DNA from: Thermodesulfobium narugense DSM 14796
GTDB taxonomy: Bacteria; Thermodesulfobiota; Thermodesulfobiia; Thermodesulfobiales; Thermodesulfobiaceae
Direction of reading: 5' to 3'
NCBI RefSeq assembly: GCF_000212395.1
Contig: NC_015499.1
Span: forward strand, 895,501 to 959,500
Length of the DNA: 64,000 bases
This document shows positions 1 to 64,000 of the stretch, piece after piece (positions within the stretch are counted from its first letter, which is position 1; every line of letters begins with the position of its first letter). The notes under the pieces were generated by a model, which saw only the letters and a program-made list of their open reading frames with translations, searched no databases and was not told the origin of the DNA. Made by a program: the position numbers and the translations under genes.

Positions 1-841
1 GGGTATTTTTGAGGCTGAAATGGTTGGAGGGCAGGTACTTACTACTCCTCAGGTTGAAAACTATCCTGGCTTTATTAGTATTTCGGGAAAATCTTTGGTT
101 GATATTTTAACCCAGCATGTACTCAATTATGTAAGTATAAGTATTGGAGAAGAAGTAAAAAAGATAAATAGAGTTGAAGATTATTTTAAGGTAATCACAT
201 CTGATGATTCGTATAGATCTAAAGCTGTTCTTTTGGCAACTGGGGCTTCTAAGAGAAAGTTAAAAGTTCCTGGTGAAGCCTCTTTTTATGGCAAAGGAGT
301 AAGTTACTGCGCGCTATGTGATGGATATTTTTATAAAGGCAAGGAGGTATTTATCGTAGGTGGTGGAAACACGGCTTTAACTGATGCAATATATCTTAAA
401 AACGTTGGTGCTGATGTAACGCTTATTCACAGGAGAGATGCTCTAAGAGCTGAAAAATACCTTCAAGATTCATTTTTCAAACTTGGAATTGAGGTAATGT
501 GGAATAGTGAAGTAAAAGAAATTTTAGGGAAAGAGTCAGTTGAGTTTATTAAAATTGTTAATAACCTTACAGGAGAAGAACAAACTCAAGCTCTTGATGG
601 GCTCTTTATAGCAATTGGATACCTACCAAACAATTCGCTTGCAAAAGACTTAGGGGTTGAGCTTGATGAAGAGGGATATATAAAAGTTGATAAGAACATG
701 AGAACCAACGTTCACAGAGTATATGCAGCTGGCGATATAGTAGGAGGTGAAAAGCAAATTGTAGTAGCAGTCTCAAGGGGAGCTATAGCTGCTACATCTG
801 CATTTGAGGATATATTGTCGCCTTATTGGGTTAAAAAATAA
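1..841 (+). CDS. trxB: Thioredoxin-disulfide reductase, 5' end cut by window edge
   Basis: FAD enzyme that passes electrons from NADPH to thioredoxin in the cytoplasm. The frame is already open at base 2 and reads GIFEAEMVGGQ, the segment that normally follows the N-terminal FAD-binding Rossmann motif, so about the first 35-40 residues lie outside the window and the ATG at 20 is internal. Visible are the redox-active CALC of the family motif C-x-x-C-D-G (bases 308-325), the NADPH-binding GGGNTA stretch after it, and the C-terminal FAD motif YAAGDI followed by KQIVVAVSRGAIAA. Order and spacing are those of bacterial low-molecular-weight thioredoxin reductases. The next gene is over 100 bases away and has its own promoter-like box, so trxB probably ends a transcription unit. 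Confidence 0.93.
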   Translation, partial: GIFEAEMVGGQVLTTPQVENYPGFISISGKSLVDILTQHVLNYVSISIGEEVKKINRVEDYFKVITSDDSYRSKAVLLATGASKRKLKVPGEASFYGKGVSYCALCDGYFYKGKEVFIVGGGNTALTDAIYLKNVGADVTLIHRRDALRAEKYLQDSFFKLGIEVMWNSEVKEILGKESVEFIKIVNNLTGEEQTQALDGLFIAIGYLPNNSLAKDLGVELDEEGYIKVDKNMRTNVHRVYAAGDIVGGEKQIVVAVSRGAIAATSAFEDILSPYWVKK

Positions 842-887
842 AAATTATTTAAGACAATGATATTGAAAGAATAAAGTGCCCATATTG

Positions 888-896
888 TGATATAAT
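888..896 (+). promoter_or_regulatory. Extended -10 promoter element (TGATATAAT)
   Basis: TG at 888-889 and a perfect TATAAT at 891-896, about 50 bases before the GGDEF gene. No good -35 hexamer lies 16-18 bases upstream, as is common for extended -10 promoters. The same nonamer recurs before other genes in this window. Confidence 0.45.
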
Positions 897-947
897 GTCA
901 ACAATTGTTTTTTTTAATACTTAAATTAATTTAATTAGGGGAGTTTG

Positions 948-1841
948 GTGTGTAAGACAGAAAATAGCCTTGATTTGAGTTTAAACACTCTTAAATTTAT
1001 TTTAGAAAACGTTGAAGTAGGGTTTTGTGTTTATGATGTCGGTTTAAATAAAATAGTATATGCCAATAAATATTTCATGAAGTTAGTTAATTTAGAATTG
1101 GATGATATTTTGAGTTTAGATAATCCCTTTATTCTATTTCCAGAAAACAAAGTTGCTTATGTTAAAGAATATATGAATATTAAAATAAATGATTTAGATG
1201 AAAGTAATTACACTAAAAAATATGTGAAACTTAGAAGATTAAAAAACTCTACTATTGTGCATACAAAATTTAGAATACTCAAATTTGAACAAAACAATAA
1301 GCCTTTTTTGTTAATTAGTGCTTCAAATGTTACAAGTCTTGTTAAAAAAATAAAAAATCTTGACAACAAGGCTCAGACAGATTTCCTTACAGGGATATAC
1401 AATAGGTTTTCGATGGAAGAAAAATTAACTAGACTTTCACAATCAAGCAATTCTTTTGGATTAATAATGTTTGATATAGATAATTTTAAGTTTTTTAATG
1501 ATACTTATGGGCATAGCAAGGGAGATGAAATACTTAAAAAAATTGCTGAAAAGATAAAGTCTTCTCTTAGGGAAACAGATATCTTTGTAAGATGGGGTGG
1601 CGACGAGTTCTTATTAATCCTGATGGGCGTTTCAAAAGAGGATCTCTTAAAGATAGCAAAAAAAATTAGAAATAAAGTTTCTGAAATAGATTTTGGTATT
1701 AGTGAAGTAATTACATTGTCTATGGGTATTGGTACTTTTGATAATAACAATATAGATTTAGATTTATTAGTTGAAAAAGTTGATAACGCTATGTTAAAAG
1801 CGAAAAGCTTAGGAAAAGATACATTTATATGGTGCGAATAA
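948..1841 (+). CDS. PAS-GGDEF diguanylate cyclase
   Basis: Predicted soluble diguanylate cyclase making cyclic di-GMP. Residues about 10-130 form a PAS-like sensor region (ILENVEVGFCVYD, then KIVYANKYFMKLVN). Residues about 135-297 form the GGDEF domain with DFLTGIYNR and the active-site signature WGGDEF at about residue 217. RETD sits exactly five residues before GGDEF and matches the RxxD inhibitory site, so product inhibition is likely. No transmembrane segment is visible. I prefer the GTG at 948 because the purine-rich AGGGGAG at 937-943 lies four bases upstream; a TTG at 945 would be too close. The gene stands alone, so the signal it senses is unknown. Confidence 0.88.
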   Translation: MCKTENSLDLSLNTLKFILENVEVGFCVYDVGLNKIVYANKYFMKLVNLELDDILSLDNPFILFPENKVAYVKEYMNIKINDLDESNYTKKYVKLRRLKNSTIVHTKFRILKFEQNNKPFLLISASNVTSLVKKIKNLDNKAQTDFLTGIYNRFSMEEKLTRLSQSSNSFGLIMFDIDNFKFFNDTYGHSKGDEILKKIAEKIKSSLRETDIFVRWGGDEFLLILMGVSKEDLLKIAKKIRNKVSEIDFGISEVITLSMGIGTFDNNNIDLDLLVEKVDNAMLKAKSLGKDTFIWCE

Positions 1842-1921
1842 GATATAACTTTATTTAACTACTAAAATGTATACCTTTATACTGCTTTCATAATTTTTTA
1901 TATTTCACAAAATAAATTAAT

Positions 1922-1951
1922 TTGCTAACTATACAATATCTATTGTAAAAT
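1922..1951 (+). promoter_or_regulatory. Possible promoter of the glutamate synthase operon
   Basis: TTGCTA at 1922-1927 and TAAAAT at 1946-1951, spaced 18 bases, in the 144-base gap before the amidotransferase gene. The match to consensus is moderate and the region is very AT-rich, so this is tentative. Confidence 0.3.
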
Positions 1952-1985
1952 AAATAGTTCAATAATTACATTTTAGGAGGTTTTC

Positions 1986-3077
1986 ATGATACCTGCATTG
2001 GAACATATACCATCTGGATGTGCAGCAGCGGGAATCATGAACAAATCTGGTGTTTGCATATCTGGTGATGCAATTATGGACATGATGTCTGTTATGCATT
2101 CTAGATCTAATGGTTTAGGTGGTGGTTTTGCTGCCTATGGTATTTATCCAGAAATTCCAGATTATTATTGTCTACACATTATGTTTGATAATGACTCGGC
2201 AAAAAGAGAAGTGGATTCCCTAATTGAAGAAAACTTTATAACAGAACGTCAAGAAAAGATTCCAACTAGAAATATTAAAGAGATTAAAGATCCACCCCTT
2301 TTGTGGAGATATTTTGTATTGCCCAAGCCTGATAAGTTGGTAGCTAAAAATATGGATGCCAACGACTTTGTGGTAAGGTTGGTAATGCTTATAAATACTA
2401 GAATTCCTGGATGCTATGTAAATTCTTCAGGGAAAAACATGGGAGTTTTTAAAGGTGTAGGTTATCCTGAGGATATTGGTCGTTTTTTTATGATAGAAAA
2501 ATATAGTGCATATATTTGGACTGCTCACGGAAGATTTCCCACAAATACTCCTGGTTGGTGGGCAGGCGCTCATCCATTTTCTATTCTTGATTGGACTGTA
2601 GTTCATAACGGAGAAATTTCTTCATATGGTATTAATAAAAGATTTTTAGAAACCTACGGTTATGAGTGTGTGCTTTTGACTGATACAGAAGTAATTGCAT
2701 ATACTTTTGACCTTCTTGTTAGAAAACATGGTTTGCCTCTTGAAATTGCTTGTAACGTAGTTGCTTCAAAGTTTTGGAAGGACATAGAACTTATGTCTGA
2801 AGAAGAGAGAAAACTTCATACCGCTTTAAGGATGACTTATGGAAATTTGCTTTTAAATGGTCCATTTGCAATAATTGTTGCTACAAATAATTATATGATG
2901 GGGTTAAATGATAGAATAAAGTTAAGGCCTCTTGTTTATGGTAAAAAGGGTGACTTTTCTTATATAGCAAGCGAAGAATCTTCAATTAGAAAAATAGAAA
3001 ACAATCTTGAAGAAGTACATTCACTTGTTGCTGGTAAACCCTTGAAAGTTGAGGTAAATAAAGATGTCTGTGCTTGA
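1986..3077 (+). CDS. Glutamate synthase, glutamine amidotransferase subunit (class II)
   Basis: Class II glutamine amidotransferase domain as a separate polypeptide; it would release ammonia from glutamine for the synthase encoded next. The likely nucleophile is Cys12 in SGCAAAGIM, preceded by an 11-residue leader that could be removed as in other Ntn hydrolases. Downstream motifs HGRFPTNTPGWWAGAHPF and VHNGEISSYG are the substrate-pocket signatures of the GltB amidotransferase domain. At 363 residues it is the right size for this domain alone. A strong AGGAGG lies just before ATG 1986. The 3' end overlaps the next gene by 14 bases, implying coupled translation. I know this arrangement as the split, archaeal-type glutamate synthase. 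Confidence 0.85.
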   Translation: MIPALEHIPSGCAAAGIMNKSGVCISGDAIMDMMSVMHSRSNGLGGGFAAYGIYPEIPDYYCLHIMFDNDSAKREVDSLIEENFITERQEKIPTRNIKEIKDPPLLWRYFVLPKPDKLVAKNMDANDFVVRLVMLINTRIPGCYVNSSGKNMGVFKGVGYPEDIGRFFMIEKYSAYIWTAHGRFPTNTPGWWAGAHPFSILDWTVVHNGEISSYGINKRFLETYGYECVLLTDTEVIAYTFDLLVRKHGLPLEIACNVVASKFWKDIELMSEEERKLHTALRMTYGNLLLNGPFAIIVATNNYMMGLNDRIKLRPLVYGKKGDFSYIASEESSIRKIENNLEEVHSLVAGKPLKVEVNKDVCA

Positions 3078-4578
3078 TAAGCTTCTTCCTGAATTTTTTA
3101 TAAAAGTTGATAGAGAACTTTGTATAAAGTGTGGGCAATGTGTTAAGAATTGTGGCTTTTCAGCTCTTATGCAGGATAAAGATAAGAATGTAAAGCCAAT
3201 TCATGAGAAATGTGTTGCCTGTCAAAGATGTATGTACGTTTGTCCTACAAAAGCTATTCAGGTAATTAATTTTCCAGGCACACAAAAGAACAATGAATAT
3301 TGGAAACCTGAATATATTAAGAATATAAAAAAACAGGCCAATAGTGGTGGAATATTGTTAACAGCTGCAGGTAATGACAAACCATATCCTGTAATTTTTG
3401 ATAGACTTTTGTTAGATGCATGTCAGGTTACAAATCCATCAATTGATCCATTAAGAGAGCCAATGGAAATAATAAGTTATTTAGGAGAAAAGCCAATTGA
3501 CATATCTATAGAATTTAGGGATAACAAATATGTTTTAAAAGATAAACTTAAACCCAATATAAAACTAAATTCTCCCATTATATTTGCAGCAATGTCATAT
3601 GGAGCAATATCGCTAAATGCGCATAAAGCGCTTGCAAAAGCTGCAAGGGAATGTGGTATTCTGATGAATACTGGTGAAGGTGGATTACACAGAGACCTCT
3701 ACGAGTATTCAGATAATATAATAGTTCAAGTGGCTTCCGGTAGATTTGGTGTAAGTCCAGAGTATCTTAAAAGATCTGCTGCAATTGAGATTAAAGTTGG
3801 ACAAGGAGCAAAACCAGGAATAGGAGGGCATTTGCCAGGATATAAGGTTGATGATGAAGTTTCGTCTACCAGAATGATTCCAAAGGGAACTGATGCACTC
3901 TCGCCTGCCCCACATCATGATATATATTCAATTGAAGACTTAGCCCAACTAATTGCCTCTTTGAAAGAGGCTACAGATTATTCTAAACCTGTTGGAGTGA
4001 AAATTGCAGCAGTTCACAATATTGCAGCAATAGCTTCTGGAGTAGCAAGAGCTGATGCAGATTATATTGTAATTGATGGCTTTAGAGGCGGTACAGGCGC
4101 AGCACCAACTATGATAAGAGATCATATTGGAATACCTATTGAACTTGCTATTGCTGCAGTTGATGACAGGTTAAGAAAAGAGAAAATTAGAAATAAAGTT
4201 TCTATTGTAGCTGCTGGTGGTATCAGGCATGCTGCTGATATGGCAAAAGCTCTGGCTCTTGGTGCAGATTTTGTTACTATTGGAACTGTTGCATTAATAG
4301 CTATGGGTTGTACATTATGTCAAAAATGTTATACAGGAAATTGTTCGTGGGGAATTGCCACTCAAAGGCCAGATCTAGTTGAAAGGCTTAATCCTGATGA
4401 AGCATCCAAAAAACTTGTAAACTTAATTAGAGGTTGGAGTCTAGAATTAAAGGAGATAATGGGTGCGTTAGGAATTAATGCGATAGAAAGCTTGGTTGGA
4501 AACAGAGAAAGATTGAGAGCGCTGGAACTTTCAAGAGAAACTCTAGATGTTCTTGGCGTGAAGCCTGCCGGGAGGTAA
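3064..4578 (+). CDS. Glutamate synthase, FMN/Fe-S catalytic subunit with ferredoxin domain
   Basis: Central catalytic subunit of glutamate synthase, converting 2-oxoglutarate plus ammonia to glutamate on FMN. The N-terminal 70 residues carry two 4Fe-4S motifs (CIKCGQCVKNC and CVACQRCMYVCP), a ferredoxin domain fused to the synthase. The TIM barrel follows, with the FMN-site stretch GVKIAAVHNIAA and the region FRGGTGAAP. CTLCQKCYTGNCSWG near residue 420 matches the cysteine motif that binds the 3Fe-4S cluster in GltB. The gene overlaps the amidotransferase gene by 14 bases and is followed after two bases by the GXGXG gene. No NADPH-binding GltD subunit lies nearby, so reduced ferredoxin may be the donor (inference). 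Confidence 0.9.
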   Translation: MSVLDKLLPEFFIKVDRELCIKCGQCVKNCGFSALMQDKDKNVKPIHEKCVACQRCMYVCPTKAIQVINFPGTQKNNEYWKPEYIKNIKKQANSGGILLTAAGNDKPYPVIFDRLLLDACQVTNPSIDPLREPMEIISYLGEKPIDISIEFRDNKYVLKDKLKPNIKLNSPIIFAAMSYGAISLNAHKALAKAARECGILMNTGEGGLHRDLYEYSDNIIVQVASGRFGVSPEYLKRSAAIEIKVGQGAKPGIGGHLPGYKVDDEVSSTRMIPKGTDALSPAPHHDIYSIEDLAQLIASLKEATDYSKPVGVKIAAVHNIAAIASGVARADADYIVIDGFRGGTGAAPTMIRDHIGIPIELAIAAVDDRLRKEKIRNKVSIVAAGGIRHAADMAKALALGADFVTIGTVALIAMGCTLCQKCYTGNCSWGIATQRPDLVERLNPDEASKKLVNLIRGWSLELKEIMGALGINAIESLVGNRERLRALELSRETLDVLGVKPAGR

Positions 4579-4580
4579 GT

Positions 4581-5315
4581 ATGATTACAATAGATGCTAC
4601 AAATATGGATTCAAGACAATTAAATGAAAAAATTAAGGAGTCTATTCGACAAGGTCACAAAGAAATTAACATTATAAATGTACTTGGACAAAGGTTTATT
4701 GGTAATGGAATACAAAATGGTGGTTTAAAAATTACCATACACGGCACTGCAGGAAATGATCTTGGCATGTTTATGGATGGCGTGGATATAGAGCTTTTTG
4801 GCAATGCACAAGACGGCGTAGGAAATACTTTAAACAGTGGCACAATATGTGTTCATGGAAATGCTGGTGACGTAGTAGGATATGCTGCTAGAGGCGGTAA
4901 GATATTTATCGAAAAAAATGTAGGGTATAGAGTAGGTATTCACATGAAAGAGTACGAAGAGAACGTGCCTATTATTGTAGTTGGAGGTAGCGCAGGAAGT
5001 TTTTTGGGAGAATACATGGCAGGAGGCATTTTAGTAGTTTTGAATATTGATTCACCTAAAATAATGAAAGCAGATGCAATTGGCACAGGAATGCACGGTG
5101 GGAAAATATATATACGTGGTGACGTAAATGTAAACAATATAGGCAAAGAGGTTGTGATACTTGATATAGATGATAATGATTATGAAATATTAAAAAATAT
5201 TTTGAGTGATTATGGCAATAAATTTAATTTTAATGCTGTAGAACTTTTAAAAGATAGGTTTATTAAGCTTAAAGCAATATCTCACAGGCCATATGGAAAT
5301 CTCTATGCATATTAG
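4581..5315 (+). CDS. Glutamate synthase, GXGXG beta-helix subunit
   Basis: Stand-alone GXGXG domain, the right-handed beta-helix that forms the C-terminus of one-piece GltB. Repeated G-x-x-G-x-G turns are visible throughout the middle (GTAGNDLGMFMDG, GNAQDGVGNTLNSG, GNAGDVVGYAARGG, GGSAGSFLGEYMAGG). The length of 244 residues is normal for the separate subunit. It has its own GGGAGGT Shine-Dalgarno overlapping the end of the catalytic gene and closes the three-gene operon. In the family this domain is structural and packs against the barrel and amidotransferase domains. Confidence 0.88.
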   Translation: MITIDATNMDSRQLNEKIKESIRQGHKEINIINVLGQRFIGNGIQNGGLKITIHGTAGNDLGMFMDGVDIELFGNAQDGVGNTLNSGTICVHGNAGDVVGYAARGGKIFIEKNVGYRVGIHMKEYEENVPIIVVGGSAGSFLGEYMAGGILVVLNIDSPKIMKADAIGTGMHGGKIYIRGDVNVNNIGKEVVILDIDDNDYEILKNILSDYGNKFNFNAVELLKDRFIKLKAISHRPYGNLYAY

Positions 5316-5352
5316 TATTATTTTTTTAGAAAACTTTCAATTTTACTATGTT

Positions 5353-5361
5353 TGATATAAT
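5353..5361 (+). promoter_or_regulatory. Extended -10 promoter for dnaB (TGATATAAT)
   Basis: TG at 5353-5354 and TATAAT at 5356-5361, 23 bases before the dnaB ATG. TTTCAA at 5335-5340 is a weak -35 at a short 15-base spacing. The predicted leader is about 17 bases and contains no Shine-Dalgarno. Confidence 0.5.
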
Positions 5362-5384
5362 TAAATTTTTTATGAATAGATACT

Positions 5385-6710
5385 ATGTTAGATAGAACTC
5401 CCCCATATAATTTAGAAGCAGAACAAGCCCTTTTGGGTTCTATGTTGCTTAGTAGAGAAGCAATTGCAATGTGTATTGAAACTGTTAAACCAGAATATTT
5501 CTATAAAACTGCTCATAGACATATATACTCATCTATTGTAGAGCTATTTGACAAGGGAGATCCTGTAGATATAGTTACTTTGTCTGAAAAATTGTCTACA
5601 AAAAATCTATTGGACGAAATAGGTGGACCAAGCTATTTAGCTGACCTCGTTTCAAATTTATTAACCCCAGCTAATGTTCAATACTATGCAAAATTAGTTG
5701 AGGAGGCAGCATTATTTAGAAAGTTAATAGAAGTTGGGACAGAAATTGTAGAAATAGGTTTTTCCAGAGAAAATATTGAAGATGCTCTTGATAGAGCAGA
5801 AAAACTAGTTTTTGAAATTACACAAAAAAGATCTAGAAAAGGTTTCGTTCATATATCAGATGCTCTCACCTCTACTTTTGAAATGATTGATAAATCATTT
5901 CAAAACAAAACAGGTATAACGGGAGAGCCTAGTGGCTTTAAAGATTTTGATTTTTTGACAGCAGGATTTCAACCTTCAGATCTCATTATTATTGCAGCAA
6001 GGCCATCAATGGGTAAAACTGCATTCTGTTTGAATCTTGCAAGGTACTTATCTGGGCAACCTGGAAAGGCTGTAGGAATTTTTTCACTTGAAATGTCTAA
6101 GGAACAACTATCCCAAAGACTAATATGTGCTGAGAGTATGATAGATATTCATAATCTTAGAACGGGAAATATTCAGGAACATGAATGGCCTAGATTAAGT
6201 AGGGCAATATCTAAGCTTTCTGAATGCAACCTTTATATTGATGATACTCCAAACATATCTGCTTTGGAAATGAGAGCGAAATCAAGAAAATTGAAAAGTG
6301 AGACTCCATTATCTTTAATAATAGTCGATTATTTGCAGCTTATGCAGGGCAGAAAAAGTGAAAACAGAGTACAAGAAGTGGCTGAAATTGCAAGATCACT
6401 CAAGGCATTGGCTAGAGAAATAGAAGTTCCAATAATTGCTCTTTCACAACTATCGAGAGCAGTTGAAACTAGAAACGAAAAAAGGCCAGTACTTTCTGAT
6501 CTTAGAGAGTCAGGTGAAATTGAACAAATAGCTGATGTTGTAGCATTCATATATAGAGATGAGTACTATAATCCAAAGTCAGACAAGAAAAGAATTGCTG
6601 AAATTATTATTGCAAAACAAAGAAATGGTCCTTTGGGCAAAGTAGAATTAGTCTTTTTAAAAGAGCAAGCAAAGTTTGTTAATAAAGAGGATTTTTATAG
6701 CAATGAGTAA
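5385..6710 (+). CDS. dnaB: Replicative DNA helicase DnaB
   Basis: Hexameric replicative helicase that unwinds DNA ahead of the fork. The N-terminal domain begins with the typical PPYNLEAEQALLG of DnaB, followed by a linker and the RecA-like motor. Walker A is seen as RPSMGKTAF (about residues 205-212), Walker B as LSLIIVDYLQLM, and the helicase motif LSQLSRAVETR follows. The 441 residues are the usual length with no intein. The start at ATG 5385 is fixed by the conserved N-terminus, although no Shine-Dalgarno precedes it. It is followed after 21 bases by purA and probably co-transcribed. Confidence 0.96.
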   Translation: MLDRTPPYNLEAEQALLGSMLLSREAIAMCIETVKPEYFYKTAHRHIYSSIVELFDKGDPVDIVTLSEKLSTKNLLDEIGGPSYLADLVSNLLTPANVQYYAKLVEEAALFRKLIEVGTEIVEIGFSRENIEDALDRAEKLVFEITQKRSRKGFVHISDALTSTFEMIDKSFQNKTGITGEPSGFKDFDFLTAGFQPSDLIIIAARPSMGKTAFCLNLARYLSGQPGKAVGIFSLEMSKEQLSQRLICAESMIDIHNLRTGNIQEHEWPRLSRAISKLSECNLYIDDTPNISALEMRAKSRKLKSETPLSLIIVDYLQLMQGRKSENRVQEVAEIARSLKALAREIEVPIIALSQLSRAVETRNEKRPVLSDLRESGEIEQIADVVAFIYRDEYYNPKSDKKRIAEIIIAKQRNGPLGKVELVFLKEQAKFVNKEDFYSNE

Positions 6711-6731
6711 AAATTTTGGAGGTGTAGTTTA

Positions 6732-8039
6732 ATGCCAGGAGTTGTTATTGTAGGAGCACAGTGGGGAGATGAAGGAAAAGGCAAAATAACTGATTGGCTT
6801 GCGCAAAGGATGAATCTGATTGTAAGATATCAAGGTGGAGATAATGCTGGTCATACAGTAGTAGTTGACGATAAAGAATATAAGTTTCATAACATACCAT
6901 CAGGAATTTTATATTCTGATAAAAAATGCATAATTGGCAACGGTGCAGTTTTAAATCTTTGGATGTTACACAAAGAAGTTGAAAGTTTAAGGGAAAGAGG
7001 ACATCAATGTAAAAATCTTTTTATAAGCACAAGGACTCACTTAATTTTACCGTTTCATCCAATTATAGATAAGTGGAAAGATCAAACTCCTAATGGAAAG
7101 GTAATAGGTACTACGGGCAGAGGTATTGGTCCGACATATATGGATAAGTACGGTAGAGTCGGCATAAGAATGGGTGATCTGTATTGTTCTGAGTCTGATT
7201 TAAAGGATTTGTTGTATAAATCTTATGAAGAAAAGGTAAAGCTTTATAGTAATTTTGTAGATTTAAGTTCTATAAACGTTGATTCGATTTTTAAAGAGTT
7301 GCTTAGATTCAAGGAATACTTTGCAGATCACGTTATTGATTCAGTTTACGAAATTAACGATGCATTAAAAAATGGACAAAAGGTTCTATTCGAGGGAGCA
7401 CAGGGAACATTGCTTGATCTAGACCACGGAACATATCCGTTTGTAACCTCTTCACATCCAACTGCTGGAGGTGCTTGTATGGGTTCAGGTGTGGGCCCAA
7501 AATTTATAAACGGTATAATAGGTATAGCAAAGGCATATACTACAAGAGTTGGTGAGGGACCATTCCCTACAGAATTATTTGATGATATAGGCGAAAGGAT
7601 TAGACAAAAAGGACATGAATTCGGCACTACTACAGGTAGACCCAGAAGAACTGGCTGGCTTGATGCAGTAGTTTTACACTACAGTTCAATTGTAAACTCT
7701 CTTGACGGTTTTGCATTAACAAAACTAGATGTGTTGGATGATTTAGATACCTTAAAAATTGCATATGCTTATAAATTAAGATCTGGTAAGGTTGTAGATA
7801 GAATGCCTTCATGCATGTCTGATCTTTATAACGTCGAATTGCTTTATGAAGAAATGCCTGGTTGGAAAACTGATACCACAAATGTTAGAAAATTTGAGGA
7901 TTTACCTGAGAATGCCATAAAGTACATAAAAAAGATTGAAGAATTATCAAAAACACCTGTTTTATTTGTAAGTATTGGCGCCAAGCGATCTCAAACGCTT
8001 ATAGCAGATGATTCAGTTCTTAAGAAGCTGGGAATTTAA
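6732..8039 (+). CDS. purA: Adenylosuccinate synthetase
   Basis: GTP-dependent enzyme joining IMP and aspartate to form adenylosuccinate, the first step from IMP to AMP. The N-terminal phosphate-binding loop GAQWGDEGKGK and the catalytic stretch NAGHTVVV are intact, as are GTTGRGIGPTYMDK, TTTGRPRRTGW and the C-terminal SIGAKRSQT. At 435 residues it is full length. A clear GGAGGTG Shine-Dalgarno precedes ATG 6732. It sits between dnaB and a run of small metabolic genes in the same direction. Confidence 0.97.
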   Translation: MPGVVIVGAQWGDEGKGKITDWLAQRMNLIVRYQGGDNAGHTVVVDDKEYKFHNIPSGILYSDKKCIIGNGAVLNLWMLHKEVESLRERGHQCKNLFISTRTHLILPFHPIIDKWKDQTPNGKVIGTTGRGIGPTYMDKYGRVGIRMGDLYCSESDLKDLLYKSYEEKVKLYSNFVDLSSINVDSIFKELLRFKEYFADHVIDSVYEINDALKNGQKVLFEGAQGTLLDLDHGTYPFVTSSHPTAGGACMGSGVGPKFINGIIGIAKAYTTRVGEGPFPTELFDDIGERIRQKGHEFGTTTGRPRRTGWLDAVVLHYSSIVNSLDGFALTKLDVLDDLDTLKIAYAYKLRSGKVVDRMPSCMSDLYNVELLYEEMPGWKTDTTNVRKFEDLPENAIKYIKKIEELSKTPVLFVSIGAKRSQTLIADDSVLKKLGI

Positions 8040-8055
8040 TATACTTTAAATTTTT

Positions 8056-8628
8056 ATGGAGAAAATATTAATAAGAGAAAAAATCCTCAGAAAAAGAGAA
8101 AGTCTTGGTTTAGATTTCCAAAAATCTATGAGTCAGGTTATTTGTTCCCTGATTATAAAAAGTTTTTTTTATTTGGAGTCTAATAGCTTGATGTTATATT
8201 CTTCCATAAGAGGCGAGGTTGATCTTAAAGCTTTGTACACCGATGCTTTAAAAAGACATAAAAAAGTGTTTTTGCCAACTGTTTCTCTAAAAAGCATTAA
8301 GATTAACCCAATTCAATGTTTTGTAGATACTATATGGGAAAAAGGACCGTATGGCATTTTTGAACCTTTATGTAAACCTAACAAAATAAAGCAAAAGGAT
8401 TTTGATCTTGTTTTTGTTCCAGGAGTTGCTTTTGATCGCAACTTTAATAGAATAGGCTTTGGTAAGGGTTTTTACGATAAATTTTTGAAAAAATTACCAA
8501 AAACGACTTTGAAAATTGGCGTAGCGTTTGATATTCAAATAGTTGAAAACATTAACTCAGATCCTTGGGACATTAAAATGGACTTACTTGTTACTGAAAA
8601 GGGCTTTCTTTGTAGAGAGGAATCTTGA
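8056..8628 (+). CDS. 5-formyltetrahydrofolate cyclo-ligase
   Basis: ATP-dependent conversion of 5-formyl-THF to 5,10-methenyl-THF in one-carbon metabolism. The C-terminal signature VPGVAFDRNFNRIGFGKGFYD matches the family closely, and an N-terminal REKILRKR segment fits the ATP-binding lysine/arginine region. The 190-residue length is normal. No Shine-Dalgarno is visible; TATACT at 8040-8045 lies ten bases before the ATG, so the gene could have its own leaderless start or be read from purA transcripts. The stop codon overlaps the TTG start of birA. Confidence 0.88.
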   Translation: MEKILIREKILRKRESLGLDFQKSMSQVICSLIIKSFFYLESNSLMLYSSIRGEVDLKALYTDALKRHKKVFLPTVSLKSIKINPIQCFVDTIWEKGPYGIFEPLCKPNKIKQKDFDLVFVPGVAFDRNFNRIGFGKGFYDKFLKKLPKTTLKIGVAFDIQIVENINSDPWDIKMDLLVTEKGFLCREES

Positions 8629-9344
8629 AAGAATTTGAAAAAATATTATTCTTAAAAAGGGTTGAGAGTACACAGGATGTATCAAGAGATTGGATAAGAA
8701 AATATGATTTTTCACCTGTTATAGTTGCATCTGAACAAACTAAAGGAAGGGGACAACGAAATTCTTATTGGCAATCCAACAAGGGTGGTTTGTGGTTTTC
8801 TCTTTCGTTAAAAAATTTTTCTACATTTAAAGATACACTTTTACCTTTAATGTGTTCTTACGCAGTATTAAAAGCTATTGAAAATTTAGTTTTACAGCCA
8901 ATGATCAAGTGGCCAAACGACGTAGTTTTATTGCACAAAAAGGTTGCAGGTATACTTGTAGAAAAATTTAGTTTTAATGGTTCAATATATTATATTTGTG
9001 GATTTGGAATAAACGTTAATAATGAGATAAATATTGCAGATATTAGATATCCTGCAATTAATTTGAAGTCGATCATTAAAAAAGAAATAAATATTAATAT
9101 ACTTTTATTTAGTATTTTAGAAACTTTTGAAAAAGTTTTAGAGAATTTTTCTGACAATTTTTTTGATATGATATTAAAAGATATTAATAATAAGCTTTTT
9201 TTAAAAAATGAATTTGTAAAAATTGAGAAACAAAATGAAATTGTTTATAATGCAATTTTAGATTCTATTGGATCTCAAGGAGAATTAATTTACATTTTGA
9301 ACGGCGAGTATCATTCTTTGTATTCTGGAAGAATTACTTTTTAA
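8625..9344 (+). CDS. birA: Biotin--[acetyl-CoA-carboxylase] ligase
   Basis: Attaches biotin to the biotin-carrier domain of carboxylases. The biotinyl-AMP loop GRGQRNSYW and the substrate motif KWPNDVVLLHKKVAGIL are present, followed by GFGINVN. The protein has 239 residues and lacks the N-terminal helix-turn-helix of E. coli BirA, so it is a group I ligase without repressor function. TTG at 8625 is preceded by GAGAGG four bases upstream, and the start overlaps the upstream stop by three bases, indicating coupled translation. Confidence 0.9.
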   Translation: MKEFEKILFLKRVESTQDVSRDWIRKYDFSPVIVASEQTKGRGQRNSYWQSNKGGLWFSLSLKNFSTFKDTLLPLMCSYAVLKAIENLVLQPMIKWPNDVVLLHKKVAGILVEKFSFNGSIYYICGFGINVNNEINIADIRYPAINLKSIIKKEININILLFSILETFEKVLENFSDNFFDMILKDINNKLFLKNEFVKIEKQNEIVYNAILDSIGSQGELIYILNGEYHSLYSGRITF

Positions 9345-9358
9345 TATGAGGTGAGGGA

Positions 9359-10855
9359 ATGTTTTATAAAAGCACTAGAGGAAGTGATAAAAAACTCTTA
9401 GCTTCTGAGACTATTCTAGAAGGCTTATCAGAAGATGGAGGACTTTTTGTTCCTGAACAAATACCAACGATTAATATAAAAGAAGTTTCGAAATTGGAAA
9501 GGTATCAAGATGTTGCTTTTTTAATACTAAAAAATTTTTTAACGGATTATACTGACGATGAGATAAGCTATTGTATAGAAAGAGCCTATAATTTTGATAA
9601 ATTTGATAGTAAATTTGTTGCTCCTATTTTTATTCTTAATAAAAACTGTTCAATAACTGAATTATGGCATGGTCCAACACAAGCGTTTAAGGATATTGCT
9701 CTTCAAATTATGCCGCTTTTATTATCTATTGCGAAGGATAAAAATAATGTAAAAAATGAAATTGTTATTTTGGTGGCAACATCTGGTGATACAGGCAAGG
9801 CAGCTCTTGAAGGGTATAGGGATGTAAAGGGTACTAAAATTATTGTTTTTTTCCCTCACAACGGAGTGAGTGAAATTCAAAGATTGCAAATGGTTACTCA
9901 GGAAGGAACAAACACATTTTCTTTCGCAGTGAAAGGAAATTTTGATGATGTTCAAAACAGCGTAAAATCAATTTTTAACGACATAATTTTAAACAAAAAG
10001 CTCTTGCAAAACGGTTTTGAACTTTCTTCTGCAAATTCGATAAATTGGGGGAGACTAGTTCCCCAAATAGTGTATTATTTTTATTCTTATATCCAAGGTT
10101 TGAAAAATAATTTGTTTGATATAAATTCAGAAATAAATTTTGTTGTTCCTACTGGCAACTTTGGTAATATATTGGCTGGCTACTATGCGAAGAAGATGGG
10201 TCTACCGGTTAAAAAACTTATTTGTGCTTCAAACAGCAACAACGTCCTTACAGACTTTATAAATACAGGAATATACAATAGAAAAAGGAAATTTTATAAA
10301 ACTATTTCGCCTTCAATGGACATTTTGATTTCTAGCAATTTAGAAAGATTATTATATGATTTGTCTGATTCAGATGCAGGCTATATTTCAAAGCTAATGA
10401 ACCAACTAAAAGAAAAAGGTGAATACAAGATAAATAATGATTTACACTCCAAGATAAAAGATCTGTTTTGGGCTGATTGGGCTGATGACGTGGAGACAAA
10501 GGAGCAAATTTATAAAGATTTTAAAGAAAATAATTATCTTTTAGATACGCATACTGCAGTAGGAAGAACAGTTTACCTAAAATATATCAGTCAAACGAAA
10601 GACTTTACACCGACATTTATATTGTCTACCGCAAACCCTTATAAATTTTCTATAAGTATCTACGAAGCCCTATTTGGTAAGCCAGAATATGATAAAAGTG
10701 AATTTGATTTAATGTTTGAAATAGAAGAAAAAACAAAGGTTCTAATTCCAGCACCACTAAGGTCTCTAAAAGAGAAAGACATAATTCATAAAAGTATAAT
10801 AAATAAAGAACATATGGTAGATGAAATACTGAAAATCTTAGGTATAAAGTCATAA
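9359..10855 (+). CDS. thrC: Threonine synthase
   Basis: Pyridoxal-phosphate enzyme converting O-phosphohomoserine to threonine. The PLP-lysine region reads HGPTQAFKDIALQ, preceded by the N-terminal TRG segment, and the phosphate-binding GNFGNILAGYYAKKMG follows later. This is the longer (498-residue) E. coli/yeast-like class rather than the short archaeal class. GAGGTGAGGG precedes ATG 9359. It ends 25 bases before tRNA-Thr(CGU), a striking but possibly chance pairing of a threonine enzyme with a threonine tRNA. Confidence 0.95.
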   Translation: MFYKSTRGSDKKLLASETILEGLSEDGGLFVPEQIPTINIKEVSKLERYQDVAFLILKNFLTDYTDDEISYCIERAYNFDKFDSKFVAPIFILNKNCSITELWHGPTQAFKDIALQIMPLLLSIAKDKNNVKNEIVILVATSGDTGKAALEGYRDVKGTKIIVFFPHNGVSEIQRLQMVTQEGTNTFSFAVKGNFDDVQNSVKSIFNDIILNKKLLQNGFELSSANSINWGRLVPQIVYYFYSYIQGLKNNLFDINSEINFVVPTGNFGNILAGYYAKKMGLPVKKLICASNSNNVLTDFINTGIYNRKRKFYKTISPSMDILISSNLERLLYDLSDSDAGYISKLMNQLKEKGEYKINNDLHSKIKDLFWADWADDVETKEQIYKDFKENNYLLDTHTAVGRTVYLKYISQTKDFTPTFILSTANPYKFSISIYEALFGKPEYDKSEFDLMFEIEEKTKVLIPAPLRSLKEKDIIHKSIINKEHMVDEILKILGIKS

Positions 10856-10860
10856 TTTTT

Positions 10861-10869
10861 TGATATAAT
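10861..10869 (+). promoter_or_regulatory. Extended -10 promoter of tRNA-Thr (TGATATAAT)
   Basis: TG at 10861-10862 and TATAAT at 10864-10869, eleven bases before the first base of the tRNA, the expected distance for a short 5' leader. It starts just after the thrC stop codon. Confidence 0.6.
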
Positions 10870-10880
10870 ATTAAATCTAG

Positions 10881-10956
10881 GCCAACGTAGCTCAGCTGGC
10901 AGAGCAACTGATTCGTAATCAGTAGGTCGGCGGTTCGAATCCGCCCGTTGGCTCCA
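10881..10956 (+). tRNA. tRNA-Thr (anticodon CGU)
   Basis: Full cloverleaf. The acceptor stem GCCAACG pairs with CGTTGGC (10946-10952), the anticodon loop is TTCGTAA, and the T-arm contains GGTTCGAATCC. The CCA end is encoded at 10954-10956. The CGT anticodon reads ACG threonine codons. The UGU isoacceptor lies at 30208-30283 on the other strand. Confidence 0.95.
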
Positions 10957-10971
10957 CTTAAAAGTCAAATA

Positions 10972-13665
10972 TTATAAATTTTGAACGTCAAAATCACACA
11001 TTACACAATCTTTACCAGCTGCTTTTGCTGCATACATCAGCTTATCAACTCTTTTAACTATTGAATTAACAGTATCAGATTCGTGATATGTTGTGACTCC
11101 AAAGCTTGCAGTAACAAATTCAATTTCTGGAATATCTAACTTATACATTCCACCTTTTAGCTCTAAAGCTAACTTTTTTGCAAAGTGTAAATTGGTATTG
11201 GTAAGAAGTATCATAAACTCTTCTCCGCCCCATCTAGCTATAAAATCAGTTTTTCTGATTCTATTCTTTACTAACTTTACTATATTTATAAGCACTTTAT
11301 CGCCGATTTCGTGTCCGTAGTTATCATTAACAACTTTAAAATCATCAATATCAAGCATTATAAGCGAAAAAGGTATGTTGCTTCGTTTTGTTCTCTCAAT
11401 CTCTTCTTCTAATCTTTTTTCAAAATATCTTCTGTTGTAAGAGTCAGTTAGCGAATCTTTGACAGATAGTTCATACAATTCTTCCTCCATTTTTTTGTTT
11501 TCTGTAATGTCTCTTATCGATTCTATTGCTCCAATTACGTTTCCTTCTCTATCCGTCAACTTAGATACCGCAACAAATACATATGCTCCTGTGTTGTTGT
11601 ATATTTTTGGAGTAAAAGTTTCTGCATAAATTATATTTTCTGATTTATAAATCACTTTGTAGTTTTCTTTTAAAAACTTTTCATTTTTGTTTAAGATTAA
11701 GTTAGCTAATAATGGTCTTGGCTCATCATAAAACAATACAGAATAATCTATATAGTTTTTTCCTATCATCTTTTCTTTTGTTTTGCCTGTCAAAGCTTCC
11801 AAAGCTTTATTCCATGATATGATTTTCCCTTCATAATTTATAACAAAGGTGGCATCAGGTAAGTTTTCTATAATATTATTTAAAAGAAAATATGCTCTTT
11901 CTAATTCAAGTTGAGCCTTTTTTCTTTCAGTGATATCTTGGACGGTCCAGATAGTAACTTTTTCATCCTCGTCGATAACATTTACTGTAGCTTCACAAAT
12001 AATTAACTGATTATCCTTCCTTTTTTGATGGAGCTCTATAAGTTCAACTTTTTTATTAGCAAATAAATTGTTATATATCATATCAACTCTCTTATATTCT
12101 TCTTCATCAAAAAACAATATTTTCGTTGGTTTTCCGATAAGTTCTTCTAGATCAGAGTAGCCGAATATTTGAGCAAATTTGGGATTAACCTGTAAAAAAA
12201 TCCTATTTTTTACAAGTGCTATACCAATTAGAGCATTTTCAATAATACTCTTTCTAATTTTTGATATCTCATTTTCTCTTTTTCTAAAGTCTAATCTATC
12301 TAAGCCAATTGAAATATCTTTTGAGAGTTCTTCTAACAATTTTTTTAAATCACCTGTAAAAACGTTTTCTTCAGAGTGATAGACTGATAAAGTAGCCCAT
12401 ATATCATCCTTTTTAAATATTGGAATAGTAGCGCTTGACTTTATACCATATTTTTTAGCTAAATTTCTCCATGGGGCTGTAAAATTTTCCTTTTCGAATG
12501 ATTGGACATAATTAGGGATTTTATTTCTCCACGTTTTTCCAGATGATCCCTGGCCTTCAGGTATTTCAGGTTTAATAGAGATAAAAGCAGAATAAGCGTA
12601 ATCGGTTTCACCAGTTGCAGCCAAGATTCTAAATACACCATCTTTATCTGGTTTGGCAACGAATGCAAGTTTTAGATGACCATAATTCACAGCTATATCA
12701 CATATTGATTGATACAAAGTTAGTTCATCTTGTACATTTGAGATCAATTGATTTATTTGCGTTAAAACAGTTCCAAAATCGACGATTCTTTGAAGATTTT
12801 TCTTTTCTCTTTCTTTCTTATTTATGTAAAAAAATATAAAAACATTTACAAGAATCATTAAAAATAAAACAAATCCTTCAACAAATAGTCTTTTTAAAGA
12901 TGTGTTTATATAGGTTTCCCAAATTAGTTTTTTGGGATAAACCGCTTTTATTTCAAAAGGGTATCCAGGGACTATAACTATTATTTCATTTCCACTAATA
13001 ATTGATGCGTTTTTTATAAAAATCCCATCCGATAATCTTCCTAATAGTTCATTGTTTCTTAAATCTTTTACTATCAAATTGAATTTTTTACTCTTTATAT
13101 CACTAGAAAGTAAATTATCTAAAAAATATGCTGTACGAATGTAATAAAGTGGTTTGCCAAGGGAATCTCTTAATATATATCTTTCATTTAACACTTCAGT
13201 ATGAAACAAACCTATGTGAACTAAACCAAGCTGATAGTCTGGATTTTTACTTACTGGAAAAAATTTTATTTTAGGTACGTCATTGATTTTTGGAAGAGTG
13301 GTAAAAATAATTTTATCTTCTTTAGAATATATGCTAAAAGCAGGTGTGTCAGAATAAAATTTAGTTAGATATCTTATAAAATTAGCAGTTTCTTTATCAA
13401 CTACATTATCAGATGACTGGTTGCTCAACAACAAACTTCCAATGAATTTAAGAGTTTCAAACTTTGAATCAAGTTTTTTTGATATTTCAGCTGCGTACAA
13501 AGAAGCTAAATTTCTTGCATCATTTTCGACTATTAGTTGAGCATTAAAAAAATCAAGAACCTCACTATTAACTATCCAAAAAATAACAAATATTGTAGGT
13601 AGAAATAGTAAAAAAACTGTAAGTATTTTGTATTGTCTTATTCTTTTTAAAATATTTAAAATCAT
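10972..13665 (-). CDS. Membrane-anchored sensor diguanylate cyclase (sensor-GAF-PAS-PAS-GGDEF)
   Basis: An 897-residue signalling protein. A first membrane helix (about 15-33) and a second (about 248-270) bracket an extracytoplasmic region that I cannot assign more closely. Inside follow a GAF domain (about 295-450), a PAS domain starting near SIIENALIGIALVKN, a second PAS starting near IIENLPDATFVIN, and a C-terminal GGDEF domain with RWGGEEF. RKTD five residues upstream matches the inhibitory RxxD site. It is therefore an active-looking c-di-GMP synthase integrating periplasmic and cytoplasmic signals. The gene converges on tRNA-Thr with only 15 bases between. Confidence 0.9.
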   Translation of the reverse strand: MILNILKRIRQYKILTVFLLFLPTIFVIFWIVNSEVLDFFNAQLIVENDARNLASLYAAEISKKLDSKFETLKFIGSLLLSNQSSDNVVDKETANFIRYLTKFYSDTPAFSIYSKEDKIIFTTLPKINDVPKIKFFPVSKNPDYQLGLVHIGLFHTEVLNERYILRDSLGKPLYYIRTAYFLDNLLSSDIKSKKFNLIVKDLRNNELLGRLSDGIFIKNASIISGNEIIVIVPGYPFEIKAVYPKKLIWETYINTSLKRLFVEGFVLFLMILVNVFIFFYINKKEREKKNLQRIVDFGTVLTQINQLISNVQDELTLYQSICDIAVNYGHLKLAFVAKPDKDGVFRILAATGETDYAYSAFISIKPEIPEGQGSSGKTWRNKIPNYVQSFEKENFTAPWRNLAKKYGIKSSATIPIFKKDDIWATLSVYHSEENVFTGDLKKLLEELSKDISIGLDRLDFRKRENEISKIRKSIIENALIGIALVKNRIFLQVNPKFAQIFGYSDLEELIGKPTKILFFDEEEYKRVDMIYNNLFANKKVELIELHQKRKDNQLIICEATVNVIDEDEKVTIWTVQDITERKKAQLELERAYFLLNNIIENLPDATFVINYEGKIISWNKALEALTGKTKEKMIGKNYIDYSVLFYDEPRPLLANLILNKNEKFLKENYKVIYKSENIIYAETFTPKIYNNTGAYVFVAVSKLTDREGNVIGAIESIRDITENKKMEEELYELSVKDSLTDSYNRRYFEKRLEEEIERTKRSNIPFSLIMLDIDDFKVVNDNYGHEIGDKVLINIVKLVKNRIRKTDFIARWGGEEFMILLTNTNLHFAKKLALELKGGMYKLDIPEIEFVTASFGVTTYHESDTVNSIVKRVDKLMYAAKAAGKDCVMCDFDVQNL

Positions 13666-13790
13666 TTAAAAAAATTTAGCTCCAAAATATTTTAATATAG
13701 TTAATTATAGCTTAAATTGTAATTCAAAAATAATTTAAAATATTTCTTTAAGCAATATTAACGATATAAAAAAATTTTAGGAGGAATTCA

Positions 13791-14771
13791 ATGAAAAAAG
13801 TAGTAATTATAGCAACTGGTGGTACAATTGCAATGAAAAAAAACAATTCAGGTAAGTCATCTCCAGCTATTTTTGGCGAAAAACTTATTGAAAGTGTTCC
13901 TTGTATTAGAGAAATTGCAGATTTTGAAATTGTAAACTTTAGTAATTTTGCAAGTTGCAATATGAGTCCAGAAAATTTGATAAGATTAGCTAAAAAAGTT
14001 GAAGATATATTAAAAAATAAAGATATAAATGGGATAGTTATTACTCATGGTACTGATACTGTTGAAGAGAGCGCCTTTTTTTTGGAACTAACCATTGATG
14101 ACGAGAGACCTATAATTTTTACTGCTGCTCAAAGAGATGCTTCAGAAATTGATTCAGATGGTCCAAGAAATATTAAAAATGCAGCAAGAATAGCTACTGA
14201 TGAGCGTGCGAAAAATAGAGGTGTAATGGTTTCTTTAAACGAAGAAATTTTTGGGGCTTTATATGTTCAAAAAACCCACACAAGCAACATTAAAACATTT
14301 AGTTCTGGTGAGATGGGTATGATTGGCTATGTTGATATAGACAAAATCTGCTTTTATAATTTCCAAAAATCTAAAATAAAATTCAAAATTCCTGAAAACT
14401 TTCCGGTTGTAATTCCAATCATGGCCTTTACAGGAATGGATTCAAACTTGATAGAGTTTTGTGTAAGAAGTGGTGCAAGAGGAATAGTAATAGAAGCATT
14501 TGGTCGGGGAAATGTGCCGCCAGAATTAGAGGATGGAATATTGTTTGCTCGTGAGAAAAAAATTCCTGTAGTAATCACGTCAAGATGTTATAATGGCAGA
14601 GTATTGCCAGTATATTCATATAAAGGCGGTTCAAGTAGACTTAAAGACTTTGGATGTATATTTTCTGAGGGTCTTTCTACTGCAAAATCAAGACTACTTT
14701 TAGGTCTTGCACTTACTCAAACAGATGATAGTTCTGAAATACAGGATATTTTTACTAATATTTTATGTTAG
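13791..14771 (+). CDS. L-asparaginase (type I-like)
   Basis: Hydrolyses asparagine to aspartate and ammonia. The first catalytic threonine is Thr12 in ATGGTIA, and the second catalytic set lies in ITHGTDTVEE (Thr88-Asp89), with QKTHT carrying the expected lysine near residue 161. It has 326 residues and no signal peptide, so it is cytoplasmic. An AGGAGGA Shine-Dalgarno precedes ATG 13791. The next gene is also an amidohydrolase and the following pair is a transporter, which suggests uptake and deamidation of small nitrogen compounds (inference). Confidence 0.92.
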   Translation: MKKVVIIATGGTIAMKKNNSGKSSPAIFGEKLIESVPCIREIADFEIVNFSNFASCNMSPENLIRLAKKVEDILKNKDINGIVITHGTDTVEESAFFLELTIDDERPIIFTAAQRDASEIDSDGPRNIKNAARIATDERAKNRGVMVSLNEEIFGALYVQKTHTSNIKTFSSGEMGMIGYVDIDKICFYNFQKSKIKFKIPENFPVVIPIMAFTGMDSNLIEFCVRSGARGIVIEAFGRGNVPPELEDGILFAREKKIPVVITSRCYNGRVLPVYSYKGGSSRLKDFGCIFSEGLSTAKSRLLLGLALTQTDDSSEIQDIFTNILC

Positions 14772-14855
14772 TTTATTTTAGAATAAGACTTATTTATTCA
14801 TATATTTTAAGATTTAACGTATAATATTTAGATACACGACTGATTGGGGGTACTT

Positions 14856-16022
14856 ATGTTCAACGAATTAAACTCTTTACAAAGCATTTTTGATTATGTA
14901 ATCGAGATGAGAAGATATTTTCATATGAATCCAGAACTAGGATTAGAAGAGTTTAACACTCAGAAAAAAATAATATCAGAATTAGAAAATTTGGGACTAA
15001 ACCCTCAAAAAATAGGTAAAACTGGGGTAGTTTGTGATATTGAGGGGAATGGTTCAAAAAGACTTGCCATAAGAGCGGATATTGATGCTCTTCCAATAGA
15101 TGATCAAATTGATAAACCTTATAGATCAAGAGTTCCTAATGTATGTCATGCATGTGGACACGACGGTCATATCGCAATGCTCTTAGGGTTGGCAAGATTT
15201 TTTTCAGAAAACATTATTTTACTTTCTGGCAAGTTGAGACTAATATTTCAGCCCAATGAAGAAAAAGTCCCTATTGGCGGTGCTAAAAGATTAATTGAAG
15301 AAGGTGTGTTAAACGATGTAGATATTATTATTGGTGCACATTTATGGCAACCAATAGAATGTGGGAAAATAGGTATTAGTTATGATAGGATGATGGCTTG
15401 TGCTGATGAATTTGTTATCAAAATTAGCGGTCGAGGTGGACATGGGTCAATGCCACATCAAACTATTGACCCAATAATTACAGGTTCTCAAATAATTCTT
15501 GCGCTTAAAATGATTACATCAACCAATATAGATCCACTTGAAAATGCAGTTTTATCAATAGGTCTTTTTAATGCAGGTTCTGCTTTTAACATAATTCCTG
15601 ATAGTTCAGTTATAAAGGGGACAGTAAGAACGTTTTCTCAAGAAGTTAGAGAAACAATGTTTAGGCGTATCAGAGAAGTTTGTGAAGGAATTTGTGCATC
15701 GAATGGTGCAAAATTTGATTTGGAACCAATTTTTGGTTATCCTTCTCTAATAAATCATAAGGATATTGCCAAAATAATTGAAAGTTCTGCTATTGAAGTT
15801 TTAGGAGAAGAAAATGTTCAGCACATAAAACCAGTTATGGGAGCTGAAGATTTTTCTTATTACTTACAGAAAATAAAAGGTGCCTTCTTTTTCATAGGAG
15901 CAGGTAATGTTTCAAAGGGCATAATCTATCCCCATCATCACCCTCATTTCGATATTGATGAAAATGCTCTTAAGATAGGGCTTAAAGTTTTTATTAATTC
16001 AACTATTAAGATTTTAAAATAA
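14856..16022 (+). CDS. M20-family amidohydrolase (HipO/IAA-amino-acid hydrolase type)
   Basis: Metal-dependent amidohydrolase of the M20D group, which cleaves N-acyl amino acids. The metal-binding motif CHACGHDGHIAM is intact, and QPNEEKVPIGGAKR supplies the next ligand and catalytic base region. The dimerisation domain sits in the middle (SGRGGHGSMPHQTIDP), and the C-terminal ligand region reads GAEDFSYYLQ. ATG 14856 follows a TTGGGGG ribosome site with five bases between; a TTG 12 bases further up lies inside that site. Substrate specificity cannot be read from sequence. It is followed by a symporter pair, perhaps importing its substrate. Confidence 0.87.
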   Translation: MFNELNSLQSIFDYVIEMRRYFHMNPELGLEEFNTQKKIISELENLGLNPQKIGKTGVVCDIEGNGSKRLAIRADIDALPIDDQIDKPYRSRVPNVCHACGHDGHIAMLLGLARFFSENIILLSGKLRLIFQPNEEKVPIGGAKRLIEEGVLNDVDIIIGAHLWQPIECGKIGISYDRMMACADEFVIKISGRGGHGSMPHQTIDPIITGSQIILALKMITSTNIDPLENAVLSIGLFNAGSAFNIIPDSSVIKGTVRTFSQEVRETMFRRIREVCEGICASNGAKFDLEPIFGYPSLINHKDIAKIIESSAIEVLGEENVQHIKPVMGAEDFSYYLQKIKGAFFFIGAGNVSKGIIYPHHHPHFDIDENALKIGLKVFINSTIKILK

Positions 16023-16048
16023 ATTTAAAAAATTTGGGGGTATATTCT

Positions 16049-16243
16049 ATGAAGACTTTAAAACTAGTTTTAACTTTAATACCGTTTTGTTGGACAATTT
16101 TAATGATTCCATTTGTTAATAGAGTCAAACCAATTGTTCTGGGACTTCCATTTTTAGCCTTTTGGTTGGTAGCTGGAATATTTGTAGCATTTATATGTCT
16201 AAGCATAATTTACAAAATAGATACGAAAAATCCTAATCAATAG
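16049..16243 (+). CDS. DUF3311 small membrane protein, symporter partner
   Basis: A 64-residue protein with two membrane helices separated by the conserved PFVNRVKPIVLGLPF segment of DUF3311. Such proteins are routinely encoded just before a sodium:solute symporter, as here, and are thought to be its accessory subunit (family knowledge). ATG 16049 is preceded by TTGGGGG at an eight-base spacing. The stop is 11 bases before the transporter gene, so the two are co-translated. Confidence 0.85.
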   Translation: MKTLKLVLTLIPFCWTILMIPFVNRVKPIVLGLPFLAFWLVAGIFVAFICLSIIYKIDTKNPNQ

Positions 16244-16254
16244 GGGGTTGAACT

Positions 16255-17724
16255 ATGTCAAATGAATTCTTAGCGTTAGGAATTATTTTTGCGTTTATTT
16301 TTATAACTACTATAGTTGGTATGCTTCCAGGAATGAGAGAAAAACTTAACTTAGAAGGTTGGGCTATTGGAGGTAGAGGATTTGGTAGATGGCTTAGCTG
16401 GTTTATCTTGGCTGGCGAGATTTATACTGCTTTTGCCTTTCTTGGCGCAAGTGGATGGGCATATGCAAGAGGTGGACCTACTTTTTACATATTAGGATAT
16501 GGCGCTCTAGCTTATGTGGTAGGATATTATCTGCTTCCAAAAATTTCGCCTATTGGCAAAAAATTTGGCCTAATGACTCAACCCGATTTAGTTCAACATA
16601 TTTATGATAGTAAACTATTAGGAATTTTGACAGCTATAATTGGTGTGCTCTTTCTTTTGCCATATCTTCAACTTCAACTAACAGGTCTTGGCATAATAAT
16701 TCAAACGTGTTCTTATGGTTTATTTACTAAAGTGCCGGCTATGTTAATAGCATTTACTCTTGTAGCTATTTTTGTATATCTTAGTGGGCTTAAAGGTGTT
16801 GCTTCGACTGCAGTTATAAAAGATGTAGTAATGATAGTTGCTGTAGTTTTTTTTGGTTTATATTTGCCTTTTCATTTTTTTGGTAATGTTGGAAATATGT
16901 TTGAGGCATTAGATGCTGCAAAACCAGGATTTTTGACACTTCCTGGTCCGACCAAGGTTCTTGATTCAAGCTGGGTAATGTCTACTCTTGTTCTTACAAG
17001 CCTCGGCTTTTATATGTGGCCACACTTTTCAGCTAATAGTTTTAGTGCGAAGGGTCCTGAAGTGTTAAGACACAATGCAGTTTTTCTTCCTCTATATCAA
17101 ATTTGTTTGCTCTTTCCAATGCTTATTGGTTTTACAGCATTATTGATCATACCTGGCTTAAGCAACCCTGATATGTCTTTTATGTTAATGGTTCAAAAGG
17201 TGTTTCCAGGCTGGGCTCTAGGTCTTGTTGGAGGAGCAGGTGCACTGGCTTGTATGATTCCTGCCTCTGATTTGATATTAAATACATCGATGATCTTTAC
17301 CAGAAATATTTATTGTAGAGGCTTTAATCCCAAGGCCGATCACGCACATCAGAAATTTGTTGCAAGAATAGTAGTTTTTATAATTACTGCTACAGCTCTT
17401 TGTTTGGCAATTTTTGCTCCAAACCTTTTGGTTAACCTTCTTTTAGTTGGGTATTCTGGAGTTACTCAATTTTTTCCTATGATTGTACTTGGACTTTTTT
17501 GGAAAAAAGCTACTAAAGTTGCATCTTTTTGTGGATTAATTGTTGGGGAAATTTTAGTAGTTTATTTAATATTTAACAAACTAGATCCAATATCGATATT
17601 AGGATTTCATTTAAATGCAGGTTTTTTTGCTTTAACTGTGAATATGATAATATTTGTAGTAGTAAGCTTTTTGACCTCTAGTAAAGAAAATATAGCTAGA
17701 AAGGAGCAAAGATTAATCACATAA
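16255..17724 (+). CDS. Sodium:solute symporter family transporter (MctP-like)
   Basis: A 489-residue inner-membrane protein with about 13 hydrophobic segments and the SSS-family fold. The second helix region carries GRGFGRWLSWFILAGEIYTAFAFLGASGW, typical of the MctP/YodF branch whose members move monocarboxylates or related organic anions. The DUF3311 gene directly upstream supports this branch. The true substrate is not readable from sequence. Asparaginase and the M20 hydrolase upstream in the same direction suggest that it may import an amino-acid derivative or organic acid (inference). A GGGGG-type ribosome site is used, like its upstream neighbours. Confidence 0.88.
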   Translation: MSNEFLALGIIFAFIFITTIVGMLPGMREKLNLEGWAIGGRGFGRWLSWFILAGEIYTAFAFLGASGWAYARGGPTFYILGYGALAYVVGYYLLPKISPIGKKFGLMTQPDLVQHIYDSKLLGILTAIIGVLFLLPYLQLQLTGLGIIIQTCSYGLFTKVPAMLIAFTLVAIFVYLSGLKGVASTAVIKDVVMIVAVVFFGLYLPFHFFGNVGNMFEALDAAKPGFLTLPGPTKVLDSSWVMSTLVLTSLGFYMWPHFSANSFSAKGPEVLRHNAVFLPLYQICLLFPMLIGFTALLIIPGLSNPDMSFMLMVQKVFPGWALGLVGGAGALACMIPASDLILNTSMIFTRNIYCRGFNPKADHAHQKFVARIVVFIITATALCLAIFAPNLLVNLLLVGYSGVTQFFPMIVLGLFWKKATKVASFCGLIVGEILVVYLIFNKLDPISILGFHLNAGFFALTVNMIIFVVVSFLTSSKENIARKEQRLIT

Positions 17725-17755
17725 AGCAATCTGAAAAATTTGGGAGGCGGTCTAG

Positions 17756-18235
17756 ATGAATGGTAGAAAGGATAGACTTTTGAAAGATTATCTTCACGAT
17801 CCTTATTTCGTTAAAGAAAAATATCCCGAACCATCAGTTTGTGAAAGATGTGGAGTAGTGTTTAATGAAGGAATATTTAGCTGGGTAAAGCCTGTACCAA
17901 AAGAATTTCCAAAAATGATTTGTCCTGCTTGTAGAAGGCTAGAAGATAAATGTGAGGGTGGTATAGTTTTACTTACTGGGAAATTTTTAAAAAATCATAA
18001 AGAAGAAATTATTAACATAGTAAAAAATGTTGAAACTTATAAAATTGAGAAAAGACCACTTGAAAGAATAATGTCTATTATTGAAGATGAAAATGGTATA
18101 GAGATAAAAACAACATACGAACATCTTGCTAGAAGAATTGGAGAAGCAATAAACAACGCTTTTAAAGGCGAGCTTAAAATAACCTATCCTGAAGGTGAAA
18201 AATATGTTAGAGTGAAGTGGTTTAGAGATGAATAA
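17756..18235 (+). CDS. BCAM0308-type zinc-ribbon protein
   Basis: A 159-residue cytoplasmic protein with two Cys pairs in the N-terminal third, CERCG and CPACRRLEDKCEGG, resembling the NMD3-like zinc ribbon. This arrangement is known as the BCAM0308 family, whose function is not established. The remainder is charged and may form a small alpha/beta domain. A GGGAGGCGG ribosome site precedes ATG 17756. The 3' end overlaps the SIMPL gene by eight bases, so the two are translationally coupled. Confidence 0.72.
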   Translation: MNGRKDRLLKDYLHDPYFVKEKYPEPSVCERCGVVFNEGIFSWVKPVPKEFPKMICPACRRLEDKCEGGIVLLTGKFLKNHKEEIINIVKNVETYKIEKRPLERIMSIIEDENGIEIKTTYEHLARRIGEAINNAFKGELKITYPEGEKYVRVKWFRDE

Positions 18236-18971
18236 AATTTATTATTCATTTTTAGTATTTGTTTCTGCAGTTTGTTTCCTAATAATTTCAACTATTCCAT
18301 CTTTCGGTTCAGAAAACACATATGATTTAAAAATTAACAATGACAAAACTATTTCAGTTGTTGGAACCGGTATAATAAAAGAAAAACCTGATATTGCAGA
18401 GATTGACTTTGAAATTGATTTAAAAAATATCGATCCCTCCAAGGCAATGGAGAATCTGGCTCAAAAAGCAAACAGCCTTTTACAAAACCTTTATGAACAG
18501 GGAATTAATAGAAGCGATGTTAAAACCTTAAATGTTATTCTTCAACCAATATATTTTTACGATAAGAACTCAAACAAGGAAGTATTAGATGGTTATAATG
18601 CTAGAGAATATTTTATTTTAAAAACATCTGTTGAAGATTCCGGTAAAATAATTTCTTTGCTCACAAATAGCGGTGTAAATCGTATTAACAATATTAAATT
18701 TGAAAGATCAAACATGAATCAATTAAAACTTCAGGCCATTGAATTGGCTATGAATGACGCACGAAAGCAAGCAGAAGCTGTATTAAGTAAGACAATGTAT
18801 AAGATATCAGGAATAAAGAGTGTAACAGTCTCTCCTATTACTGTACCTAGTCCTATGTTAAAGGAAGATGTATATAACAAATCTCTAGAAACAGTTAGTC
18901 AAAATCTCCCAGTAGAAGGAGGAGAAATAGAAGTTAAAGCAAGTCTGCAAGTGGTCTTTATATTTGAATAG
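18228..18971 (+). CDS. SIMPL (DUF541) domain protein, exported
   Basis: A 247-residue protein with a clear N-terminal signal peptide (hydrophobic FLVFVSAVCFLIISTIPSF, then a likely cleavage site before SENTYD). The remainder matches the SIMPL/DUF541 domain: an ISVVGTG start, the GYNAREYFIL motif and a long helix near ARKQAEAVLSKT. Family members are periplasmic or surface proteins linked to oxidative stress and to oligomer formation; the biochemical role is unclear. It overlaps the upstream zinc-ribbon gene by eight bases. Confidence 0.82.
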   Translation: MNKIYYSFLVFVSAVCFLIISTIPSFGSENTYDLKINNDKTISVVGTGIIKEKPDIAEIDFEIDLKNIDPSKAMENLAQKANSLLQNLYEQGINRSDVKTLNVILQPIYFYDKNSNKEVLDGYNAREYFILKTSVEDSGKIISLLTNSGVNRINNIKFERSNMNQLKLQAIELAMNDARKQAEAVLSKTMYKISGIKSVTVSPITVPSPMLKEDVYNKSLETVSQNLPVEGGEIEVKASLQVVFIFE

Positions 18972-19044
18972 TTTTTAACTTATATTTAACTATAAATTAA
19001 CTTAATATTAAAATTAATATTTTAGTTTAAAGAAGGAGTGATAT

Positions 19045-19059
19045 ATGCGCGATAAATAA
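19045..19059 (+). other. Four-codon minigene (ATG CGC GAT AAA TAA) with its own Shine-Dalgarno
   Basis: AAGGAG at 19033-19038 is ideally spaced before ATG 19045, and the reading frame ends after Met-Arg-Asp-Lys. The DsrE-like gene begins 18 bases after the stop, with a second Shine-Dalgarno. It may be a leader minigene or a remnant of an older start. Confidence 0.35.
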
Positions 19060-19077
19060 AATTTGGAGGTTCAAACA

Positions 19078-19449
19078 ATGAAAATGTTATTTTATGCCTG
19101 TGAGGATCCATCTGATTTTAGCAAATATTATCGCCTCTTTAAGCATGTTAAGCTTTTAAATGAAAGTGGTAATCAGGCAAAAATTATATTGGAATGTAGA
19201 GCAGTGTTAATACCCTTAGCATTTAGCGATTCGTCAAATCCATTAAATAGTTTATACATGGACATAAGGCGAAATATATTAGGTGTTTGCAAGACATGTG
19301 CTATAAAATTTAACACATTTGAACATTGTAAGTCTGAGGGTTTACCAATTAAAGGTTTATTGGGTTCCCATATTGCTTGTGAATCGTATATAAGAAAGAA
19401 CTCTTATGCAATGTATATGTTTGCTGATAGCGAAAATATTAAAATATAG
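19078..19449 (+). CDS. DsrE-like cytoplasmic protein
   Basis: A 123-residue protein distantly like the DsrE/F fold. It starts with a short beta strand (KMLFYACED), has a middle strand IILECRAVLIPL and ends with ESYIRKNSYAMYMF. The central GVCKTCA resembles GVCKACS in the second small protein at 26827, which points to a shared ancestor and perhaps a redox or persulfide-carrying cysteine pair. ATG 19078 follows GGAGGT by six bases; the frame's earlier TTG is inside that ribosome site. The neighbours give no firm functional clue. Confidence 0.55.
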   Translation: MKMLFYACEDPSDFSKYYRLFKHVKLLNESGNQAKIILECRAVLIPLAFSDSSNPLNSLYMDIRRNILGVCKTCAIKFNTFEHCKSEGLPIKGLLGSHIACESYIRKNSYAMYMFADSENIKI

Positions 19450-19457
19450 TTAGAAAA

Positions 19458-20147
19458 TTATAGCATGTTATCAATTAGTGAAGTAAGATAACTTTGTATT
19501 TTTTTTATATCTTCTACCTCTGGTATTAAGGAGTTTTTATCAATCTTTTCATTAGCTATTTCGTCAGAATATAAATTTGCCCATTTCAATATCATGTTTG
19601 TATCTACTTCTATGTGAAATTGTAAACCTATAGAATTTTTATAAATAAATCCTTGATTTTGATATTTTTCAGAAGAAAAAATATGAAGTGAATCTTTTGG
19701 CAGATCAAAAGTATCTCCATGCCAACAGAAGGCCTTAAATTTCGTAGGGAAGTTATGGATGAATTTATGGTCGTATTGTTTATACATTTCATACCAGCCG
19801 ATTTCTTTACCCTTTTCTCCTTTATAAACTCTTGCTCCTAGAACATGTGCAAGTATTTGTGATCCTAGGCAAATGCCGATAATAGGTAGATCTTTATTTA
19901 AAGCGCTTTCTACGATTTTAAACTCATCCTTTAAAAATGGATATTTGTCATATTCATAAACGCCCATATATCCACCTAAAATAATTAGAAAATTATACTC
20001 ATCTAAATCAATTTTACTGGTATTATTTTTTGTGATATCACAAATATCTATTACATTTGTTCCTATTCCAAAACCTTTTTCGGAAAAAATGTTATATAGA
20101 TAGCCAAGCCCCTCTTCCTTAACGTGTCTAATAGCAAGAATTCTCAT
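19458..20147 (-). CDS. Class I glutamine amidotransferase-like protein
   Basis: A 229-residue stand-alone class I amidotransferase domain. The nucleophile elbow is GICLGSQILA, and the second site LQFHIEVD provides the catalytic His and Glu. Proteins of this size are usually annotated as GMP synthase-like or gamma-glutamyl hydrolase-like amidotransferases with unknown acceptors. I place the start at ATG 20147, preceded by GGAGGT and giving MRILAIRHV; a longer open frame reaching 20390 would overlap the divergent radical SAM gene and has no ribosome site. The gene is divergent from the radical SAM gene. Confidence 0.8.
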   Translation of the reverse strand: MRILAIRHVKEEGLGYLYNIFSEKGFGIGTNVIDICDITKNNTSKIDLDEYNFLIILGGYMGVYEYDKYPFLKDEFKIVESALNKDLPIIGICLGSQILAHVLGARVYKGEKGKEIGWYEMYKQYDHKFIHNFPTKFKAFCWHGDTFDLPKDSLHIFSSEKYQNQGFIYKNSIGLQFHIEVDTNMILKWANLYSDEIANEKIDKNSLIPEVEDIKKIQSYLTSLIDNML

Positions 20148-20279
20148 AATACCTCCAAAATTTACTTTAAAGTTTAAAACTATATTATATTCCATAATGA
20201 AAATTTTAGTATGTTCGTTGTTGAAAAGAATAATTTGATTTAAAATAATATTAAATATTAAAAAATTAAGGGGATAATC

Positions 20280-21311
20280 ATGCAAAATAAAATTTGGGAT
20301 TGGATGCAAGTTGAAGTAACGTCCCTTTGTAATGCAAATTGTAATTATTGTCCTCATACTGTTTATAAAAAAAATTGGGCTAATAGACATCTTGAGATGG
20401 AAATTTTTAAAAAATTAATATCACATTTAGATAAAATAAAACTTATTTATTTTCAGGGATGGGGAGAGCCATTTTTGAATCCAAAATTATTTGATATGAT
20501 TGAGATTGCTAAAAAACTTGGTTGTAGAGTAGGCACTACTTCAAATGCAAATCTTATTGATAAAGAATTATCAGAAAGAATAGTAGTTTCAAGAATAGAC
20601 AATATCTCTTTTTCACTAGCAGGGGTTGACAAAGATAATGACATACATAGAGAAGGAACTTCAATAGAACGAGTTTTAAATGCAATAGATGAAATCAATA
20701 AAGCAAAAAAGAAGTTAAAAATTAATTTGCCAAAGATAAATATTGCGTATTTATTATTTCCATCTGAACTAGGGAAAATTCATAATTTACCAGACTTATT
20801 AAAAGGCAGGGGGATATATCAAATAGTTATTTCTACACTTGACTTTATACCTACATCAAAATTTGAAAATGAATCGTTAAAATTTAATAACTTAAATGAA
20901 TCATACGAATTTCAAAAGAAAATAAAAAAACTAATTGAGCTGGGAAAAGATTATGGTTTAGAAATATATTGTAATGTACCAATATTAACAAACAAATTAA
21001 AAACTTGTAGTGAAAATCCTGAAAGAAGTTTTTTTTTGGGGAGTGATGGATCTGTATCTCCTTGTGTTTTTACAAATTTGCCTTTGATTTTGAATTCAAC
21101 AGATGATAATAAGAATTATAATAAATTAGTTTTTGGTAATATTGAAGAAGATGATTTAATCAAAATTTGGAATTCAAAGGAGTATAAAGACTTTCGAGCT
21201 TCATTTGAAAAAGAATTATGTAATATGCCATGTAAAGATTGCCTAAAAAGATACATTTTTCCAATAGAAACAACTTTTGATTCAACTTTTGTATCCATAC
21301 CGATTAGCTAA
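20280..21311 (+). CDS. Radical SAM/SPASM-like protein
   Basis: A 343-residue radical SAM enzyme. The cluster motif CNANCNYC (C-x3-C-x2-C) lies near residue 17, followed by the S-adenosylmethionine-binding QGWGEPFLNP. The C-terminal part has further cysteines (SPCVF, then LCNMPCKDC), which fits a SPASM/twitch auxiliary cluster. Such proteins often modify peptides or act on metabolites, but no precursor peptide is recognisable nearby. The start at ATG 20280 has AAGGGGAT upstream. It is divergently paired with an amidotransferase. Confidence 0.83.
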   Translation: MQNKIWDWMQVEVTSLCNANCNYCPHTVYKKNWANRHLEMEIFKKLISHLDKIKLIYFQGWGEPFLNPKLFDMIEIAKKLGCRVGTTSNANLIDKELSERIVVSRIDNISFSLAGVDKDNDIHREGTSIERVLNAIDEINKAKKKLKINLPKINIAYLLFPSELGKIHNLPDLLKGRGIYQIVISTLDFIPTSKFENESLKFNNLNESYEFQKKIKKLIELGKDYGLEIYCNVPILTNKLKTCSENPERSFFLGSDGSVSPCVFTNLPLILNSTDDNKNYNKLVFGNIEEDDLIKIWNSKEYKDFRASFEKELCNMPCKDCLKRYIFPIETTFDSTFVSIPIS

Positions 21312-21347
21312 TTAAAGCCATTTATACTAGTATTTAGATTTCTTAAC

Positions 21348-21376
21348 TTAACATAATTCAAATTTTTTGTTAGAAT
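21348..21376 (+). promoter_or_regulatory. Promoter TTAACA-N17-TAGAAT, placed for a leaderless start
   Basis: TTAACA at 21348-21353, a 17-base spacer and TAGAAT at 21371-21376, with TG at 21368-21369 forming an extended -10. The downstream ATG at 21385 is where transcription should begin, so the mRNA would have little or no leader. Confidence 0.55.
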
Positions 21377-21384
21377 TATTTTAT

Positions 21385-22746
21385 ATGGTTGAGAAAAATT
21401 TAGACGAACTAAAACTAAGCAAGCACCACTTAAAAGCGATGTTTGTTTCAGGAATGGGGTTTTTTACTGATGCATATGATCTCTTCATTATTGGTGTAGC
21501 TTTATCTTTAATTGCTCCGGTGTGGGGACTTACAAGTTCAGAAATTGCACTCCTTGGTAGTAGTTCTCTTTTGGCTGCTTTGTTTGGTTCGATTTTTTTT
21601 GGTAGATTTGCAGATAATTTTGGTAGAAAGAAGATTTATGGTTTAGAAGCTCTGATAATGACAATTGGCGCTTTAATGTCAGCATTTTCGCCAAATTTTT
21701 TGTTTCTTCTCTTCTCAAGATTCATTTTGGGTTTAGGCATTGGTGGAGATTATCCTGTTAGTGCTGTTATTATGAGTGAATATTCAAATAGATCTGATCG
21801 AGGGAAATTGGTTGGGTTAGTTTTTTCTATGCAAGCACTTGGTCTTATAATTGGTCCTCTTGTTGCCTTAAGCTTATTATTGTTACACATTCCACTTGAC
21901 TTTGCATGGCGTTTAATGCTTGGGTTAGGAGCGCTTCCTTCACTTATGGTTATTTATTTAAGGAGAAAATTACCAGAATCTCCTCGCTATCTTTCACAAA
22001 TAGTTGGCGATAAAAAAGCAGCTTTAACTGCTTTTGTAAATTTTACTGGTAATGGTAATAAGAGCTATGAACCGATACATTTAAATCCGAAAATTAATCA
22101 TAGGTTAAAAGATTTTTTTTCAAACAAACAACATACTTTGACTTTATTTGGGACAGCTGGTAGCTGGTTTTTGCTTGATTGGGCTTATTATGGTAACACA
22201 ATTTCTACTCCAATTGTAATGAATGCAATTTGTGATAGTTCTTCTTTAGAACTGAAGATGATTTATTCTCTTGTAATATTTGTTGTTTTCGCTTTACCAG
22301 GATATATTTTATCAATAATATTTATGGATATAATTGGAAGAAAATATATTCAGCTTATGGGTTTTGGCATTATGGCATTTTCATTTTTATTATTAGGATT
22401 AATACCTGATATAGAAAGTAATGTTACAGGATTTCTTATACTTTATGGGCTTAGCTATCTTTTTACTGAGTTTGGACCTAATACTACCACTTTTGTCCTT
22501 CCCTCAGAGCTTTTCCCAACCGAATATAGGACAACAGGTCATGGCTTGTCTGCAGGAATTGGGAAACTTGGAGCCTTTTTTGGAGTGTTATTTTTCCCTA
22601 TTACCGAGTCTTTTTTGGGACTAAATATGACATTTGTTATTGTTTCGATTATATGTTTTATGGGAATTATAACCACGTCTGTTCTGACTGAACCAAAGGG
22701 AAAGAGCCTCGAAGACTGTTCGTATTCTAAAATAGTAGGCAAATAA
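21385..22746 (+). CDS. MFS transporter, phosphate:H+ symporter-like
   Basis: A 453-residue major facilitator protein with 12 hydrophobic segments. The first helix reads GMGFFTDAYDLFIIG, typical of the phosphate:proton symporter branch, and GRFADNFGRKKIYG is the MFS loop 2-3 motif. The mid-protein signature RFILGLGIGGDYPVSAVIMSEY and the motif PESPRYL fit sugar-porter-like families. The substrate is therefore probable phosphate or another anion, without certainty. No Shine-Dalgarno is visible before ATG 21385, but a good promoter ends eight bases upstream (leaderless start). Confidence 0.8.
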   Translation: MVEKNLDELKLSKHHLKAMFVSGMGFFTDAYDLFIIGVALSLIAPVWGLTSSEIALLGSSSLLAALFGSIFFGRFADNFGRKKIYGLEALIMTIGALMSAFSPNFLFLLFSRFILGLGIGGDYPVSAVIMSEYSNRSDRGKLVGLVFSMQALGLIIGPLVALSLLLLHIPLDFAWRLMLGLGALPSLMVIYLRRKLPESPRYLSQIVGDKKAALTAFVNFTGNGNKSYEPIHLNPKINHRLKDFFSNKQHTLTLFGTAGSWFLLDWAYYGNTISTPIVMNAICDSSSLELKMIYSLVIFVVFALPGYILSIIFMDIIGRKYIQLMGFGIMAFSFLLLGLIPDIESNVTGFLILYGLSYLFTEFGPNTTTFVLPSELFPTEYRTTGHGLSAGIGKLGAFFGVLFFPITESFLGLNMTFVIVSIICFMGIITTSVLTEPKGKSLEDCSYSKIVGK

Positions 22747-22832
22747 AATATTTTTTTTATTCTTCATTAACATACTTTTAACAGTATTTTAATAAAATAA
22801 AACAATAAAATTTATAAATATAGGTGAGGTTA

Positions 22833-23240
22833 ATGAGGAAAAAGGTTTTATTTTTATGCACACACAATAGCGCTCGCTCACAAATGGCACAAGGTTTGAT
22901 GAATGTCATGTTGTCAGAAAACTATGAGGCCTTTAGTGCAGGAACTTTTGCGACTTCCATCAATCCATATGCAATTAAAGTCATGAATGAGATTGGAATT
23001 GATATTTCTAATCAATATTCAAAAAATTTTGATATGTATTTAAATGATGAATTTGACTATATCGTGACCGTTTGTGATAACGCGAAGGAGGGCTGCCCTT
23101 ACTTTGCAGGAGGAAAAAAGCAGTTACATAAAGGTTTTGAAGATCCTGCATCATTTTCTGGTACATATGAAGAAAAACTAGTTAAGTTTAGAGAAGTTAG
23201 AGATAAAATTAAAGAATGGATTTTAGAGTATTTTAAATAA
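22833..23240 (+). CDS. arsC: Arsenate reductase, low-molecular-weight phosphatase type
   Basis: A 135-residue enzyme reducing arsenate to arsenite, thioredoxin-coupled type. The phosphatase loop CTHNSARS (C-x5-R-S) is at the N-terminus, and VCDNAKEGCP provides the further redox cysteines. SAGTF and the FEDPASF stretch near the C-terminus also match the family. ATG 22833 is preceded by GGTGAGG. The thioredoxin reductase at the window start would supply the reducing chain. No arsenite pump lies adjacent. Confidence 0.9.
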   Translation: MRKKVLFLCTHNSARSQMAQGLMNVMLSENYEAFSAGTFATSINPYAIKVMNEIGIDISNQYSKNFDMYLNDEFDYIVTVCDNAKEGCPYFAGGKKQLHKGFEDPASFSGTYEEKLVKFREVRDKIKEWILEYFK

Positions 23241-23248
23241 CAATTTAT

Positions 23249-23590
23249 TTAAAAGTGGAAAACTCTTAATAAATTTAATTGAACTAAAAGCATAAATATA
23301 AAAGTACTTAAAAATATGCTAACAAAAAAATTCCTAAACTTTAAGTGAAGAAAGATTACAAATAAAATTGCAATGAATTCATTTAACCCAAATGGCGGTT
23401 TAGAAAAAGAAATATCCTTTAGACAATAAATTACTAAAATGGTTATAATACTAAAAGGTGCATACTTTCCAATGAAAACGATCATTTCAGATGGTTTTTT
23501 TGTTCTAAAAAATATAAAAGGGAAAGCTCTTGCAAGAAATGTAATTAAGGCCATTATTATTATAGATATTATGATATTAATTATGTTCAT
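23249..23590 (-). CDS. azlD: AzlD-family branched-chain amino acid exporter subunit
   Basis: A 113-residue, three-to-four-helix membrane protein of the AzlD/LivH-like family, the small partner of AzlC. LARAFPFIFF followed by a charged loop and another helix is the usual AzlD pattern. The start overlaps the azlC 3' end by 14 bases, so the two are coupled. The pair exports branched-chain or other hydrophobic amino acids in well-studied homologues. Confidence 0.83.
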   Translation of the reverse strand: MNIINIIISIIIMALITFLARAFPFIFFRTKKPSEMIVFIGKYAPFSIITILVIYCLKDISFSKPPFGLNEFIAILFVIFLHLKFRNFFVSIFLSTFIFMLLVQLNLLRVFHF

Positions 23591-24287
23591 TTTGTATTAC
23601 TCTCTTCTTAAAAATCATTAAAAACAAAATAGACATTATAATTGATGGTAAAAGCATATTTTCCTTGCCTATAAGTGCAATTGATCCTATGGCACAAGTA
23701 GCACCAATCCATAATGGCAAACGTGTTTTGTAAGATCTAATTTGTTCGATAAGAATTACTAAAAAAAGTGCTGTTAAAGTAAAATCTAAACCCTTTGTGT
23801 TAAATTTTATGGTATTACCTAAAATAGCACCTAGAATGGTTCCAAATACCCAATAAAAATGGTTTAATGAGCTTATGTATATATAAAATTTAGATTTATT
23901 TACTTTATTGATTTCTTTTAAAGTTGTTAATAGTGCATAGGTTTCGTCAGTAAGAGTGAATATCATATAAGGCTTAAATTTTCCTGTAAGATTAAATTTT
24001 TCTAGCAATGAAAGACCATATAACATATGTCTACAGTTTATTAGTATGGTAACAATTGCAATAGTAATAAGATTTGTATTTGACAAAAAAAATTGTATAG
24101 CTATAAATTGCATTGAACCAGCATAAACAAAAAAGCTCATAATAGGTGCAAATATCCAAGGGATGCCCTTGCTAGTTAATAACAACCCAAATGCTATTCC
24201 TCCTGAAACATAACCAAACATTATGGGCATTGTTGTTAAGGCGGCATGAAAGAAAGTAGTGTCTAAAATATTCTTTTTAATTTTCAT
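23577..24287 (-). CDS. azlC: AzlC-family amino acid exporter, large subunit
   Basis: A 236-residue membrane protein with the AzlC hallmark N-terminal segment (PIMFGYVSGGIAFGLLLTSKG) and the signature NCRHMLYGLSL. About seven hydrophobic segments are visible. AAGGAG precedes ATG 24287. It is divergent from a cupin/HTH regulator, a common arrangement in which the regulator controls azlCD, and the intergenic region carries an inverted repeat. Confidence 0.88.
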   Translation of the reverse strand: MKIKKNILDTTFFHAALTTMPIMFGYVSGGIAFGLLLTSKGIPWIFAPIMSFFVYAGSMQFIAIQFFLSNTNLITIAIVTILINCRHMLYGLSLLEKFNLTGKFKPYMIFTLTDETYALLTTLKEINKVNKSKFYIYISSLNHFYWVFGTILGAILGNTIKFNTKGLDFTLTALFLVILIEQIRSYKTRLPLWIGATCAIGSIALIGKENMLLPSIIMSILFLMIFKKRVIQNEHN

Positions 24288-24386
24288 CTTTTCTCCTTAA
24301 ATAATAATTTATAAAAAAATGGTCTAAAATAGTAGTAATAGTTATTTTAAAGTGTGTATATTATATTATATATTTGTGCATTATAT

Positions 24387-24417
24387 TGTTATAATATAGC
24401 ATTTCGTTTTGAAATGC
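24387..24417 (+). promoter_or_regulatory. Extended -10 promoter with inverted-repeat operator candidate
   Basis: TGTTATAAT (24387-24395) is an extended -10 reading toward the regulator. Directly after it, GCATTTC (24399-24405), five bases and GAAATGC (24411-24417) form a perfect 7-base dyad where transcription should start. The placement fits autorepression by the regulator, with possible control of the divergent azlCD. Confidence 0.45.
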
Positions 24418-24436
24418 AATATTTTAGGAGGTTTTA

Positions 24437-24991
24437 TTGAACAATTTGAATTTTATAATAGCTAATAATTTAAAAAAAATAAGAGAGGAAAGAAAACTTA
24501 GTCTTGATAAACTTTCAGAGATTACAGGAGTAAGTAAATCAATGCTTGGTCAAATTGAGAGGGGGGAATCTAATCCGACAGTAACAACTTTAAAAAAAAT
24601 AACTACAGGACTAAAGATTTCTTTTACTGCTCTTTTAGAAAGTCCTAAACCAAATGTTGATATTGTAAAATTCAATAATATAACACCAATAGTAGAAGAT
24701 GATGGAAAATATAGAGTTTATCCCGTTTTTACTTTTGATGGAAATGGACGTTTTGAAATTTATATAGTTGAATTTGATAAAGGTAGCAAATTGAAAGCTG
24801 TAGCGCATCCAGATAGAACGCAAGAATTTATTACAGTTTTTGAGGGAGAACTAAAAGTTTCTTTGGAAAGTGAAGAATTAATTGTTAGTAAAGGTGATTC
24901 AATAAGATTTTCTGCTGATAAACCACATATTTACTTTAATATCCACTCTTCAATTACAAGAGTAAGCATGATTCTTTATTATCCAATTTAA
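24437..24991 (+). CDS. XRE-family HTH/cupin transcriptional regulator
   Basis: A 184-residue protein with an N-terminal XRE helix-turn-helix (LSEITGVSKSMLGQIERGESNPTV, residues about 22-48) and a C-terminal cupin small-molecule domain (EFITVFEGELKVSLESEELIVSKGDSIRFSADKPH). TTG 24437 follows AGGAGG by five bases. It lies divergent from azlCD, which it probably represses in response to an amino acid bound in the cupin (inference). Confidence 0.88.
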   Translation: MNNLNFIIANNLKKIREERKLSLDKLSEITGVSKSMLGQIERGESNPTVTTLKKITTGLKISFTALLESPKPNVDIVKFNNITPIVEDDGKYRVYPVFTFDGNGRFEIYIVEFDKGSKLKAVAHPDRTQEFITVFEGELKVSLESEELIVSKGDSIRFSADKPHIYFNIHSSITRVSMILYYPI

Positions 24992-25045
24992 TAATGATGT
25001 TTAATTATCTTAAGTTTTATTAGTTTTATAAAATTGGAGGAAAAA

Positions 25046-26773
25046 GTGCAAAATTTTAATAAATCTAACTCATTGATTAATGAGAGCTCGCCCTACTTGC
25101 TTCAGCATTCTTATAATTTAGTTAATTGGTATCCCTGGAGCAACGAAGCTTTAAAAAAAGCAAAGGATGAGGATAAGCCTATTTTTCTAAGTATTGGTTA
25201 TAGTAGTTGTCACTGGTGTCATGTAATGGAAAAGGAATCTTTCAATAACGAAGAAGTTGCCAAAATCTTAAACGAAAAATTTGTTTCAATTAAAGTTGAC
25301 AGAGAAGAGCATCCAGAAATTGACAAATTTTATCAAAACGTCCACGTAGTGTTCAACAATCGCACTGGCGGTTGGCCTCTTAGCATATTTATGACTCATG
25401 ATCTAAAACCATTTTTTGCTGCTACCTATATTCCAGTAGAAAAGAAATCAAGCGGGTATGCGTTTCCTGACATCTTAAACGCAATATCATCTCAATATCT
25501 TAACAATAAGTCAATGCTAATTAAATTCGGAGATGATATCCTAAAATACGTTGATTCATTGAGCAAAGTTGAAGCGGCAGTTGAAATAGGAGACAATATA
25601 TCTGATCTATTCATAAAAAAAGTAGAGGACAATTACGATGCTGTCCACGGTGGGTTTTCAGGAGCGCCAAAATTTCCTCAAGTCTCACTTTTAGACACCC
25701 TACTCTATATTTACAATAGGAAAAAGGAGAACAAACCTTTAGAAATGGTTGAGAATACTTTAAAGAATATGTCATTAGGTGGGTTATATGATCTTGTAGA
25801 TGGTGGTTTTTGCAGATATAGCACAGATGATATCTGGCTCGTACCACACTTTGAAAAGATGAGTTATGATAATGCGCTTTTGTCACAAGTTTATTTGGAC
25901 ACATATCAGGTTACCAAAAATAAGTTGTATCTGGATATTGCCATAGAAACAATTGAATTTATGTTGGAAAAAATGCAAAAGAATGGGTTATTTTATTCAT
26001 CAAGCGATGCTGATACCGAAGGAGAAGAGGGCAAATACTATACATACGAATACGATGAAATTTCAAAAATCCTAGAAAAATATAGCATTGATCCTAAAAC
26101 ATTGTCTGTAACAAAAGATGGTAACTTCGAAGGAAAAATTATATTAAGGCTCTCAAAGGATTCTGATAGAAGCAAATTAGCAAATTTGTTTAATGAGTTA
26201 AAAAATCTTAGAAAAGAAAGAAAATATCCTTTTATAGACGAGAAGATAATTACATCAATAAATTCAATGATGATAAAGAGTTTATTTAAAACAGCAAAAG
26301 TTAATGAAAAATACTCTATATTAGCTAAAGAATGCCTAAAAGCCTTACTTAACTTTCTGTATAAGGATGACACTCTATATCACTGTGGAGTGCGTGGCAA
26401 AAAAGTAAAGATAAAGGCATTTTTAGAGGACTACGCTTATCTTGTCGATGCTCTTATAGAAGGATATTACTTTACCCAAGAAGAAGAATATCTAAAATTG
26501 GCAATAAAATTTACAAAGGATGCGAATAACTTTTTTGATGAAATCTGGTATTTTAGTTTGGATGAGTTTAAGACTACTGCAGATGTTTTTGATGAATCTT
26601 ATCCATCGAGCGCTTCCTTGATGATTATGAACAATCTTAGACTAAATAGCTACGTTTCAGGAGAATTTTCTGACATAATAAAAAAGAGCATAAGTAGTTA
26701 CTCTGGAAAGATAGCAAAATATTCTCAATATACGGCTCTTGCAGTAAAGTGTTTTCTGGAATGGAAATTATAA
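25046..26773 (+). CDS. Thioredoxin-domain protein of the YyaL/DUF255 (spermatogenesis-associated 20) family
   Basis: A 575-residue protein. The N-terminal domain carries the family's conserved [15 protein letters not shown], followed by [14 protein letters not shown] with a CxxC in thioredoxin-like position, and [11 protein letters not shown]. The remainder is the helical (alpha/alpha)6-barrel-like part, with [13 protein letters not shown] and [11 protein letters not shown] typical of YyaL. It is somewhat shorter than the usual 670-690 residues, and I see no break that would explain it. GTG 25046 follows GGAGG by five bases; the earlier in-frame TTG is inside that ribosome site. The activity of the family is not settled. 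Confidence 0.87.
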
Positions 26774-26826
26774 GGCAATAATCAAATTTTTAAGTTTTTT
26801 AAGATAATTTTTTATAGGAGGATATA

Positions 26827-27174
26827 ATGAAAAAAGTTGTTATTTTTGCTTTTAGAGGGGATTCTATGTGTTTTATTCATGTTTTGCTTTATGGTATTGA
26901 GCTTAGTCAGAATGGAATAGATACTAGAATAGTGTTAGAGGGTGAATCTACAAAATTGATTCCAGAACTTTATAACGAAAATGGTCCTCTTTTTAATCTT
27001 GCTCAAAAAGCGTTAAAGCTAAATCTATTTGAAGGTGTGTGCAAAGCTTGTTCAACTATGATGGGTACTATAGAAGATGCTAAAAAGAGGAGTTTTAATA
27101 TATTATCTGACATGTCTGGCCATGCTGGAATGGCAAGATTTATCAATGAAGGATTCGAGGTCATAACCTTTTAA
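26827..27174 (+). CDS. DsrE-family protein
   Basis: A 115-residue cytoplasmic protein of the DsrE/F-like fold: strand KKVVIFAFRG, then a helix-rich middle, FEGVCKACS, and the terminal DMSGHAGMARFINEGFEVITF. Widespread relatives keep the C-x2-C and the DMSGH motif. They are thought to take part in sulfur trafficking or to be redox carriers, without proof for this branch. AGGAGG precedes ATG 26827. It sits directly after the YyaL-family gene. Confidence 0.72.
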   Translation: MKKVVIFAFRGDSMCFIHVLLYGIELSQNGIDTRIVLEGESTKLIPELYNENGPLFNLAQKALKLNLFEGVCKACSTMMGTIEDAKKRSFNILSDMSGHAGMARFINEGFEVITF

Positions 27175-27201
27175 AAGAAAAACATAATTTTAATATTTTT
27201 T

Positions 27202-28086
27202 TTAGGTAGAATCGTGTGATCTAATTAGTCTTATGAAATTTTTTACAACGCTTGATAAATAGATATTTTTAAGCCATATTACAACTGTTTTTGTTTCTAA
27301 CATTTTGCTATTTATTTCACTCATTTTCATATCTTTAGGTTTAAAAATATTAGCTGGAGGTTTTGGTACCATAGCAATTCCTATTCCTAGCTCTGCCCAT
27401 GCTATAATTGAACGAACATCTTCTCCTTTACATAAAATATTTGGAATTATATTATGCTTACTAAATGCATTCATTATAATTTCCTCATATCTGCGATGAA
27501 TAATTAAAGGAATATCCTTTAAGTCAGCTAAACCAACCTTTTCATTTCGAAATTGCCAGTTGTCAGTGTATATAACTACCATAGGATCATTAGGTTTATT
27601 TGAAGCTTGAACAATATATTCATAATTACTTAGATTAAAAGGGGTTCTAACAATTCCTATATTTACAACACCTTTGCTTACAAGATCCAAAATCTTAATT
27701 GTGTTTCCTTCAAAAACCTGAAATGTAACATCAGGATACCTTTCGTGGAATTCTTTTATATATTTTGGCAATATTGAAACTCCACTCGATGAGACTGTAC
27801 CAATTGTAACAGTTCCATGATGACCTCTACTTAAATCAGATAACTCCTTTTTTGTGGAATCAACCAAATTTAAAATTTGTTCACCTCTAGCTGTAAATAC
27901 TTGTCCCGCTTCAGTAAGTTCAATACCTTTAGCTTTACGGATTAAAAGTTCTACCCCCAATTCTTTTTCAAGCAATTTTATCTGCTGGCTTAACGGTGGC
28001 TGTGCTATATTAAGTTTACTTGCAGCTTTTGTGAACTGTCCTTCTTGAACTATGGCAAGAAAATATCGAATTTGTCTAATATCCAT
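27202..28086 (-). CDS. LysR-family transcriptional regulator
   Basis: A 294-residue LysR protein. The N-terminal winged helix is IRYFLAIVQEGQFTKAASKLNIAQPPLSQQIKLLEKELG, followed by the linker helix and the periplasmic-binding-protein-like effector domain. GGGAGAT precedes ATG 28086. It is divergent from an MFS transporter gene, which is the usual target arrangement, and the 180-base intergenic region contains a promoter and a strong hairpin (28181-28224). Confidence 0.9.
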   Translation of the reverse strand: MDIRQIRYFLAIVQEGQFTKAASKLNIAQPPLSQQIKLLEKELGVELLIRKAKGIELTEAGQVFTARGEQILNLVDSTKKELSDLSRGHHGTVTIGTVSSSGVSILPKYIKEFHERYPDVTFQVFEGNTIKILDLVSKGVVNIGIVRTPFNLSNYEYIVQASNKPNDPMVVIYTDNWQFRNEKVGLADLKDIPLIIHRRYEEIIMNAFSKHNIIPNILCKGEDVRSIIAWAELGIGIAMVPKPPANIFKPKDMKMSEINSKMLETKTVVIWLKNIYLSSVVKNFIRLIRSHDST

Positions 28087-28171
28087 TGAAAATATCTCCC
28101 TAATAAGAAGTTATCATATCTAATTCATATAATTCAATATAAATTAGATATTTTAAATATAATTGTTTTTT

Positions 28172-28224
28172 TGTTATAGTATATTCGCTTGAGGCTGTCA
28201 AGGCTCTCAAGCGAATATTTTTTT
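28172..28224 (+). terminator. Extended -10 promoter followed at once by a terminator-like hairpin
   Basis: TGTTATAGT at 28172-28180 is an extended -10. The 13-base arms 28181-28193 (ATATTCGCTTGAG) and 28206-28218 (CTCAAGCGAATAT) pair perfectly around a 12-base loop and are followed by a run of seven T. It looks like an intrinsic terminator placed upstream of the MFS gene's ribosome site (28251). It could act as an attenuator, mark a short RNA, or be the LysR operator because of its dyad symmetry. Confidence 0.5.
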
Positions 28225-28266
28225 AATGTTAGATATTTTTGATTACAAAAAAGGAGATGTTTTAAA

Positions 28267-29481
28267 TTGAATTATATAGAAATTGGAAGTAAAGAGTATA
28301 AAAAAGTATCCTTATGTATTCTAATAGGCAGTATAGTAAATTTTGCACTAATGTATTCGCCACAGCCATTAATAAGCTTATATTCTGAACTTTATCACGT
28401 TTCACCTGAAACAGCAAGTTTATCTATTTCTTTAACTACTATTACAATGTCGATATGTTTGTTTTTTGTCTCTCTTTTTATAAGTTCCTGGAACAGAAAA
28501 TTAATAATGAGTTTTTCGCTAATTTTAACTTCTCTCTTAGCCATTTTTACAGCATTTTTATCTAATTTTTACTTATTTTTAGTTTTAAGATTCTTTGAAG
28601 GAATTGTTGTGGCAGGCTTTCCATCTATTGCAATGACATATTTAAACGAAGAATTTTCACCAAAAGATATTGGTAAAATATTAGGATATTATGTATCTGG
28701 AACAGCAATTGGTGGTTTTCTGGGTAGAATTTTAACGGGAATATTTACTGATTTATTTAGCTGGCAGGTAGCATTTTTAATACAAGGATCTATTTTCATG
28801 TTAGCAAGTGTATGGTTTACGTTTAATTTACCCGATTCAAAGAATTTTAATAAAACTAATATTTCTTTTTGCCGTTTAAAATCTGTTTTAATTTTTACGT
28901 TGTTCAATTCAAAACTTGTAAACCTATATCTAACAGGTTTTTTATTAATGGGAGCATATATTAGTATATTGAATTACATTGGGTATCCACTAAGTAGAGA
29001 TCCATATGACTTAAGTCAAACAGCTTTTGGCTTTTTGTTTGTAGTTAACTTGGTGGGAGTTTTTAGTTCAGCCTATTTCGGTAACTTATCCGATCAGTAT
29101 TCAAGACGCATTATAATGTGCATTGCACTATCAATTTTTCTTAGTGGAACTTTGCTTACATTGGAACCATTATTATTTTTCAAGATTATAGGAGTTTCGC
29201 TAGTGGCATTTGGTTTTTTTGCTGGGCATGCCGTAGCTAGTAGTTGGGTTGGCTTTCTTTCATCAAGAAGGCAAAAATGTCAAGCGTCATCTTATTATTT
29301 GTTTTTCTACTATTTAGGAGCGAGCCTTTTGGGATGGGCAGGTGGTTTTTTTCTTAAATTATTTGGCTGGAATGGTATAGTTTTTTACGTTAGCATATTG
29401 TTAATTATTGCATTTTTCTCTTCAGTAAGACCATTGTCTAACATTTTAAGCTTCAATCCTGTAAAAGTTTTTTCTAAATAA
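28267..29481 (+). CDS. MFS transporter (YnfM-like)
   Basis: A 404-residue, 12-helix major facilitator protein. RFFEGIVVAGFPSIAMTYLNEEF and GRILTGIFTDLFSWQ match the YnfM/arabinose-efflux-like branch. The substrate is unknown. TTG 28267 is preceded by AAGGAG at a ten-base spacing. It lies divergent from the LysR gene and downstream of a promoter-hairpin element, so it is probably regulated. Confidence 0.85.
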   Translation: MNYIEIGSKEYKKVSLCILIGSIVNFALMYSPQPLISLYSELYHVSPETASLSISLTTITMSICLFFVSLFISSWNRKLIMSFSLILTSLLAIFTAFLSNFYLFLVLRFFEGIVVAGFPSIAMTYLNEEFSPKDIGKILGYYVSGTAIGGFLGRILTGIFTDLFSWQVAFLIQGSIFMLASVWFTFNLPDSKNFNKTNISFCRLKSVLIFTLFNSKLVNLYLTGFLLMGAYISILNYIGYPLSRDPYDLSQTAFGFLFVVNLVGVFSSAYFGNLSDQYSRRIIMCIALSIFLSGTLLTLEPLLFFKIIGVSLVAFGFFAGHAVASSWVGFLSSRRQKCQASSYYLFFYYLGASLLGWAGGFFLKLFGWNGIVFYVSILLIIAFFSSVRPLSNILSFNPVKVFSK

Positions 29482-29596
29482 CAGCTTTTAGTCCCAACAA
29501 TTTTATATTTATTAAACCCATTTAGAGAATTCGTGGTATTATTTGATTATAAAAAATATATTTAGTAAATTTATTATGATTATGGAGGAAATAGGA

Positions 29597-30142
29597 ATGT
29601 CAAAAAATATACTCGTTTTAACTGAAAGTCCAAGGAAGAAGGGTAATAGCGATCTATTGGCTGACGCTTTTATTGACGGAGCAAAGGTTGCTGGGCATAA
29701 TGTTACAAAATTTATAACTGCCGAAAAAAATATCGATGGTTGCAAAGCGTGTAATAAGTGTTTTACAAAGAATAAAGCGTGTTTCTTTTCTGATGATTTT
29801 AATGAATTAGCCCCAATAGCTATGAATTCTGACCTATTAGTAATTTCTACACCTTTATATTGGTTTTCATTCCCATCCAAGCTTAAGGCTGCAATTGATA
29901 AATTTTATTCATTCCTTATTGGAAATGTTACATTGAAAATTAAAGAAAGCTTGTTAATTGTTTGTGGAGCTACAGAAAACCAAAAAGAATTTCAAGGGAT
30001 TACAACATCTTACGAGTTGATAGCCAATTATATGAAGTGGACTAATAAAGGAGTTATAACAATAAAGGGGATGCACGAAAAGAAAGATATATTAAAAACT
30101 GATTGGCTAAAAAAGTTGGAGGAAATAGGAAAAAATATTTGA
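29597..30142 (+). CDS. Flavodoxin-like NADPH-dependent FMN reductase family protein
   Basis: A 181-residue flavoprotein. The FMN-binding loop is SPRKKGNSDLLADAF, and a CxxC stretch DGCKACNKCF follows, as in iron-sulfur-flavoprotein-like multimeric flavodoxins. TPLYWFSFPSKLKAAIDK is the second flavin-binding motif. ATG 29597 has GGAGG eight bases upstream; the longer open frame to 29543 lacks a ribosome site. Its neighbours include WrbA, a related flavoprotein. Confidence 0.85.
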   Translation: MSKNILVLTESPRKKGNSDLLADAFIDGAKVAGHNVTKFITAEKNIDGCKACNKCFTKNKACFFSDDFNELAPIAMNSDLLVISTPLYWFSFPSKLKAAIDKFYSFLIGNVTLKIKESLLIVCGATENQKEFQGITTSYELIANYMKWTNKGVITIKGMHEKKDILKTDWLKKLEEIGKNI

Positions 30143-30207
30143 AAATTTTAACAACATAAGTTTTAACTCATTTTATTTGAAAGTGCTGTAATTGTTTTTA
30201 AAAAAAA

Positions 30208-30283
30208 TGGAGCCGAGGATCAGAGTCGAACTGACAACCTGCTGATTACAAATCAGCTGCTCTGCCTATTGAGCTACCTCGGC
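30208..30283 (-). tRNA. tRNA-Thr (anticodon UGU)
   Basis: On the minus strand the acceptor stem GCCGAGG pairs with CCTCGGC, the anticodon loop is TTTGTAA (anticodon TGT, reading ACA), and the CCA end is encoded (TGG at 30208-30210). A run of eight T follows the CCA in the transcribed direction. Confidence 0.93.
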
Positions 30284-30292
30284 AATGGTCAA

Positions 30293-30321
30293 ATTATAAC
30301 ATAATAAGTTAGATTTTGAAA
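30293..30321 (-). promoter_or_regulatory. tRNA-Thr(UGU) promoter, TTTCAA-N17-TGTTATAAT
   Basis: Read on the minus strand: TTTCAA at 30321-30316, 17-base spacing and TATAAT at 30298-30293 with an upstream TG. It lies nine bases from the tRNA 5' end. Confidence 0.55.
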
Positions 30322-30404
30322 AGTATTAAAAAGATCTATAAAAAAATAAGAAATTAATTAAAAATTGATATATAATTTTAAATATTGGGAAAGGAGTGAA
30401 ATTC

Positions 30405-31064
30405 TTGGCCAAAGTTTTAGTTGTATATTATTCTTTGTATGGTCATATTCACAAACTTGCTGAAGCCATTGGTGAGGGGGCGAGTAGTGTAGATGGTATA
30501 AAAGTAAGCATAAAAAGAGTTCCAGAAACTCTTTCTAACGATATTATAGAAAAAATGGGAGCTACAGATATCCAACAGAAAATAAAAAGTACAGTTTCTG
30601 AAGTTTCATTAGATGATTTAACAAATGCTGATGCTATAATATTTGGAACTCCTACAAGATTTGGAAACATGTGTGCTCAAATGAAAACATTTTTAGATAG
30701 TACCGGAAGTATATGGTCAAGAGGAGAACTGTTTGGTAAAGTTGGTAGCGTTTTTGTTTCCTCAAATACTCAGCACGGCGGGCAAGAATCAACTATTCTA
30801 ACCTTTTTGCCATATTTGTTTCATCAAGGAATGATAGTTGTAGGTTTACCTTACCTGTTTAAGGGGCAAACAATTATGAGCGAAATAAGTGGTTGTTCTC
30901 CTTACGGAGCATCTTGTGTTGCTGGTGAAAATTCTTCTAGAAATGTTTCGCAAAATGAAATAGCCGGTGCCTTTTTTCAAGGAAAATATGTTGCGCTTAT
31001 CACAAAAGATATTTCTAATAATAGAGAAAAATATTTCAAGACTTTAGTTTCGCTTAATAATTAA
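30405..31064 (+). CDS. wrbA: NAD(P)H:quinone oxidoreductase, WrbA type
   Basis: A 219-residue flavodoxin-like quinone reductase with FMN. The N-terminus AKVLVVYYSLYGHIHKLAEAI, PTRFGNMCAQMKTFLD and SSNTQHGGQESTI are the WrbA signatures. TTG 30405 is favoured as start: AAGGAG at 30391-30396 lies eight bases upstream and the protein then begins MAKVLV as in homologues; the GTG at 30396 overlaps that ribosome site. It lies 18 bases before a 2-hydroxyacid dehydrogenase gene, likely co-transcribed. Confidence 0.92.
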   Translation: MAKVLVVYYSLYGHIHKLAEAIGEGASSVDGIKVSIKRVPETLSNDIIEKMGATDIQQKIKSTVSEVSLDDLTNADAIIFGTPTRFGNMCAQMKTFLDSTGSIWSRGELFGKVGSVFVSSNTQHGGQESTILTFLPYLFHQGMIVVGLPYLFKGQTIMSEISGCSPYGASCVAGENSSRNVSQNEIAGAFFQGKYVALITKDISNNREKYFKTLVSLNN

Positions 31065-31082
31065 AAATTAAAGGAGGATAAA

Positions 31083-32051
31083 ATGTCTACAAAACCTAAA
31101 GTTGTAATGACAAATAAGATATTAGATGAGCCTTATAATTGGCTTAAAGAAAGAGTTAACCTTATTTGTTGGGAAGAAGAAAGTCAACCACCTCATGAAG
31201 TCATAAAAGATTGGCTTCAAGATGCTGATGGGCTTTACTCTACATTTTATCCTGTAACAAAAGCTTTATTAGAAGATGCAAAAAAACTTAAAGTTGTTAG
31301 TCAGTGTGCTGTGGGTTATGACAATATTGATGTAAATTATTGTACTGAAAGGAAAATACCTGTATGTAATACTCCACATGTCGTTGTAGAAGCAACTGCT
31401 GAACTTACTTATGGTTTACTAATTTGTGCAGCAAGAGATATTATAAATGCTGTAAATTATGTTAAAGAGGGTAAATGGATTAAAAATTTTGGCTATCCAT
31501 TATCTCATGATTTGCACGGCAAAACGCTTGGTATTTTTGGAATGGGAAATGTTGGATCTGCTCTAGCAAGAAGAGCCAACGCTTCGCTGATGAACGTAAT
31601 ATATCACAATAGAAAACCAAAACCTGACGATAAAAGCTTGAACGCCAAATATGTTAGTTTTGATGAGCTAATAGAGACCTCTGATTATTTAGTAATACTT
31701 TCACCACTGACTCCTGAAACTAGAGGAAAATTCAATTACGATGTTTTTAAGAGAATGAAAAAGACTGCAATTTTAATAAATGCAGCACGAGGCCCGATTG
31801 TGGTAACAGAAGATCTTTATAAGGCTCTATTAGATAAAGAAATTGCTTTTGCTGCATTAGACGTGGTAGATCCTGAGCCGATTCCTCATAATAGCCCACT
31901 TTTGAGTTTACCGAATGTTATTATTACACCACATATAGGAACAGCAACTTATGAAACCAGATTAAATATGATGCAACTTGCTGCCGAAAATCTTTTAGAT
32001 GTTTTAAATGGAAGAAAACCAAAATATTGTGTAAATCCTGAGGTTTTTTAG
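31083..32051 (+). CDS. D-2-hydroxyacid dehydrogenase (glyoxylate/hydroxypyruvate reductase-like)
   Basis: A 322-residue NAD(P)-dependent dehydrogenase. The nucleotide motif is GIFGMGNVGSALARR, and the catalytic Arg lies in NAARGPIV, Glu in DVVDPEP and His in ITPHIGTAT. The sequence fits GyaR-like glyoxylate reductases, though the exact substrate (glyoxylate, hydroxypyruvate or another 2-oxoacid) is inferred. AAAGGAGG precedes ATG 31083. Its 3' end overlaps the convergent GGDEF gene by four bases. Confidence 0.9.
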   Translation: MSTKPKVVMTNKILDEPYNWLKERVNLICWEEESQPPHEVIKDWLQDADGLYSTFYPVTKALLEDAKKLKVVSQCAVGYDNIDVNYCTERKIPVCNTPHVVVEATAELTYGLLICAARDIINAVNYVKEGKWIKNFGYPLSHDLHGKTLGIFGMGNVGSALARRANASLMNVIYHNRKPKPDDKSLNAKYVSFDELIETSDYLVILSPLTPETRGKFNYDVFKRMKKTAILINAARGPIVVTEDLYKALLDKEIAFAALDVVDPEPIPHNSPLLSLPNVIITPHIGTATYETRLNMMQLAAENLLDVLNGRKPKYCVNPEVF

Positions 32052-33340
32052 TAAAAAGCTCTTTTTTGTCTTTTATCTAAATACATTGCCTGATCAGCTT
32101 GATGAATTATGTTCTCAATTTCAGAGAGTTGATCAGGTTTTATTTCTGATATCCCATAGGAAAATGTTATTTCAAATTCTAATTTTTTCGAAGAATTAAA
32201 ATCATTAGTCTTACTTTTTAATCTTTCTAAAATTTGTATAGAATCTTTCTTCGACCTGCATCTTACCAATACAATAAATTCATCACCTCCAAAGCGTGCG
32301 ATTAAATCGTTTTCACGAAAAGATGATTTTAAAATTTTTGCAAAATTCTTGATTGCGATATCTCCTTTGATATGACCATAAGCATCATTAATTTTCTTTA
32401 AACCATCTAAATCGAAAAAAAATAGAAATAATTTTTTAAAATTTAATTGATTTTGGTTAAAATTTTTCTTTGCATAAGCAAAAAATCCCCTACGATTAAA
32501 TATTTCAGTTAGAGGATCTATATAGGAAAGATAGAGATTTTGTTTTTCTATTTCTTTGTACCTAGTAATATCCATTGCAAAAATTGTTGCCAATTCATTT
32601 TCTAAAGAGTCTTTAAAACCCGACATCATTATGGAAAAAGTCTTTTTATTTTTCAGTTCAATTTCCGATGCAAAATTTATATGTTTATTAATTACGTTTT
32701 CTAGTTGGCATTCATTGCATTGGCTTTCTCTGCCAAACAATAAACTGTAACATTTTGAACTTATATTATCAAGTTCTCTAGCTTGTTGATTTGCAAATAT
32801 CACATTAAAATTTTTATCAACAATCAGTAGATAAAATGGCAACTTTTGAATTAAAGTAGCTGTCAATTCTTTATCTAAATTTGTTGACAAGCTTTCGTGT
32901 ATTTTATTTGTAATATCTTTATAAAACAGTATCTTTCCTTTGAATAACTGCTCGCATAATAGTGGGACAGAGCGTCTTTCTATAATCTTTCCGTCTTTAA
33001 ATTCAATAATATCAAAGGTTTCTTTATCGAAATCTAAGATTTCAGGAATTTTATTAGAAAAAGAAGACAAATTTAAAACTTTTTTTGATAAAACATTAAT
33101 TTCTTCTTTAATGTCCCACGTAAAAGAATTATTAGTTTCTAAATCTAAAGGTAATATTTTCAAATAATTAGAATTATAAAAAATAGAATTAAAATTGTTA
33201 TCGTAAACTACAAATGCTTCTTCAATATTCTCTAAAATGTTTAAAAATAAAGTATTAAGAAGTTTGTTACTAAAAGGAACATTATCTACAAAGTGTTGAA
33301 TTTTTTTAAATAAAAATTGTCCTATATCATCTGACTTCAT
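32048..33340 (-). CDS. PAS-GGDEF diguanylate cyclase
   Basis: A 430-residue soluble diguanylate cyclase. Two PAS-like regions occupy the N-terminal 260 residues (FVVYDNNFNSIFYN and LLIVDKNFNVIFANQQ). The second contains a Cys-rich CNECQ stretch (FGRESQCNECQ), which could be redox or metal responsive. The GGDEF domain has RFGGDEF and the RxxD inhibitory site REND five residues upstream. It follows the secreted-protein gene after six bases and closes the four-gene minus-strand run starting with the J-domain gene. No Shine-Dalgarno is obvious before ATG 33340, suggesting coupled translation. Confidence 0.87.
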   Translation of the reverse strand: MKSDDIGQFLFKKIQHFVDNVPFSNKLLNTLFLNILENIEEAFVVYDNNFNSIFYNSNYLKILPLDLETNNSFTWDIKEEINVLSKKVLNLSSFSNKIPEILDFDKETFDIIEFKDGKIIERRSVPLLCEQLFKGKILFYKDITNKIHESLSTNLDKELTATLIQKLPFYLLIVDKNFNVIFANQQARELDNISSKCYSLLFGRESQCNECQLENVINKHINFASEIELKNKKTFSIMMSGFKDSLENELATIFAMDITRYKEIEKQNLYLSYIDPLTEIFNRRGFFAYAKKNFNQNQLNFKKLFLFFFDLDGLKKINDAYGHIKGDIAIKNFAKILKSSFRENDLIARFGGDEFIVLVRCRSKKDSIQILERLKSKTNDFNSSKKLEFEITFSYGISEIKPDQLSEIENIIHQADQAMYLDKRQKRAFY

Positions 33341-33346
33341 TTTAAA

Positions 33347-33817
33347 TTACTTTTCTTTTGAAGCATATGGATCCTCATTTAATATATTTGCCCAGCGCAT
33401 TATCCAATCTTTAGTTTTTTGTTGGTCCACATCAGTTAAGTCAAAAAGGGCTTTGTCATTAATATTAAAATCTACCTGGTATTGTCTAAACCCAAGAAAA
33501 TAATCCCTAGTGACAGCAAGTTCTAATTGATTAAAATCTTCTGTTAAGCTATATTTGTTCATTATATACCATGCAGAAAAATCATATCCCATTTTAAAGC
33601 TATCGTCAAAAAATTTTTCTTTTTTATCCTTTTCGTACACATCTGATGAACATATTACAAAATCAGTGGGAGTTTTAGTGTTTAAATAGCATTCCTTGGT
33701 TGAATTATAACCCTTTAAAAAATTTTCTTTATTAAATTCTAATGTCTTTGCTTGTAATCCTAGAGAGTTTAAGAATGTTAAAGCTAAGAAGATAAATAAT
33801 GCAATAAAATATTTCAT
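33347..33817 (-). CDS. Small exported protein of unknown function
   Basis: A 156-residue protein that I do not recognise. It starts with a signal peptide (KYFIALFIFLALTFLNSLGLQA, likely cleavage after LQA). The mature part is polar, with two cysteines (KECYLNT and VICSSD) that could form a disulfide, and aromatic motifs MGYDFSAWYIMNKYS and WIMRWANIL. GGGAGGA precedes ATG 33817. It lies 50 bases after the WD40 gene and six bases before the GGDEF gene in the same run. Confidence 0.6.
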   Translation of the reverse strand: MKYFIALFIFLALTFLNSLGLQAKTLEFNKENFLKGYNSTKECYLNTKTPTDFVICSSDVYEKDKKEKFFDDSFKMGYDFSAWYIMNKYSLTEDFNQLELAVTRDYFLGFRQYQVDFNINDKALFDLTDVDQQKTKDWIMRWANILNEDPYASKEK

Positions 33818-33867
33818 AAATATCCTCCCTGCAAGTTATTTTTGTTTTAGTTTCCCTAAATTATAAA

Positions 33868-35688
33868 TCAAAATTTCCAAAAATTAATTATTTTATCAAA
33901 ACCTACAGATAAAAGAATATTTGAATTTCCTCTAAATCTAATGTGTGCGACCTTATCGTAATGACCTCTTAAAGTCTTTAATTTTTCTGATGAAACTAGA
34001 TCATACAAAAAGATTTCATCATCATTAACAAAAGCGAAATGTAAACCATCACTTGAGAAAGTTAATAAGCTAATTTTTCTAAAATCAAATTTTATTTCAT
34101 TTAATAATCTGCCCAATCTATCGTATAGCTTTAAATTTTTATTATTATAGTAACAAATAATATTGAATTTTTCATTTACTGAAAATTTACCATCCTCAAT
34201 TTCTGTGTTAAAACAGTCAACTAATTTTCTCGAAATAAAATCAAATATAAAAATTTGCCCATCATAAGTTGATAAATAGAAAAAGTCTTTAAATAATAAA
34301 GTGTTGTGAGGATTAAAATCTATATCAAATGACTGAACAACAACATTTTCCGCCAAAAAATCTAATATATATAATCTTTTATCATTATTAGTCCAGTATA
34401 TATTGTTTTCAGATATGAATAAATTAGAGTTGTTAGTTTCAACATCTAAAATATAAAAATTCTTAAGATTTACGTCTTTATATATGTAAACGTTCCCATT
34501 TTTACTTACAAAAATCAATCTAGATATTTCATTGTTAATAAAAATTTTTTTAACAGGAACGTTAATTTCTATTAGTTCAGAATTGACTAGATTGTTGTTT
34601 TCTAAAGAAAAAATATTGACAAATCCTGTTTTTGTCCCAAAACAAACATTTTTGGTATCACTTGTAATAAATGCTGTAGAAATTTGTTCATTTAGTTCAA
34701 AAAAATCCCTTTTTAACAAATCTAAAGTATTTTTGTCACTAACTATAACAGATTTTGAAATAAAAGAATTTTTTTTACTTAAAACTTTAAGATTAGATGA
34801 AGAATTTATAACAGAAATAACTATATCTGAAAAGTTAACAAATCGTGCATCAAGGCAGGTTCCAAAAGTATCTAAAAAATAAATGGGCTTTAAATGGTTA
34901 ATATTATATACTCCTAATGAATTTGAATGACCTTCATCAGCAGAGAGTAGATATTTGCAATCCTTTGAAACTGATAAATTTAATATCTTATATTTGCTTT
35001 TAAAAAATTTATCTTCAACAACGTTTCTGTTGAAATTAAACATCTCAATTAATCCATTAACAAAACCTAAAAAGATTAAACCATCGTTGAGTATAACATC
35101 ATAAGCCGTAATCTTTAAATTGTTTTCATGAAGTAAGAGTTTTTTATTGTTTTTTAAAGACAAAAAATATACTTTGGAGTCATCTGTTAAATATGATATT
35201 AAATCTGAATCATCAAGAAAGTGAATTTTTCTAATCGGTTTATTTTCAATTTTTTTATTATAAATAATTTTTCCTTGTAATATTGAATAGATAAATATAT
35301 AACCATCCCACGTTCCTACAGCAATAAATTCTTCGTTTTCGCTTGTTGAAATTGAAATTATTGGGCTTTTTGATAACTTGATTTTTCCAAGATATAGACC
35401 ATCAATCATTGACCAAAAATTAATAACACCATTAAAAAAACCAATAACCAAAAATTTTGCGTTTTTCGAAATTGTTGAAGAAGTAGGGTAAGAGTTATCC
35501 CAATAAATTTTATGCAATATATCAAAATAAATTTTATTAACATTCAAGCATTTTCTCTCTTTTTTAAGATTTACCTCCAATATCTCTATTTCTTCAATAC
35601 TTCTTGCTACAATCTTATTTAAGATTGTAGAATTTAGTGAAATATTAAAATTGTTATTGTCTAAGAGCTTTATGGACTCTTTTTTCAT
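33868..35688 (-). CDS. WD40-repeat-like beta-propeller protein
   Basis: A 606-residue protein of AT-rich composition whose repeats resemble WD40 blades: the C-terminus reads LRGHYDKVAHIRFRGNSNILLSVGFDKIINFWKF, a classic GH...WD-like unit. Earlier segments (FVNGLIEMF, AVGTWDGYIFIY, FGTKTGFVNIFSL) repeat the same pattern at about 40-residue intervals. I see no signal peptide or catalytic domain, so it probably acts as a scaffold. Its start overlaps the J-domain gene by four bases (ATGA). Confidence 0.75.
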   Translation of the reverse strand: MKKESIKLLDNNNFNISLNSTILNKIVARSIEEIEILEVNLKKERKCLNVNKIYFDILHKIYWDNSYPTSSTISKNAKFLVIGFFNGVINFWSMIDGLYLGKIKLSKSPIISISTSENEEFIAVGTWDGYIFIYSILQGKIIYNKKIENKPIRKIHFLDDSDLISYLTDDSKVYFLSLKNNKKLLLHENNLKITAYDVILNDGLIFLGFVNGLIEMFNFNRNVVEDKFFKSKYKILNLSVSKDCKYLLSADEGHSNSLGVYNINHLKPIYFLDTFGTCLDARFVNFSDIVISVINSSSNLKVLSKKNSFISKSVIVSDKNTLDLLKRDFFELNEQISTAFITSDTKNVCFGTKTGFVNIFSLENNNLVNSELIEINVPVKKIFINNEISRLIFVSKNGNVYIYKDVNLKNFYILDVETNNSNLFISENNIYWTNNDKRLYILDFLAENVVVQSFDIDFNPHNTLLFKDFFYLSTYDGQIFIFDFISRKLVDCFNTEIEDGKFSVNEKFNIICYYNNKNLKLYDRLGRLLNEIKFDFRKISLLTFSSDGLHFAFVNDDEIFLYDLVSSEKLKTLRGHYDKVAHIRFRGNSNILLSVGFDKIINFWKF

Positions 35689-36494
35689 AGCTCAACTTTT
35701 CTAAAATCTTCAAATTTTTTTTTATAATTTTCTATTTCTGTTAAAATTGATGATTCAATTTGTGCTAGTAGATCAATGCCTTGCTTTCTTGCTTCAACTA
35801 CTTTAACATATAGAGTATATATGCTCAAACTTTTTAAATTCTGGATCTTAAAAGTAATCTCATCAATTTCTTCATTTAAAGATATTATCTTCTTTTTTAA
35901 AATTTTAATTTGAGAAGTTAAAGCATTATCATGTTCGTTAACTAAAGAATTAGCTAATTCTTGCAACTTTTTTAGATCCCCTTGATTATATGCTAAATTA
36001 ATTTCTGACATTAAATTGTGAAAGAGTATCTTTTCTTCATCACTTTTTGCTTTATCTGGGTGAAATTTTGAGGCAAGCTTTCTATAAAAAAATTTTATTT
36101 CATCATTAACTATACAATGTAAGTTTTCTTGAAATTCTTCGTTATTTTCTTCTCCTTGTAGGTTATAAAAAATTTCTTTTTCAATCTTATTTAATCTTCT
36201 TTCTTCTTCAGTTAAAGAAGTTCTTATATATTGGTGGATTAAATCATTATTTGATTTGTTTAAGTTTTTATCTAATTGAAGTTTGGCAACTTTAATTTTT
36301 AACCTATCTAATTCAATATATAACTTTCCTACTTTTTCTTGATAAGTTTTATAAAATAAAAATAATTTGTTTTTGAGTGAGTAATATTCACTTTTTAAAT
36401 TTTCAAGCTTATGTTGCAATTTATTAATATGAACTTGAAGTTCTAAAATTTCCTTAGTCATATCTTTATTAATTTTTTTATTTTTATGTGTCAT
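35685..36494 (-). CDS. J-domain protein with flanking coiled coils
   Basis: A 269-residue protein. Residues about 15-90 are heptad-rich coiled coil; a J domain follows with HPD at about 145-147 (LASKFHPDKAKSDE). It continues with LMSEINLAYNQGDL, and another long coiled coil ends the protein. A J domain would recruit a Hsp70 (DnaK) chaperone, but no dnaK lies in this window. The start at ATG 36494 is my choice: TATAAT on this strand ends seven bases upstream, and no Shine-Dalgarno is seen. An earlier ATG at 36536 overlaps the divergent aguA leader. The gene overlaps the WD40 gene by four bases. Confidence 0.75.
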   Translation of the reverse strand: MTHKNKKINKDMTKEILELQVHINKLQHKLENLKSEYYSLKNKLFLFYKTYQEKVGKLYIELDRLKIKVAKLQLDKNLNKSNNDLIHQYIRTSLTEEERRLNKIEKEIFYNLQGEENNEEFQENLHCIVNDEIKFFYRKLASKFHPDKAKSDEEKILFHNLMSEINLAYNQGDLKKLQELANSLVNEHDNALTSQIKILKKKIISLNEEIDEITFKIQNLKSLSIYTLYVKVVEARKQGIDLLAQIESSILTEIENYKKKFEDFRKVEL

Positions 36495-36554
36495 AGTATT
36501 AATTATATATAAAGAAGTTAAAATTATATAACACATGAAAATGGAGGTTTATCC

Positions 36555-37577
36555 TTGAGCACATTAATTGCAGAATGGGAAAAACAAGACGGTTTAATTC
36601 TTATTTATCCTCATGAAAAGACTGATTGGAAAGATAGTTTGTTAAATGTTCGATTATTTTATCATAATTTGATTGATCAAGTTATTAAGTTTGGAAAGGT
36701 AATTTTGATAGTTCCTGAAGATTTGAGCTGTAAAAATGAATTAAACTTCAACTATAAAGATCTTATCTGTTTAAAAGCTAGGACCAATGATACTTGGATC
36801 AGAGACAATGGACCAATCTTTATTAAAAAAAATGACAATTTTACTTTCTTAAATTTTAAATTTAATGGTTGGGGCAATAAATTTAATTTTGAATTTGACA
36901 ATGATTTAAATAATAAATTGTTTTCATCTGGAATATTTGATAAACGAGTAATAAAAAAAGATGTAAACTTTGTTTTGGAAGGCGGTAGTATTGATTATAA
37001 TTCTGATGGGATAATTTTAACTACAGAAAATTGTTTGCTTAATAAGAACAGAAATCCTCAATATTCCAAAGAAGCTATTGAAAAATTATTTTTAAATGTA
37101 TTTGAGCAAAAAAAAATTCTGTGGTTGAAAAGTGGAAAATTAATGGGCGATCATACTGATTCTCATATTGATATGCTAGCTAAATTCGTAAATAAAGATA
37201 CAATAGTTTATTCAAAATCATCAAATAAAAATTATCCATATTATGATGAACTTAATCAAATGGAAAAGGAGTTGGCTAATTTTAGAGATTGTGAAAATAA
37301 ACCCTTTAACTTAATTCCACTATTTTTACCAGAGATTAAAGATATACAAGGAAATTATTTGCCTGCAACTTATACTAACTTCTTACTATTCAATTCTGCA
37401 GTTTTAGTTCCGGTTTATCATTTAAAAGAAGATGAACATGCTTTAGATGTGTTTAAAAGAATTTTTTTTGATAAAGAAATAATACCAGTTGATTCAAGGA
37501 TATTAATTACTCAGGGTGGAGCATTGCATTGTGCTACTAATAATATTCCACATGGTTTTCTTAAAAAGGAGGTTTAA
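36555..37577 (+). CDS. aguA: Agmatine deiminase
   Basis: Converts agmatine to N-carbamoylputrescine and ammonia. The guanidino-modifying-enzyme fold is shown by NDTWIRDNGPIFI, EGGSIDYNSDG, the His region GDHTDSHIDMLA and the catalytic-cysteine region GGALHCATNNIPHG. The length of 340 residues is normal. TTG 36555 is preceded by GGAGG at a seven-base spacing. It is followed by N-carbamoylputrescine amidase, completing the route to putrescine. Confidence 0.92.
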   Translation: MSTLIAEWEKQDGLILIYPHEKTDWKDSLLNVRLFYHNLIDQVIKFGKVILIVPEDLSCKNELNFNYKDLICLKARTNDTWIRDNGPIFIKKNDNFTFLNFKFNGWGNKFNFEFDNDLNNKLFSSGIFDKRVIKKDVNFVLEGGSIDYNSDGIILTTENCLLNKNRNPQYSKEAIEKLFLNVFEQKKILWLKSGKLMGDHTDSHIDMLAKFVNKDTIVYSKSSNKNYPYYDELNQMEKELANFRDCENKPFNLIPLFLPEIKDIQGNYLPATYTNFLLFNSAVLVPVYHLKEDEHALDVFKRIFFDKEIIPVDSRILITQGGALHCATNNIPHGFLKKEV

Positions 37578-37581
37578 AAAA

Positions 37582-38451
37582 ATGAATATTAAAGTTTGTC
37601 TAGTACAGAAAATTTGTAATTTTACATTAGACGAAAATATCTTGCAATCTGAAAGAATAATATCTCAGGCAAGAGAAAATAATGCAGACATTATAGTTTT
37701 TTCAGAACTATTTCTAAATAGATATTTTTGTATATCCTATGACCCAAAAAATTTTGACCTTGCATTTGATGATAATTCGAATGTTATTAAGATTTTTCAA
37801 AATCTTGCTCGTAATAATAATATTGCTATAGTTTTTCCGTATTTTGAAAAAAGATCTCAAGGTATATATCACAACAGCGTTATACTTTTTGATAAAAACG
37901 GGAGTATAGCTGGAAAATATAGAAAGATGCATATTCCAGACGATCCAGGTTATTTTGAAAAATATTATTTTACGCCTGGGGATCTTGGTTTTGAACCCAT
38001 AACTTGTAGCTTTGGAAAAATAGGGATTTTAATTTGTTGGGACCAATGGTTTCCTGAGGCTGCAAGAATTATGGCTCTTAAGGGCGCGCAAATGCTGATT
38101 TATCCTACAGCAATTGGTTTTGATCCAAATGATAGCAAATTAGAACAAAAAAAACAATTAGATTCCTGGCTTACGATCCAAAGGTCTCATGCAATTGCGA
38201 ATTCTATACCAGTAATATCAGTTAATAGAGTAGGATTAGAATCAAATAATAAACAGAAAATAAGATTTTGGGGTAATAGTTTTGTTTGCGGTCCTCAAGG
38301 AGAATTTTTAGAAAGAGCAAAAGAAACAGAACAAATATTATACGTAAATGTTGATTTAGATCAAAGTGAAAGAGTAAGAAGATTATGGCCTTTTTTTAGA
38401 GATAGAAGATACAATGATTATGCAGAGATTATAAAATGTTTTGTTGATTGA
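37582..38451 (+). CDS. aguB: N-carbamoylputrescine amidase
   Basis: A 289-residue nitrilase-superfamily enzyme hydrolysing N-carbamoylputrescine to putrescine, CO2 and ammonia. The Glu-Lys-Cys triad is visible in FSELF, KYRKMHIPDDPGYFEKYYF and GILICWDQWFPEAAR; that last cysteine motif and the FTPGD pattern are characteristic of AguB. ATG 37582 follows AAAGGAGGT; an earlier open frame overlapping aguA is not used. It continues the aguA operon. Confidence 0.93.
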   Translation: MNIKVCLVQKICNFTLDENILQSERIISQARENNADIIVFSELFLNRYFCISYDPKNFDLAFDDNSNVIKIFQNLARNNNIAIVFPYFEKRSQGIYHNSVILFDKNGSIAGKYRKMHIPDDPGYFEKYYFTPGDLGFEPITCSFGKIGILICWDQWFPEAARIMALKGAQMLIYPTAIGFDPNDSKLEQKKQLDSWLTIQRSHAIANSIPVISVNRVGLESNNKQKIRFWGNSFVCGPQGEFLERAKETEQILYVNVDLDQSERVRRLWPFFRDRRYNDYAEIIKCFVD

Positions 38452-38474
38452 AGTTAAGTTTTTTAAAAAAACAA

Positions 38475-38502
38475 TTGACAAAAAAAAATTTATAACTATA
38501 AT
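38475..38502 (+). promoter_or_regulatory. Strong promoter TTGACA-N16-TATAAT of the tRNA-Leu/tRNA-Gly unit
   Basis: Perfect -35 (TTGACA at 38475-38480) and -10 (TATAAT at 38497-38502) hexamers with a 16-base spacer; the tRNA-Leu starts 16 bases after the -10. It is the best match to the standard consensus in the window. Confidence 0.75.
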
Positions 38503-38517
38503 ACTTCATAGTCACTG

Positions 38518-38601
38518 GGGCGAGTGGCGGAATGGCAGACGCGCCAGACTTAGGATCTGGTGGATAAAACCGTGGGGGTTCAAGTCCCTTCTCGCCCACC
38601 A
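38518..38601 (+). tRNA. tRNA-Leu (anticodon UAG)
   Basis: The acceptor stem GGGCGAG pairs with CTCGCCC, the anticodon loop is CTTAGGA (anticodon TAG, reading CTA), there is a long variable arm as expected for leucine tRNA, and the CCA end is encoded at 38599-38601. Its length is 84 bases. Confidence 0.95.
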
Positions 38602-38614
38602 GGAAAAAGCTTAT

Positions 38615-38689
38615 GCGGGAATAGCTCAGCGGTAGAGCATCGCCTTGCCAAGGCGAGGGTCGTGGGTTCGAATCCCATTTCCCGCTCCA
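38615..38689 (+). tRNA. tRNA-Gly (anticodon GCC)
   Basis: The acceptor stem GCGGGAA pairs with TTCCCGC, the anticodon loop is TTGCCAA, the T-arm is GGTTCGAATCC, and the CCA end is at 38687-38689. It begins 13 bases after tRNA-Leu and shares its promoter. Confidence 0.95.
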
Positions 38690-38757
38690 TATTCAAAAAA
38701 TAAACTTTGGAGATAATAACTTTAGTTAATAAATTTCTTCTTGAGGAGGAACTAAAA

Positions 38758-39924
38758 ATCAGAATCGCTAAAAGAATACAGAACGTACCGCCTTATTTAT
38801 TTTCTGAAATTGATAAAAAGAAAAATAAGCTTAGAGCTGAGGGTAGAGACTTAATAGATTTTGGTATAGGTGATCCAGATTTACCAACTCCCATGTTTGT
38901 AGTCAATGCAATGAAAGAATTTGTTGAGGATCCTAGAAATCATAGATATCCACCATATGAGGGAACCTTTTCTTTTAGAAAAACCGTTTCAGAGTGGTTT
39001 TTAAAGAGGTTTAACGTTAGTCTGGATCCAGACAATGAAGTTATGGCTTTAATTGGTTCTAAAGAGGGGATAGCACACATTCCTTTTTCTTTTGTCGATG
39101 AAGGTGATTATACTCTCGTACCAAATCCTTCCTATCCAGTTTATAATGTTGCGACAATTCTTGCTGGTGGAAAACCTTACTTTATGCCCATAAATGAAGA
39201 AAACAATTTTTTGCCTGAATTTGATAAAATACCTGTTGAAATTTTAGAAAAGACAAAGATCTTGTTTTTAAATTATCCAAACAATCCAACTGGAGCAGTA
39301 GCTAATCTTGAATTTTTTGAAAAAGCTGTTTATTTTGCTAAAAAATATGATTTTCTAATTTGTCATGATATGGCATACTCTGAAATGACTTATGACAATT
39401 ATATAAGTCCTAGTTTATTACAAATTAATGGCGCAAAAGAAGTTAGTGTTGAGTTTCATTCTTTATCAAAAATGTTTAATATGACAGGTTGGAGAGTAGG
39501 TTTTGTTGTTGGATCTAGTCAGGCTATCAAAGCTTTGGGCATTATAAAAACAAATATAGATTCAGGACTTTTTGTAGCAATTCAACAAGCATCTGAGGTT
39601 GCATTAAGGGATGATTCTAATTTCATAGCAAAAATGAATAACATATACGTTAGAAGGAGAAATTTGTTAGTTAGCGGTCTTCAGAGTTTAGGTTCAGATA
39701 TAAAACCACCTAAGGGTTCTTTCTATCTTTGGGTAAAAACACCAAAAGAGTTCGATGCGTCATCTTTTACGGAAAGATTGATGTTGGAAACAAATATTGT
39801 GGTTACTCCTGGAAGCGGTTATGGTTCCGAGGGAAATAAGTATGTTAGATTTGCCATAACTGTCAGTGAAGATAGAATCAAAGAGGCTATTGAAAGAATG
39901 AAGTCGAAAAGTATCCAATTTTAA
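38758..39924 (+). CDS. dapL: LL-diaminopimelate aminotransferase, probable AUC start
   Basis: PLP enzyme making LL-diaminopimelate from tetrahydrodipicolinate, an intermediate of the lysine and cell-wall pathway. The family N-terminus NVPPYLFSEIDKK, the fold motif DFGIGDPDLPTP and the PLP-lysine region HSLSKMFNMTGWRVGF match DapL. I place the start at ATC 38758: GGAGG (38745-38749) is eight bases upstream, and the protein then begins at the position where homologues begin (x-RIAKRIQNVPPYLF). The only standard alternative in frame is TTG 38707, which has no ribosome site and would add 17 unconserved residues. The gene directly follows the tRNA pair. Confidence 0.88.
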   Translation: MRIAKRIQNVPPYLFSEIDKKKNKLRAEGRDLIDFGIGDPDLPTPMFVVNAMKEFVEDPRNHRYPPYEGTFSFRKTVSEWFLKRFNVSLDPDNEVMALIGSKEGIAHIPFSFVDEGDYTLVPNPSYPVYNVATILAGGKPYFMPINEENNFLPEFDKIPVEILEKTKILFLNYPNNPTGAVANLEFFEKAVYFAKKYDFLICHDMAYSEMTYDNYISPSLLQINGAKEVSVEFHSLSKMFNMTGWRVGFVVGSSQAIKALGIIKTNIDSGLFVAIQQASEVALRDDSNFIAKMNNIYVRRRNLLVSGLQSLGSDIKPPKGSFYLWVKTPKEFDASSFTERLMLETNIVVTPGSGYGSEGNKYVRFAITVSEDRIKEAIERMKSKSIQF

Positions 39925-39929
39925 AAAAT

Positions 39930-41186
39930 TTGTTAAAAAGCAAGTTTAAAAGAGCTTTAATCTTAGAGACATATCATTCAAATGAGAATGTAGAGTATTT
40001 TTTAGACGAAACAAAGGCGTTGTGCTTAACTGCAAATTTTGAACCAGTAGTTTCGATCTTATATAAATTAAAAAATAAGGATTCAACTTTCTTTATTGGC
40101 AGAGGAAAAATTGAAGAGATAAAAAAGATAATTTTAGAGAATGAAATTGAAGCGGTAGTAATAGATGATGAAGTAGACCCACATTTTTTTAGGTTTCTTA
40201 GTGAGTTTTGGAATGTTGAATTGATTGATAAGAGTTCATTAATTATTTCAATCTTTGCAAAAAGGGCTAGCACAAAACAAGGCAAGTTGCAAGTAGAATT
40301 AGCAAGGTTAAATTACTTATTATCTCAAACCTCTGGGTGGGGGAAAATTTTATCTAGATTAGGTGGAGGAATAGGTACTAGAGGACCTGGCGAAACAAAA
40401 AAAGAAATAGATAAAAGAACACTAAGTTTGAAAATCAGTAGGTTAAAAAATGAGATAAAGTTAATTGAGAAAAGAAACAAAATTATTAAAAAGAAAAGAA
40501 ATATTTCAAATTTTCCAAATATATCTCTGGTAGGTTATACTAATGCAGGAAAGTCTACTCTTATGAACGTTTTAACTAATTCGACTGTTTTAGTAAGAGA
40601 TCAACTCTTTTCTACACTTGATACAAAAACTGCTATAATAAAGTTTAATGATGATACAAAAGTTTTTCTTACAGACACAGTTGGGTTTATAAGAAAGCTG
40701 CCTCACAGATTAATAGAAGCTTTCAAGGCTACATTGTCTCAAATAAGCGAATCGAACTTTTTATTACATGTTGTAGACGCCTCAAAACCTATTGAAATTA
40801 TAAAGCAGGATATTAAAAGCGTTAATGAGGTACTCAAGGAAATAAATTCAAATGATATCCCAAGCATTCTTGTTTTTAATAAAATTGATAAATGTACAAA
40901 TCTAACAAATGTTCATGAACTTGCTGAATTATATAAACCATATTGTTTTATAAGTGCCATAACAGGTTATGGAATTGATAAATTATTAGAAAAAATAAAA
41001 TACTTTTTATACCCTAATAGAATAATAATTAAAATTTTTTTACCCCACGAGAAAACCAAAATTATTAATCTAATTAAAAACTTTTCTGGAAAGATATTAG
41101 AAAAAGAATGGTCAACATCTGGAGTAAAAATTATTTTAGACATTCCTCAAGATTACGCTGACTTTTTAAATGATTATATTATTTAA
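39930..41186 (+). CDS. hflX: GTPase HflX
   Basis: Ribosome-associated GTPase of the Obg/HflX class. GRGKIEEIKK and GGIGTRGPGETKKEIDKR are the HflX-specific N-domain motifs. The G domain follows: VGYTNAGKSTLMNVL (P-loop), LTDTVGF (G3) and FNKIDK (G4). The protein has 418 residues. TTG 39930 fits homologue alignment, but no Shine-Dalgarno is evident, so the start is uncertain; the frame is open upstream into dapL. It probably relies on coupling with dapL. Confidence 0.92.
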   Translation: MLKSKFKRALILETYHSNENVEYFLDETKALCLTANFEPVVSILYKLKNKDSTFFIGRGKIEEIKKIILENEIEAVVIDDEVDPHFFRFLSEFWNVELIDKSSLIISIFAKRASTKQGKLQVELARLNYLLSQTSGWGKILSRLGGGIGTRGPGETKKEIDKRTLSLKISRLKNEIKLIEKRNKIIKKKRNISNFPNISLVGYTNAGKSTLMNVLTNSTVLVRDQLFSTLDTKTAIIKFNDDTKVFLTDTVGFIRKLPHRLIEAFKATLSQISESNFLLHVVDASKPIEIIKQDIKSVNEVLKEINSNDIPSILVFNKIDKCTNLTNVHELAELYKPYCFISAITGYGIDKLLEKIKYFLYPNRIIIKIFLPHEKTKIINLIKNFSGKILEKEWSTSGVKIILDIPQDYADFLNDYII

Positions 41187-41212
41187 ATTTAATTTAATTA
41201 ATTTTAAAAACG

Positions 41213-41257
41213 AAAGGAGGAAGGACAAGGGACAATCCCAAGTCTTGCTAAGACACT
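41213..41257 (+). promoter_or_regulatory. Rho leader: distant Shine-Dalgarno and two small hairpins
   Basis: AAAGGAGGA (41213-41221) is the only ribosome site, 37 bases from the AUG. Between them, GGGA/TCCC (loop CAA) and GTCTT/AAGAC (loop GCT) form two tight inverted repeats. Folding these would bring the ribosome site near the AUG. A stop codon in frame at 41249-41251 excludes an earlier start. Confidence 0.45.
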
Positions 41258-42859
41258 ATGAAATTTACTAATGAAGAATTAAATGAAAAATCTGTAAAGG
41301 AGCTTAGAATAATTGCAAAACAAGTAGGAGTCACTGGTTATTTCATTATGAAAAAAACAGAATTAATTGAGAGAATTTTGAATGCAATAGAGAAATCTGA
41401 GAACAAAGTTGAAGAGAGCAAAAAAATAAAATCTGCCAAAGATAGCACAAAAAGTGAAGGTAAAAGCGAAATTCAAACAACTTCAAACAACACTAATTTA
41501 GAATCTTTGCTTGACAAAATCTCTGATGCAAAAATTGAACTGAAGAGCTCAAGAAAAAAAGAAAATAATATTTCTTCAAACCAGGAACAAACACAGGCAT
41601 TAGTTACTGAAGAAAAACCTATCAAAACTCAAGAGGAAACCAACAAAAATAATGTTCAAACTAAAGAAGTTAGCACCTTTCAAAAGAAAGAATTTTACAC
41701 CTTTAAAGATAAACAATATCCTAGAGATGATAAAAGAGACGACCTTGTAAGATCAAGTGGGATACTTGATATTACTCAAGAAGGGTACGGTTTCTTAAGG
41801 GTAAATGGCTATAAGCCATCACCAAACGATATTTATGTAGCTCCATCTCAAATAAGAAGATTTGAACTTCTCCAAGGAGATGAAATTTCTGGACTTACTA
41901 GGCCGCCAAGGGATAGCGAGAGATATTATAGCTTAATAAAAATAGATCATATAAACGACATATTGCCTGAAGAACTAAAGAACAGAAAACACTTTGAATC
42001 CTTAACTCCTGTTTTTCCTCACAAAAGATTTAAATTAGAAAATTCATTGGAAGACGAATCGACAAGAATTATTGATCTTTTCACTCCAATAGGTAAGGGA
42101 CAAAGAGGGTTAATAGTTGCACCTCCTAAAGCTGGAAAAACTACTCTTCTTAAAAAAATTGCTCAATCAATAGAAATTAATCATCCAGACACTCATCTAA
42201 TGGTAGTCCTAATTGATGAGCGACCCGAAGAAGTAACTGATTGGAAAAGATCTGTAAAGGGTGAAGTAATAAGTTCGACTTTTGATGAAGAACAGGAAAA
42301 TCATACAAGAATATCTGAATTAGCTCTTGAAAGAGCAAAAAGATTAGTAGAGATTGGAAAAGATGTGCTTATACTTATGGATTCTATTACAAGATTAACT
42401 AGAGCATACAATACTACGATTCAAACAACTGGCAGAACTCTTTCTGGTGGAATTGATGCTTCTGCTATACATAAACCAAAAAGATTTTTTGGTGCAGCGA
42501 GGTGTGTAGAACAGGGTGGAAGTCTTACAATATTAGCTACCTGTTTAGTAGAAACAGGAAGTAGAATGGATGATGTCATTTTTGAAGAATTTAAAGGAAC
42601 AGGAAACTGGGAACTAATATTAGACAGAAAACTTGCTGATAAAAGAATTTTCCCGGCAATAGATCTTAAGAAGTCAAGTACTAGAAAAGAAGAACTTCTT
42701 TTAACGCCTGAAGAATTAAGAAAAATTTGGCATTTAAGAAGAGTCTTATCATCAAGAGAAGGAAGTGATGTTACAGAACTCATTCTTGAATATATAAAGA
42801 AAACCAAAAATAATAAAGAATTTTTGGCTAAGATAGATGAAAGAGGGGGACAGTTTTAA
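41258..42859 (+). CDS. rho: Transcription termination factor Rho
   Basis: Hexameric RNA helicase ending transcription at Rho-dependent sites. The N-terminal Rho_N helical domain is residues about 1-50. A low-complexity Lys/Glu/Asn/Ser linker of roughly 95 residues follows, longer than in E. coli Rho and similar to inserts in other lineages. The RNA-binding domain contains GILDITQEGYGFLR. The motor has Walker A APPKAGKTTLLKK and VLIDERPEEVTDW, with the terminal SSREGSDVTELI. The total length is 533 residues. Its leader may be regulated. Confidence 0.95.
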   Translation: MKFTNEELNEKSVKELRIIAKQVGVTGYFIMKKTELIERILNAIEKSENKVEESKKIKSAKDSTKSEGKSEIQTTSNNTNLESLLDKISDAKIELKSSRKKENNISSNQEQTQALVTEEKPIKTQEETNKNNVQTKEVSTFQKKEFYTFKDKQYPRDDKRDDLVRSSGILDITQEGYGFLRVNGYKPSPNDIYVAPSQIRRFELLQGDEISGLTRPPRDSERYYSLIKIDHINDILPEELKNRKHFESLTPVFPHKRFKLENSLEDESTRIIDLFTPIGKGQRGLIVAPPKAGKTTLLKKIAQSIEINHPDTHLMVVLIDERPEEVTDWKRSVKGEVISSTFDEEQENHTRISELALERAKRLVEIGKDVLILMDSITRLTRAYNTTIQTTGRTLSGGIDASAIHKPKRFFGAARCVEQGGSLTILATCLVETGSRMDDVIFEEFKGTGNWELILDRKLADKRIFPAIDLKKSSTRKEELLLTPEELRKIWHLRRVLSSREGSDVTELILEYIKKTKNNKEFLAKIDERGGQF

Positions 42860-43008
42860 AAGCTTTACTACTTTTATGAACTATACAAAACCATACTTAT
42901 AAAAAGATAAATTATTGTTATATAAAAATATAAGTATAATGCTTGCATTAATAGTTGTAATATATTAGTATACATAACAGGTTAAATATATCTTAGAAAG
43001 GAGGACGT

Positions 43009-44040
43009 ATGATTTTTCCAGTAGATTGGCTTCAAGTTGGGGATCAAAAAGTTCAGATTGATGCAGTAGTTTATTTTCTTTGGTCAATTTGGAACGGTTG
43101 GATTATGGCAACGGTAGGTGCATTTGGGGGTATTATGGCAGGTTTTGGCCATATATCTGTATTAGGTCTTGGCGCAAAGGCTAGCTCTCTAAAAGGTATA
43201 AAGGCTACAGTAAATGGCAAGGAAGTAGATTCAGGAAAGTATCTGTCAGACAACATAAGGCTGTCTAACTCACTTATTACAAGCGTAAATTCTACTATGG
43301 GTACTATCCAGTGGTTTTTAAACAAGAGGTTAATTTGGACTGCTGGCCTTGCTATGGGTATTGGTAGTGTACTTGGTGCTCAAGCAGGAGTATGGCTTAC
43401 AGGCGGCAAGCTAAACATGTCAAGCGTTATAGGTATATTTGGTTGTCTTACACTTCTTGTATCTATATTTATGTTCTATCAAGTAACTCCTTTTGCTGCA
43501 AAGGCAAAGAGCAAAGGAAAGGATGCTGCAAAGAGGTTCCAAGAAGAAGTAAAAAAACTAAAAGCTGAAGGACGTCTTAATGAATTAAAGGGCATAGAAA
43601 ATCTAAAGCTTAGTTTAGCAGCAGTAGAATTTGACTTCTTTGGAGAACACTTCAAGGTAAAGAACTTTGGACCATTTTTGTTTGGAATAATAGTAGGATT
43701 TGTATCTGCTGTAGCAGGAGTAGGTGGAGGATTTCTATACGTTCCATTTCTCTCAATAGTCCTTGGACTTCCTTTCTACATCGTTCCAGGTGCATCAGTA
43801 ATGGCAGTAACTCTTGGAATGCTTTCAACAATAGTAGGTTGGTTGGTCTTTGGCATAAAGATAGCGCCACCAATTCTTATAGGTATGGCAGGAATACTAA
43901 TTGGCGCATACATTGGCCCTAAAACTCAAAAGTATTTGCCTATGAACTTTCTCTACATTCTCTTTGGAGTCCTTGCAATATATGTAGGTGTGGGTTATAT
44001 AATGAAGGGCTTTTTCGCAATAGCGCTTCCTGGAGTATAA
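43009..44040 (+). CDS. Sulfite exporter TauE/SafE (TSUP) family protein
   Basis: A 343-residue membrane protein with two TSUP halves separated by a long charged segment (about 160-215, rich in Lys and Glu). VGAFGGIMAGFGHISVLGLG and IVGFVSAVAGVGGGFLYVPFLSIVLGLP are the repeated signature segments. The family moves sulfite, sulfonates or other organosulfur anions, and this long-loop form is one I associate with sulfur-metabolising anaerobes. AAAGGAGGA precedes ATG 43009. By eye the codons are more G/C-rich than the neighbours', which may reflect strong expression. Confidence 0.82.
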   Translation: MIFPVDWLQVGDQKVQIDAVVYFLWSIWNGWIMATVGAFGGIMAGFGHISVLGLGAKASSLKGIKATVNGKEVDSGKYLSDNIRLSNSLITSVNSTMGTIQWFLNKRLIWTAGLAMGIGSVLGAQAGVWLTGGKLNMSSVIGIFGCLTLLVSIFMFYQVTPFAAKAKSKGKDAAKRFQEEVKKLKAEGRLNELKGIENLKLSLAAVEFDFFGEHFKVKNFGPFLFGIIVGFVSAVAGVGGGFLYVPFLSIVLGLPFYIVPGASVMAVTLGMLSTIVGWLVFGIKIAPPILIGMAGILIGAYIGPKTQKYLPMNFLYILFGVLAIYVGVGYIMKGFFAIALPGV

Positions 44041-44042
44041 AG

Positions 44043-44462
44043 ATTATAGACGTTATATTTGTTACAATAAATTTCTTTGTTATTTTTATTGCAGATAAGG
44101 TAAACGATCTGTTAGGGCCTAAGCTATTGAAAGAAAACTATAACAAGCTTTACAAATATCAGGTTAGACTTGAAGAAATCAAGTATTACACAATGCTTGC
44201 TCTAGCACACAAAAATAAAGATGCACAAAAAGGGTTTGAATATGAGTTTAACGATCTTTATGGTAAATACTTTTTTCTTAAAATAGCTACCAATGCGTTA
44301 TTTTTTGTAATATTAATACCCTATATTTTAATTTCAAGCTTTCTGTTAGATAATGTTAAGATGTTATTTTATCCTGTTAACTATATATTTGTGTGCATGT
44401 TTTTGTATTTTATTTTTAGATTTTTTTTCCTAAATATTAAAAATTTTAATTTAAAAAACTAA
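44043..44462 (+). CDS. Small membrane partner of the TSUP transporter, probable AUU start
   Basis: A 139-residue membrane protein that I do not recognise by name. The frame is open from just after the TSUP stop, and its first 16 residues form a hydrophobic segment (DVIFVTINFFVIFIA) followed by DKVNDLLGPKLLKENY. Two more hydrophobic segments lie in the C-terminal half. No ATG, GTG or TTG exists in this upstream stretch; the only standard start, TTG 44127, would remove it and has no ribosome site. GGAG at 44032-44035 is seven bases before ATT 44043, so I infer an AUU start coupled to the TSUP stop. Confidence 0.5.
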   Translation: MIDVIFVTINFFVIFIADKVNDLLGPKLLKENYNKLYKYQVRLEEIKYYTMLALAHKNKDAQKGFEYEFNDLYGKYFFLKIATNALFFVILIPYILISSFLLDNVKMLFYPVNYIFVCMFLYFIFRFFFLNIKNFNLKN

Positions 44463-44468
44463 ACAGTT

Positions 44469-44527
44469 CTCGCAATTCACTTAAATTTTTAAAAGAGGTT
44501 GAAAACAAGTGGATTGCGAGTTTTTTA
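44469..44527 (+). terminator. Intrinsic terminator after the TSUP unit
   Basis: Arms 44469-44482 and 44507-44520 pair over 14 bases (one G-U) around a 24-base loop, followed by TTTTTT at 44521-44526. It begins seven bases after the stop of the small membrane protein. Confidence 0.8.
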
Positions 44528-44637
44528 TTTGTACAAACATGGTTTACAAATGATTTTTAAATAACAAAATTAGATTGTATTATATAAAAATTTTATTTTT
44601 TTATTATTTTGGTTTTAATTAAAAAAGATTTATTAAG

Positions 44638-44646
44638 TGATATAAT
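44638..44646 (+). promoter_or_regulatory. Extended -10 promoter (TGATATAAT)
   Basis: TG at 44638-44639 and TATAAT at 44641-44646, 113 bases before the PocR-domain gene and after the terminator. It is the likely promoter of that gene with a long leader. Confidence 0.45.
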
Positions 44647-44758
44647 TTTAATTTGTTGCTTTGTGAAAATGTTGGTTTTAATTTATTGTAATAACATTTA
44701 GAATAAATAAAAACCAACTACATACTTAATAGAATTTATTTTCAGGGAGGTCCTATTT

Positions 44759-45283
44759 ATGGAAATTACTGATGTTATTCCTATGTCAGAATTAAGAAAG
44801 CTTGTCGAAGAAATCTACGAGAAGTTTGGTTTTACTGGAGTAGTTTATAAGCCTGATAACTTTATTTTGGTTAGATCAAAAGAGATGGGAAATGCTTTGT
44901 GCCCCTATATAAAGGATAATAGTAACTCGCTTATGATTTGCTCCGTAGCACAACAAATATTAGGGAAAGATGCATTTGATAGCAGAGAAACCGTTATTAA
45001 TGAATGCGATGCCGAAATGGTTAAATTTGTAATCCCTATTTTTGTAGGCAGTGAATTTTTAGGTACAATTGGCGGATGCGGACGCTTAGCTGATGATAAG
45101 GATTCTGTAGAAACCTTTTATATTTCAAAGTTAACCGGGATAGATGAGTCAGAAATAAAAGAACTAGCAAAAACTATAAAGAAAATATCAAAGGATGAGA
45201 TGAATGAAGTAATATCATTTATTAGAAACAGAATAAAGCCTTATATTGAACAATTCACTAAAACTCTAAAAGAAATAAAATAA
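44759..45283 (+). CDS. PocR-type sensory domain protein
   Basis: A 174-residue stand-alone PocR ligand-binding domain. Visible are NALCPYIKDNSNSLMICSVAQQ with paired cysteines, INECDAEMVKFVIPIFVGSEFLGTIGGCG, and a C-terminal helix. Elsewhere this domain is the sensor part of regulators such as PocR and binds small hydrocarbons or organic acids; here no DNA-binding or kinase domain is attached, so it may act through a partner. GGGAGG is eight bases before ATG 44759. It has its own promoter candidate after a terminator. Confidence 0.8.
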   Translation: MEITDVIPMSELRKLVEEIYEKFGFTGVVYKPDNFILVRSKEMGNALCPYIKDNSNSLMICSVAQQILGKDAFDSRETVINECDAEMVKFVIPIFVGSEFLGTIGGCGRLADDKDSVETFYISKLTGIDESEIKELAKTIKKISKDEMNEVISFIRNRIKPYIEQFTKTLKEIK

Positions 45284-45348
45284 ACTAAATAAATTTTGGG
45301 GGGAGGGGAAAAGTTACAAAAATAAAAATTTAATATAAAATTAAAAAT

Positions 45349-46146
45349 ATGAATAAAAATTTTTACGATGAAATGTTAAATATAATAAATGATTATTTTG
45401 TTAAGAGATCTTTCAAAACTTGCTTACAATCTAGCCCTTTATTCTATTTGTTATTAAAAAACATTAAGTTTTTCCAAGGAATTACTAACATTGAAGGGAA
45501 TAAACTTTATTTAGATGATATTTACACTACAAAATTATTAAAAGAAGATTACGAAATACTAGATGATATGTCATTTAACAGCTTAATAAAAAAAGAACAA
45601 TCAAGATGCTATTCACAAGTAAAACAATTTTCAAAAATTTTTATAAAAAGTATATTGGATGAAGTTTATTATACAGCTTTTCCTAAGAATATTAATAACT
45701 TTGATAAGTACTCATATGAACCAATTTTCATTGATTATGAATTGACAGTACCAAATGTTATGAATGCTGCAAAAAAGTTTGAAGAAATTAATGATATTTA
45801 TCCATCATATTTATTTTTAGGCACTAACTTCTTTAATTTATTCATTAATTCTTTACCATCAAGAGACAACAGATCATATAATCCAGATATTAAAAATATT
45901 GGGTTTGATAGTATTTATCATGATATACTTTTAATTCTTCATGAACCATTGTGTCCAAACAATATTGGATATTTTATAATTCCTGAAAAAATATTTTTAG
46001 CAACGACTGAATCAGTTAAATCATATTCTGATAGATTTTCTCCTTTTTTTGCATCCTTTTCGACTGATAAAATTGCCATTAGATTTGGAGCTCAAATAAT
46101 TTCTCATGCGAGGTATTCAGTTCAAAAGGTTGTTTTGAATTGCTGA
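45349..46146 (+). CDS. Unknown protein resembling HK97-fold capsid/encapsulin proteins
   Basis: A 265-residue protein not assigned by any clear family signature. The second half has the order of an HK97-like shell protein: a helix (TVPNVMNAAKKFEEIN), a strand YPSYLFLGTNFF near residues 151-162, a later strand DILLILHEPLCPNNIGYFIIP, then STDKIAIRFGAQI and a terminal hydrophobic strand VQKVVL. This parallels encapsulins and phage major capsid proteins, including the length of 265, but no residue motif proves it. The gene has no Shine-Dalgarno within reach; TATAAA at 45334-45339 lies nine bases upstream of ATG 45349, compatible with a leaderless transcript. Confidence 0.5.
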   Translation: MNKNFYDEMLNIINDYFVKRSFKTCLQSSPLFYLLLKNIKFFQGITNIEGNKLYLDDIYTTKLLKEDYEILDDMSFNSLIKKEQSRCYSQVKQFSKIFIKSILDEVYYTAFPKNINNFDKYSYEPIFIDYELTVPNVMNAAKKFEEINDIYPSYLFLGTNFFNLFINSLPSRDNRSYNPDIKNIGFDSIYHDILLILHEPLCPNNIGYFIIPEKIFLATTESVKSYSDRFSPFFASFSTDKIAIRFGAQIISHARYSVQKVVLNC

Positions 46147-46641
46147 TAATGTATCTTATGTAAACTAAAATGAAAAATTTTTTATAGGCACGTCTATTCT
46201 GAATTGAATATTTAAAAATTCTGAATATCTTGGAAGAATCTGAATAAAATTTATTTTTTGCTTATCAGAATTGCTTAAGAAAGCCATTTATCTTTAAAAA
46301 CGCTGAAATTTCGCTTTAGATCAAATGAAAAATATTTTTTGATGTTTTATATGTCTAAGTATATAATTAGCTCAAATGTGAGCCTAAATTTTTGGATGAT
46401 TTTTTAGAATGTTTTACTAATATCATTAGGTGGCTTATTATTTTTTCTTTCTTACTGGAGCATTACCCTTTTTGCTTATAAATATTTTATAAGTAAATGA
46501 AAACGATGATCTTTTATATTTCTTTATTGATAATCATTTCCCTTTTACAGAAAATTTTGTACGTTACCGTAAACACATAAAAGTTTATAAAAAGTTTAAT
46601 TAACTAAACTTAAAAAAGGAGAGTTTAAATAATCTATTTTA
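46147..46641. other. 495-base gene-free region
   Basis: Very AT-rich, with no ORF of note on either strand. I see short repeats of an ATTCTGAAT-like word near 46196, 46218 and 46237, and a perfect 7-base dyad CTTATAA/TTATAAG at 46475-46493. An orphan AAAGGAGAG at 46615-46623 leads to no start codon. The region borders a decayed gene and looks eroded. Confidence 0.5.
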
Positions 46642-46895
46642 TCACATCTTTTCCAGCACTTTTATAAACTCTTCTTCTCTATTTAATTAACGTCATCGTG
46701 AGTTCCTATATCGACAAGAATTTTCACTTGATTATTAACCAAAGAATTTGCAGCCTTGATTTTATCTGAATGCTTTCTTAAATAACTATTTGCTAGATCT
46801 TCAGCGGTATTAAAGTTGGCCACACCTGTGAGCGCCTTATCGTATATAAAATCTAAAGCCTTTAACATCTTGCCCGCTTCGAAAACTTTATCCAC
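46642..46895 (-). pseudogene. EcsC-family gene fragment with internal deletion
   Basis: The first 57 residues (MDKVFEAGKMLKALDFIYDKALTGVANFNTAEDLA...) match the N-terminal region of EcsC-family proteins, which continue with a Gln-rich and then a TSGF region. Here the frame breaks after NNQVKI and stops at 46683. In another frame, REEEFIKVLEKM with a stop at 46642 resembles a C-terminal tail. So the middle of the gene is missing and both ends remain. GTG 46895 has GAGGAG seven bases upstream, showing that the start signal is still intact. Confidence 0.5.
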
Positions 46896-47104
46896 GCTAA
46901 ATCTCCTCTTTTTTATTTAATCTGTAGCAAAAATATATTTCAATATTTTAAAAGGCTTACTAATATAATTTTAAAATTTTATCACGAATTAACTAATCTT
47001 AAATTTTGAATGTAAAAGAAAAAATTAAAATTTGTTGTATTTTTAGATCTTTTTCGGTAATATATTGTTAAGAGAATACTTATATAGATAAGCGGTGATA
47101 TTTT

Positions 47105-47470
47105 TTGGAAATTATTGAAATATTTAAAATATTAAGCGATGAGACAAGATTTAAGATCATTGAACTTCTATTGCAAAATGACTATTGCGTGGGAGCATTA
47201 GCTAGCAAATTGAATATATCATCTGCTGCTGTTTCACAGCACTTACAAATACTTCGAAAAGCTGGAATTGTAAAAGGAGAAAAAAGAGGTTATTGGACAC
47301 ATTACATTGTAGAAAGAAATGTAATTCGCAAGATGGCAGAAACTTTAAGTAAATTTGCCGATTTACCTAAAAATAATAAAAATTTTTGTTCTCGTGAATC
47401 TTTAGATGAAAAAACTCCGTGTAAATGCGATTTTAAATTTTCTGAACGAAAAAAGCAATTTAAAAAATAA
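47105..47470 (+). CDS. ArsR/SmtB-family metal-sensing regulator
   Basis: A 121-residue winged-helix repressor. The HTH reads LASKLNISSAAVSQHLQILRKAGIV (about residues 35-59). The C-terminal tail adds three cysteines in CSRESLDEKTPCKC that could bind metal or metalloid. TTG 47105 is preceded by GCGGTGAT. The chrA gene follows 215 bases later with a promoter and a repeat in between, so the protein could control itself and chrA (inference). Confidence 0.88.
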   Translation: MEIIEIFKILSDETRFKIIELLLQNDYCVGALASKLNISSAAVSQHLQILRKAGIVKGEKRGYWTHYIVERNVIRKMAETLSKFADLPKNNKNFCSRESLDEKTPCKCDFKFSERKKQFKK

Positions 47471-47545
47471 ATTTATTTTTAAAAAACGCAAAAATAATTC
47501 AAAATTTACCTTCCTTTTCTAATTAAAGGACTTTTAATGGCGCAG

Positions 47546-47574
47546 TTGCATATTTTAAAAATATCTTATATAAT
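47546..47574 (+). promoter_or_regulatory. chrA promoter TTGCAT-N17-TATAAT
   Basis: TTGCAT at 47546-47551 and TATAAT at 47569-47574 with a 17-base spacer. Transcription would start near 47581, inside the tandem repeat. Confidence 0.6.
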
Positions 47575-47632
47575 TAAGTAAAAATTAATATGATTAAGTA
47601 AAAATTAATATGATTAAGTAAAAATTAATATG
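47573..47632 (+). repeat. Three perfect 20-base tandem repeats before chrA
   Basis: The unit ATTAAGTAAAAATTAATATG occurs at 47573-47592, 47593-47612 and 47613-47632 with no mismatch. Junctions create the dyad TTAAT-ATG-ATTAA. The array lies between the -10 box and the chrA ribosome site and may bind a regulator such as the ArsR protein encoded upstream. It is too short and has no spacers, so it is not a CRISPR array. Confidence 0.9.
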
Positions 47633-47684
47633 ATTTAAACGAAAGCAAATTTAGTGTAATACAATCTATAAGGAGATAAATATA

Positions 47685-48887
47685 GTGCAATCAAGAGAGA
47701 AAAAATCTATCTCACTATGGCAGATTTTTTTACAATATTTTATAATAGGCAGTGTTGGATTTGGCCCCGCGATGGCTTCAGAAACTAAAAAACGCCTTGT
47801 TAAAAATTTAAAGTGGATTAACGAAGAAGAATTCTTAAATGGATTAGCATTAGGACAGATTTTGCCAGGAGCGACATTTGTTTCCCTTACTGTTTATATT
47901 GGCTATAGATTAAAAGGGGTTTTGGGAGCAATTGCAAGCTTTATAGGTCTTCTTATAACTCCATTTTTTACTATGTTACTACTTTCATATACATACTTTA
48001 CATACGGTTCGCTATCAGAAATTAATATCTTTTTCAAAATCATAGTGGTGGTAATTGTTGGCCTAGTTGTCAACACTGTTATTGAAATAGGTAAATCTGC
48101 AATAAAAGATTGGAAGGGAATTTTAATAGCATTAGCAGTATTTCTTGATATGTTAATATATCAAAATATTTTTATCGTATTAATAATATCAGCAATTGCT
48201 GGCATTGTAATATACCATCCTGTAATGAAAAAAGATATTTCTACAATAAATTCAGGTCAAGTAAATAAAACTAAATTTTCTATTGAAAAACTTATAATAC
48301 TTGCGATAACGCTTATAATTTGTATATATCTTTTATCATATAATCCTGTATTATTCAAGTTAGGATGGGTTTTTTTCAGCACTGGCGCATTTGTTTTTGG
48401 TAATGGATTCACCATGATTCCTCTGATTCAACAAGAAGTAGTAAACAATTACCACTGGGTTAGCATGAACGACTTTATGGTTGGAATAGCTATGGGTCAG
48501 ATGACGCCAGGTCCTATTCTAATCACAGCAACTTTCATAGGTTACAAAGTTGCATCAATTATCGGTGCAATTGTAGCTACACTAGGAATTTTTCTTCCTT
48601 CATTTTTTTTGGTTATAGCAACTGCTGAAATTCATAAAAAAATTGAAAATAATAAAATTGTAAAGGCAGCTATCAGAGGTATGATGGCTGCCTTTACTGG
48701 CATAATGGCTTTAGTGGTAATTAGTATTGCAAAGAGTGCTCTTGTCAATGTAGCGTCAATTATTGTCGCATTATTAACTTTAGGACTCTTAAGGTTTAGC
48801 AAGTTTAGAACTATTTGGGTAATTATATGCACAGGAATAACGTATTGGTGTTTAAATTTGCTTTGTAATAATTGCTTAATTCATTAA
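47685..48887 (+). CDS. chrA: Chromate transporter (ChrA family)
   Basis: A 400-residue inner-membrane protein with the two homologous halves of ChrA: FLQYFIIGSVGFGPAMA...ILPGATFVSLTVYIGYRLKG, and later FGNGFTMIPLIQQEVVNNY...GMGQMTPGPILITATFIGYK. It would export chromate or a similar oxyanion. GTG 47685 follows AAGGAG. An ArsR-family gene is upstream and the promoter with repeats lies between, suggesting metal-regulated expression. The MFS gene of the lactate operon converges 13 bases away. Confidence 0.9.
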   Translation: MQSREKKSISLWQIFLQYFIIGSVGFGPAMASETKKRLVKNLKWINEEEFLNGLALGQILPGATFVSLTVYIGYRLKGVLGAIASFIGLLITPFFTMLLLSYTYFTYGSLSEINIFFKIIVVVIVGLVVNTVIEIGKSAIKDWKGILIALAVFLDMLIYQNIFIVLIISAIAGIVIYHPVMKKDISTINSGQVNKTKFSIEKLIILAITLIICIYLLSYNPVLFKLGWVFFSTGAFVFGNGFTMIPLIQQEVVNNYHWVSMNDFMVGIAMGQMTPGPILITATFIGYKVASIIGAIVATLGIFLPSFFLVIATAEIHKKIENNKIVKAAIRGMMAAFTGIMALVVISIAKSALVNVASIIVALLTLGLLRFSKFRTIWVIICTGITYWCLNLLCNNCLIH

Positions 48888-48890
48888 GCA
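48873..48890. terminator. Palindrome between convergent chrA and MFS genes
   Basis: TGCTTAAT/ATTAAGCA, arms of eight bases with a two-base centre, covering the chrA stop codon. It is followed by no T-run on either strand, so a terminator role is weakly supported. Confidence 0.3.
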
Positions 48891-48900
48891 GTATAATCTA

Positions 48901-50088
48901 CTATTTATTCGATGCCAACAACATAATAATAGATCCTAACAGTGGACCAATTCCAAGAGTTAAAAATGCATAAAAATAATTGTGTGTTAAATCAAGCACG
49001 ATTCCAACAGCAAGTGGTGAAATTAGCGATCCAAGCTGCCATATTGCATTTATTAAGCCCATTGCAATGCCAATATTTCTTTTATCTACCAGTTCCCCTA
49101 CAAAGGTGTTCATCACAGGACTGTAGACAAAGGCGAGAATTCCAAGTATAGGTACAAGAAAATGCAGTGCAAAGATGCTTCTATTTAATCCAAAAACGAC
49201 CAAAGAAATAAAAAATAAAATTAACATAAAAAATATAATATTCTTTTTCTTCCAACCAGTAATATCGGTTACTATTCCAGCAATAGGCTTACATATTAGT
49301 GCAGCTATTCCAAAAATAGACATAAAAAAGCCTGCCTCTATCAGAGTAAGCCCTAATCCCCTATTTAAATATGAGTTAGCCCAAGTAGCTGTACCCCATG
49401 TAGCCCACATTGCAAAAAAACCAGCTAAACCCGTTAGCATAAATTCTTTATTTTTAAAAAGGATCTTTATGTCACAAACAAAGCTCAACATTGATTTTGT
49501 CTCATTTGAAGAGCTGTTCTCATGAAGAAAAAAGTATGCAAATAAGAACGTAATAATTGGCAGTATTCCTGCGACATAAAATGAAGCGTTCCATCCATGA
49601 AATTTTGCTATTGTGGGCACAAAAATGTTTACCAGGAAAACTCCAACAGAGGATGCGGTCATAAAAAAACCCATAGCAGTATATCTATTTTTTTCAGAAA
49701 ACCAATCAAATATCCCCTTTACACAGGCAGAAAATATAGCTCCTGAACCCATACCAGCGAATATTCTATAAAAAAACCCTTGCCAAAAACTTCCGACTGT
49801 GCCCATTAATATAGTAAAAAAACCCATTATGAAAAAGGAATAAAGTAAAACTTTTCTATATCCGAATCTATCGGCCAGATATCCGCCGGGAAGTTGAGTC
49901 AATATGTAGCCAAAATAAAATGCGCTCATATAACTCCCTGCTTCTTTAGCATTTAGCGAAAGTGCTTTAGCAGCAAGAGGAATGACTGGAGCCCACGTAA
50001 GCCTGTCCACAAAGGAAAAAAGAAATGCTAACCAAAGTATTAATAAAACAACTATTTGAGACTTTGAAAAATTCAAATTATTAATCAC
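48901..50088 (-). CDS. MFS transporter, probably for lactate or another organic acid
   Basis: A 395-residue, 12-helix major facilitator of the ACS-like branch: LLILWLAFLFSFVDRLTWAPVIPLAAKALSL at the start, then PGGYLADRFGYRKVLLYSF as loop 2-3. It is the last gene of the lactate-utilisation run, 10 bases after lutC, and transcribed in the same direction, so lactate, glycolate or a related acid is the likely substrate (inference from context). Its GTG start at 50088 has no strong ribosome site. Confidence 0.82.
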   Translation of the reverse strand: MINNLNFSKSQIVVLLILWLAFLFSFVDRLTWAPVIPLAAKALSLNAKEAGSYMSAFYFGYILTQLPGGYLADRFGYRKVLLYSFFIMGFFTILMGTVGSFWQGFFYRIFAGMGSGAIFSACVKGIFDWFSEKNRYTAMGFFMTASSVGVFLVNIFVPTIAKFHGWNASFYVAGILPIITFLFAYFFLHENSSSNETKSMLSFVCDIKILFKNKEFMLTGLAGFFAMWATWGTATWANSYLNRGLGLTLIEAGFFMSIFGIAALICKPIAGIVTDITGWKKKNIIFFMLILFFISLVVFGLNRSIFALHFLVPILGILAFVYSPVMNTFVGELVDKRNIGIAMGLINAIWQLGSLISPLAVGIVLDLTHNYFYAFLTLGIGPLLGSIIMLLASNK

Positions 50089-50098
50089 TTAAATATCT

Positions 50099-50518
50099 TC
50101 AACCATTGTCGATTATTAAAAATACAATTTTTTCAGGTCCTTGAACGCCACTAACCAATGTTTTCTCTATATCTGCAGTTTTGCTCTCTCCAGAAATAAA
50201 TAGCATATATTCATCCTTGCATTTTTGTTTTGCTAAAAAATATGCTTCGCTTAGTGTAGTTCTCAAAACAGAGTTTTCAACAGAAATATAAAGAGTTTTT
50301 GAGGTTAATATAGATTTTAGTTTTTCACGTTTTGAAATATTGATGACCAGACTTGCGCTCTCGGTCGCACCTGATTGAGCTTTTACAAATCCAACGTTCT
50401 TATTAGAATCATAATCTAAAAGAATATTTAGACCATATTCATTTAAAAAGTCTATATTCTTAACAACTTTTACTTCAACACCATTTAGATTCGCTATTTC
50501 TATAAATTTTTCTATCAA
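50099..50518 (-). CDS. lutC: LUD-domain protein, LutC-like
   Basis: A 139-residue small LUD protein, shorter than typical LutC (about 220), with the features FVKAQSGATESASLVINISKRE and DGFVKAQ-like loop characteristic of the fold. In Bacillus, LutC belongs with LutA and LutB to a lactate-oxidising complex. TTG 50518 directly follows the stop of the upstream fused LutB-LutA gene, with GGGAG in front. The length points to a minimal or divergent version. Confidence 0.75.
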   Translation of the reverse strand: MIEKFIEIANLNGVEVKVVKNIDFLNEYGLNILLDYDSNKNVGFVKAQSGATESASLVINISKREKLKSILTSKTLYISVENSVLRTTLSEAYFLAKQKCKDEYMLFISGESKTADIEKTLVSGVQGPEKIVFLIIDNG

Positions 50519-50519
50519 T

Positions 50520-52544
50520 TTAGGCTCCCAAAATATTTTTTAGATATGATATAAAGTGTACTACTTTAATATTTCTGTTATTCATAACATCCAGGGCTCC
50601 TGATATTTGCATCATACACCCTGGACAAGAGGTAATTAAAACTTCTGAATTTGACTTAATAATATTGTCTATTTTTCTCTGTACTAGTTTATTGGAAATG
50701 TGCTTGTGCATGATAGAATATGTTCCTGCAAAGCCACAACATCTATCCTTTTCATTTAATTCAGAAAATTTTTCTTCTTTTTCCTTTATAAAATTTTCAA
50801 TTTGCAAGGCTTGATTCATGCCTCTTGAAAGATGACAAGGATAATGATAGGTTACGACTTTATTTAAAGGAGTAAATTTATACTCTTTATTTTTTAAAAA
50901 TCCTACAAGATAAAATCCAGCATCCACTACTCTATTCGATAGATCTATGTTAAAAAATTCAGAGTAATCTCTTTGAACCATGTGTGCGCAGTGAGGATCA
51001 AGAAATAAAATTTTGTCAAACTTTTCAATGTCATTAAGCGTCTTCTGCGCTTGAATTATTGCATCAGTTTTTAAGCCATTGTAAAGGGCAGCTGCCCCGC
51101 AGCAAGAGCTTTGATTTATAACTTTTATGTCAATATTTAAAAAATTGGATAGATGAATTAAATCTTTACCTAAATTATAATAAAATATATTAGTAGAGCA
51201 ACCTGCAAATAATCCAATTTTTGAAGATTTAGTTTTTATTGTGTCAAATGATTCATTATTAATGGCTGGAAGAGTTCTAAAACTTAGTCCAAATTCATCT
51301 CTTAAAAATTTGAATCTTCTTATCTTTATACCATCTTTAAAGTATGGACTTGCAAATGATATAAGAGCTCTTAATAATCTGTAATTTCTCATGCTTTTAA
51401 TTACAAATTTTTTAATAATATTATTTTTCTCATATTTTGATTTTATTTCTAATATCAGTGATTGAATAGGAATTTTAGACGAACATACTTCATCACAAGC
51501 CATACATCCTAAACACAAAAAAGACAATTCATTCATCTTTTCGTAATTTTCCATATAAGAAAGCAGTATGCCAATTGGACCAGCATAGGTATTACCTCTA
51601 AACAACTGACCGCCCACAGTAGTGTAAACCGGGCATGCCATTTGACATGCACCACATTTAATACAGTTTAAGACCTTACTAAACTTTTCATCTTTGGCAA
51701 TTTTTGAACGGTTATTGTCAAGAATTATTATGAAAAATTCATCCCCTGGAGGCTTTGTAAAAACGTCTATCCAGGAAGTAATAACCTGACCCGTAGCATT
51801 TTTTGGCAAAAAAGAGACAATTTTAAAAGCTTCATCTATATCTTCTACAATTTTGTCAATGCCTACAATACAGATATTTATATCATGGTTCAAAACATGC
51901 TGAATATTTCCTTCATTGCTTACTATGAAAAACGTCCCATCTCGTGTGACGGCATTAGCCCCAAAAATTCCACAGTTTGTATTATCAAACTCTTTATTTA
52001 TTTCTTTTTTACAAAAATCAACCATTTCTTTTATGTCAAGCTTGAGGTTAACGTTAAACTTCTCTTTTAAAAGGCTTACAATCTTTTCCTTTGACATATG
52101 GATTGCAGGAGCTGTCATATGAGTAGCCTTTTCGTTATTTAACTGAACTAGCCACTCCCCCAGATCTGTCTCAACAGGCACAATATTGTTTTTTTCAAGA
52201 AAGGTATTTAGATTTATTTCTTCAGTAGTTAGTGACTTTGATTTTACAACCTTTTTGATATTTTTTTCTTTAAGTATATTGTAAAGAAAATTAAGCACTT
52301 CTCTAGAATCTTTTGCAAAAAAGACTTTAAAACCTTTCGATCTAAGATTATTTAAGAGAAATAAAATATTTTCTTCTAAATTTTTAATATTCTTTTCTTT
52401 AATATCTCTTATTTCATCTTTAAATTTATCAAAATCAAAAATTTTTTCTAATTTCCTTCTTTTTTCAAAATAACTTTTTTCTGCTCTATTAAGTGCATTT
52501 TGAAGAAATTGATCGTTAGAAAATATTTCTTCTCTTTTTCCCAA
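50520..52544 (-). CDS. LutB-LutA fusion: LUD/Fe-S plus CCG-domain lactate-utilisation protein
   Basis: A 674-residue fusion. Residues about 60-280 form a LUD domain. Two 4Fe-4S motifs follow: CIKCGACQMACP (about 294-305) and CLGCMACDEVC (about 344-354). The C-terminal half holds two CCG motifs (SSCCGAAAL and DRCCGFAG), which bind the cubane cluster in LutA and heterodisulfide-reductase relatives. It would oxidise lactate with an iron-sulfur chain, without flavin. In Bacillus lutA and lutB are separate genes. TTG 52544 follows GAGGT. It is divergent from the aldehyde oxidoreductase gene. Confidence 0.88.
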   Translation of the reverse strand: MGKREEIFSNDQFLQNALNRAEKSYFEKRRKLEKIFDFDKFKDEIRDIKEKNIKNLEENILFLLNNLRSKGFKVFFAKDSREVLNFLYNILKEKNIKKVVKSKSLTTEEINLNTFLEKNNIVPVETDLGEWLVQLNNEKATHMTAPAIHMSKEKIVSLLKEKFNVNLKLDIKEMVDFCKKEINKEFDNTNCGIFGANAVTRDGTFFIVSNEGNIQHVLNHDINICIVGIDKIVEDIDEAFKIVSFLPKNATGQVITSWIDVFTKPPGDEFFIIILDNNRSKIAKDEKFSKVLNCIKCGACQMACPVYTTVGGQLFRGNTYAGPIGILLSYMENYEKMNELSFLCLGCMACDEVCSSKIPIQSLILEIKSKYEKNNIIKKFVIKSMRNYRLLRALISFASPYFKDGIKIRRFKFLRDEFGLSFRTLPAINNESFDTIKTKSSKIGLFAGCSTNIFYYNLGKDLIHLSNFLNIDIKVINQSSCCGAAALYNGLKTDAIIQAQKTLNDIEKFDKILFLDPHCAHMVQRDYSEFFNIDLSNRVVDAGFYLVGFLKNKEYKFTPLNKVVTYHYPCHLSRGMNQALQIENFIKEKEEKFSELNEKDRCCGFAGTYSIMHKHISNKLVQRKIDNIIKSNSEVLITSCPGCMMQISGALDVMNNRNIKVVHFISYLKNILGA

Positions 52545-52787
52545 ATTTTTTACCTCTAATATTTAAAAAATATATAGAAATATTATAGTGAAAAAAACTT
52601 TATTTTGTAATAATTTAGAATATACTCTTTCAAGAAGTCACTTCACTTTTTAAAGTCTATTAGTAGAAATAATTTTTTAAATACATTTTTATTACACAAA
52701 ATTAATTAAAATAATCAAGATTTTTTTTTGTAAAATTTTATAAAAATAATATAATAATATTTATAACATACAAAAGGGGTGAAGATT

Positions 52788-54629
52788 GTGTTTGGAAATA
52801 ACGGAAAAATTGCATTTGTAGATCTTAAGGAAAGAAAGACTACAATAAAACATTTTAATGAAGATTTCTATAAGAAATTTCTTGGCGGAAGTGGATTTGG
52901 TGCTTACTTCATAAACAATTTTGTTAAAAGGGAAACAGATCCTCTTTCAGAAGAGAATGTAATTGTAATAGCATCAGGTCCCTGGCAGGCGGGAATGTTG
53001 CCCGGGTGTGGAAAGATTTCTGTAATGTGTAGATCCCCACTTACAGGGACTTTTTCTGATACTTCAGCAGGAAGCAGCTTTTCTGTTCACTTAAAGTCAG
53101 CGGGACTAGATGCAATTGTAATACAAAACAAAGCAGATAAGCCAATTTATTTATATATATCTCAAGATAATATCGAAACTGTTGACGCAAATTCACTGTG
53201 GGGTTTAGATGCATACCAAACCCATGAGATGCTTATAGAAAAGTATAAAGGAAAGAACGTTTCAACCATTACAATAGGTCAAGCAGGAGAAAACCTCGTT
53301 AAATTTGCTTGTGTTGTGAGCAATGCGCACGGTTTTGGTGGAAGGGGTGGAGCCGGAGCTGTTATGGGCTCAAAAAATCTAAAAGCTATTGTAGTGGCTC
53401 AGGGCGAAATGTGTAAGGTGTACGATAACAAAAAACTTGCCGAATTTAGAAAGAATTTATTTGAAAAACTAAAAAGGGCAAATGTATTTAACGGTGAGGG
53501 AACTCCAGCTGTAATGGCTGCTATTGAAAGGCTTGGAGATGTACCTATTCATCATTGGCTTAAAGATGAATGGGAAGAAGGAGCAAAAGCACTTGCTGCT
53601 CCAAGATATACTGAATATCTTAATGCAAAGAGTAGGTACTGTTTTGGTTGTGTAATTGGATGTCACAGATACGTAGAATCACCAACAGGTTATAAAGGAA
53701 TAGGACCAGAATACGAAACTCTTGCCTTATTTGGAACAAATTTAGATATAAAAGATCTTGATACAGTGTGTGCTGCAAATGATCTGTCAAACAGATATGG
53801 CATTGATACCATCACAATGGGAAATCTAATAGCTACTGTTATAGAAGGATATGAAGCAGGGTATATTAAGCAAAAAGATATAGGATTCATACCAAAATGG
53901 GGTGATGCTGAAACTTTAGTAAATTTAATAAACTTAACTTGCCAAAAAAGAGGAATAGGAAAAATTATTTCTGAAGGCTCAAAATATCTGATAAATGCTT
54001 TCAATATGCCAGAATCGTTTAACGTAACAGTAAAAAATCTGGATATACCTGCACATGATCCTAGAGCTTTTTATTCTCTATCTATAAATTATGCTACTGG
54101 CAACAGAGGTGCATGTCACCAAAGAGGCGCTTCTCATGTAGGAGAAAGAGCTGGGGTTCTTAATCAATTCGGAACTGAAATTAAAACGTCACTTGATAGC
54201 ATGGAAAATAAAGAATTGCTTGCTATTAGATCACAAGATCTCTCATGTCTATTAAACTCCCTTACAATTTGCTTTTTCCATCTCTTTGGAAATTTAACAG
54301 CAGACGATATGGTAAAAGGTGTCAATCTAGTAACTGGATGGGATACAAATATTGAAGAATTAATGAAGACTTCTGAAAGGATTTTTATCTTGCAAAGGAT
54401 GATAAACAACAATTATGGATTTGACAGAAATGATGACACTCTTCCAGAAAGATTTTTCAAAGCTGCAGAAACTGGTCCTCGTAAAGGTAAGGCTGTTTAC
54501 GATTTTGAAAAACACCTTGATAACTATTATAAATTAAGAGGTCTTGATGAAAATGGCAAAATTTTGCCTGAAACAATAAAAAGATTAGAACTAGATAGGC
54601 TTGATATGAATTATTTTTGTAATGATTAA
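52788..54629 (+). CDS. Aldehyde:ferredoxin oxidoreductase
   Basis: A 613-residue tungsten- (or molybdenum-) pterin enzyme oxidising aldehydes to acids with ferredoxin. The N-terminal pterin-binding fold starts GKIAFVDLKERKT and FLGGSGFGAYF. AGSSFSVHLKSAGLDAIV and NAHGFGGRGGAGAVMGSKNLKAI are pterin-site signatures, and YCFGCVIGCHRYV supplies cluster cysteines. GTG 52788 follows AGGGGTG by six bases; the GTG at 52779 lies within that site. It ends in a strong terminator. The MogA and MoeA genes further on may serve its cofactor. Confidence 0.93.
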   Translation: MFGNNGKIAFVDLKERKTTIKHFNEDFYKKFLGGSGFGAYFINNFVKRETDPLSEENVIVIASGPWQAGMLPGCGKISVMCRSPLTGTFSDTSAGSSFSVHLKSAGLDAIVIQNKADKPIYLYISQDNIETVDANSLWGLDAYQTHEMLIEKYKGKNVSTITIGQAGENLVKFACVVSNAHGFGGRGGAGAVMGSKNLKAIVVAQGEMCKVYDNKKLAEFRKNLFEKLKRANVFNGEGTPAVMAAIERLGDVPIHHWLKDEWEEGAKALAAPRYTEYLNAKSRYCFGCVIGCHRYVESPTGYKGIGPEYETLALFGTNLDIKDLDTVCAANDLSNRYGIDTITMGNLIATVIEGYEAGYIKQKDIGFIPKWGDAETLVNLINLTCQKRGIGKIISEGSKYLINAFNMPESFNVTVKNLDIPAHDPRAFYSLSINYATGNRGACHQRGASHVGERAGVLNQFGTEIKTSLDSMENKELLAIRSQDLSCLLNSLTICFFHLFGNLTADDMVKGVNLVTGWDTNIEELMKTSERIFILQRMINNNYGFDRNDDTLPERFFKAAETGPRKGKAVYDFEKHLDNYYKLRGLDENGKILPETIKRLELDRLDMNYFCND

Positions 54630-54652
54630 TTTAATAATAATCCGATAAAACT

Positions 54653-54697
54653 AACAATACCCCCAACTTAAACATGTTAATCTGGGGGTATTGTTTT
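54653..54697 (+). terminator. Intrinsic terminator after aldehyde oxidoreductase, bidirectional
   Basis: Perfect 13-base arms at 54653-54665 and 54683-54695 with a 17-base loop and T-rich ends. It also covers the last codons (TIPPD) and stop of the convergent small membrane protein. Confidence 0.85.
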
Positions 54698-55072
54698 AGA
54701 ATCTAAATTAATTTTTAAAATTTTATTTTTAACAAAATAAATAAATGGTAATATACACCAAACTATAATTATCCAGATTATATCAAAAATTAACAGAATT
54801 CTAATAATTGTTTCTTCTATATTTTCAATATTTTCAGCAGTTTTATATATAGAATATTGAGAAAACTCATTATAAGCAGGTCTATCTCCACTACCTGTAC
54901 TGCTAAAAACCTCTACATATTTGAAATCTGTAAATCTATCTATCTTATATCTTACAAATTCATTGTTAGAAAAATTTGAACCGACATATTCCCACCTTGC
55001 TTGTGAAACAAAAAGAATTATAAAAAGTAATAAAATCGAGAGTACCTTAGGCCTTTTTAATAATAAAAACAC
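54677..55072 (-). CDS. Small membrane protein, unknown function
   Basis: A 131-residue protein with an N-terminal hydrophobic segment (VLSILLLFIILFVSQA) and a second long one near residues 90-115, separated by a polar, possibly extracytoplasmic region. I do not recognise a family. GTG 55072 is the start, with a weak AAAGAAG upstream. Its last five codons and stop lie within the terminator arm that serves the opposite gene. Confidence 0.5.
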   Translation of the reverse strand: MFLLLKRPKVLSILLLFIILFVSQARWEYVGSNFSNNEFVRYKIDRFTDFKYVEVFSSTGSGDRPAYNEFSQYSIYKTAENIENIEETIIRILLIFDIIWIIIVWCILPFIYFVKNKILKINLDSKTIPPD

Positions 55073-55206
55073 TTCTTTATTTCAAACCCTCCTTTGAGAA
55101 AAATCTTAGAAGAATACACTACCTTAAGTCAATTTAATAAATCATTATAAAAATTTAATTTTAGAGCAAAGTAAGTAACATGTAACTCTTTTTCTATTTT
55201 AGTAAT

Positions 55207-55779
55207 CTAGTGTTCAGATAGATTATAAGTTTTATAAAATTGTTCTGCATATGTTATATATTTGCCATCACGATAAGTGCTCCACGGTGAAAAATTTTGT
55301 CCGTTTCCTGAAATATAAATTGCAAATTTTGCATTATTATAAGGATCTAATAGCCAACTAACCTGATCGTTCCAGTTACATATGCCAAAAACTTTGCACA
55401 AAGTTTTACCATGAGCTAATAAATTAATTTGAAACAAGCCTACAGAATATTCAGGCAAAGAAGCCCTACCAGAACTTAGAAGTATTCCGCCATTTGGATT
55501 ATCTATAATAATATTTGGATTATAATTACTCTCCGCCCCAGCTATCCCAACCATTTCAACTGCTTTATCGTATGGCACGTCATTTTTTAAAAGAAATGTA
55601 AAGAGTGTCTTGGGCAAAAATGCATTGTAATTATAGGTTTGAACTTTTATATTTTGCCACATGCCAAAATTTTCATTTGATGCATAAGAAAAAGATTGAA
55701 TAAGAGTTAAGTTAAAGTAATAAAAAAAAATGATAAAGAATATATTCTTAAGCACCCTTCTATTTAAGATAAAACCCAA
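55207..55779 (-). CDS. SLT-like lytic transglycosylase, exported
   Basis: A 190-residue protein with a signal-type N-terminus (hydrophobic NIFFIIFFYYFNLTLIQSFSYA). The catalytic motif VGIAGAESNYNP holds the likely active Glu, SVGLFQINLLAHG is the family's GLxQI equivalent, and DPYNNAKFAIYISGNGQNFSPWSTY is the C-terminal lysozyme-like part. It would cleave peptidoglycan. I prefer TTG 55779 with AAGGGG upstream; ATG 55788 overlaps that ribosome site. No partner phage or secretion genes are nearby. Confidence 0.82.
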   Translation of the reverse strand: MGFILNRRVLKNIFFIIFFYYFNLTLIQSFSYASNENFGMWQNIKVQTYNYNAFLPKTLFTFLLKNDVPYDKAVEMVGIAGAESNYNPNIIIDNPNGGILLSSGRASLPEYSVGLFQINLLAHGKTLCKVFGICNWNDQVSWLLDPYNNAKFAIYISGNGQNFSPWSTYRDGKYITYAEQFYKTYNLSEH

Positions 55780-55850
55780 ACCTATCATCCCCTTAGTATT
55801 TTAATAATTTTTTTAAAAAAAATTATAAAGAATATAACATATAAAAATTT

Positions 55851-55992
55851 TTAATAATAATTCTTTGGAACACAACCCTCGTTAATTAGATTTGATAAAG
55901 TTTCACCAACATAAATGAGTTCTATACATTATTCAAGTTCTGATTACCTGTTCATCAGTGCTGCAAAGGATAACTATTACTTTAGATCTCAT
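55851..55992 (-). pseudogene. Remnant of a small gene, frame broken
   Basis: ATG 55992 has GGGAGGG upstream and reads MRSKVIVILCSTDEQVIRT, then stops at 55933. A different frame continues GELIYVGETLSNLINEGCVPKNYY to a stop at 55851. Both halves look like one protein of about 47 residues, separated by a frameshift and an extra stop near 55925-55935. The family is not recognised. Confidence 0.4.
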
Positions 55993-56009
55993 ATTAACCC
56001 TCCCAATTT

Positions 56010-56780
56010 TTAAGATAAAAGTTTTTTAACTTTGTCGTGTAACAAAAAATTTGAAGCTAATATCTGATCAGATTGTCCAATTATATATTCGTTACCATTA
56101 TAGTCTGTTACTTTTCCCCCAGCTTCACTAACCAAAAGTATTCCAGCAGCAACATCCCAAGGCTTTAATCCATCTTCATAAAAAGCATCCAATCTACCAC
56201 ATGCAACATAAGCCAGATCTTGTGCAGCAGCACCTGGTCTTCTAATCCCTCTTACATTTATTACAACGTTTTTAAATCTACTGAGTATCTTTTCATAATT
56301 TTCATGAATTGAATAAGGAAATCCTGTGCCAACAAGGCTTCTTTCCAGCTTATCTTCTTTACTTACAGAAATTCTTTTTTCATTAAGAAATGCGCCCTCG
56401 CCTTTAACAGCAAGAAAAAGTTCATTTAACAATGGTACATAAACTAAACCAACTTTTATTTCGTTATTTTTTATATAAGCAATAGATATAGCAAACCATG
56501 GAAGTCTATGAACGAAATTCGTTGTTCCATCCAAAGGATCGATAACCCATGTGGAGTCAAGATTATAAGTATTTTTCGAATTCTCTTCGGCTATTATTTC
56601 GTCGAGTGGGAATTCAGATTTTATAATACTTACAATTTTTTCTTGAGAAGCAATGTCAGCATCAGTAACCATATCGATCTTGCCCTTAAACCTTGTATTT
56701 AATTCATTTGAATAATAATATTTTAAAATTTCGCCCGCCTCTAACGCGCATTTTTTAATTACTTCTATTCTTTTTTCCAA
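56010..56780 (-). CDS. suhB: Inositol-1-monophosphatase family protein
   Basis: A 256-residue Mg2+-dependent phosphatase. The metal motifs are IIAEENS, WVIDPLDGTTNFVHRLPWF (with DPxDGT) and the C-terminal GLKPWDVAAGILLVSEAGG, all typical of IMPases. It removes phosphate from inositol monophosphate or related small molecules. The start is TTG 56780, with AAGGAG seven bases upstream; a longer in-frame open reading to 56801 lacks a ribosome site. The remnant gene lies after it. Confidence 0.9.
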   Translation of the reverse strand: MEKRIEVIKKCALEAGEILKYYYSNELNTRFKGKIDMVTDADIASQEKIVSIIKSEFPLDEIIAEENSKNTYNLDSTWVIDPLDGTTNFVHRLPWFAISIAYIKNNEIKVGLVYVPLLNELFLAVKGEGAFLNEKRISVSKEDKLERSLVGTGFPYSIHENYEKILSRFKNVVINVRGIRRPGAAAQDLAYVACGRLDAFYEDGLKPWDVAAGILLVSEAGGKVTDYNGNEYIIGQSDQILASNFLLHDKVKKLLS

Positions 56781-56905
56781 ATTTATGCTCCTTATAAACA
56801 ATTTTAGGAACTATTATAACTCAGTTTTAAAATTTTTCTTTTAAAATGCAACAGTAAGCAACAAGCAAATCAGAATTTTTCACAAAATTGTTATAAAATA
56901 TTATT

Positions 56906-57955
56906 ATGAATTACTTTAACTTTATATCATTTTTAATAGCTTTTCTTGGATTTCAAATTTTAGCGATTGGTTCTATAAGAATAAAAAACGTATTAACTCT
57001 AATTACTACTTTTCTTATTTTAAGTGCTTTAAACTTTCTGCCTTTAGCTTTTTTTTACATATTAAACTTACAAATTAACGTTATATATTTTATATTTTCA
57101 TTATTAGCGCAATCAATAATCATAACTCAGTTCATTGAAAAAACTTCAATAAAGATTATTTTAGTATATTCAATATTTCAAGCCTTATTGATTTATCCAT
57201 TTTATTCTTTTTTATTTTTATTATTCTTAAAAATATTCAGCATTTATCAGTCGGATCATTTCACTTTCATTTTCTTGGTAGCACTATACTCTTCAATATC
57301 CAGTCTTTCTGTTAGTCAGTTTATTGGACCACGTATTGGAAGATTTACAAAGGATGGAAGGCCCATGGCAATACCTGGAAATAATATAATATTTATTTAT
57401 TTTGGTTCATTGACTTTCATATTTTCTATAATAAACTTCTTTCAGGAATTTGATCCCCATTGGTTACAATTTGTTTTTTCAAATTTTTCTTTATCAATTT
57501 TAGCTAGTTCACTATCTTCTATCTTTATCGCAAAAAAAATAGATCCCTTAATTTTAATCTCATCACTTTTTTCATTTATGATATTTACTGTAGCTAGTAA
57601 TTTAATTAGTCCACCATATGTTGTTTTGGCTTTAACGTTTATAATATCATTTATAAATATATATATACAAAACAAAGTAGAAATAAAATTTTTGTTTGAT
57701 GACCCGCTTTTTCTTACAGTGCCAGTTGCAATAAGTCTTATTTCTTTAATAATTATTTTTAGCTTAATAAGTGGATTTGGTGTTCTTTTTATTTTTATTA
57801 TTTCTACCGGTTATATCTGGTTATCAAATTTAATTATCATAAAACTAATAAATAAATTCTCAAGCTTAAGATATCATCCTAATCAGGAAGAAATTGGTTC
57901 TGATCTTTATGAAATTGGTTATGAAGTAAATCCAAAAATATTTAAGGATTTTTGA
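56906..57955 (+). CDS. Ammonium-transporter (Amt) homologue without twin histidines
   Basis: A 349-residue membrane protein with about ten hydrophobic segments. Several Amt motifs are recognisable in order: FIEKTSIKIILVYSIFQALLIYP aligns to the AERxxF...LVYP region, IGPRIGRFTKDGRPMAIPGNN to the GPRxG...P-x-N segment, LFDDPLFLTV to DDPxDVFGVH, and LRYHPNQEEIGSDLYEIGYE to the cytoplasmic tail of Amt. Counting from these, Ala126 and Val274 stand where AmtB has its pore histidines H168 and H318, so classical ammonium conduction is unlikely. Its 3' end overlaps the ANTAR regulator gene on the opposite strand by 14 bases. It may act as a sensor for the kinase encoded next door (inference). TGTTATAAA at 56889-56897 suggests a leaderless start. 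Confidence 0.65.
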   Translation: MNYFNFISFLIAFLGFQILAIGSIRIKNVLTLITTFLILSALNFLPLAFFYILNLQINVIYFIFSLLAQSIIITQFIEKTSIKIILVYSIFQALLIYPFYSFLFLLFLKIFSIYQSDHFTFIFLVALYSSISSLSVSQFIGPRIGRFTKDGRPMAIPGNNIIFIYFGSLTFIFSIINFFQEFDPHWLQFVFSNFSLSILASSLSSIFIAKKIDPLILISSLFSFMIFTVASNLISPPYVVLALTFIISFINIYIQNKVEIKFLFDDPLFLTVPVAISLISLIIIFSLISGFGVLFIFIISTGYIWLSNLIIIKLINKFSSLRYHPNQEEIGSDLYEIGYEVNPKIFKDF

Positions 57956-58571
57956 TCTCCTCAGGTATACTCTTAGTTTTTAAAATCAACTCAGAAAGCT
58001 CTTTTAAAGAAATTCTATTTTTCATTGAGTATTCTTGCATCCTTTTGTGTATCTCGTTTTCGCTCAAGCGAGTTTGTTCTATTATAAATAGTTTTGCACG
58101 ATATAGCGAATTTTTCGTTTTAATTGACTCTTCAAGCTCAAAATTTTTTTCTTTTAAAATTTTATTATCTTTGTATCTTTCAAATGCTAAGAGAATAGCG
58201 CTCTTCAGTTCGCTAATTCTATATGGTTTTAGTAAGTAAGAAAAAGCGCCAATTTTAGATGCTCTTTCTATAAAATCTTTATTGTTATAAGCAGTCAAGA
58301 AAACAACAGCGCCCAAATTTTCATTTTTCAACTTCTCAGCCAACTTTAAACCGTCCATGTGTGGCATCATAATATCTACAATGCTTACATCAGGCCTTAA
58401 TCTTATTATTTCAGAAAATGCCTGAGCACCATCTTTAGCTTCTCCAATAACCTCGAAACCCTCTTTTTCTAATTCTTCCTTCATATCCAGTCTAATCAGA
58501 AATTCATCGTCAGCAATAAAAACTCTTATTTGATTTTTACCTTTAGTTGACTGCTTAATATCACCTTTCAA
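57942..58571 (-). CDS. Response regulator with ANTAR RNA-binding domain
   Basis: A 209-residue two-component regulator. The receiver domain has the acidic pair Asp21-Asp22, the phospho-acceptor Asp66 in SIVDIMMP and Lys115 in LLKPYR. The C-terminal ANTAR domain (RAKLFIIEQTRLSENEIHKRMQEYSMKNRISL) binds tandem hairpins in RNA to prevent termination in known cases (NasR, EutV). TTG 58571 follows GGAGGT. It comes right after the kinase gene and is convergent with the Amt homologue. Confidence 0.9.
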   Translation of the reverse strand: MKGDIKQSTKGKNQIRVFIADDEFLIRLDMKEELEKEGFEVIGEAKDGAQAFSEIIRLRPDVSIVDIMMPHMDGLKLAEKLKNENLGAVVFLTAYNNKDFIERASKIGAFSYLLKPYRISELKSAILLAFERYKDNKILKEKNFELEESIKTKNSLYRAKLFIIEQTRLSENEIHKRMQEYSMKNRISLKELSELILKTKSIPEEIKNP

Positions 58572-58605
58572 GCTTTACCTCCAAAACTTTTATTTAAAAA
58601 TTATA

Positions 58606-59856
58606 TCAAAAGTTTTCTAAGATAATTTCAAACAAAGATCCCTTTTTTGTAGATAGCCGAGTAAAAGAAGCATTCAAACCATCAATTAAAAGGGCCTTTA
58701 CAAGGTCACTGCCGTGTCCCTTAGAAGCAGGCTCTTCAGCTTTAAATTCGCCAAAATCTTGATAGGTAATTCTAATTTTTTCAAAACTTTTAACTATTGA
58801 GATAAATATCTTAGATTGTTCTTCTGTTAAAAATGCATGTTTTACTGAATTTTGCATTAGTTCGATGAGCGCAAGTATTAATAGTAATATTTTTTGATAC
58901 TCACCTATAAGATCACCATAAACGTACAACTTCTCTTTTCCAGAATTAGTTATAACTTTAAACAAGTTCTCTAATAGCGTCTTAAGAGAGACCTCCTCAG
59001 AAAGTTTGATTAATTGTTCGTGTACCTTTGCCAAGCATTCAAGTTTTATTGAAATATCATCAATAAGTTCTCTATCGGATAATCTTCGTGACTTTATATT
59101 TAATATACTTTTAATTATTTGAAGATTATTTTTAATCATATGATTAATTTCTTTCATTGTATTTAATTGTTTTTGTTTTTCAACTTCAAGTAATAATTTT
59201 TTTGATAGGTCCCTTACGACTATAACAAAATATTTCAATTTATTTTCCCTAAAAATTGGGTAAAAGTCTAACTTCGCTATATAATTTTCATTTTTAAGAG
59301 TTTTTGTAAAAAATTTTGGGCTTATAAATTTACTTTTTGAAAGAAATTCTTTCCAAATACCTCTATTGTAAAAATCAATAACATTTGTAGCCTTTGTACA
59401 AATTAGTTTTGCATTAGAGGAAGCATACAATTCATTTGCATTCTCATCTAAAATAACAATTCCATCTTCAGACGAAAAATCACTTTCAAAAAGATTTTTA
59501 CATGGGTTAGAATTAAGAGATTCAAGAATAAGAGTATTTTTAAACTCATTAAATTCTTTAAAATTTGGTGTATTTTTTGTGTTAAATTTGAACATAATAT
59601 ATGTACTGTAATCCAAATAGTAATATTCTTCAAAATATGTGTTGCCTTTTTCTTTATAAAAAAAAGGCAACACATAGTCTTTGTAACGATTTTTTTTTGC
59701 AAAGTCTAAAAATTTTTTTGATATTGTAATTGTTTCCTTATTATTTATGATTGTTTCGATATTATAAGTATTTTCGCCAGAAAAACTTATCAAAAAAACT
59801 TCAACATTAAAAACATTTGATATAAATTTAAATCTCCACTTTTCATTTGATATCAT
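58606..59856 (-). CDS. Sensor histidine kinase, HisKA_2 (PdtaS/EutW) type
   Basis: A 416-residue soluble sensor kinase. A PAS-like region around residues 130-220 precedes the phospho-acceptor motif NHMIKNNLQII (His239). The ATPase domain has the N box ALIELMQNSVKHAF and a G2-like GHGSDLVKALLI. This HisKA_2 class typically partners ANTAR regulators (PdtaS/PdtaR, EutW/EutV), here encoded 34 bases downstream. There are no membrane helices, so an external signal would need a separate receptor. The start overlaps pyrE by four bases. Confidence 0.87.
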   Translation of the reverse strand: MISNEKWRFKFISNVFNVEVFLISFSGENTYNIETIINNKETITISKKFLDFAKKNRYKDYVLPFFYKEKGNTYFEEYYYLDYSTYIMFKFNTKNTPNFKEFNEFKNTLILESLNSNPCKNLFESDFSSEDGIVILDENANELYASSNAKLICTKATNVIDFYNRGIWKEFLSKSKFISPKFFTKTLKNENYIAKLDFYPIFRENKLKYFVIVVRDLSKKLLLEVEKQKQLNTMKEINHMIKNNLQIIKSILNIKSRRLSDRELIDDISIKLECLAKVHEQLIKLSEEVSLKTLLENLFKVITNSGKEKLYVYGDLIGEYQKILLLILALIELMQNSVKHAFLTEEQSKIFISIVKSFEKIRITYQDFGEFKAEEPASKGHGSDLVKALLIDGLNASFTRLSTKKGSLFEIILENF

Positions 59857-60470
59857 AAATTTTGCAATTTCTTACCCTTACCAAGGTCAGTATTAATAGG
59901 AATATTTCTTTTACATAAAGGACATTCTTCAGGTTCATATGATTTAAAATCAATACTTAAAAGGCTTGTCAAAAAGGGCGAGTCTATATCTTTGGCTTTT
60001 ACTTGGCCTCTATTTACCAAGCAGACACTGCCCTGAACAATTCCTTTACAATCTCTTACTGCATTAATTACCTTTTTTATCGATGAACCTGTAGTAAGGA
60101 TGTCATCGACTACTAAAATTTTTTTATTTTCAACAACCTTGTCATAGCCTCTTTTTAAAACTCTTCTCCCGTTTACCTCTTCAGAAAATACAGACAATAT
60201 CTCAGTGTTTTTTAAATTTGAACTGTGATAAGCAATCCATTGTGAAAGTATTACCCCACCAATTGTAGGCGCACAAACAACCTCAAAATCTATATCTTTT
60301 ACCATCATTGACATCTTCAGACAAAGTTCTGAAACGACTTTCGGTTTTATATAGATAGCATCTTTATTAATATAAACTTCACCATGTTTACCAGATGTGT
60401 ATAAAAAATGTCCATAAACAATTGCGTTATGTTTTTTTAAAAAAACTAATACTTCGTTGTTCTCACTCAT
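59853..60470 (-). CDS. pyrE: Orotate phosphoribosyltransferase
   Basis: A 205-residue enzyme adding phosphoribose to orotate to give OMP. The PRPP motif VVDDILTTGSS is intact. An unusual C-terminal tail contains CPLCKRNIP, a CxxC pair that I would expect to bind zinc, known in some OPRT branches. It overlaps pyrF by four bases, and the kinase gene start overlaps its stop by four bases, so pyrimidine synthesis and signalling genes form one operon. Confidence 0.93.
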   Translation of the reverse strand: MSENNEVLVFLKKHNAIVYGHFLYTSGKHGEVYINKDAIYIKPKVVSELCLKMSMMVKDIDFEVVCAPTIGGVILSQWIAYHSSNLKNTEILSVFSEEVNGRRVLKRGYDKVVENKKILVVDDILTTGSSIKKVINAVRDCKGIVQGSVCLVNRGQVKAKDIDSPFLTSLLSIDFKSYEPEECPLCKRNIPINTDLGKGKKLQNL

Positions 60471-61165
60471 TTACTGAACTCCTCAATAATAGATTTTAGG
60501 GCATCTGTTGGTTTTAAATTGTTACCTGGTTTTATCACAGGTCGACCAACTACAATATATGTTGCACCATTTAATTTTGCTTCATATGGTGTTGCAAATC
60601 TCTCTTGATCATATTTGAAACTCCATGATGGCCTTATCCCCGGTACAACAAAGTAGCAATCAGGAAATTCCTTTTTTAAGGGTTTTAACTCATGAGGGCT
60701 ACACACAAAACCTCTTAGTCCAGCATCATAACCAATTCTTACAAATTTTTTTACAATATCAATAGTATCTTCTTGATTATAAATTTTTTTTGCTTCTTCT
60801 TCAGAAAAACTAGTTAAAAGAGTTACCCCTAAAAGTTCGACTTTACTTTTGTTATCAACGCTGTTTAAAGCTTCTTTTATCATTTTTGGACCGCCACTAA
60901 CGTGTATAGTAATCATATCAATATCTAGCTTCGTAAGATTTTTAATAGCTTTACTTACCGTATTAGGAATATCATACAATTTCATATCTAGAAATACATT
61001 ACACTCAAAGGATTTTACAATTCTTACAGATTCTTTTATGCCAATAGAAGAAATCATTTGATAGCCTATTTTAAACCACTTTGTTAAAGATGAGAGTTCT
61101 TTAACTCTTTCTTCTATTTCTCTTAAATCTTCTAGATCAAGTGCAACTATTACATTTGATTCCAA
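60467..61165 (-). CDS. pyrF: Orotidine 5'-phosphate decarboxylase
   Basis: A 232-residue enzyme converting OMP to UMP. The catalytic core VFLDMKLYDIPNTV, the N-terminal VALDLEDL and the C-terminal phosphate site VGRPVIKPGN are all present. It lies upstream of pyrE in the same direction with a four-base overlap. The next upstream gene is the AMIN-domain protein, 50 bases away. Confidence 0.95.
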   Translation of the reverse strand: MESNVIVALDLEDLREIEERVKELSSLTKWFKIGYQMISSIGIKESVRIVKSFECNVFLDMKLYDIPNTVSKAIKNLTKLDIDMITIHVSGGPKMIKEALNSVDNKSKVELLGVTLLTSFSEEEAKKIYNQEDTIDIVKKFVRIGYDAGLRGFVCSPHELKPLKKEFPDCYFVVPGIRPSWSFKYDQERFATPYEAKLNGATYIVVGRPVIKPGNNLKPTDALKSIIEEFSK

Positions 61166-61215
61166 TTTATCACCATCCAGTGTGCTTATTGTAGTCCACT
61201 TAGTTTATATGGAAT

Positions 61216-62269
61216 TTAAAAGATAGCTCGAAGTATTCCAACAATTGTTTTACCTAATACCTTATCTATTCCTTCTGCAGATTCTTTAGTTTTACTTCCT
61301 TCAATTGTAGGGTTTGACACGTTATGCTGTGATTCTTGAGAGTTAGATGCAATGTAATTTGGAGAAGAATATTCTACAATAGAATTGTTAATCAAAGCTA
61401 TTTTTTGCTGTTCAGACAAATTTTTAGTTGTATTTATCCAGTCTCTATTTCCCTCTTCATTAAATATTGCGCATAAAACTATTTCTTGCTGTTCAAGTGA
61501 GAGACTAGAAAAATTCGTATCTGCACTTATGTTCAAACCTGATCTATTGCAATACCTTATAACATCGTTTAAATATCTGGAGGAATTATTTTCACTGGGA
61601 GGCGCCCATGTATAAATAATATTCTTTATTGACTCATTTCCGCCATTATAATAACCTGGCTTTCGAATAATATTGTAGTATGCAGCATATATACCAGAAT
61701 TTATATCTTTATAACTATTAAACCCTCCATATTTAGATCTAAGATTGCCTGGATTGTTTGCGCCAGTATTTCCAATAATTTCAGGTTGTCTTTCAATAAA
61801 GTTTGTTCTATAATTTTGCGATGTAGTAGAATTACTTAGAAAATTAGGGACAGGGGAACTCTTATTAATATTCTCTGAGCCATTGTTTATCATTTTAAAA
61901 TTTCCTATATTAACTTCTAAACCATCAGATACCTTAGATACAATATACGGATAATTTTTATCACTTTCTATAACCACTCTAACTTTATTAGGCGTATTTT
62001 GAGCAAAATGAATCTCTTTTGCAATCGGAGATGTCGTCGTAATATTGCCTTTCTTAGAAATAATCGAATTATCGATGTCCAATACAATTCTACCATCAGC
62101 TAGTCTAAAATAATTAAAATTTGGATTACCCTTAACATCGACGAAAACCTCTACCCCATTTTCTGTTGTCTTATAAGAGATATTTTGCACTTTTGGCAGC
62201 GTATCAGCATAAGAAATTCCTATATTTGTAAATAAAAAAATTAAAACTAAAAAACTAAAAAAATTTCAT
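61216..62269 (-). CDS. AMIN-domain, muramidase-like exported protein with frameshifted signal peptide
   Basis: The in-frame part from GTG 62190 (324 residues) has an N-terminal AMIN domain (GVEVFVDVKG, GRIVLDIDNS, KVRVVIESD) and a C-terminal region NNPGNLRSKYGGFNSY...YAAYYN like phage P5-type muramidases. The natural start is further up: ATG 62269 follows GGGGTGAG by six bases. The frame breaks in a run of seven T (62263-62257); with six T the N-terminus would read MKFFSFLVLIFLFTNIGISYA, a proper signal peptide. Without repair or slippage the protein lacks export. Confidence 0.65.
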
Positions 62270-62386
62270 TTCAATCTCACCCCATAAATAAAAAATAATT
62301 AAAAGATTGTCGTCCAGAATATTTGAAAAAATTCTTTTGAGATAAAGTTGACCTAAAATATTATATCATTTTGACTGTCTATGACA

Positions 62387-63529
62387 TTAAAAAACCTGAT
62401 TGAAAAAACATGTTCTTTGTATGTATAACTTTTCATCAAAATAAAAACCTATGAATTCAGAATTTAAAAAATTACACTTTTTTAAAATAAATTTGCCATT
62501 TTCAATATTCTCATTTTTATACCAAAAACTTCTTCCATTTTCAGGTTTTTCTAAAATATCACAAAAATCAACTAAATTTTCTACTTGTAGTTCTCTTTGC
62601 TTAAATATCAAATTTCGTAAAATTAAATAATAAAGGGCGACACTTGCCTGTACAATTCCTGAAAAGCCTAAAATAATTTTTTTTTCACACAAATAAGCAT
62701 AACTATTTTTACCCAAAGGAGTATTAAAAGTCTCAAATATTGGATTAGCTCTTTTATTTAAAACCTTTCTAATAAGATCTCTTTTTCCCTTACCTGTTGA
62801 CCCAATAAAAAGAATAATATCGCTATTCAAGTTTTCTTCTAAGACCTCTTCTAAAAGAGTTACTTCGTCAGCAATTGGTCCTGAATGAATTACATTAAAA
62901 CCATCAAATTGTGCTATAGGAGAAATTATCCAACTTGATAAAGGTATAACGTTAAGTTCATCACTTTTATTGACTAATTCAGTTCCAGTATTAATTATGC
63001 TTAATTTTAATCTTTTAAAAACTCTAACAAATCTAATACCTAAAAGTTCTAAAGCAAATCTATCTTTATAAGAGATTTTTCTGCCTCTTGAAAAAATTTT
63101 TTCACCTGAGGCTAGCTCACTTCCTGGATTTATCCAATTATTTTTAGTATCATCAGCTATGGGGAATACAAAATTGTCTTCAATATTTACTTCTTCTATC
63201 TTAAAAAATTTCAAATCATCATTTAATTCCATTACAGAGGAACCAGTAGCAAGAAATACACAATAACCATCATCTATAAAGAAACTCAACTCATCTTTTG
63301 GATAAATTTCCTTAATTAATTTAAATGGAGGATTACCTTTGCATAAATATCCATCATATTTACTGACAAAATATTTTGGGTAGTTTTCTTTCAAAATTAT
63401 GTCCTCAAACAATATTTCTCCTACACAATCAGAAGACAAAACTTCTTGTGAACCAAGAGGTGGCAAATATTTTAAAAGTTCTTCAACTATTTCTGAATAG
63501 TTTCTTTTTTTTTCCTCACGTTCTTGCAC
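62387..63529 (-). CDS. MoeA-like molybdopterin protein
   Basis: A 380-residue protein with the MoeA arrangement: N-terminal domain SSDCVGEILFEDI with YDGYLCKG, a middle domain SGEKIFSRGRKISYKDRFALELLGI, and a MoCF domain with INTGTELV. The usual TGGVSVGDYD of the MoCF domain is replaced by IGSTGKGKRDL, so catalytic competence is doubtful. It overlaps mogA by 14 bases. Pterin insertion for the aldehyde oxidoreductase is its natural context. Confidence 0.75.
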   Translation of the reverse strand: MQEREEKKRNYSEIVEELLKYLPPLGSQEVLSSDCVGEILFEDIILKENYPKYFVSKYDGYLCKGNPPFKLIKEIYPKDELSFFIDDGYCVFLATGSSVMELNDDLKFFKIEEVNIEDNFVFPIADDTKNNWINPGSELASGEKIFSRGRKISYKDRFALELLGIRFVRVFKRLKLSIINTGTELVNKSDELNVIPLSSWIISPIAQFDGFNVIHSGPIADEVTLLEEVLEENLNSDIILFIGSTGKGKRDLIRKVLNKRANPIFETFNTPLGKNSYAYLCEKKIILGFSGIVQASVALYYLILRNLIFKQRELQVENLVDFCDILEKPENGRSFWYKNENIENGKFILKKCNFLNSEFIGFYFDEKLYIQRTCFFNQVF

Positions 63530-64000
63530 AATTTCTATCCCATCCCATTAAAATATTAATTCCGTGTTCAAGAGGATCAATAACAAAGCTTAAACACTCC
63601 TCTACTGCTTTTGCACTACCGGGCAAATTTAAAATTATTGTTTTCTTTCTAATACCACATACTCCTCTTGTAAGCATTGCTCTATTTGTTTTCTTAAGAC
63701 TAAGATTTCTCATAGCTTCAGGAATTCCAGGTATTTCTTTTTCAATAACTTTTTTAGTAGCTTCAGGGGTAATATCTCTTTCAGAAAAACCAGTTCCACC
63801 AGTTGTAAGAATTAGGTTTATTTTCTGATTAGAAAGTTCAATTAACTTTTCTATTAACAAACTCTTTTCATCTGGCAAAATTTCATAACAAGAAAGCAAA
63901 AAACCCTTCTCTTTACAAATTTCGATAATTTTTTTCCCACTAAGGTCTTCCCTTTCCCCTTTATACCCAGAATCAGATAGCGTTATCACAGCAAATGTAA
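63516..64000 (-). CDS. mogA: Molybdopterin adenylyltransferase-like protein (MogA/MoaB), 5' end cut
   Basis: The frame continues through the window end (TFA before VITLSDSGYKGEREDLSG), so the start lies beyond 64000; the GTG at 63989 is internal. MogA motifs present are LSDSGYKGEREDLSG, LTTGGTGFSERDITPEA and LNLPGSAKAVEE. The enzyme activates molybdopterin with ATP before metal insertion. It overlaps the MoeA-like gene by 14 bases. Confidence 0.88.
   Translation of the reverse strand, partial: TFAVITLSDSGYKGEREDLSGKKIIEICKEKGFLLSCYEILPDEKSLLIEKLIELSNQKINLILTTGGTGFSERDITPEATKKVIEKEIPGIPEAMRNLSLKKTNRAMLTRGVCGIRKKTIILNLPGSAKAVEECLSFVIDPLEHGINILMGWDRNCART

Follow-up and report, generated by a model that had tools for sequence, protein, structure and literature searches.

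A conserved, so far genus-restricted orphan gene beside a stand-alone PocR gene in Thermodesulfobium: a possible sensor-partner pair

An orphan protein of 265 amino acids in Thermodesulfobium narugense raises the question of whether it is a domesticated HK97-type shell protein, as an earlier note had suggested from the apparent order of its helices and strands, or something else that is kept together with the PocR-domain protein encoded next to it. We analysed the orphan gene in the context of a stretch of 64,000 nucleotides (hereafter the window), which corresponds to bases 895501-959500 of the 1,898,865-base single-contig genome. Both genes are present as described: the ATG-started ORF at 45349-46146 on the forward strand encodes exactly 265 amino acids, and the gene directly upstream (44759..45283, forward strand, 174 amino acids) belongs to the PocR family PF10114 with E=7.2e-19 over residues 5-157 and 68.6 bits against a cut-off of 23.9.

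Orthologs of the orphan were found in two of the three other genomes of the genus, with 89% identity in G003 and 82% in G002; the third genome, G001, contains no ortholog. Among the orthologs pS amounts to 0.48-0.71 vs a pN of 0.05-0.10, and dN/dS is 0.045-0.069 with synonymous sites partly saturated, corresponding to strong purifying selection. For the pair formed by the window genome and G003 the value is 0.069, which lies inside the range of four neighboring genes in the same comparison (TauE 0.044, rho 0.050, HflX 0.065, MFS gene 0.102). Residues 1-20 are invariant and substitutions are concentrated in alignment columns 41-60 and 121-140. Because of the orthologs in two genomes and the low dN/dS we regard the ORF as a genuine gene under constraint.

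The designation as an orphan holds for every collection that we searched. Pfam, PHROGs, NCBIfam and PADLOC gave no match better than chance (best E 0.035), no relative above chance was present among PDB sequences, and the same applies to records of phages and plasmids, where the best E was 2. Viral contigs and genome contigs likewise contained no relative above chance, a result that covers other lineages only, since records very near the window genome may be omitted. Matches to Tad8 (E 0.035-0.04), MCM_C (E 0.069), four PHROGs of unknown function (E 0.1-0.6) and the Rfam family snoZ182 (E 0.98, 21 bits vs a cut-off of 80) were rejected as noise. A profile built from the three orthologs was run on 386 and then on 385 genomes, the two sets overlapping. 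The first run returned the three true members and 12 weak matches (E 8e-5 to 0.09); in the second run two genomes, G003 and G053, had matches at E<=0.001. The match in G053 is the best one outside the genus (E=8.1e-5 for one genome), is located inside an ORF that by eye encodes a radical-SAM protein and was taken as chance. The 11 further matches outside the genus (E 0.006-0.09), five of which have internal stops, were also dropped as chance. The orphan is thus a strongly conserved, lineage-specific protein that has so far been seen in one genus only.

The neighboring PocR protein is conserved as well. Its orthologs in G002 and G003 are 79-83% identical, with a dN/dS of 0.092-0.115, while the closest counterpart in G001 is a PocR domain of only ~30% identity within another, longer protein. 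PocR domains were reportedly described by Anantharaman and Aravind in 2005 as predicted sensors of simple hydrocarbon derivatives. In the 174-amino-acid protein Pfam revealed no DNA-binding, kinase or other output domain; one further match, to BET, stayed below its cut-off. Cys48, Cys61 and Cys83 are shared with the PocR proteins L044, L045 and L008-L011. Cys107 is also common to L044 and L045, which are larger proteins with long additional regions after the PocR domain, and is absent from L008-L011. This cysteine is part of a GGC motif; L008-L011 are proteins of 364-365 amino acids that do not carry it in their PocR domain. The stand-alone PocR protein L043, which is more distant (genome G026, 1483-2040 on the minus strand), has all four cysteines when inspected by eye. 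Residues 48, 61, 83 and 107 of the stand-alone PocR proteins possibly form a metal or redox site.

The two genes are separated by 65 nt and have the same orientation. They are adjacent and in the same order in three of the four genomes of the genus (the window genome, G002 and G003), and in G001 both the orphan and a stand-alone pocR are missing. G001 is 94% complete and consists of 140 contigs. Since a fragment of the TauE end, located at the end of a contig, is followed there by other genes and not by pocR or the orphan, the gap is probably more than missing sequence at the TauE junction. In summary, both ORFs are real, are under purifying selection, and are adjacent, co-oriented and jointly present or absent in four genomes. 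In a sample of this size the joint absence may reflect one deletion of neighboring genes without any functional link.

The sequence beyond the pair varies. In G002 it includes DpnII-type restriction and methylase ORFs, an HSDR-like gene lies downstream of the pair in G002 and G003, and in the window this region holds ArsR and a chromate transporter. The HSDR-like restriction gene (L012 6402-7508; L013 4749-5855) is identical between G003 and G002 at 1107 of 1107 bases, although their orphans share 215 of 265 residues; this identity is due either to recent transfer or to sequence carried over between assemblies. Two further small ORFs were noticed around the pair. The first (44127-44462) encodes a conserved protein of 111 amino acids (116 in L013) that is hydrophobic by eye; in the window TauE lies on one side of it and the pair on the other, in G002 it likewise precedes the pair, and it has no match in Pfam, PHROGs or PADLOC. 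The second, a 70-amino-acid ORF at 46683-46895 on the minus strand, resembles the remnant of a longer gene; it is EcsC-like by eye only and without a Pfam match at E<=0.01.

The reading that we tentatively prefer is that the two genes constitute a sensor-partner unit, which has to date been observed in this genus alone. Its upstream gene would supply a solitary PocR sensor domain and the downstream orphan would be its dedicated partner. Ligand binding by PocR, or a change in the state of the conserved cysteines, would alter the activity or the assembly of the orphan. We propose that PocR would act on it by direct contact because the PocR protein here lacks an output domain. What we infer in this reading is the physical partnership, the direction in which the signal passes, the ligand and the activity of the orphan. 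A solitary PocR protein need not have this partner, since L043 is adjoined by thioesterase-like and glutamate-racemase-like ORFs (by eye, ~1.5 kb viewed on each side) and by no orphan homologue in that range.

Candidate signals for joint and for separate expression were both found. Upstream of the pair a promoter-like site at 44619..44646 on the forward strand (TTAAAA, 16 nt, TATAAT, with TG before the latter) matches the consensus at 10 of 12 positions and has an extended -10 element, and TGATATAAT upstream of pocR is identical in all three genomes carrying the pair. A consensus scan of this AT-rich region yielded 22 such sites vs 18.9 expected from shuffles, so that the scan alone is no evidence. 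After the pair, a weak terminator-like hairpin (GCTCAAATGTGAGC followed by CTAAATTTTT; 46370..46383, forward strand) is the only one found in 44440-47150, with a chance expectation of 0.5. Between the two genes a second promoter-like patch (GTTACA-17-TAAAAT, 45313..45341, forward strand, 9 of 12 matches) ends 7 nt before the ATG of the orphan. The 38 alignment columns before this ATG show 31 of 37, 28 of 35 and 27 of 35 identities for the three genome pairs, whereas the preceding 52 columns show 14 of 31, 22 of 30 and 13 of 31; the excess is small for the pair of the window genome and G002, and in G002 the spacing from patch to ATG is 2 nt shorter. Unlike pocR, the orphan has no Shine-Dalgarno sequence adjoining its ATG; a purine-rich run is located ~40 nt upstream. 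Given the 7 nt between patch and ATG and the lack of an adjacent Shine-Dalgarno sequence, the orphan is a candidate leaderless gene, whose transcript may start on the start codon or immediately beside it, as judged from these sequence motifs.

The patch also argues against a sensor-partner unit, as a promoter before the ATG would permit expression of the orphan without PocR. Of the rivals, this one fares best: the orphan may be a lineage-specific cytosolic enzyme or binding protein located beside pocR by chance, the two having separate functions in one niche. We regard this as possible, if rather doubtful. The promoter-like patch of the orphan fits such an arrangement, as does the labile downstream region with its changing restriction, methylase, regulator and transporter genes. 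On the other hand, the two genes are adjacent and ordered in all three genomes having either of them, while the sequence that follows changes.

According to a third explanation the orphan has the HK97 fold and is an encapsulin or phage capsid protein that has diverged, has been retained by the host and self-assembles into a shell, with PocR as cargo or regulator. Read by eye, the order of elements that the earlier note had drawn on is compatible with HK97 proteins, with a putative helix, the YPSYLFLG strand plus a helix, a hairpin and a C-terminal strand. This compatibility may be due to chance. No alignment to encapsulins or capsid proteins rose above decoys. The length of the orphan is close to that of six fetched Family 1 encapsulins (260-288 amino acids). 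Single-sequence AlphaFold2 models of the whole orphan and of residues 124-265 reached pLDDT values of 32.0 and 32.1 and pTM values of 0.30 and 0.19, with every residue below pLDDT 50 in both. No family annotated as capsid or encapsulin was returned for the orphan by Pfam or PHROGs at a limit of E=10, with program filters dropping most matches above about 0.1. The orphan itself has no match to PF04454, and the window genome (G000) contains no match to PF04454, PF05065 or PF25209.

We compared the orphan by hhalign with profiles of encapsulins, of phage capsid proteins and of a diverse capsid set. Six of ten encapsulin matches were used for a first profile, the rest being partial or containing a stop; for a second one of 16 sequences we added 10 of 16 new loci, those that passed a length and position filter. 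The phage capsid proteins comprised 23 of 25 loci (two were incomplete) and the diverse set 23 of 24 matches. Against the six encapsulins the orphan scored 18.1 (P=0.098), with residues 133-173 aligned to profile positions 151-191 and hence near the main diagonal, which speaks for the HK97 explanation. Of 48 unrelated window proteins 9 scored as high, and so did 4 of 100 column shuffles, two of them near the same diagonal as the orphan. With 16 encapsulins the score of the orphan dropped to 14.2 vs a decoy mean of 14.4 (49 decoys, the orphan itself among them). The best of seven encapsulin templates gave 19.8, a value that 8 of the 48 window proteins also reached, as did 9 of 100 shuffles. In the diverse capsid set, no protein out of 23 matched the orphan (best P 0.16).

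The controls limit what can be read from these values. Three comparisons of one capsid group with another scored (P 0.0015-0.0027) and one did not (L106, P 0.065), and the positive control of encapsulins against capsids failed (P 0.74 by hhalign). Since encapsulins do not find capsids either, the profile miss is weak evidence against HK97. Semi-global profile alignment was without power: the z of the orphan was about 0, and capsids vs encapsulins ranged from -0.7 to 2.4. The sequence tests therefore do not support HK97 for the orphan, and the miss argues only weakly against it.

The surroundings of the gene were considered as well. A cargo-loading peptide in a neighboring gene, for which the earlier note had suggested looking, did not appear in PocR, the one neighbor aligned: the last 16 alignment columns are the least conserved part of the protein and 14 of them vary among three sequences. 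That portal, terminase and protease genes are missing nearby was borne out by reading the ORF lists of the window by eye (ORFs of at least 80 or 120 amino acids); neither a capsid gene nor a head-morphogenesis module was seen in these lists. Comparison of fourteen other window ORFs with PHROGs likewise yielded none of the portal, terminase and protease families. One of them, at 61216-62190 and thus 15 kb from the orphan, gave the only phage-type match and is endolysin-like: it matches phrog_873 (E=6.2e-8), a family that PHROGs assigns to head and packaging, and has a weak match to a tape-measure family (E=0.00086). Of the other 13 ORFs one matched a regulator, and the rest either gave families without known function or had no match. 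No paper naming both Thermodesulfobium and encapsulin was found in the literature searched. Taking the decoys, the genome-wide Pfam result, the variable PocR C-terminus and the phage context together, an HK97-like shell is a minority possibility for the orphan, and we consider it unlikely. Its most far-reaching form, a genus-specific domesticated HK97 shell in a deep-branching bacterium that is invisible to profiles and in which the ligand-sensing PocR replaces the cargo enzyme to give a sensor-gated compartment, would be very improbable.

That the orphan was domesticated from a virus or mobile element absent from public data, with a fold unrelated to capsids, appears highly unlikely: it would agree with the failure of the collections searched to yield relatives beyond the genus and with a GC content of 24.4% vs 30.1% for the window, yet no viral relative was found, selection acts on the orphan as on an established host gene, and the low GC does not clearly indicate a foreign origin, since the GC3 of 0.177 differs little from the 0.197 of rho.

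Being well conserved and lineage-specific and having a stable sensor neighbor, this gene is a tractable orphan with a testable partner. Should its fold turn out to be HK97 after all, encapsulin-like proteins would exist that escape profile searches.

Among known systems, phage HK97-type major capsid proteins (PF05065, PF25209) resemble the orphan in the by-eye order of predicted elements only; they differ in that the orphan has no profile match to them and that portal, terminase and protease were not seen in the window. Encapsulins of Family 1 (PF04454, Linocin_M18) are of similar length and share the two-gene arrangement with an upstream partner. A passage in PMC8346489 defines an encapsulin by the HK97 fold together with shell assembly and cargo loading, and the same source describes for Family 1 an arrangement of two genes in which the partner immediately precedes the encapsulin. 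In contrast, the orphan shows no sequence match to this family and has no known cargo enzyme, and its neighbor carries no conserved C-terminal peptide. PocR (PF10114) regulators provide the third comparison. As far as PMC4207490 treats them, PocR domains occur in AraC-family regulators and in histidine kinases of microcompartment loci. The upstream gene resembles these regulators in its PocR domain with the shared Cys48, Cys61 and Cys83, and differs from them in that the domain is solitary, with no HTH or kinase found and with an orphan gene adjoining it.

Follow-up and report, generated by a model that had tools for sequence, protein, structure and literature searches.

A conserved Amt homologue lacking both pore histidines, next to a kinase-ANTAR pair in Thermodesulfobium: possibly a cytoplasmic docking surface

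Thermodesulfobium narugense encodes, facing a soluble histidine kinase and an ANTAR response regulator, a member of the Amt/Mep/Rh family in which the residues that handle ammonium have been replaced and the cytoplasmic face has been kept. The explanation that we favour, and to which we would give a probability of about 0.4, is that this Amt-like protein is a non-transporting pseudo-Amt that may act as a membrane dock for PII or the kinase and so tune the kinase-ANTAR pair, with the leader of the glnB-amt genes as the candidate target of the latter. The combination of a pore-dead Amt with a kinase-ANTAR pair is confined to one small genus, made up of a few thermophilic sulfate reducers; the four genomes that we compared all belong to this genus and are the only ones in the phylum. 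The window (the whole stretch of 64,000 nucleotides that was analysed) is part of a complete genome of 1,898,865 bases.

The locus and the family of the Amt-like protein

The three genes lie at the coordinates given by the first-pass annotation, as the list of open reading frames confirms (Table 1). The Amt-like gene begins with an ATG that has no recognisable Shine-Dalgarno sequence, with just three open codons 5' of it in frame, and its overlap with the regulator gene is identical in the orthologous loci (L007 8741-8754, L008 4803-4816, L009 4045-4058). Upstream of the kinase are pyrE and pyrF, with 4-base overlaps and in an order retained in the relatives; pyrF-pyrE and the kinase-regulator pair probably share one transcript. 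The Amt-like gene stands outside this operon, being convergent to the regulator gene and having its own upstream region, and co-regulation is therefore not implied.

Table 1. Coordinates in the window of the genes and features discussed in the text
Feature	Position	Strand	Evidence or remark
Amt-like CDS, 349 aa	56906..57955	+	11 predicted helices; PF00909 E 5.6e-10
Ala126 codon (AmtB H168)	57281..57283	+	MAFFT alignment, AmtB plus 19 Amts
Cytoplasmic loop 3, GPRIGRFTKDGRPMAIPGNN, residues 141-160	57326..57385	+	11/14 Amt-conserved positions retained
Val274 codon (AmtB H318)	57725..57727	+	same AmtB alignment; genus-invariant
Amt-type cytoplasmic C-terminal tail, residues 321-349, LRYHP onward, LRY..NQEEIGSDLYEIGYE	57866..57952	+	
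14-bp 3'-end overlap between Amt-like gene and regulator gene (convergent)	57942..57955		ORF coordinates
Response regulator, receiver and ANTAR, 209 aa	57942..58571	-	PF00072, PF03861 above cut-off
ANTAR RNA-binding domain	57981..58136	-	profile search, 35.8 bits
HisKA_2/HWE-type histidine kinase, 416 aa	58606..59856	-	PF07568 E 9.1e-11, PF07536 E 1.9e-7
HisKA_2 dimerisation/phospho-acceptor domain	58945..59151	-	profile search
pyrE	59853-60470	-	PF00156
pyrF	60467-61165	-	named by eye from sequence

That the protein is an Amt homologue had been claimed from its sequence landmarks, and the profile search and structure prediction then proposed as checks have both matched Amt. It scores 39 bits on PF00909 (cut-off 23.2), its three orthologues are each above the same cut-off (27.8-31.3 bits), and the reversed sequence, taken as a control, has no Pfam match. 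On NCBIfam TIGR00836 it obtains 48.8 bits, well under the transporter-level cut-off of 343.3. A sequence search of the PDB with the protein or with a profile of the genus returned no Amt, so that a fold model was needed. The AF2 model, whose 21 input sequences included one orthologue together with 19 Amts encoded on viral contigs, has eleven long helices (pLDDT 79.3, pTM 0.76), and its significant PDB matches are exclusively Amt/Rh proteins (TM-score to the query about 0.6-0.76), with Ks-Amt5 (6eu6, E 3e-8), Sd-Amt1 (8qj4, 1e-6) and AmtB-GlnK (2nuu, 2e-6) at the top. This fold evidence is dependent on the sequence alignment, because the alignment held Amts and the model made from the single sequence failed (pTM 0.24, uninformative). 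By profile and fold together, the protein is a member of the Amt/Mep/Rh family.

The orthologues in the three other genomes are 78-83% identical to it, of equal length and free of stops, and its dN/dS (0.111-0.125 against two comparison genomes) is similar to that of the neighbouring genes; judging from these ratios, the gene is under purifying selection. Outside the genus we found no orthologue across 386 spread genomes (the next-best match has 48 bits, against about 690), viral contigs and plasmids gave ordinary Amts at best (48 bits or less), and one pattern scan of genome contigs, made with poor patterns, had a genus member as its sole match. Of the outside matches, those that we checked proved to be ordinary Amts, intact and for the most part of the GPR[IL]GK..DGK..IPGHN type. 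Loop 3 of the Amt-like protein fits the signature of this subfamily, which is also carried by Ks-Amt5 and Sd-Amt1, both solved Amt receptors, and a GPR-type Amt is its likely ancestor. In the tree, several changes per site precede the genus clade, on a branch that falls outside all sampled Amts and is too long for a reliable placement, GPR-type membership included. This looks like rapid change followed by constraint, as would be expected for a protein with an altered role. The two canonical Amts of the genome belong to another subfamily (GKR..PH loop), very distant from the Amt-like protein; they are encoded behind glnB, and the genome holds two canonical PII genes.

Residues lost and residues kept

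When the protein is aligned with E. coli AmtB, Ala126 is found at the position of H168 and Val274 at that of H318, exactly as the first-pass annotation had it, and both are invariant in the four genomes; the two histidines are present in 19 out of 19 other Amts and in both canonical Amts of this genome. The losses go further than had been claimed. The ammonium-recruitment site (W148, D160, S219), together with W212 and also Q104, has been replaced in its entirety, and some of the replacements vary between species (H, K or Q at D160, L or S at W148, F, Y or N at S219). The replacements in TM5, TM6 and TM10 are hydrophobic, and nearly all conserved glycines of these helices are gone. Among the residues that are retained are those of the Phe gate (F107, F215), the pair D310-P311 and, in the C-terminal tail, R384, E390, G393, D395, E398 and G400 (AmtB numbers), this tail being near-invariant within the genus.

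The same polarity is seen when whole regions are counted. If a position is called Amt-conserved when at least 70% conserved among GPR-type Amts, and if approximate AmtB values are taken for the membrane boundaries, the protein has kept 27 of 55 such positions facing the cytoplasm, as against 25 of 130 within the membrane and 4 of 33 outside (Fisher p 7e-5 and 5e-4), counts that are weaker for TM9-TM11, where so long a branch may be misaligned. More than this, 41 of the 80 alignment columns of the extracellular side are deleted, and the positions invariant within the genus amount to 81/97 for the cytoplasmic side versus 17/46 for the extracellular one (p 6e-8). Loop 3 is, on the alignment, the best-preserved Amt signature of the protein.

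The absence of the two histidines had been taken to argue against transport and for a receptor. However, the receptor Ks-Amt5 retains its selectivity filter, its Phe gate and its His pair (PMC5764959), and AmtB deprived of the twin-His turns channel-like and conducts hydrated NH4+ (PMC10433425), so that missing histidines are no sign of a receptor and do not by themselves rule out conduction. We thus do not follow the step from missing histidines to a receptor; the argument against transport is insufficient if based on the histidines only, and gains weight once extended to the whole ammonium-handling set. In AmtB, the cytoplasmic face is where GlnK is received, its T-loop entering the cytoplasmic vestibule (PMC10433425). 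Since the Amt-like protein has lost the whole ammonium-handling set and has kept its inner face, a docking surface is favoured over transport or the sensing of external ammonium, and we infer a protein that does not transport and to which PII or the kinase would dock.

The kinase-ANTAR pair and a candidate RNA target

In the alignment of four orthologues the kinase has conserved the HisKA_2 phospho-acceptor H239 and the N-box N336, and the regulator possesses the phospho-acceptor D66 with the active-site residues D21, D22, T93 and K115. The kinase is considered soluble on the criterion that its sequence has no evident membrane helix. Its N-terminal sensor half, where kinases of the PdtaS and EutW type would have GAF and PAS domains, has no domain above the Pfam cut-offs; in the kinase of one relative (G003), residues 131-218 give a weak match to PAS_9 (E 0.068, below cut-off). 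The best PDB sequence matches of the regulator are 1s8n (E 4.3e-37, named "putative antiterminator"), which we take to be the PdtaR of M. tuberculosis, and 6wsh, a response regulator that is presumably EutV. By profile search, these are the single ANTAR gene and the single HisKA_2 gene of the genome. On these sequence features, the two proteins are a two-component system of the PdtaS/PdtaR-EutW/EutV type, and their previous description as a soluble PdtaS/PdtaR-like pair without a membrane sensor was correct.

The Amt-like gene adjoins the kinase and ANTAR genes in all four genomes, with a wider gene order that is largely common too; in G003 an extra gene is located directly upstream of the Amt-like gene, and the side facing the pair is unaltered. 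Co-occurrence in relatives, which the first-pass annotation wished to see examined, is thus complete, each genome with the Amt-like gene carrying both neighbours, but it makes a weak functional link because only four close relatives are involved and they have the wider gene order in common as well. Neither of the outcomes that the first-pass annotation named as refuting its reading was observed. Of 145 spread genomes scanned, two that are unrelated have an ANTAR gene no more than 4 kb from an Amt gene (gene names by eye from sequence): glnA-glnB-amt, followed by GAF-GAF-ANTAR, gltD and gltB, in G070, and urea uptake genes, ANTAR, glnA, amt, glnB and ntrC in G088. The target RNAs of ANTAR proteins mostly precede nitrogen genes, including those for ammonium transporters and P-II (PMC3369931).

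ANTAR antitermination targets are dual hairpins with hexaloops having A at position 1 and G at position 4 (A1/G4). Scanning the window and the nitrogen-gene loci with the consensus of dual ANTAR hairpins revealed no convincing enrichment over shuffled sequence, and Rfam had nothing relevant for the window or for the leader discussed here. Ahead of glnB-amt1-amt2, the four genomes have in common a leader block of 50 nt (CTTCAGGAACAATGGCGTTCC...), immediately 3' of a promoter of the sigma-70 type (TTGACA-17-TACTAT), that contains a 5-bp hairpin, GGAAC-AATGGC-GTTCC, whose hexaloop AATGGC is of the A1/G4 kind; in one species a C-G of the stem has become U-G, with pairing kept. A model of this block retrieves the four sites alone genome-wide, at 74-78 bits, the next score being 21. 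The second hairpin of the leader is A/U-rich, with a U-run after it in three of the four genomes, and has a non-canonical loop without the A1/G4 hexaloop. Action of the ANTAR regulator on this leader, and by this route control of ammonium uptake, is suggestive only, since the first hairpin also arises by chance (in 1.5% of shuffled leaders with an AANGR loop, and 6.5% with an A1/G4 loop) and since several leaders were inspected. For comparison, G088 has at the start of urtA a dual hairpin of canonical appearance, its loops being AACGGT and AGCGAC.

Possible roles and comparison with known systems

According to the scenario that we prefer, a GPR-type Amt would have lost its recruitment site, its twin-His pore and most of its extracellular loops, giving rise to a genus-specific pseudo-Amt that would then have been held stable through the usefulness of its cytoplasmic face. 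The cytoplasmic loops and the C-terminal tail (which are the PII dock in Amts) would bind PII (GlnB/GlnK) and/or the soluble kinase to a degree set by the intracellular nitrogen state, and this binding would provide input to the neighbouring kinase-ANTAR pair or adjust its activity, the pair being itself a putative phosphorelay acting on RNA with the glnB-amt1-amt2 leader as best candidate target. The complete chain, in which the pore-dead Amt would be the membrane input that conveys the nitrogen state from the inner face to the kinase and the ANTAR protein, and finally to antitermination of glnB-amt1-amt2, seems to us rather unlikely as a whole.

Several other roles have to be considered. The Amt-like protein might work with PII or with the canonical Amts only, as a PII sink or as a dead subunit of mixed trimers that would tune Amt activity, its adjacency to the pair being coincidental; the preserved surfaces are indeed those of PII docking and of subunit cross-talk in Amts, PII proteins and canonical Amts are each encoded twice in the genome, and the arrangement is convergent rather than operonic. 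However, mixed trimers are less likely with canonical Amts so distant and of the GKR..PH subfamily, and the gene has stayed next to the pair though the upstream gene content differs in G003, so that we look at this possibility with some doubt. We find it still more doubtful that the protein perceives external ammonium as a membrane receptor and signals to the separate soluble kinase, which would then phosphorylate the ANTAR regulator. The subfamily signature and the closest folds are those of Ks-Amt5 and Sd-Amt1, the genes are adjacent in four genomes out of four, and ANTAR systems chiefly manage nitrogen (PMC3369931), but W148, D160 and S219 are lost and variable even within the genus, the extracellular side is heavily deleted (41/80 columns), the known receptor Ks-Amt5 retains its ammonium-handling residues (PMC5764959), the kinase is unfused and co-transcription is not evident. 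With the outer recruitment residues lost and not fixed in the genus, and the inner surfaces kept, the sensing of external ammonium is therefore the least likely form of signalling.

That the protein still conducts, as a channel without twin-His through which hydrated ammonium or some other small solute would pass, strikes us as very improbable: AmtB variants of this kind do conduct (PMC10433425) and the Phe-gate residues are retained, but D160, W148, W212 and S219 are gone, and TM5, TM6 and TM10 combine hydrophobic replacements with the loss of nearly all their conserved glycines. Finally, the very long branch separating it from other Amts could bring to mind a decaying pseudogene or a spurious ORF; this idea is hardly credible for a gene of equal length, stop-free and 78-83% identical between species, with a Pfam match above cut-off in all four genomes, and we reject it on the substitution pattern (dN/dS about 0.12).

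Amt proteins are usually taken as transporters, and the Amt receptor that has been studied best forms one protein with its kinase and has the ammonium-handling residues. A conserved Amt without those residues but with its inner face suggests that the scaffold could persist for no other purpose than docking at the cytoplasmic surface, and the Amt-like protein would offer a clean case in which PII docking could be told apart from transport. Should it feed the pair, it would be a membrane input for a class of soluble antitermination systems whose signals are often undefined; if the complete chain described above were true, one would have an Amt receptor with receiver, kinase and RNA output as separate proteins.

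The protein shares with GPR-type bacterial Amts the 11-helix fold, the GPRIG..DG...IPG.N loop, the ER/EK loop, YP, DDP and the C-terminal tail, but it has 349 aa where they have about 450, and it lacks their twin-His, their ammonium-recruitment site and most of their extracellular loops. It is linked to Ks-Amt5 and Sd-Amt1 by the loop-3 subfamily signature and the best structural matches, and signalling over transport is plausible for all three. However, Ks-Amt5 is fused to a kinase and keeps all the ammonium-handling motifs (PMC5764959), whereas the Amt-like protein is devoid of these and stops after the Amt tail, unfused to any output domain; Sd-Amt1, with chains of 644-661 residues, is longer and has kept its His pair. 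The glnB-amt leader resembles known ANTAR targets by the one conserved A1/G4 hairpin at its 5' end, and differs from them by a second hairpin without the canonical hexaloop. As in PdtaS/PdtaR of mycobacteria and EutW/EutV of Enterococcus, a soluble kinase of the HisKA_2 type adjoins a receiver-ANTAR regulator; unlike these, the present kinase has no domain above Pfam cut-offs in its N-terminal sensor part, and the pair is located behind pyrF-pyrE, facing the Amt-like gene.

Nitrogen-gene leaders and amt copies

The block that precedes glnB-amt1-amt2 in T. narugense is also present at the loci L047, L048 and L049; its first hairpin is ANTAR-like, with an A1/G4 hexaloop, its second is A/U-rich, and Rfam holds no entry for it. 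A canonical-looking dual ANTAR hairpin was found at the urtA start in G088, an unrelated genome, whose ANTAR gene sits in the same urea/glnA/amt cluster. The relative G001 has one amt gene, whose 5' part matches amt1 and whose 3' part matches amt2 of relatives, and which apparently arose by recombination between the tandem copies.

Coordinates of features
Feature	Location	Strand	Remark
Conserved 50-nt leader block	G000:C1:1728461-1728509 (T. narugense genome); L010 about 12509-12461	-	precedes glnB-amt1-amt2
Single amt gene, G001	L047:7697-9103	-	
Canonical-looking dual ANTAR hairpin, G088	L037:6345-6385	-	at urtA start
Weak third PII-like protein	G000:C1:375541-375780 (L040)		23.7 bits, under the Pfam cut-off of 25
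pyrF-pyrE, kinase-regulator pair	window 58606-61165	-	

The Amt-like gene and its neighbours

No recognisable Shine-Dalgarno sequence precedes the Amt-like gene (window 56880-56906). With a TATAAAAT-like box positioned roughly 10 bases ahead of the ATG, in the relatives as well, its mRNA may be leaderless. In all four genomes the kinase-regulator pair follows closely behind pyrF-pyrE on one strand, and the pyrF-pyrE-kinase run of the T. narugense window contains 4-base overlaps.

Amt proteins of viral contigs

Amt proteins are encoded at 46 loci in IMG/VR viral contigs (L080-L125), and the 19 of these that were aligned retain the pore histidines.
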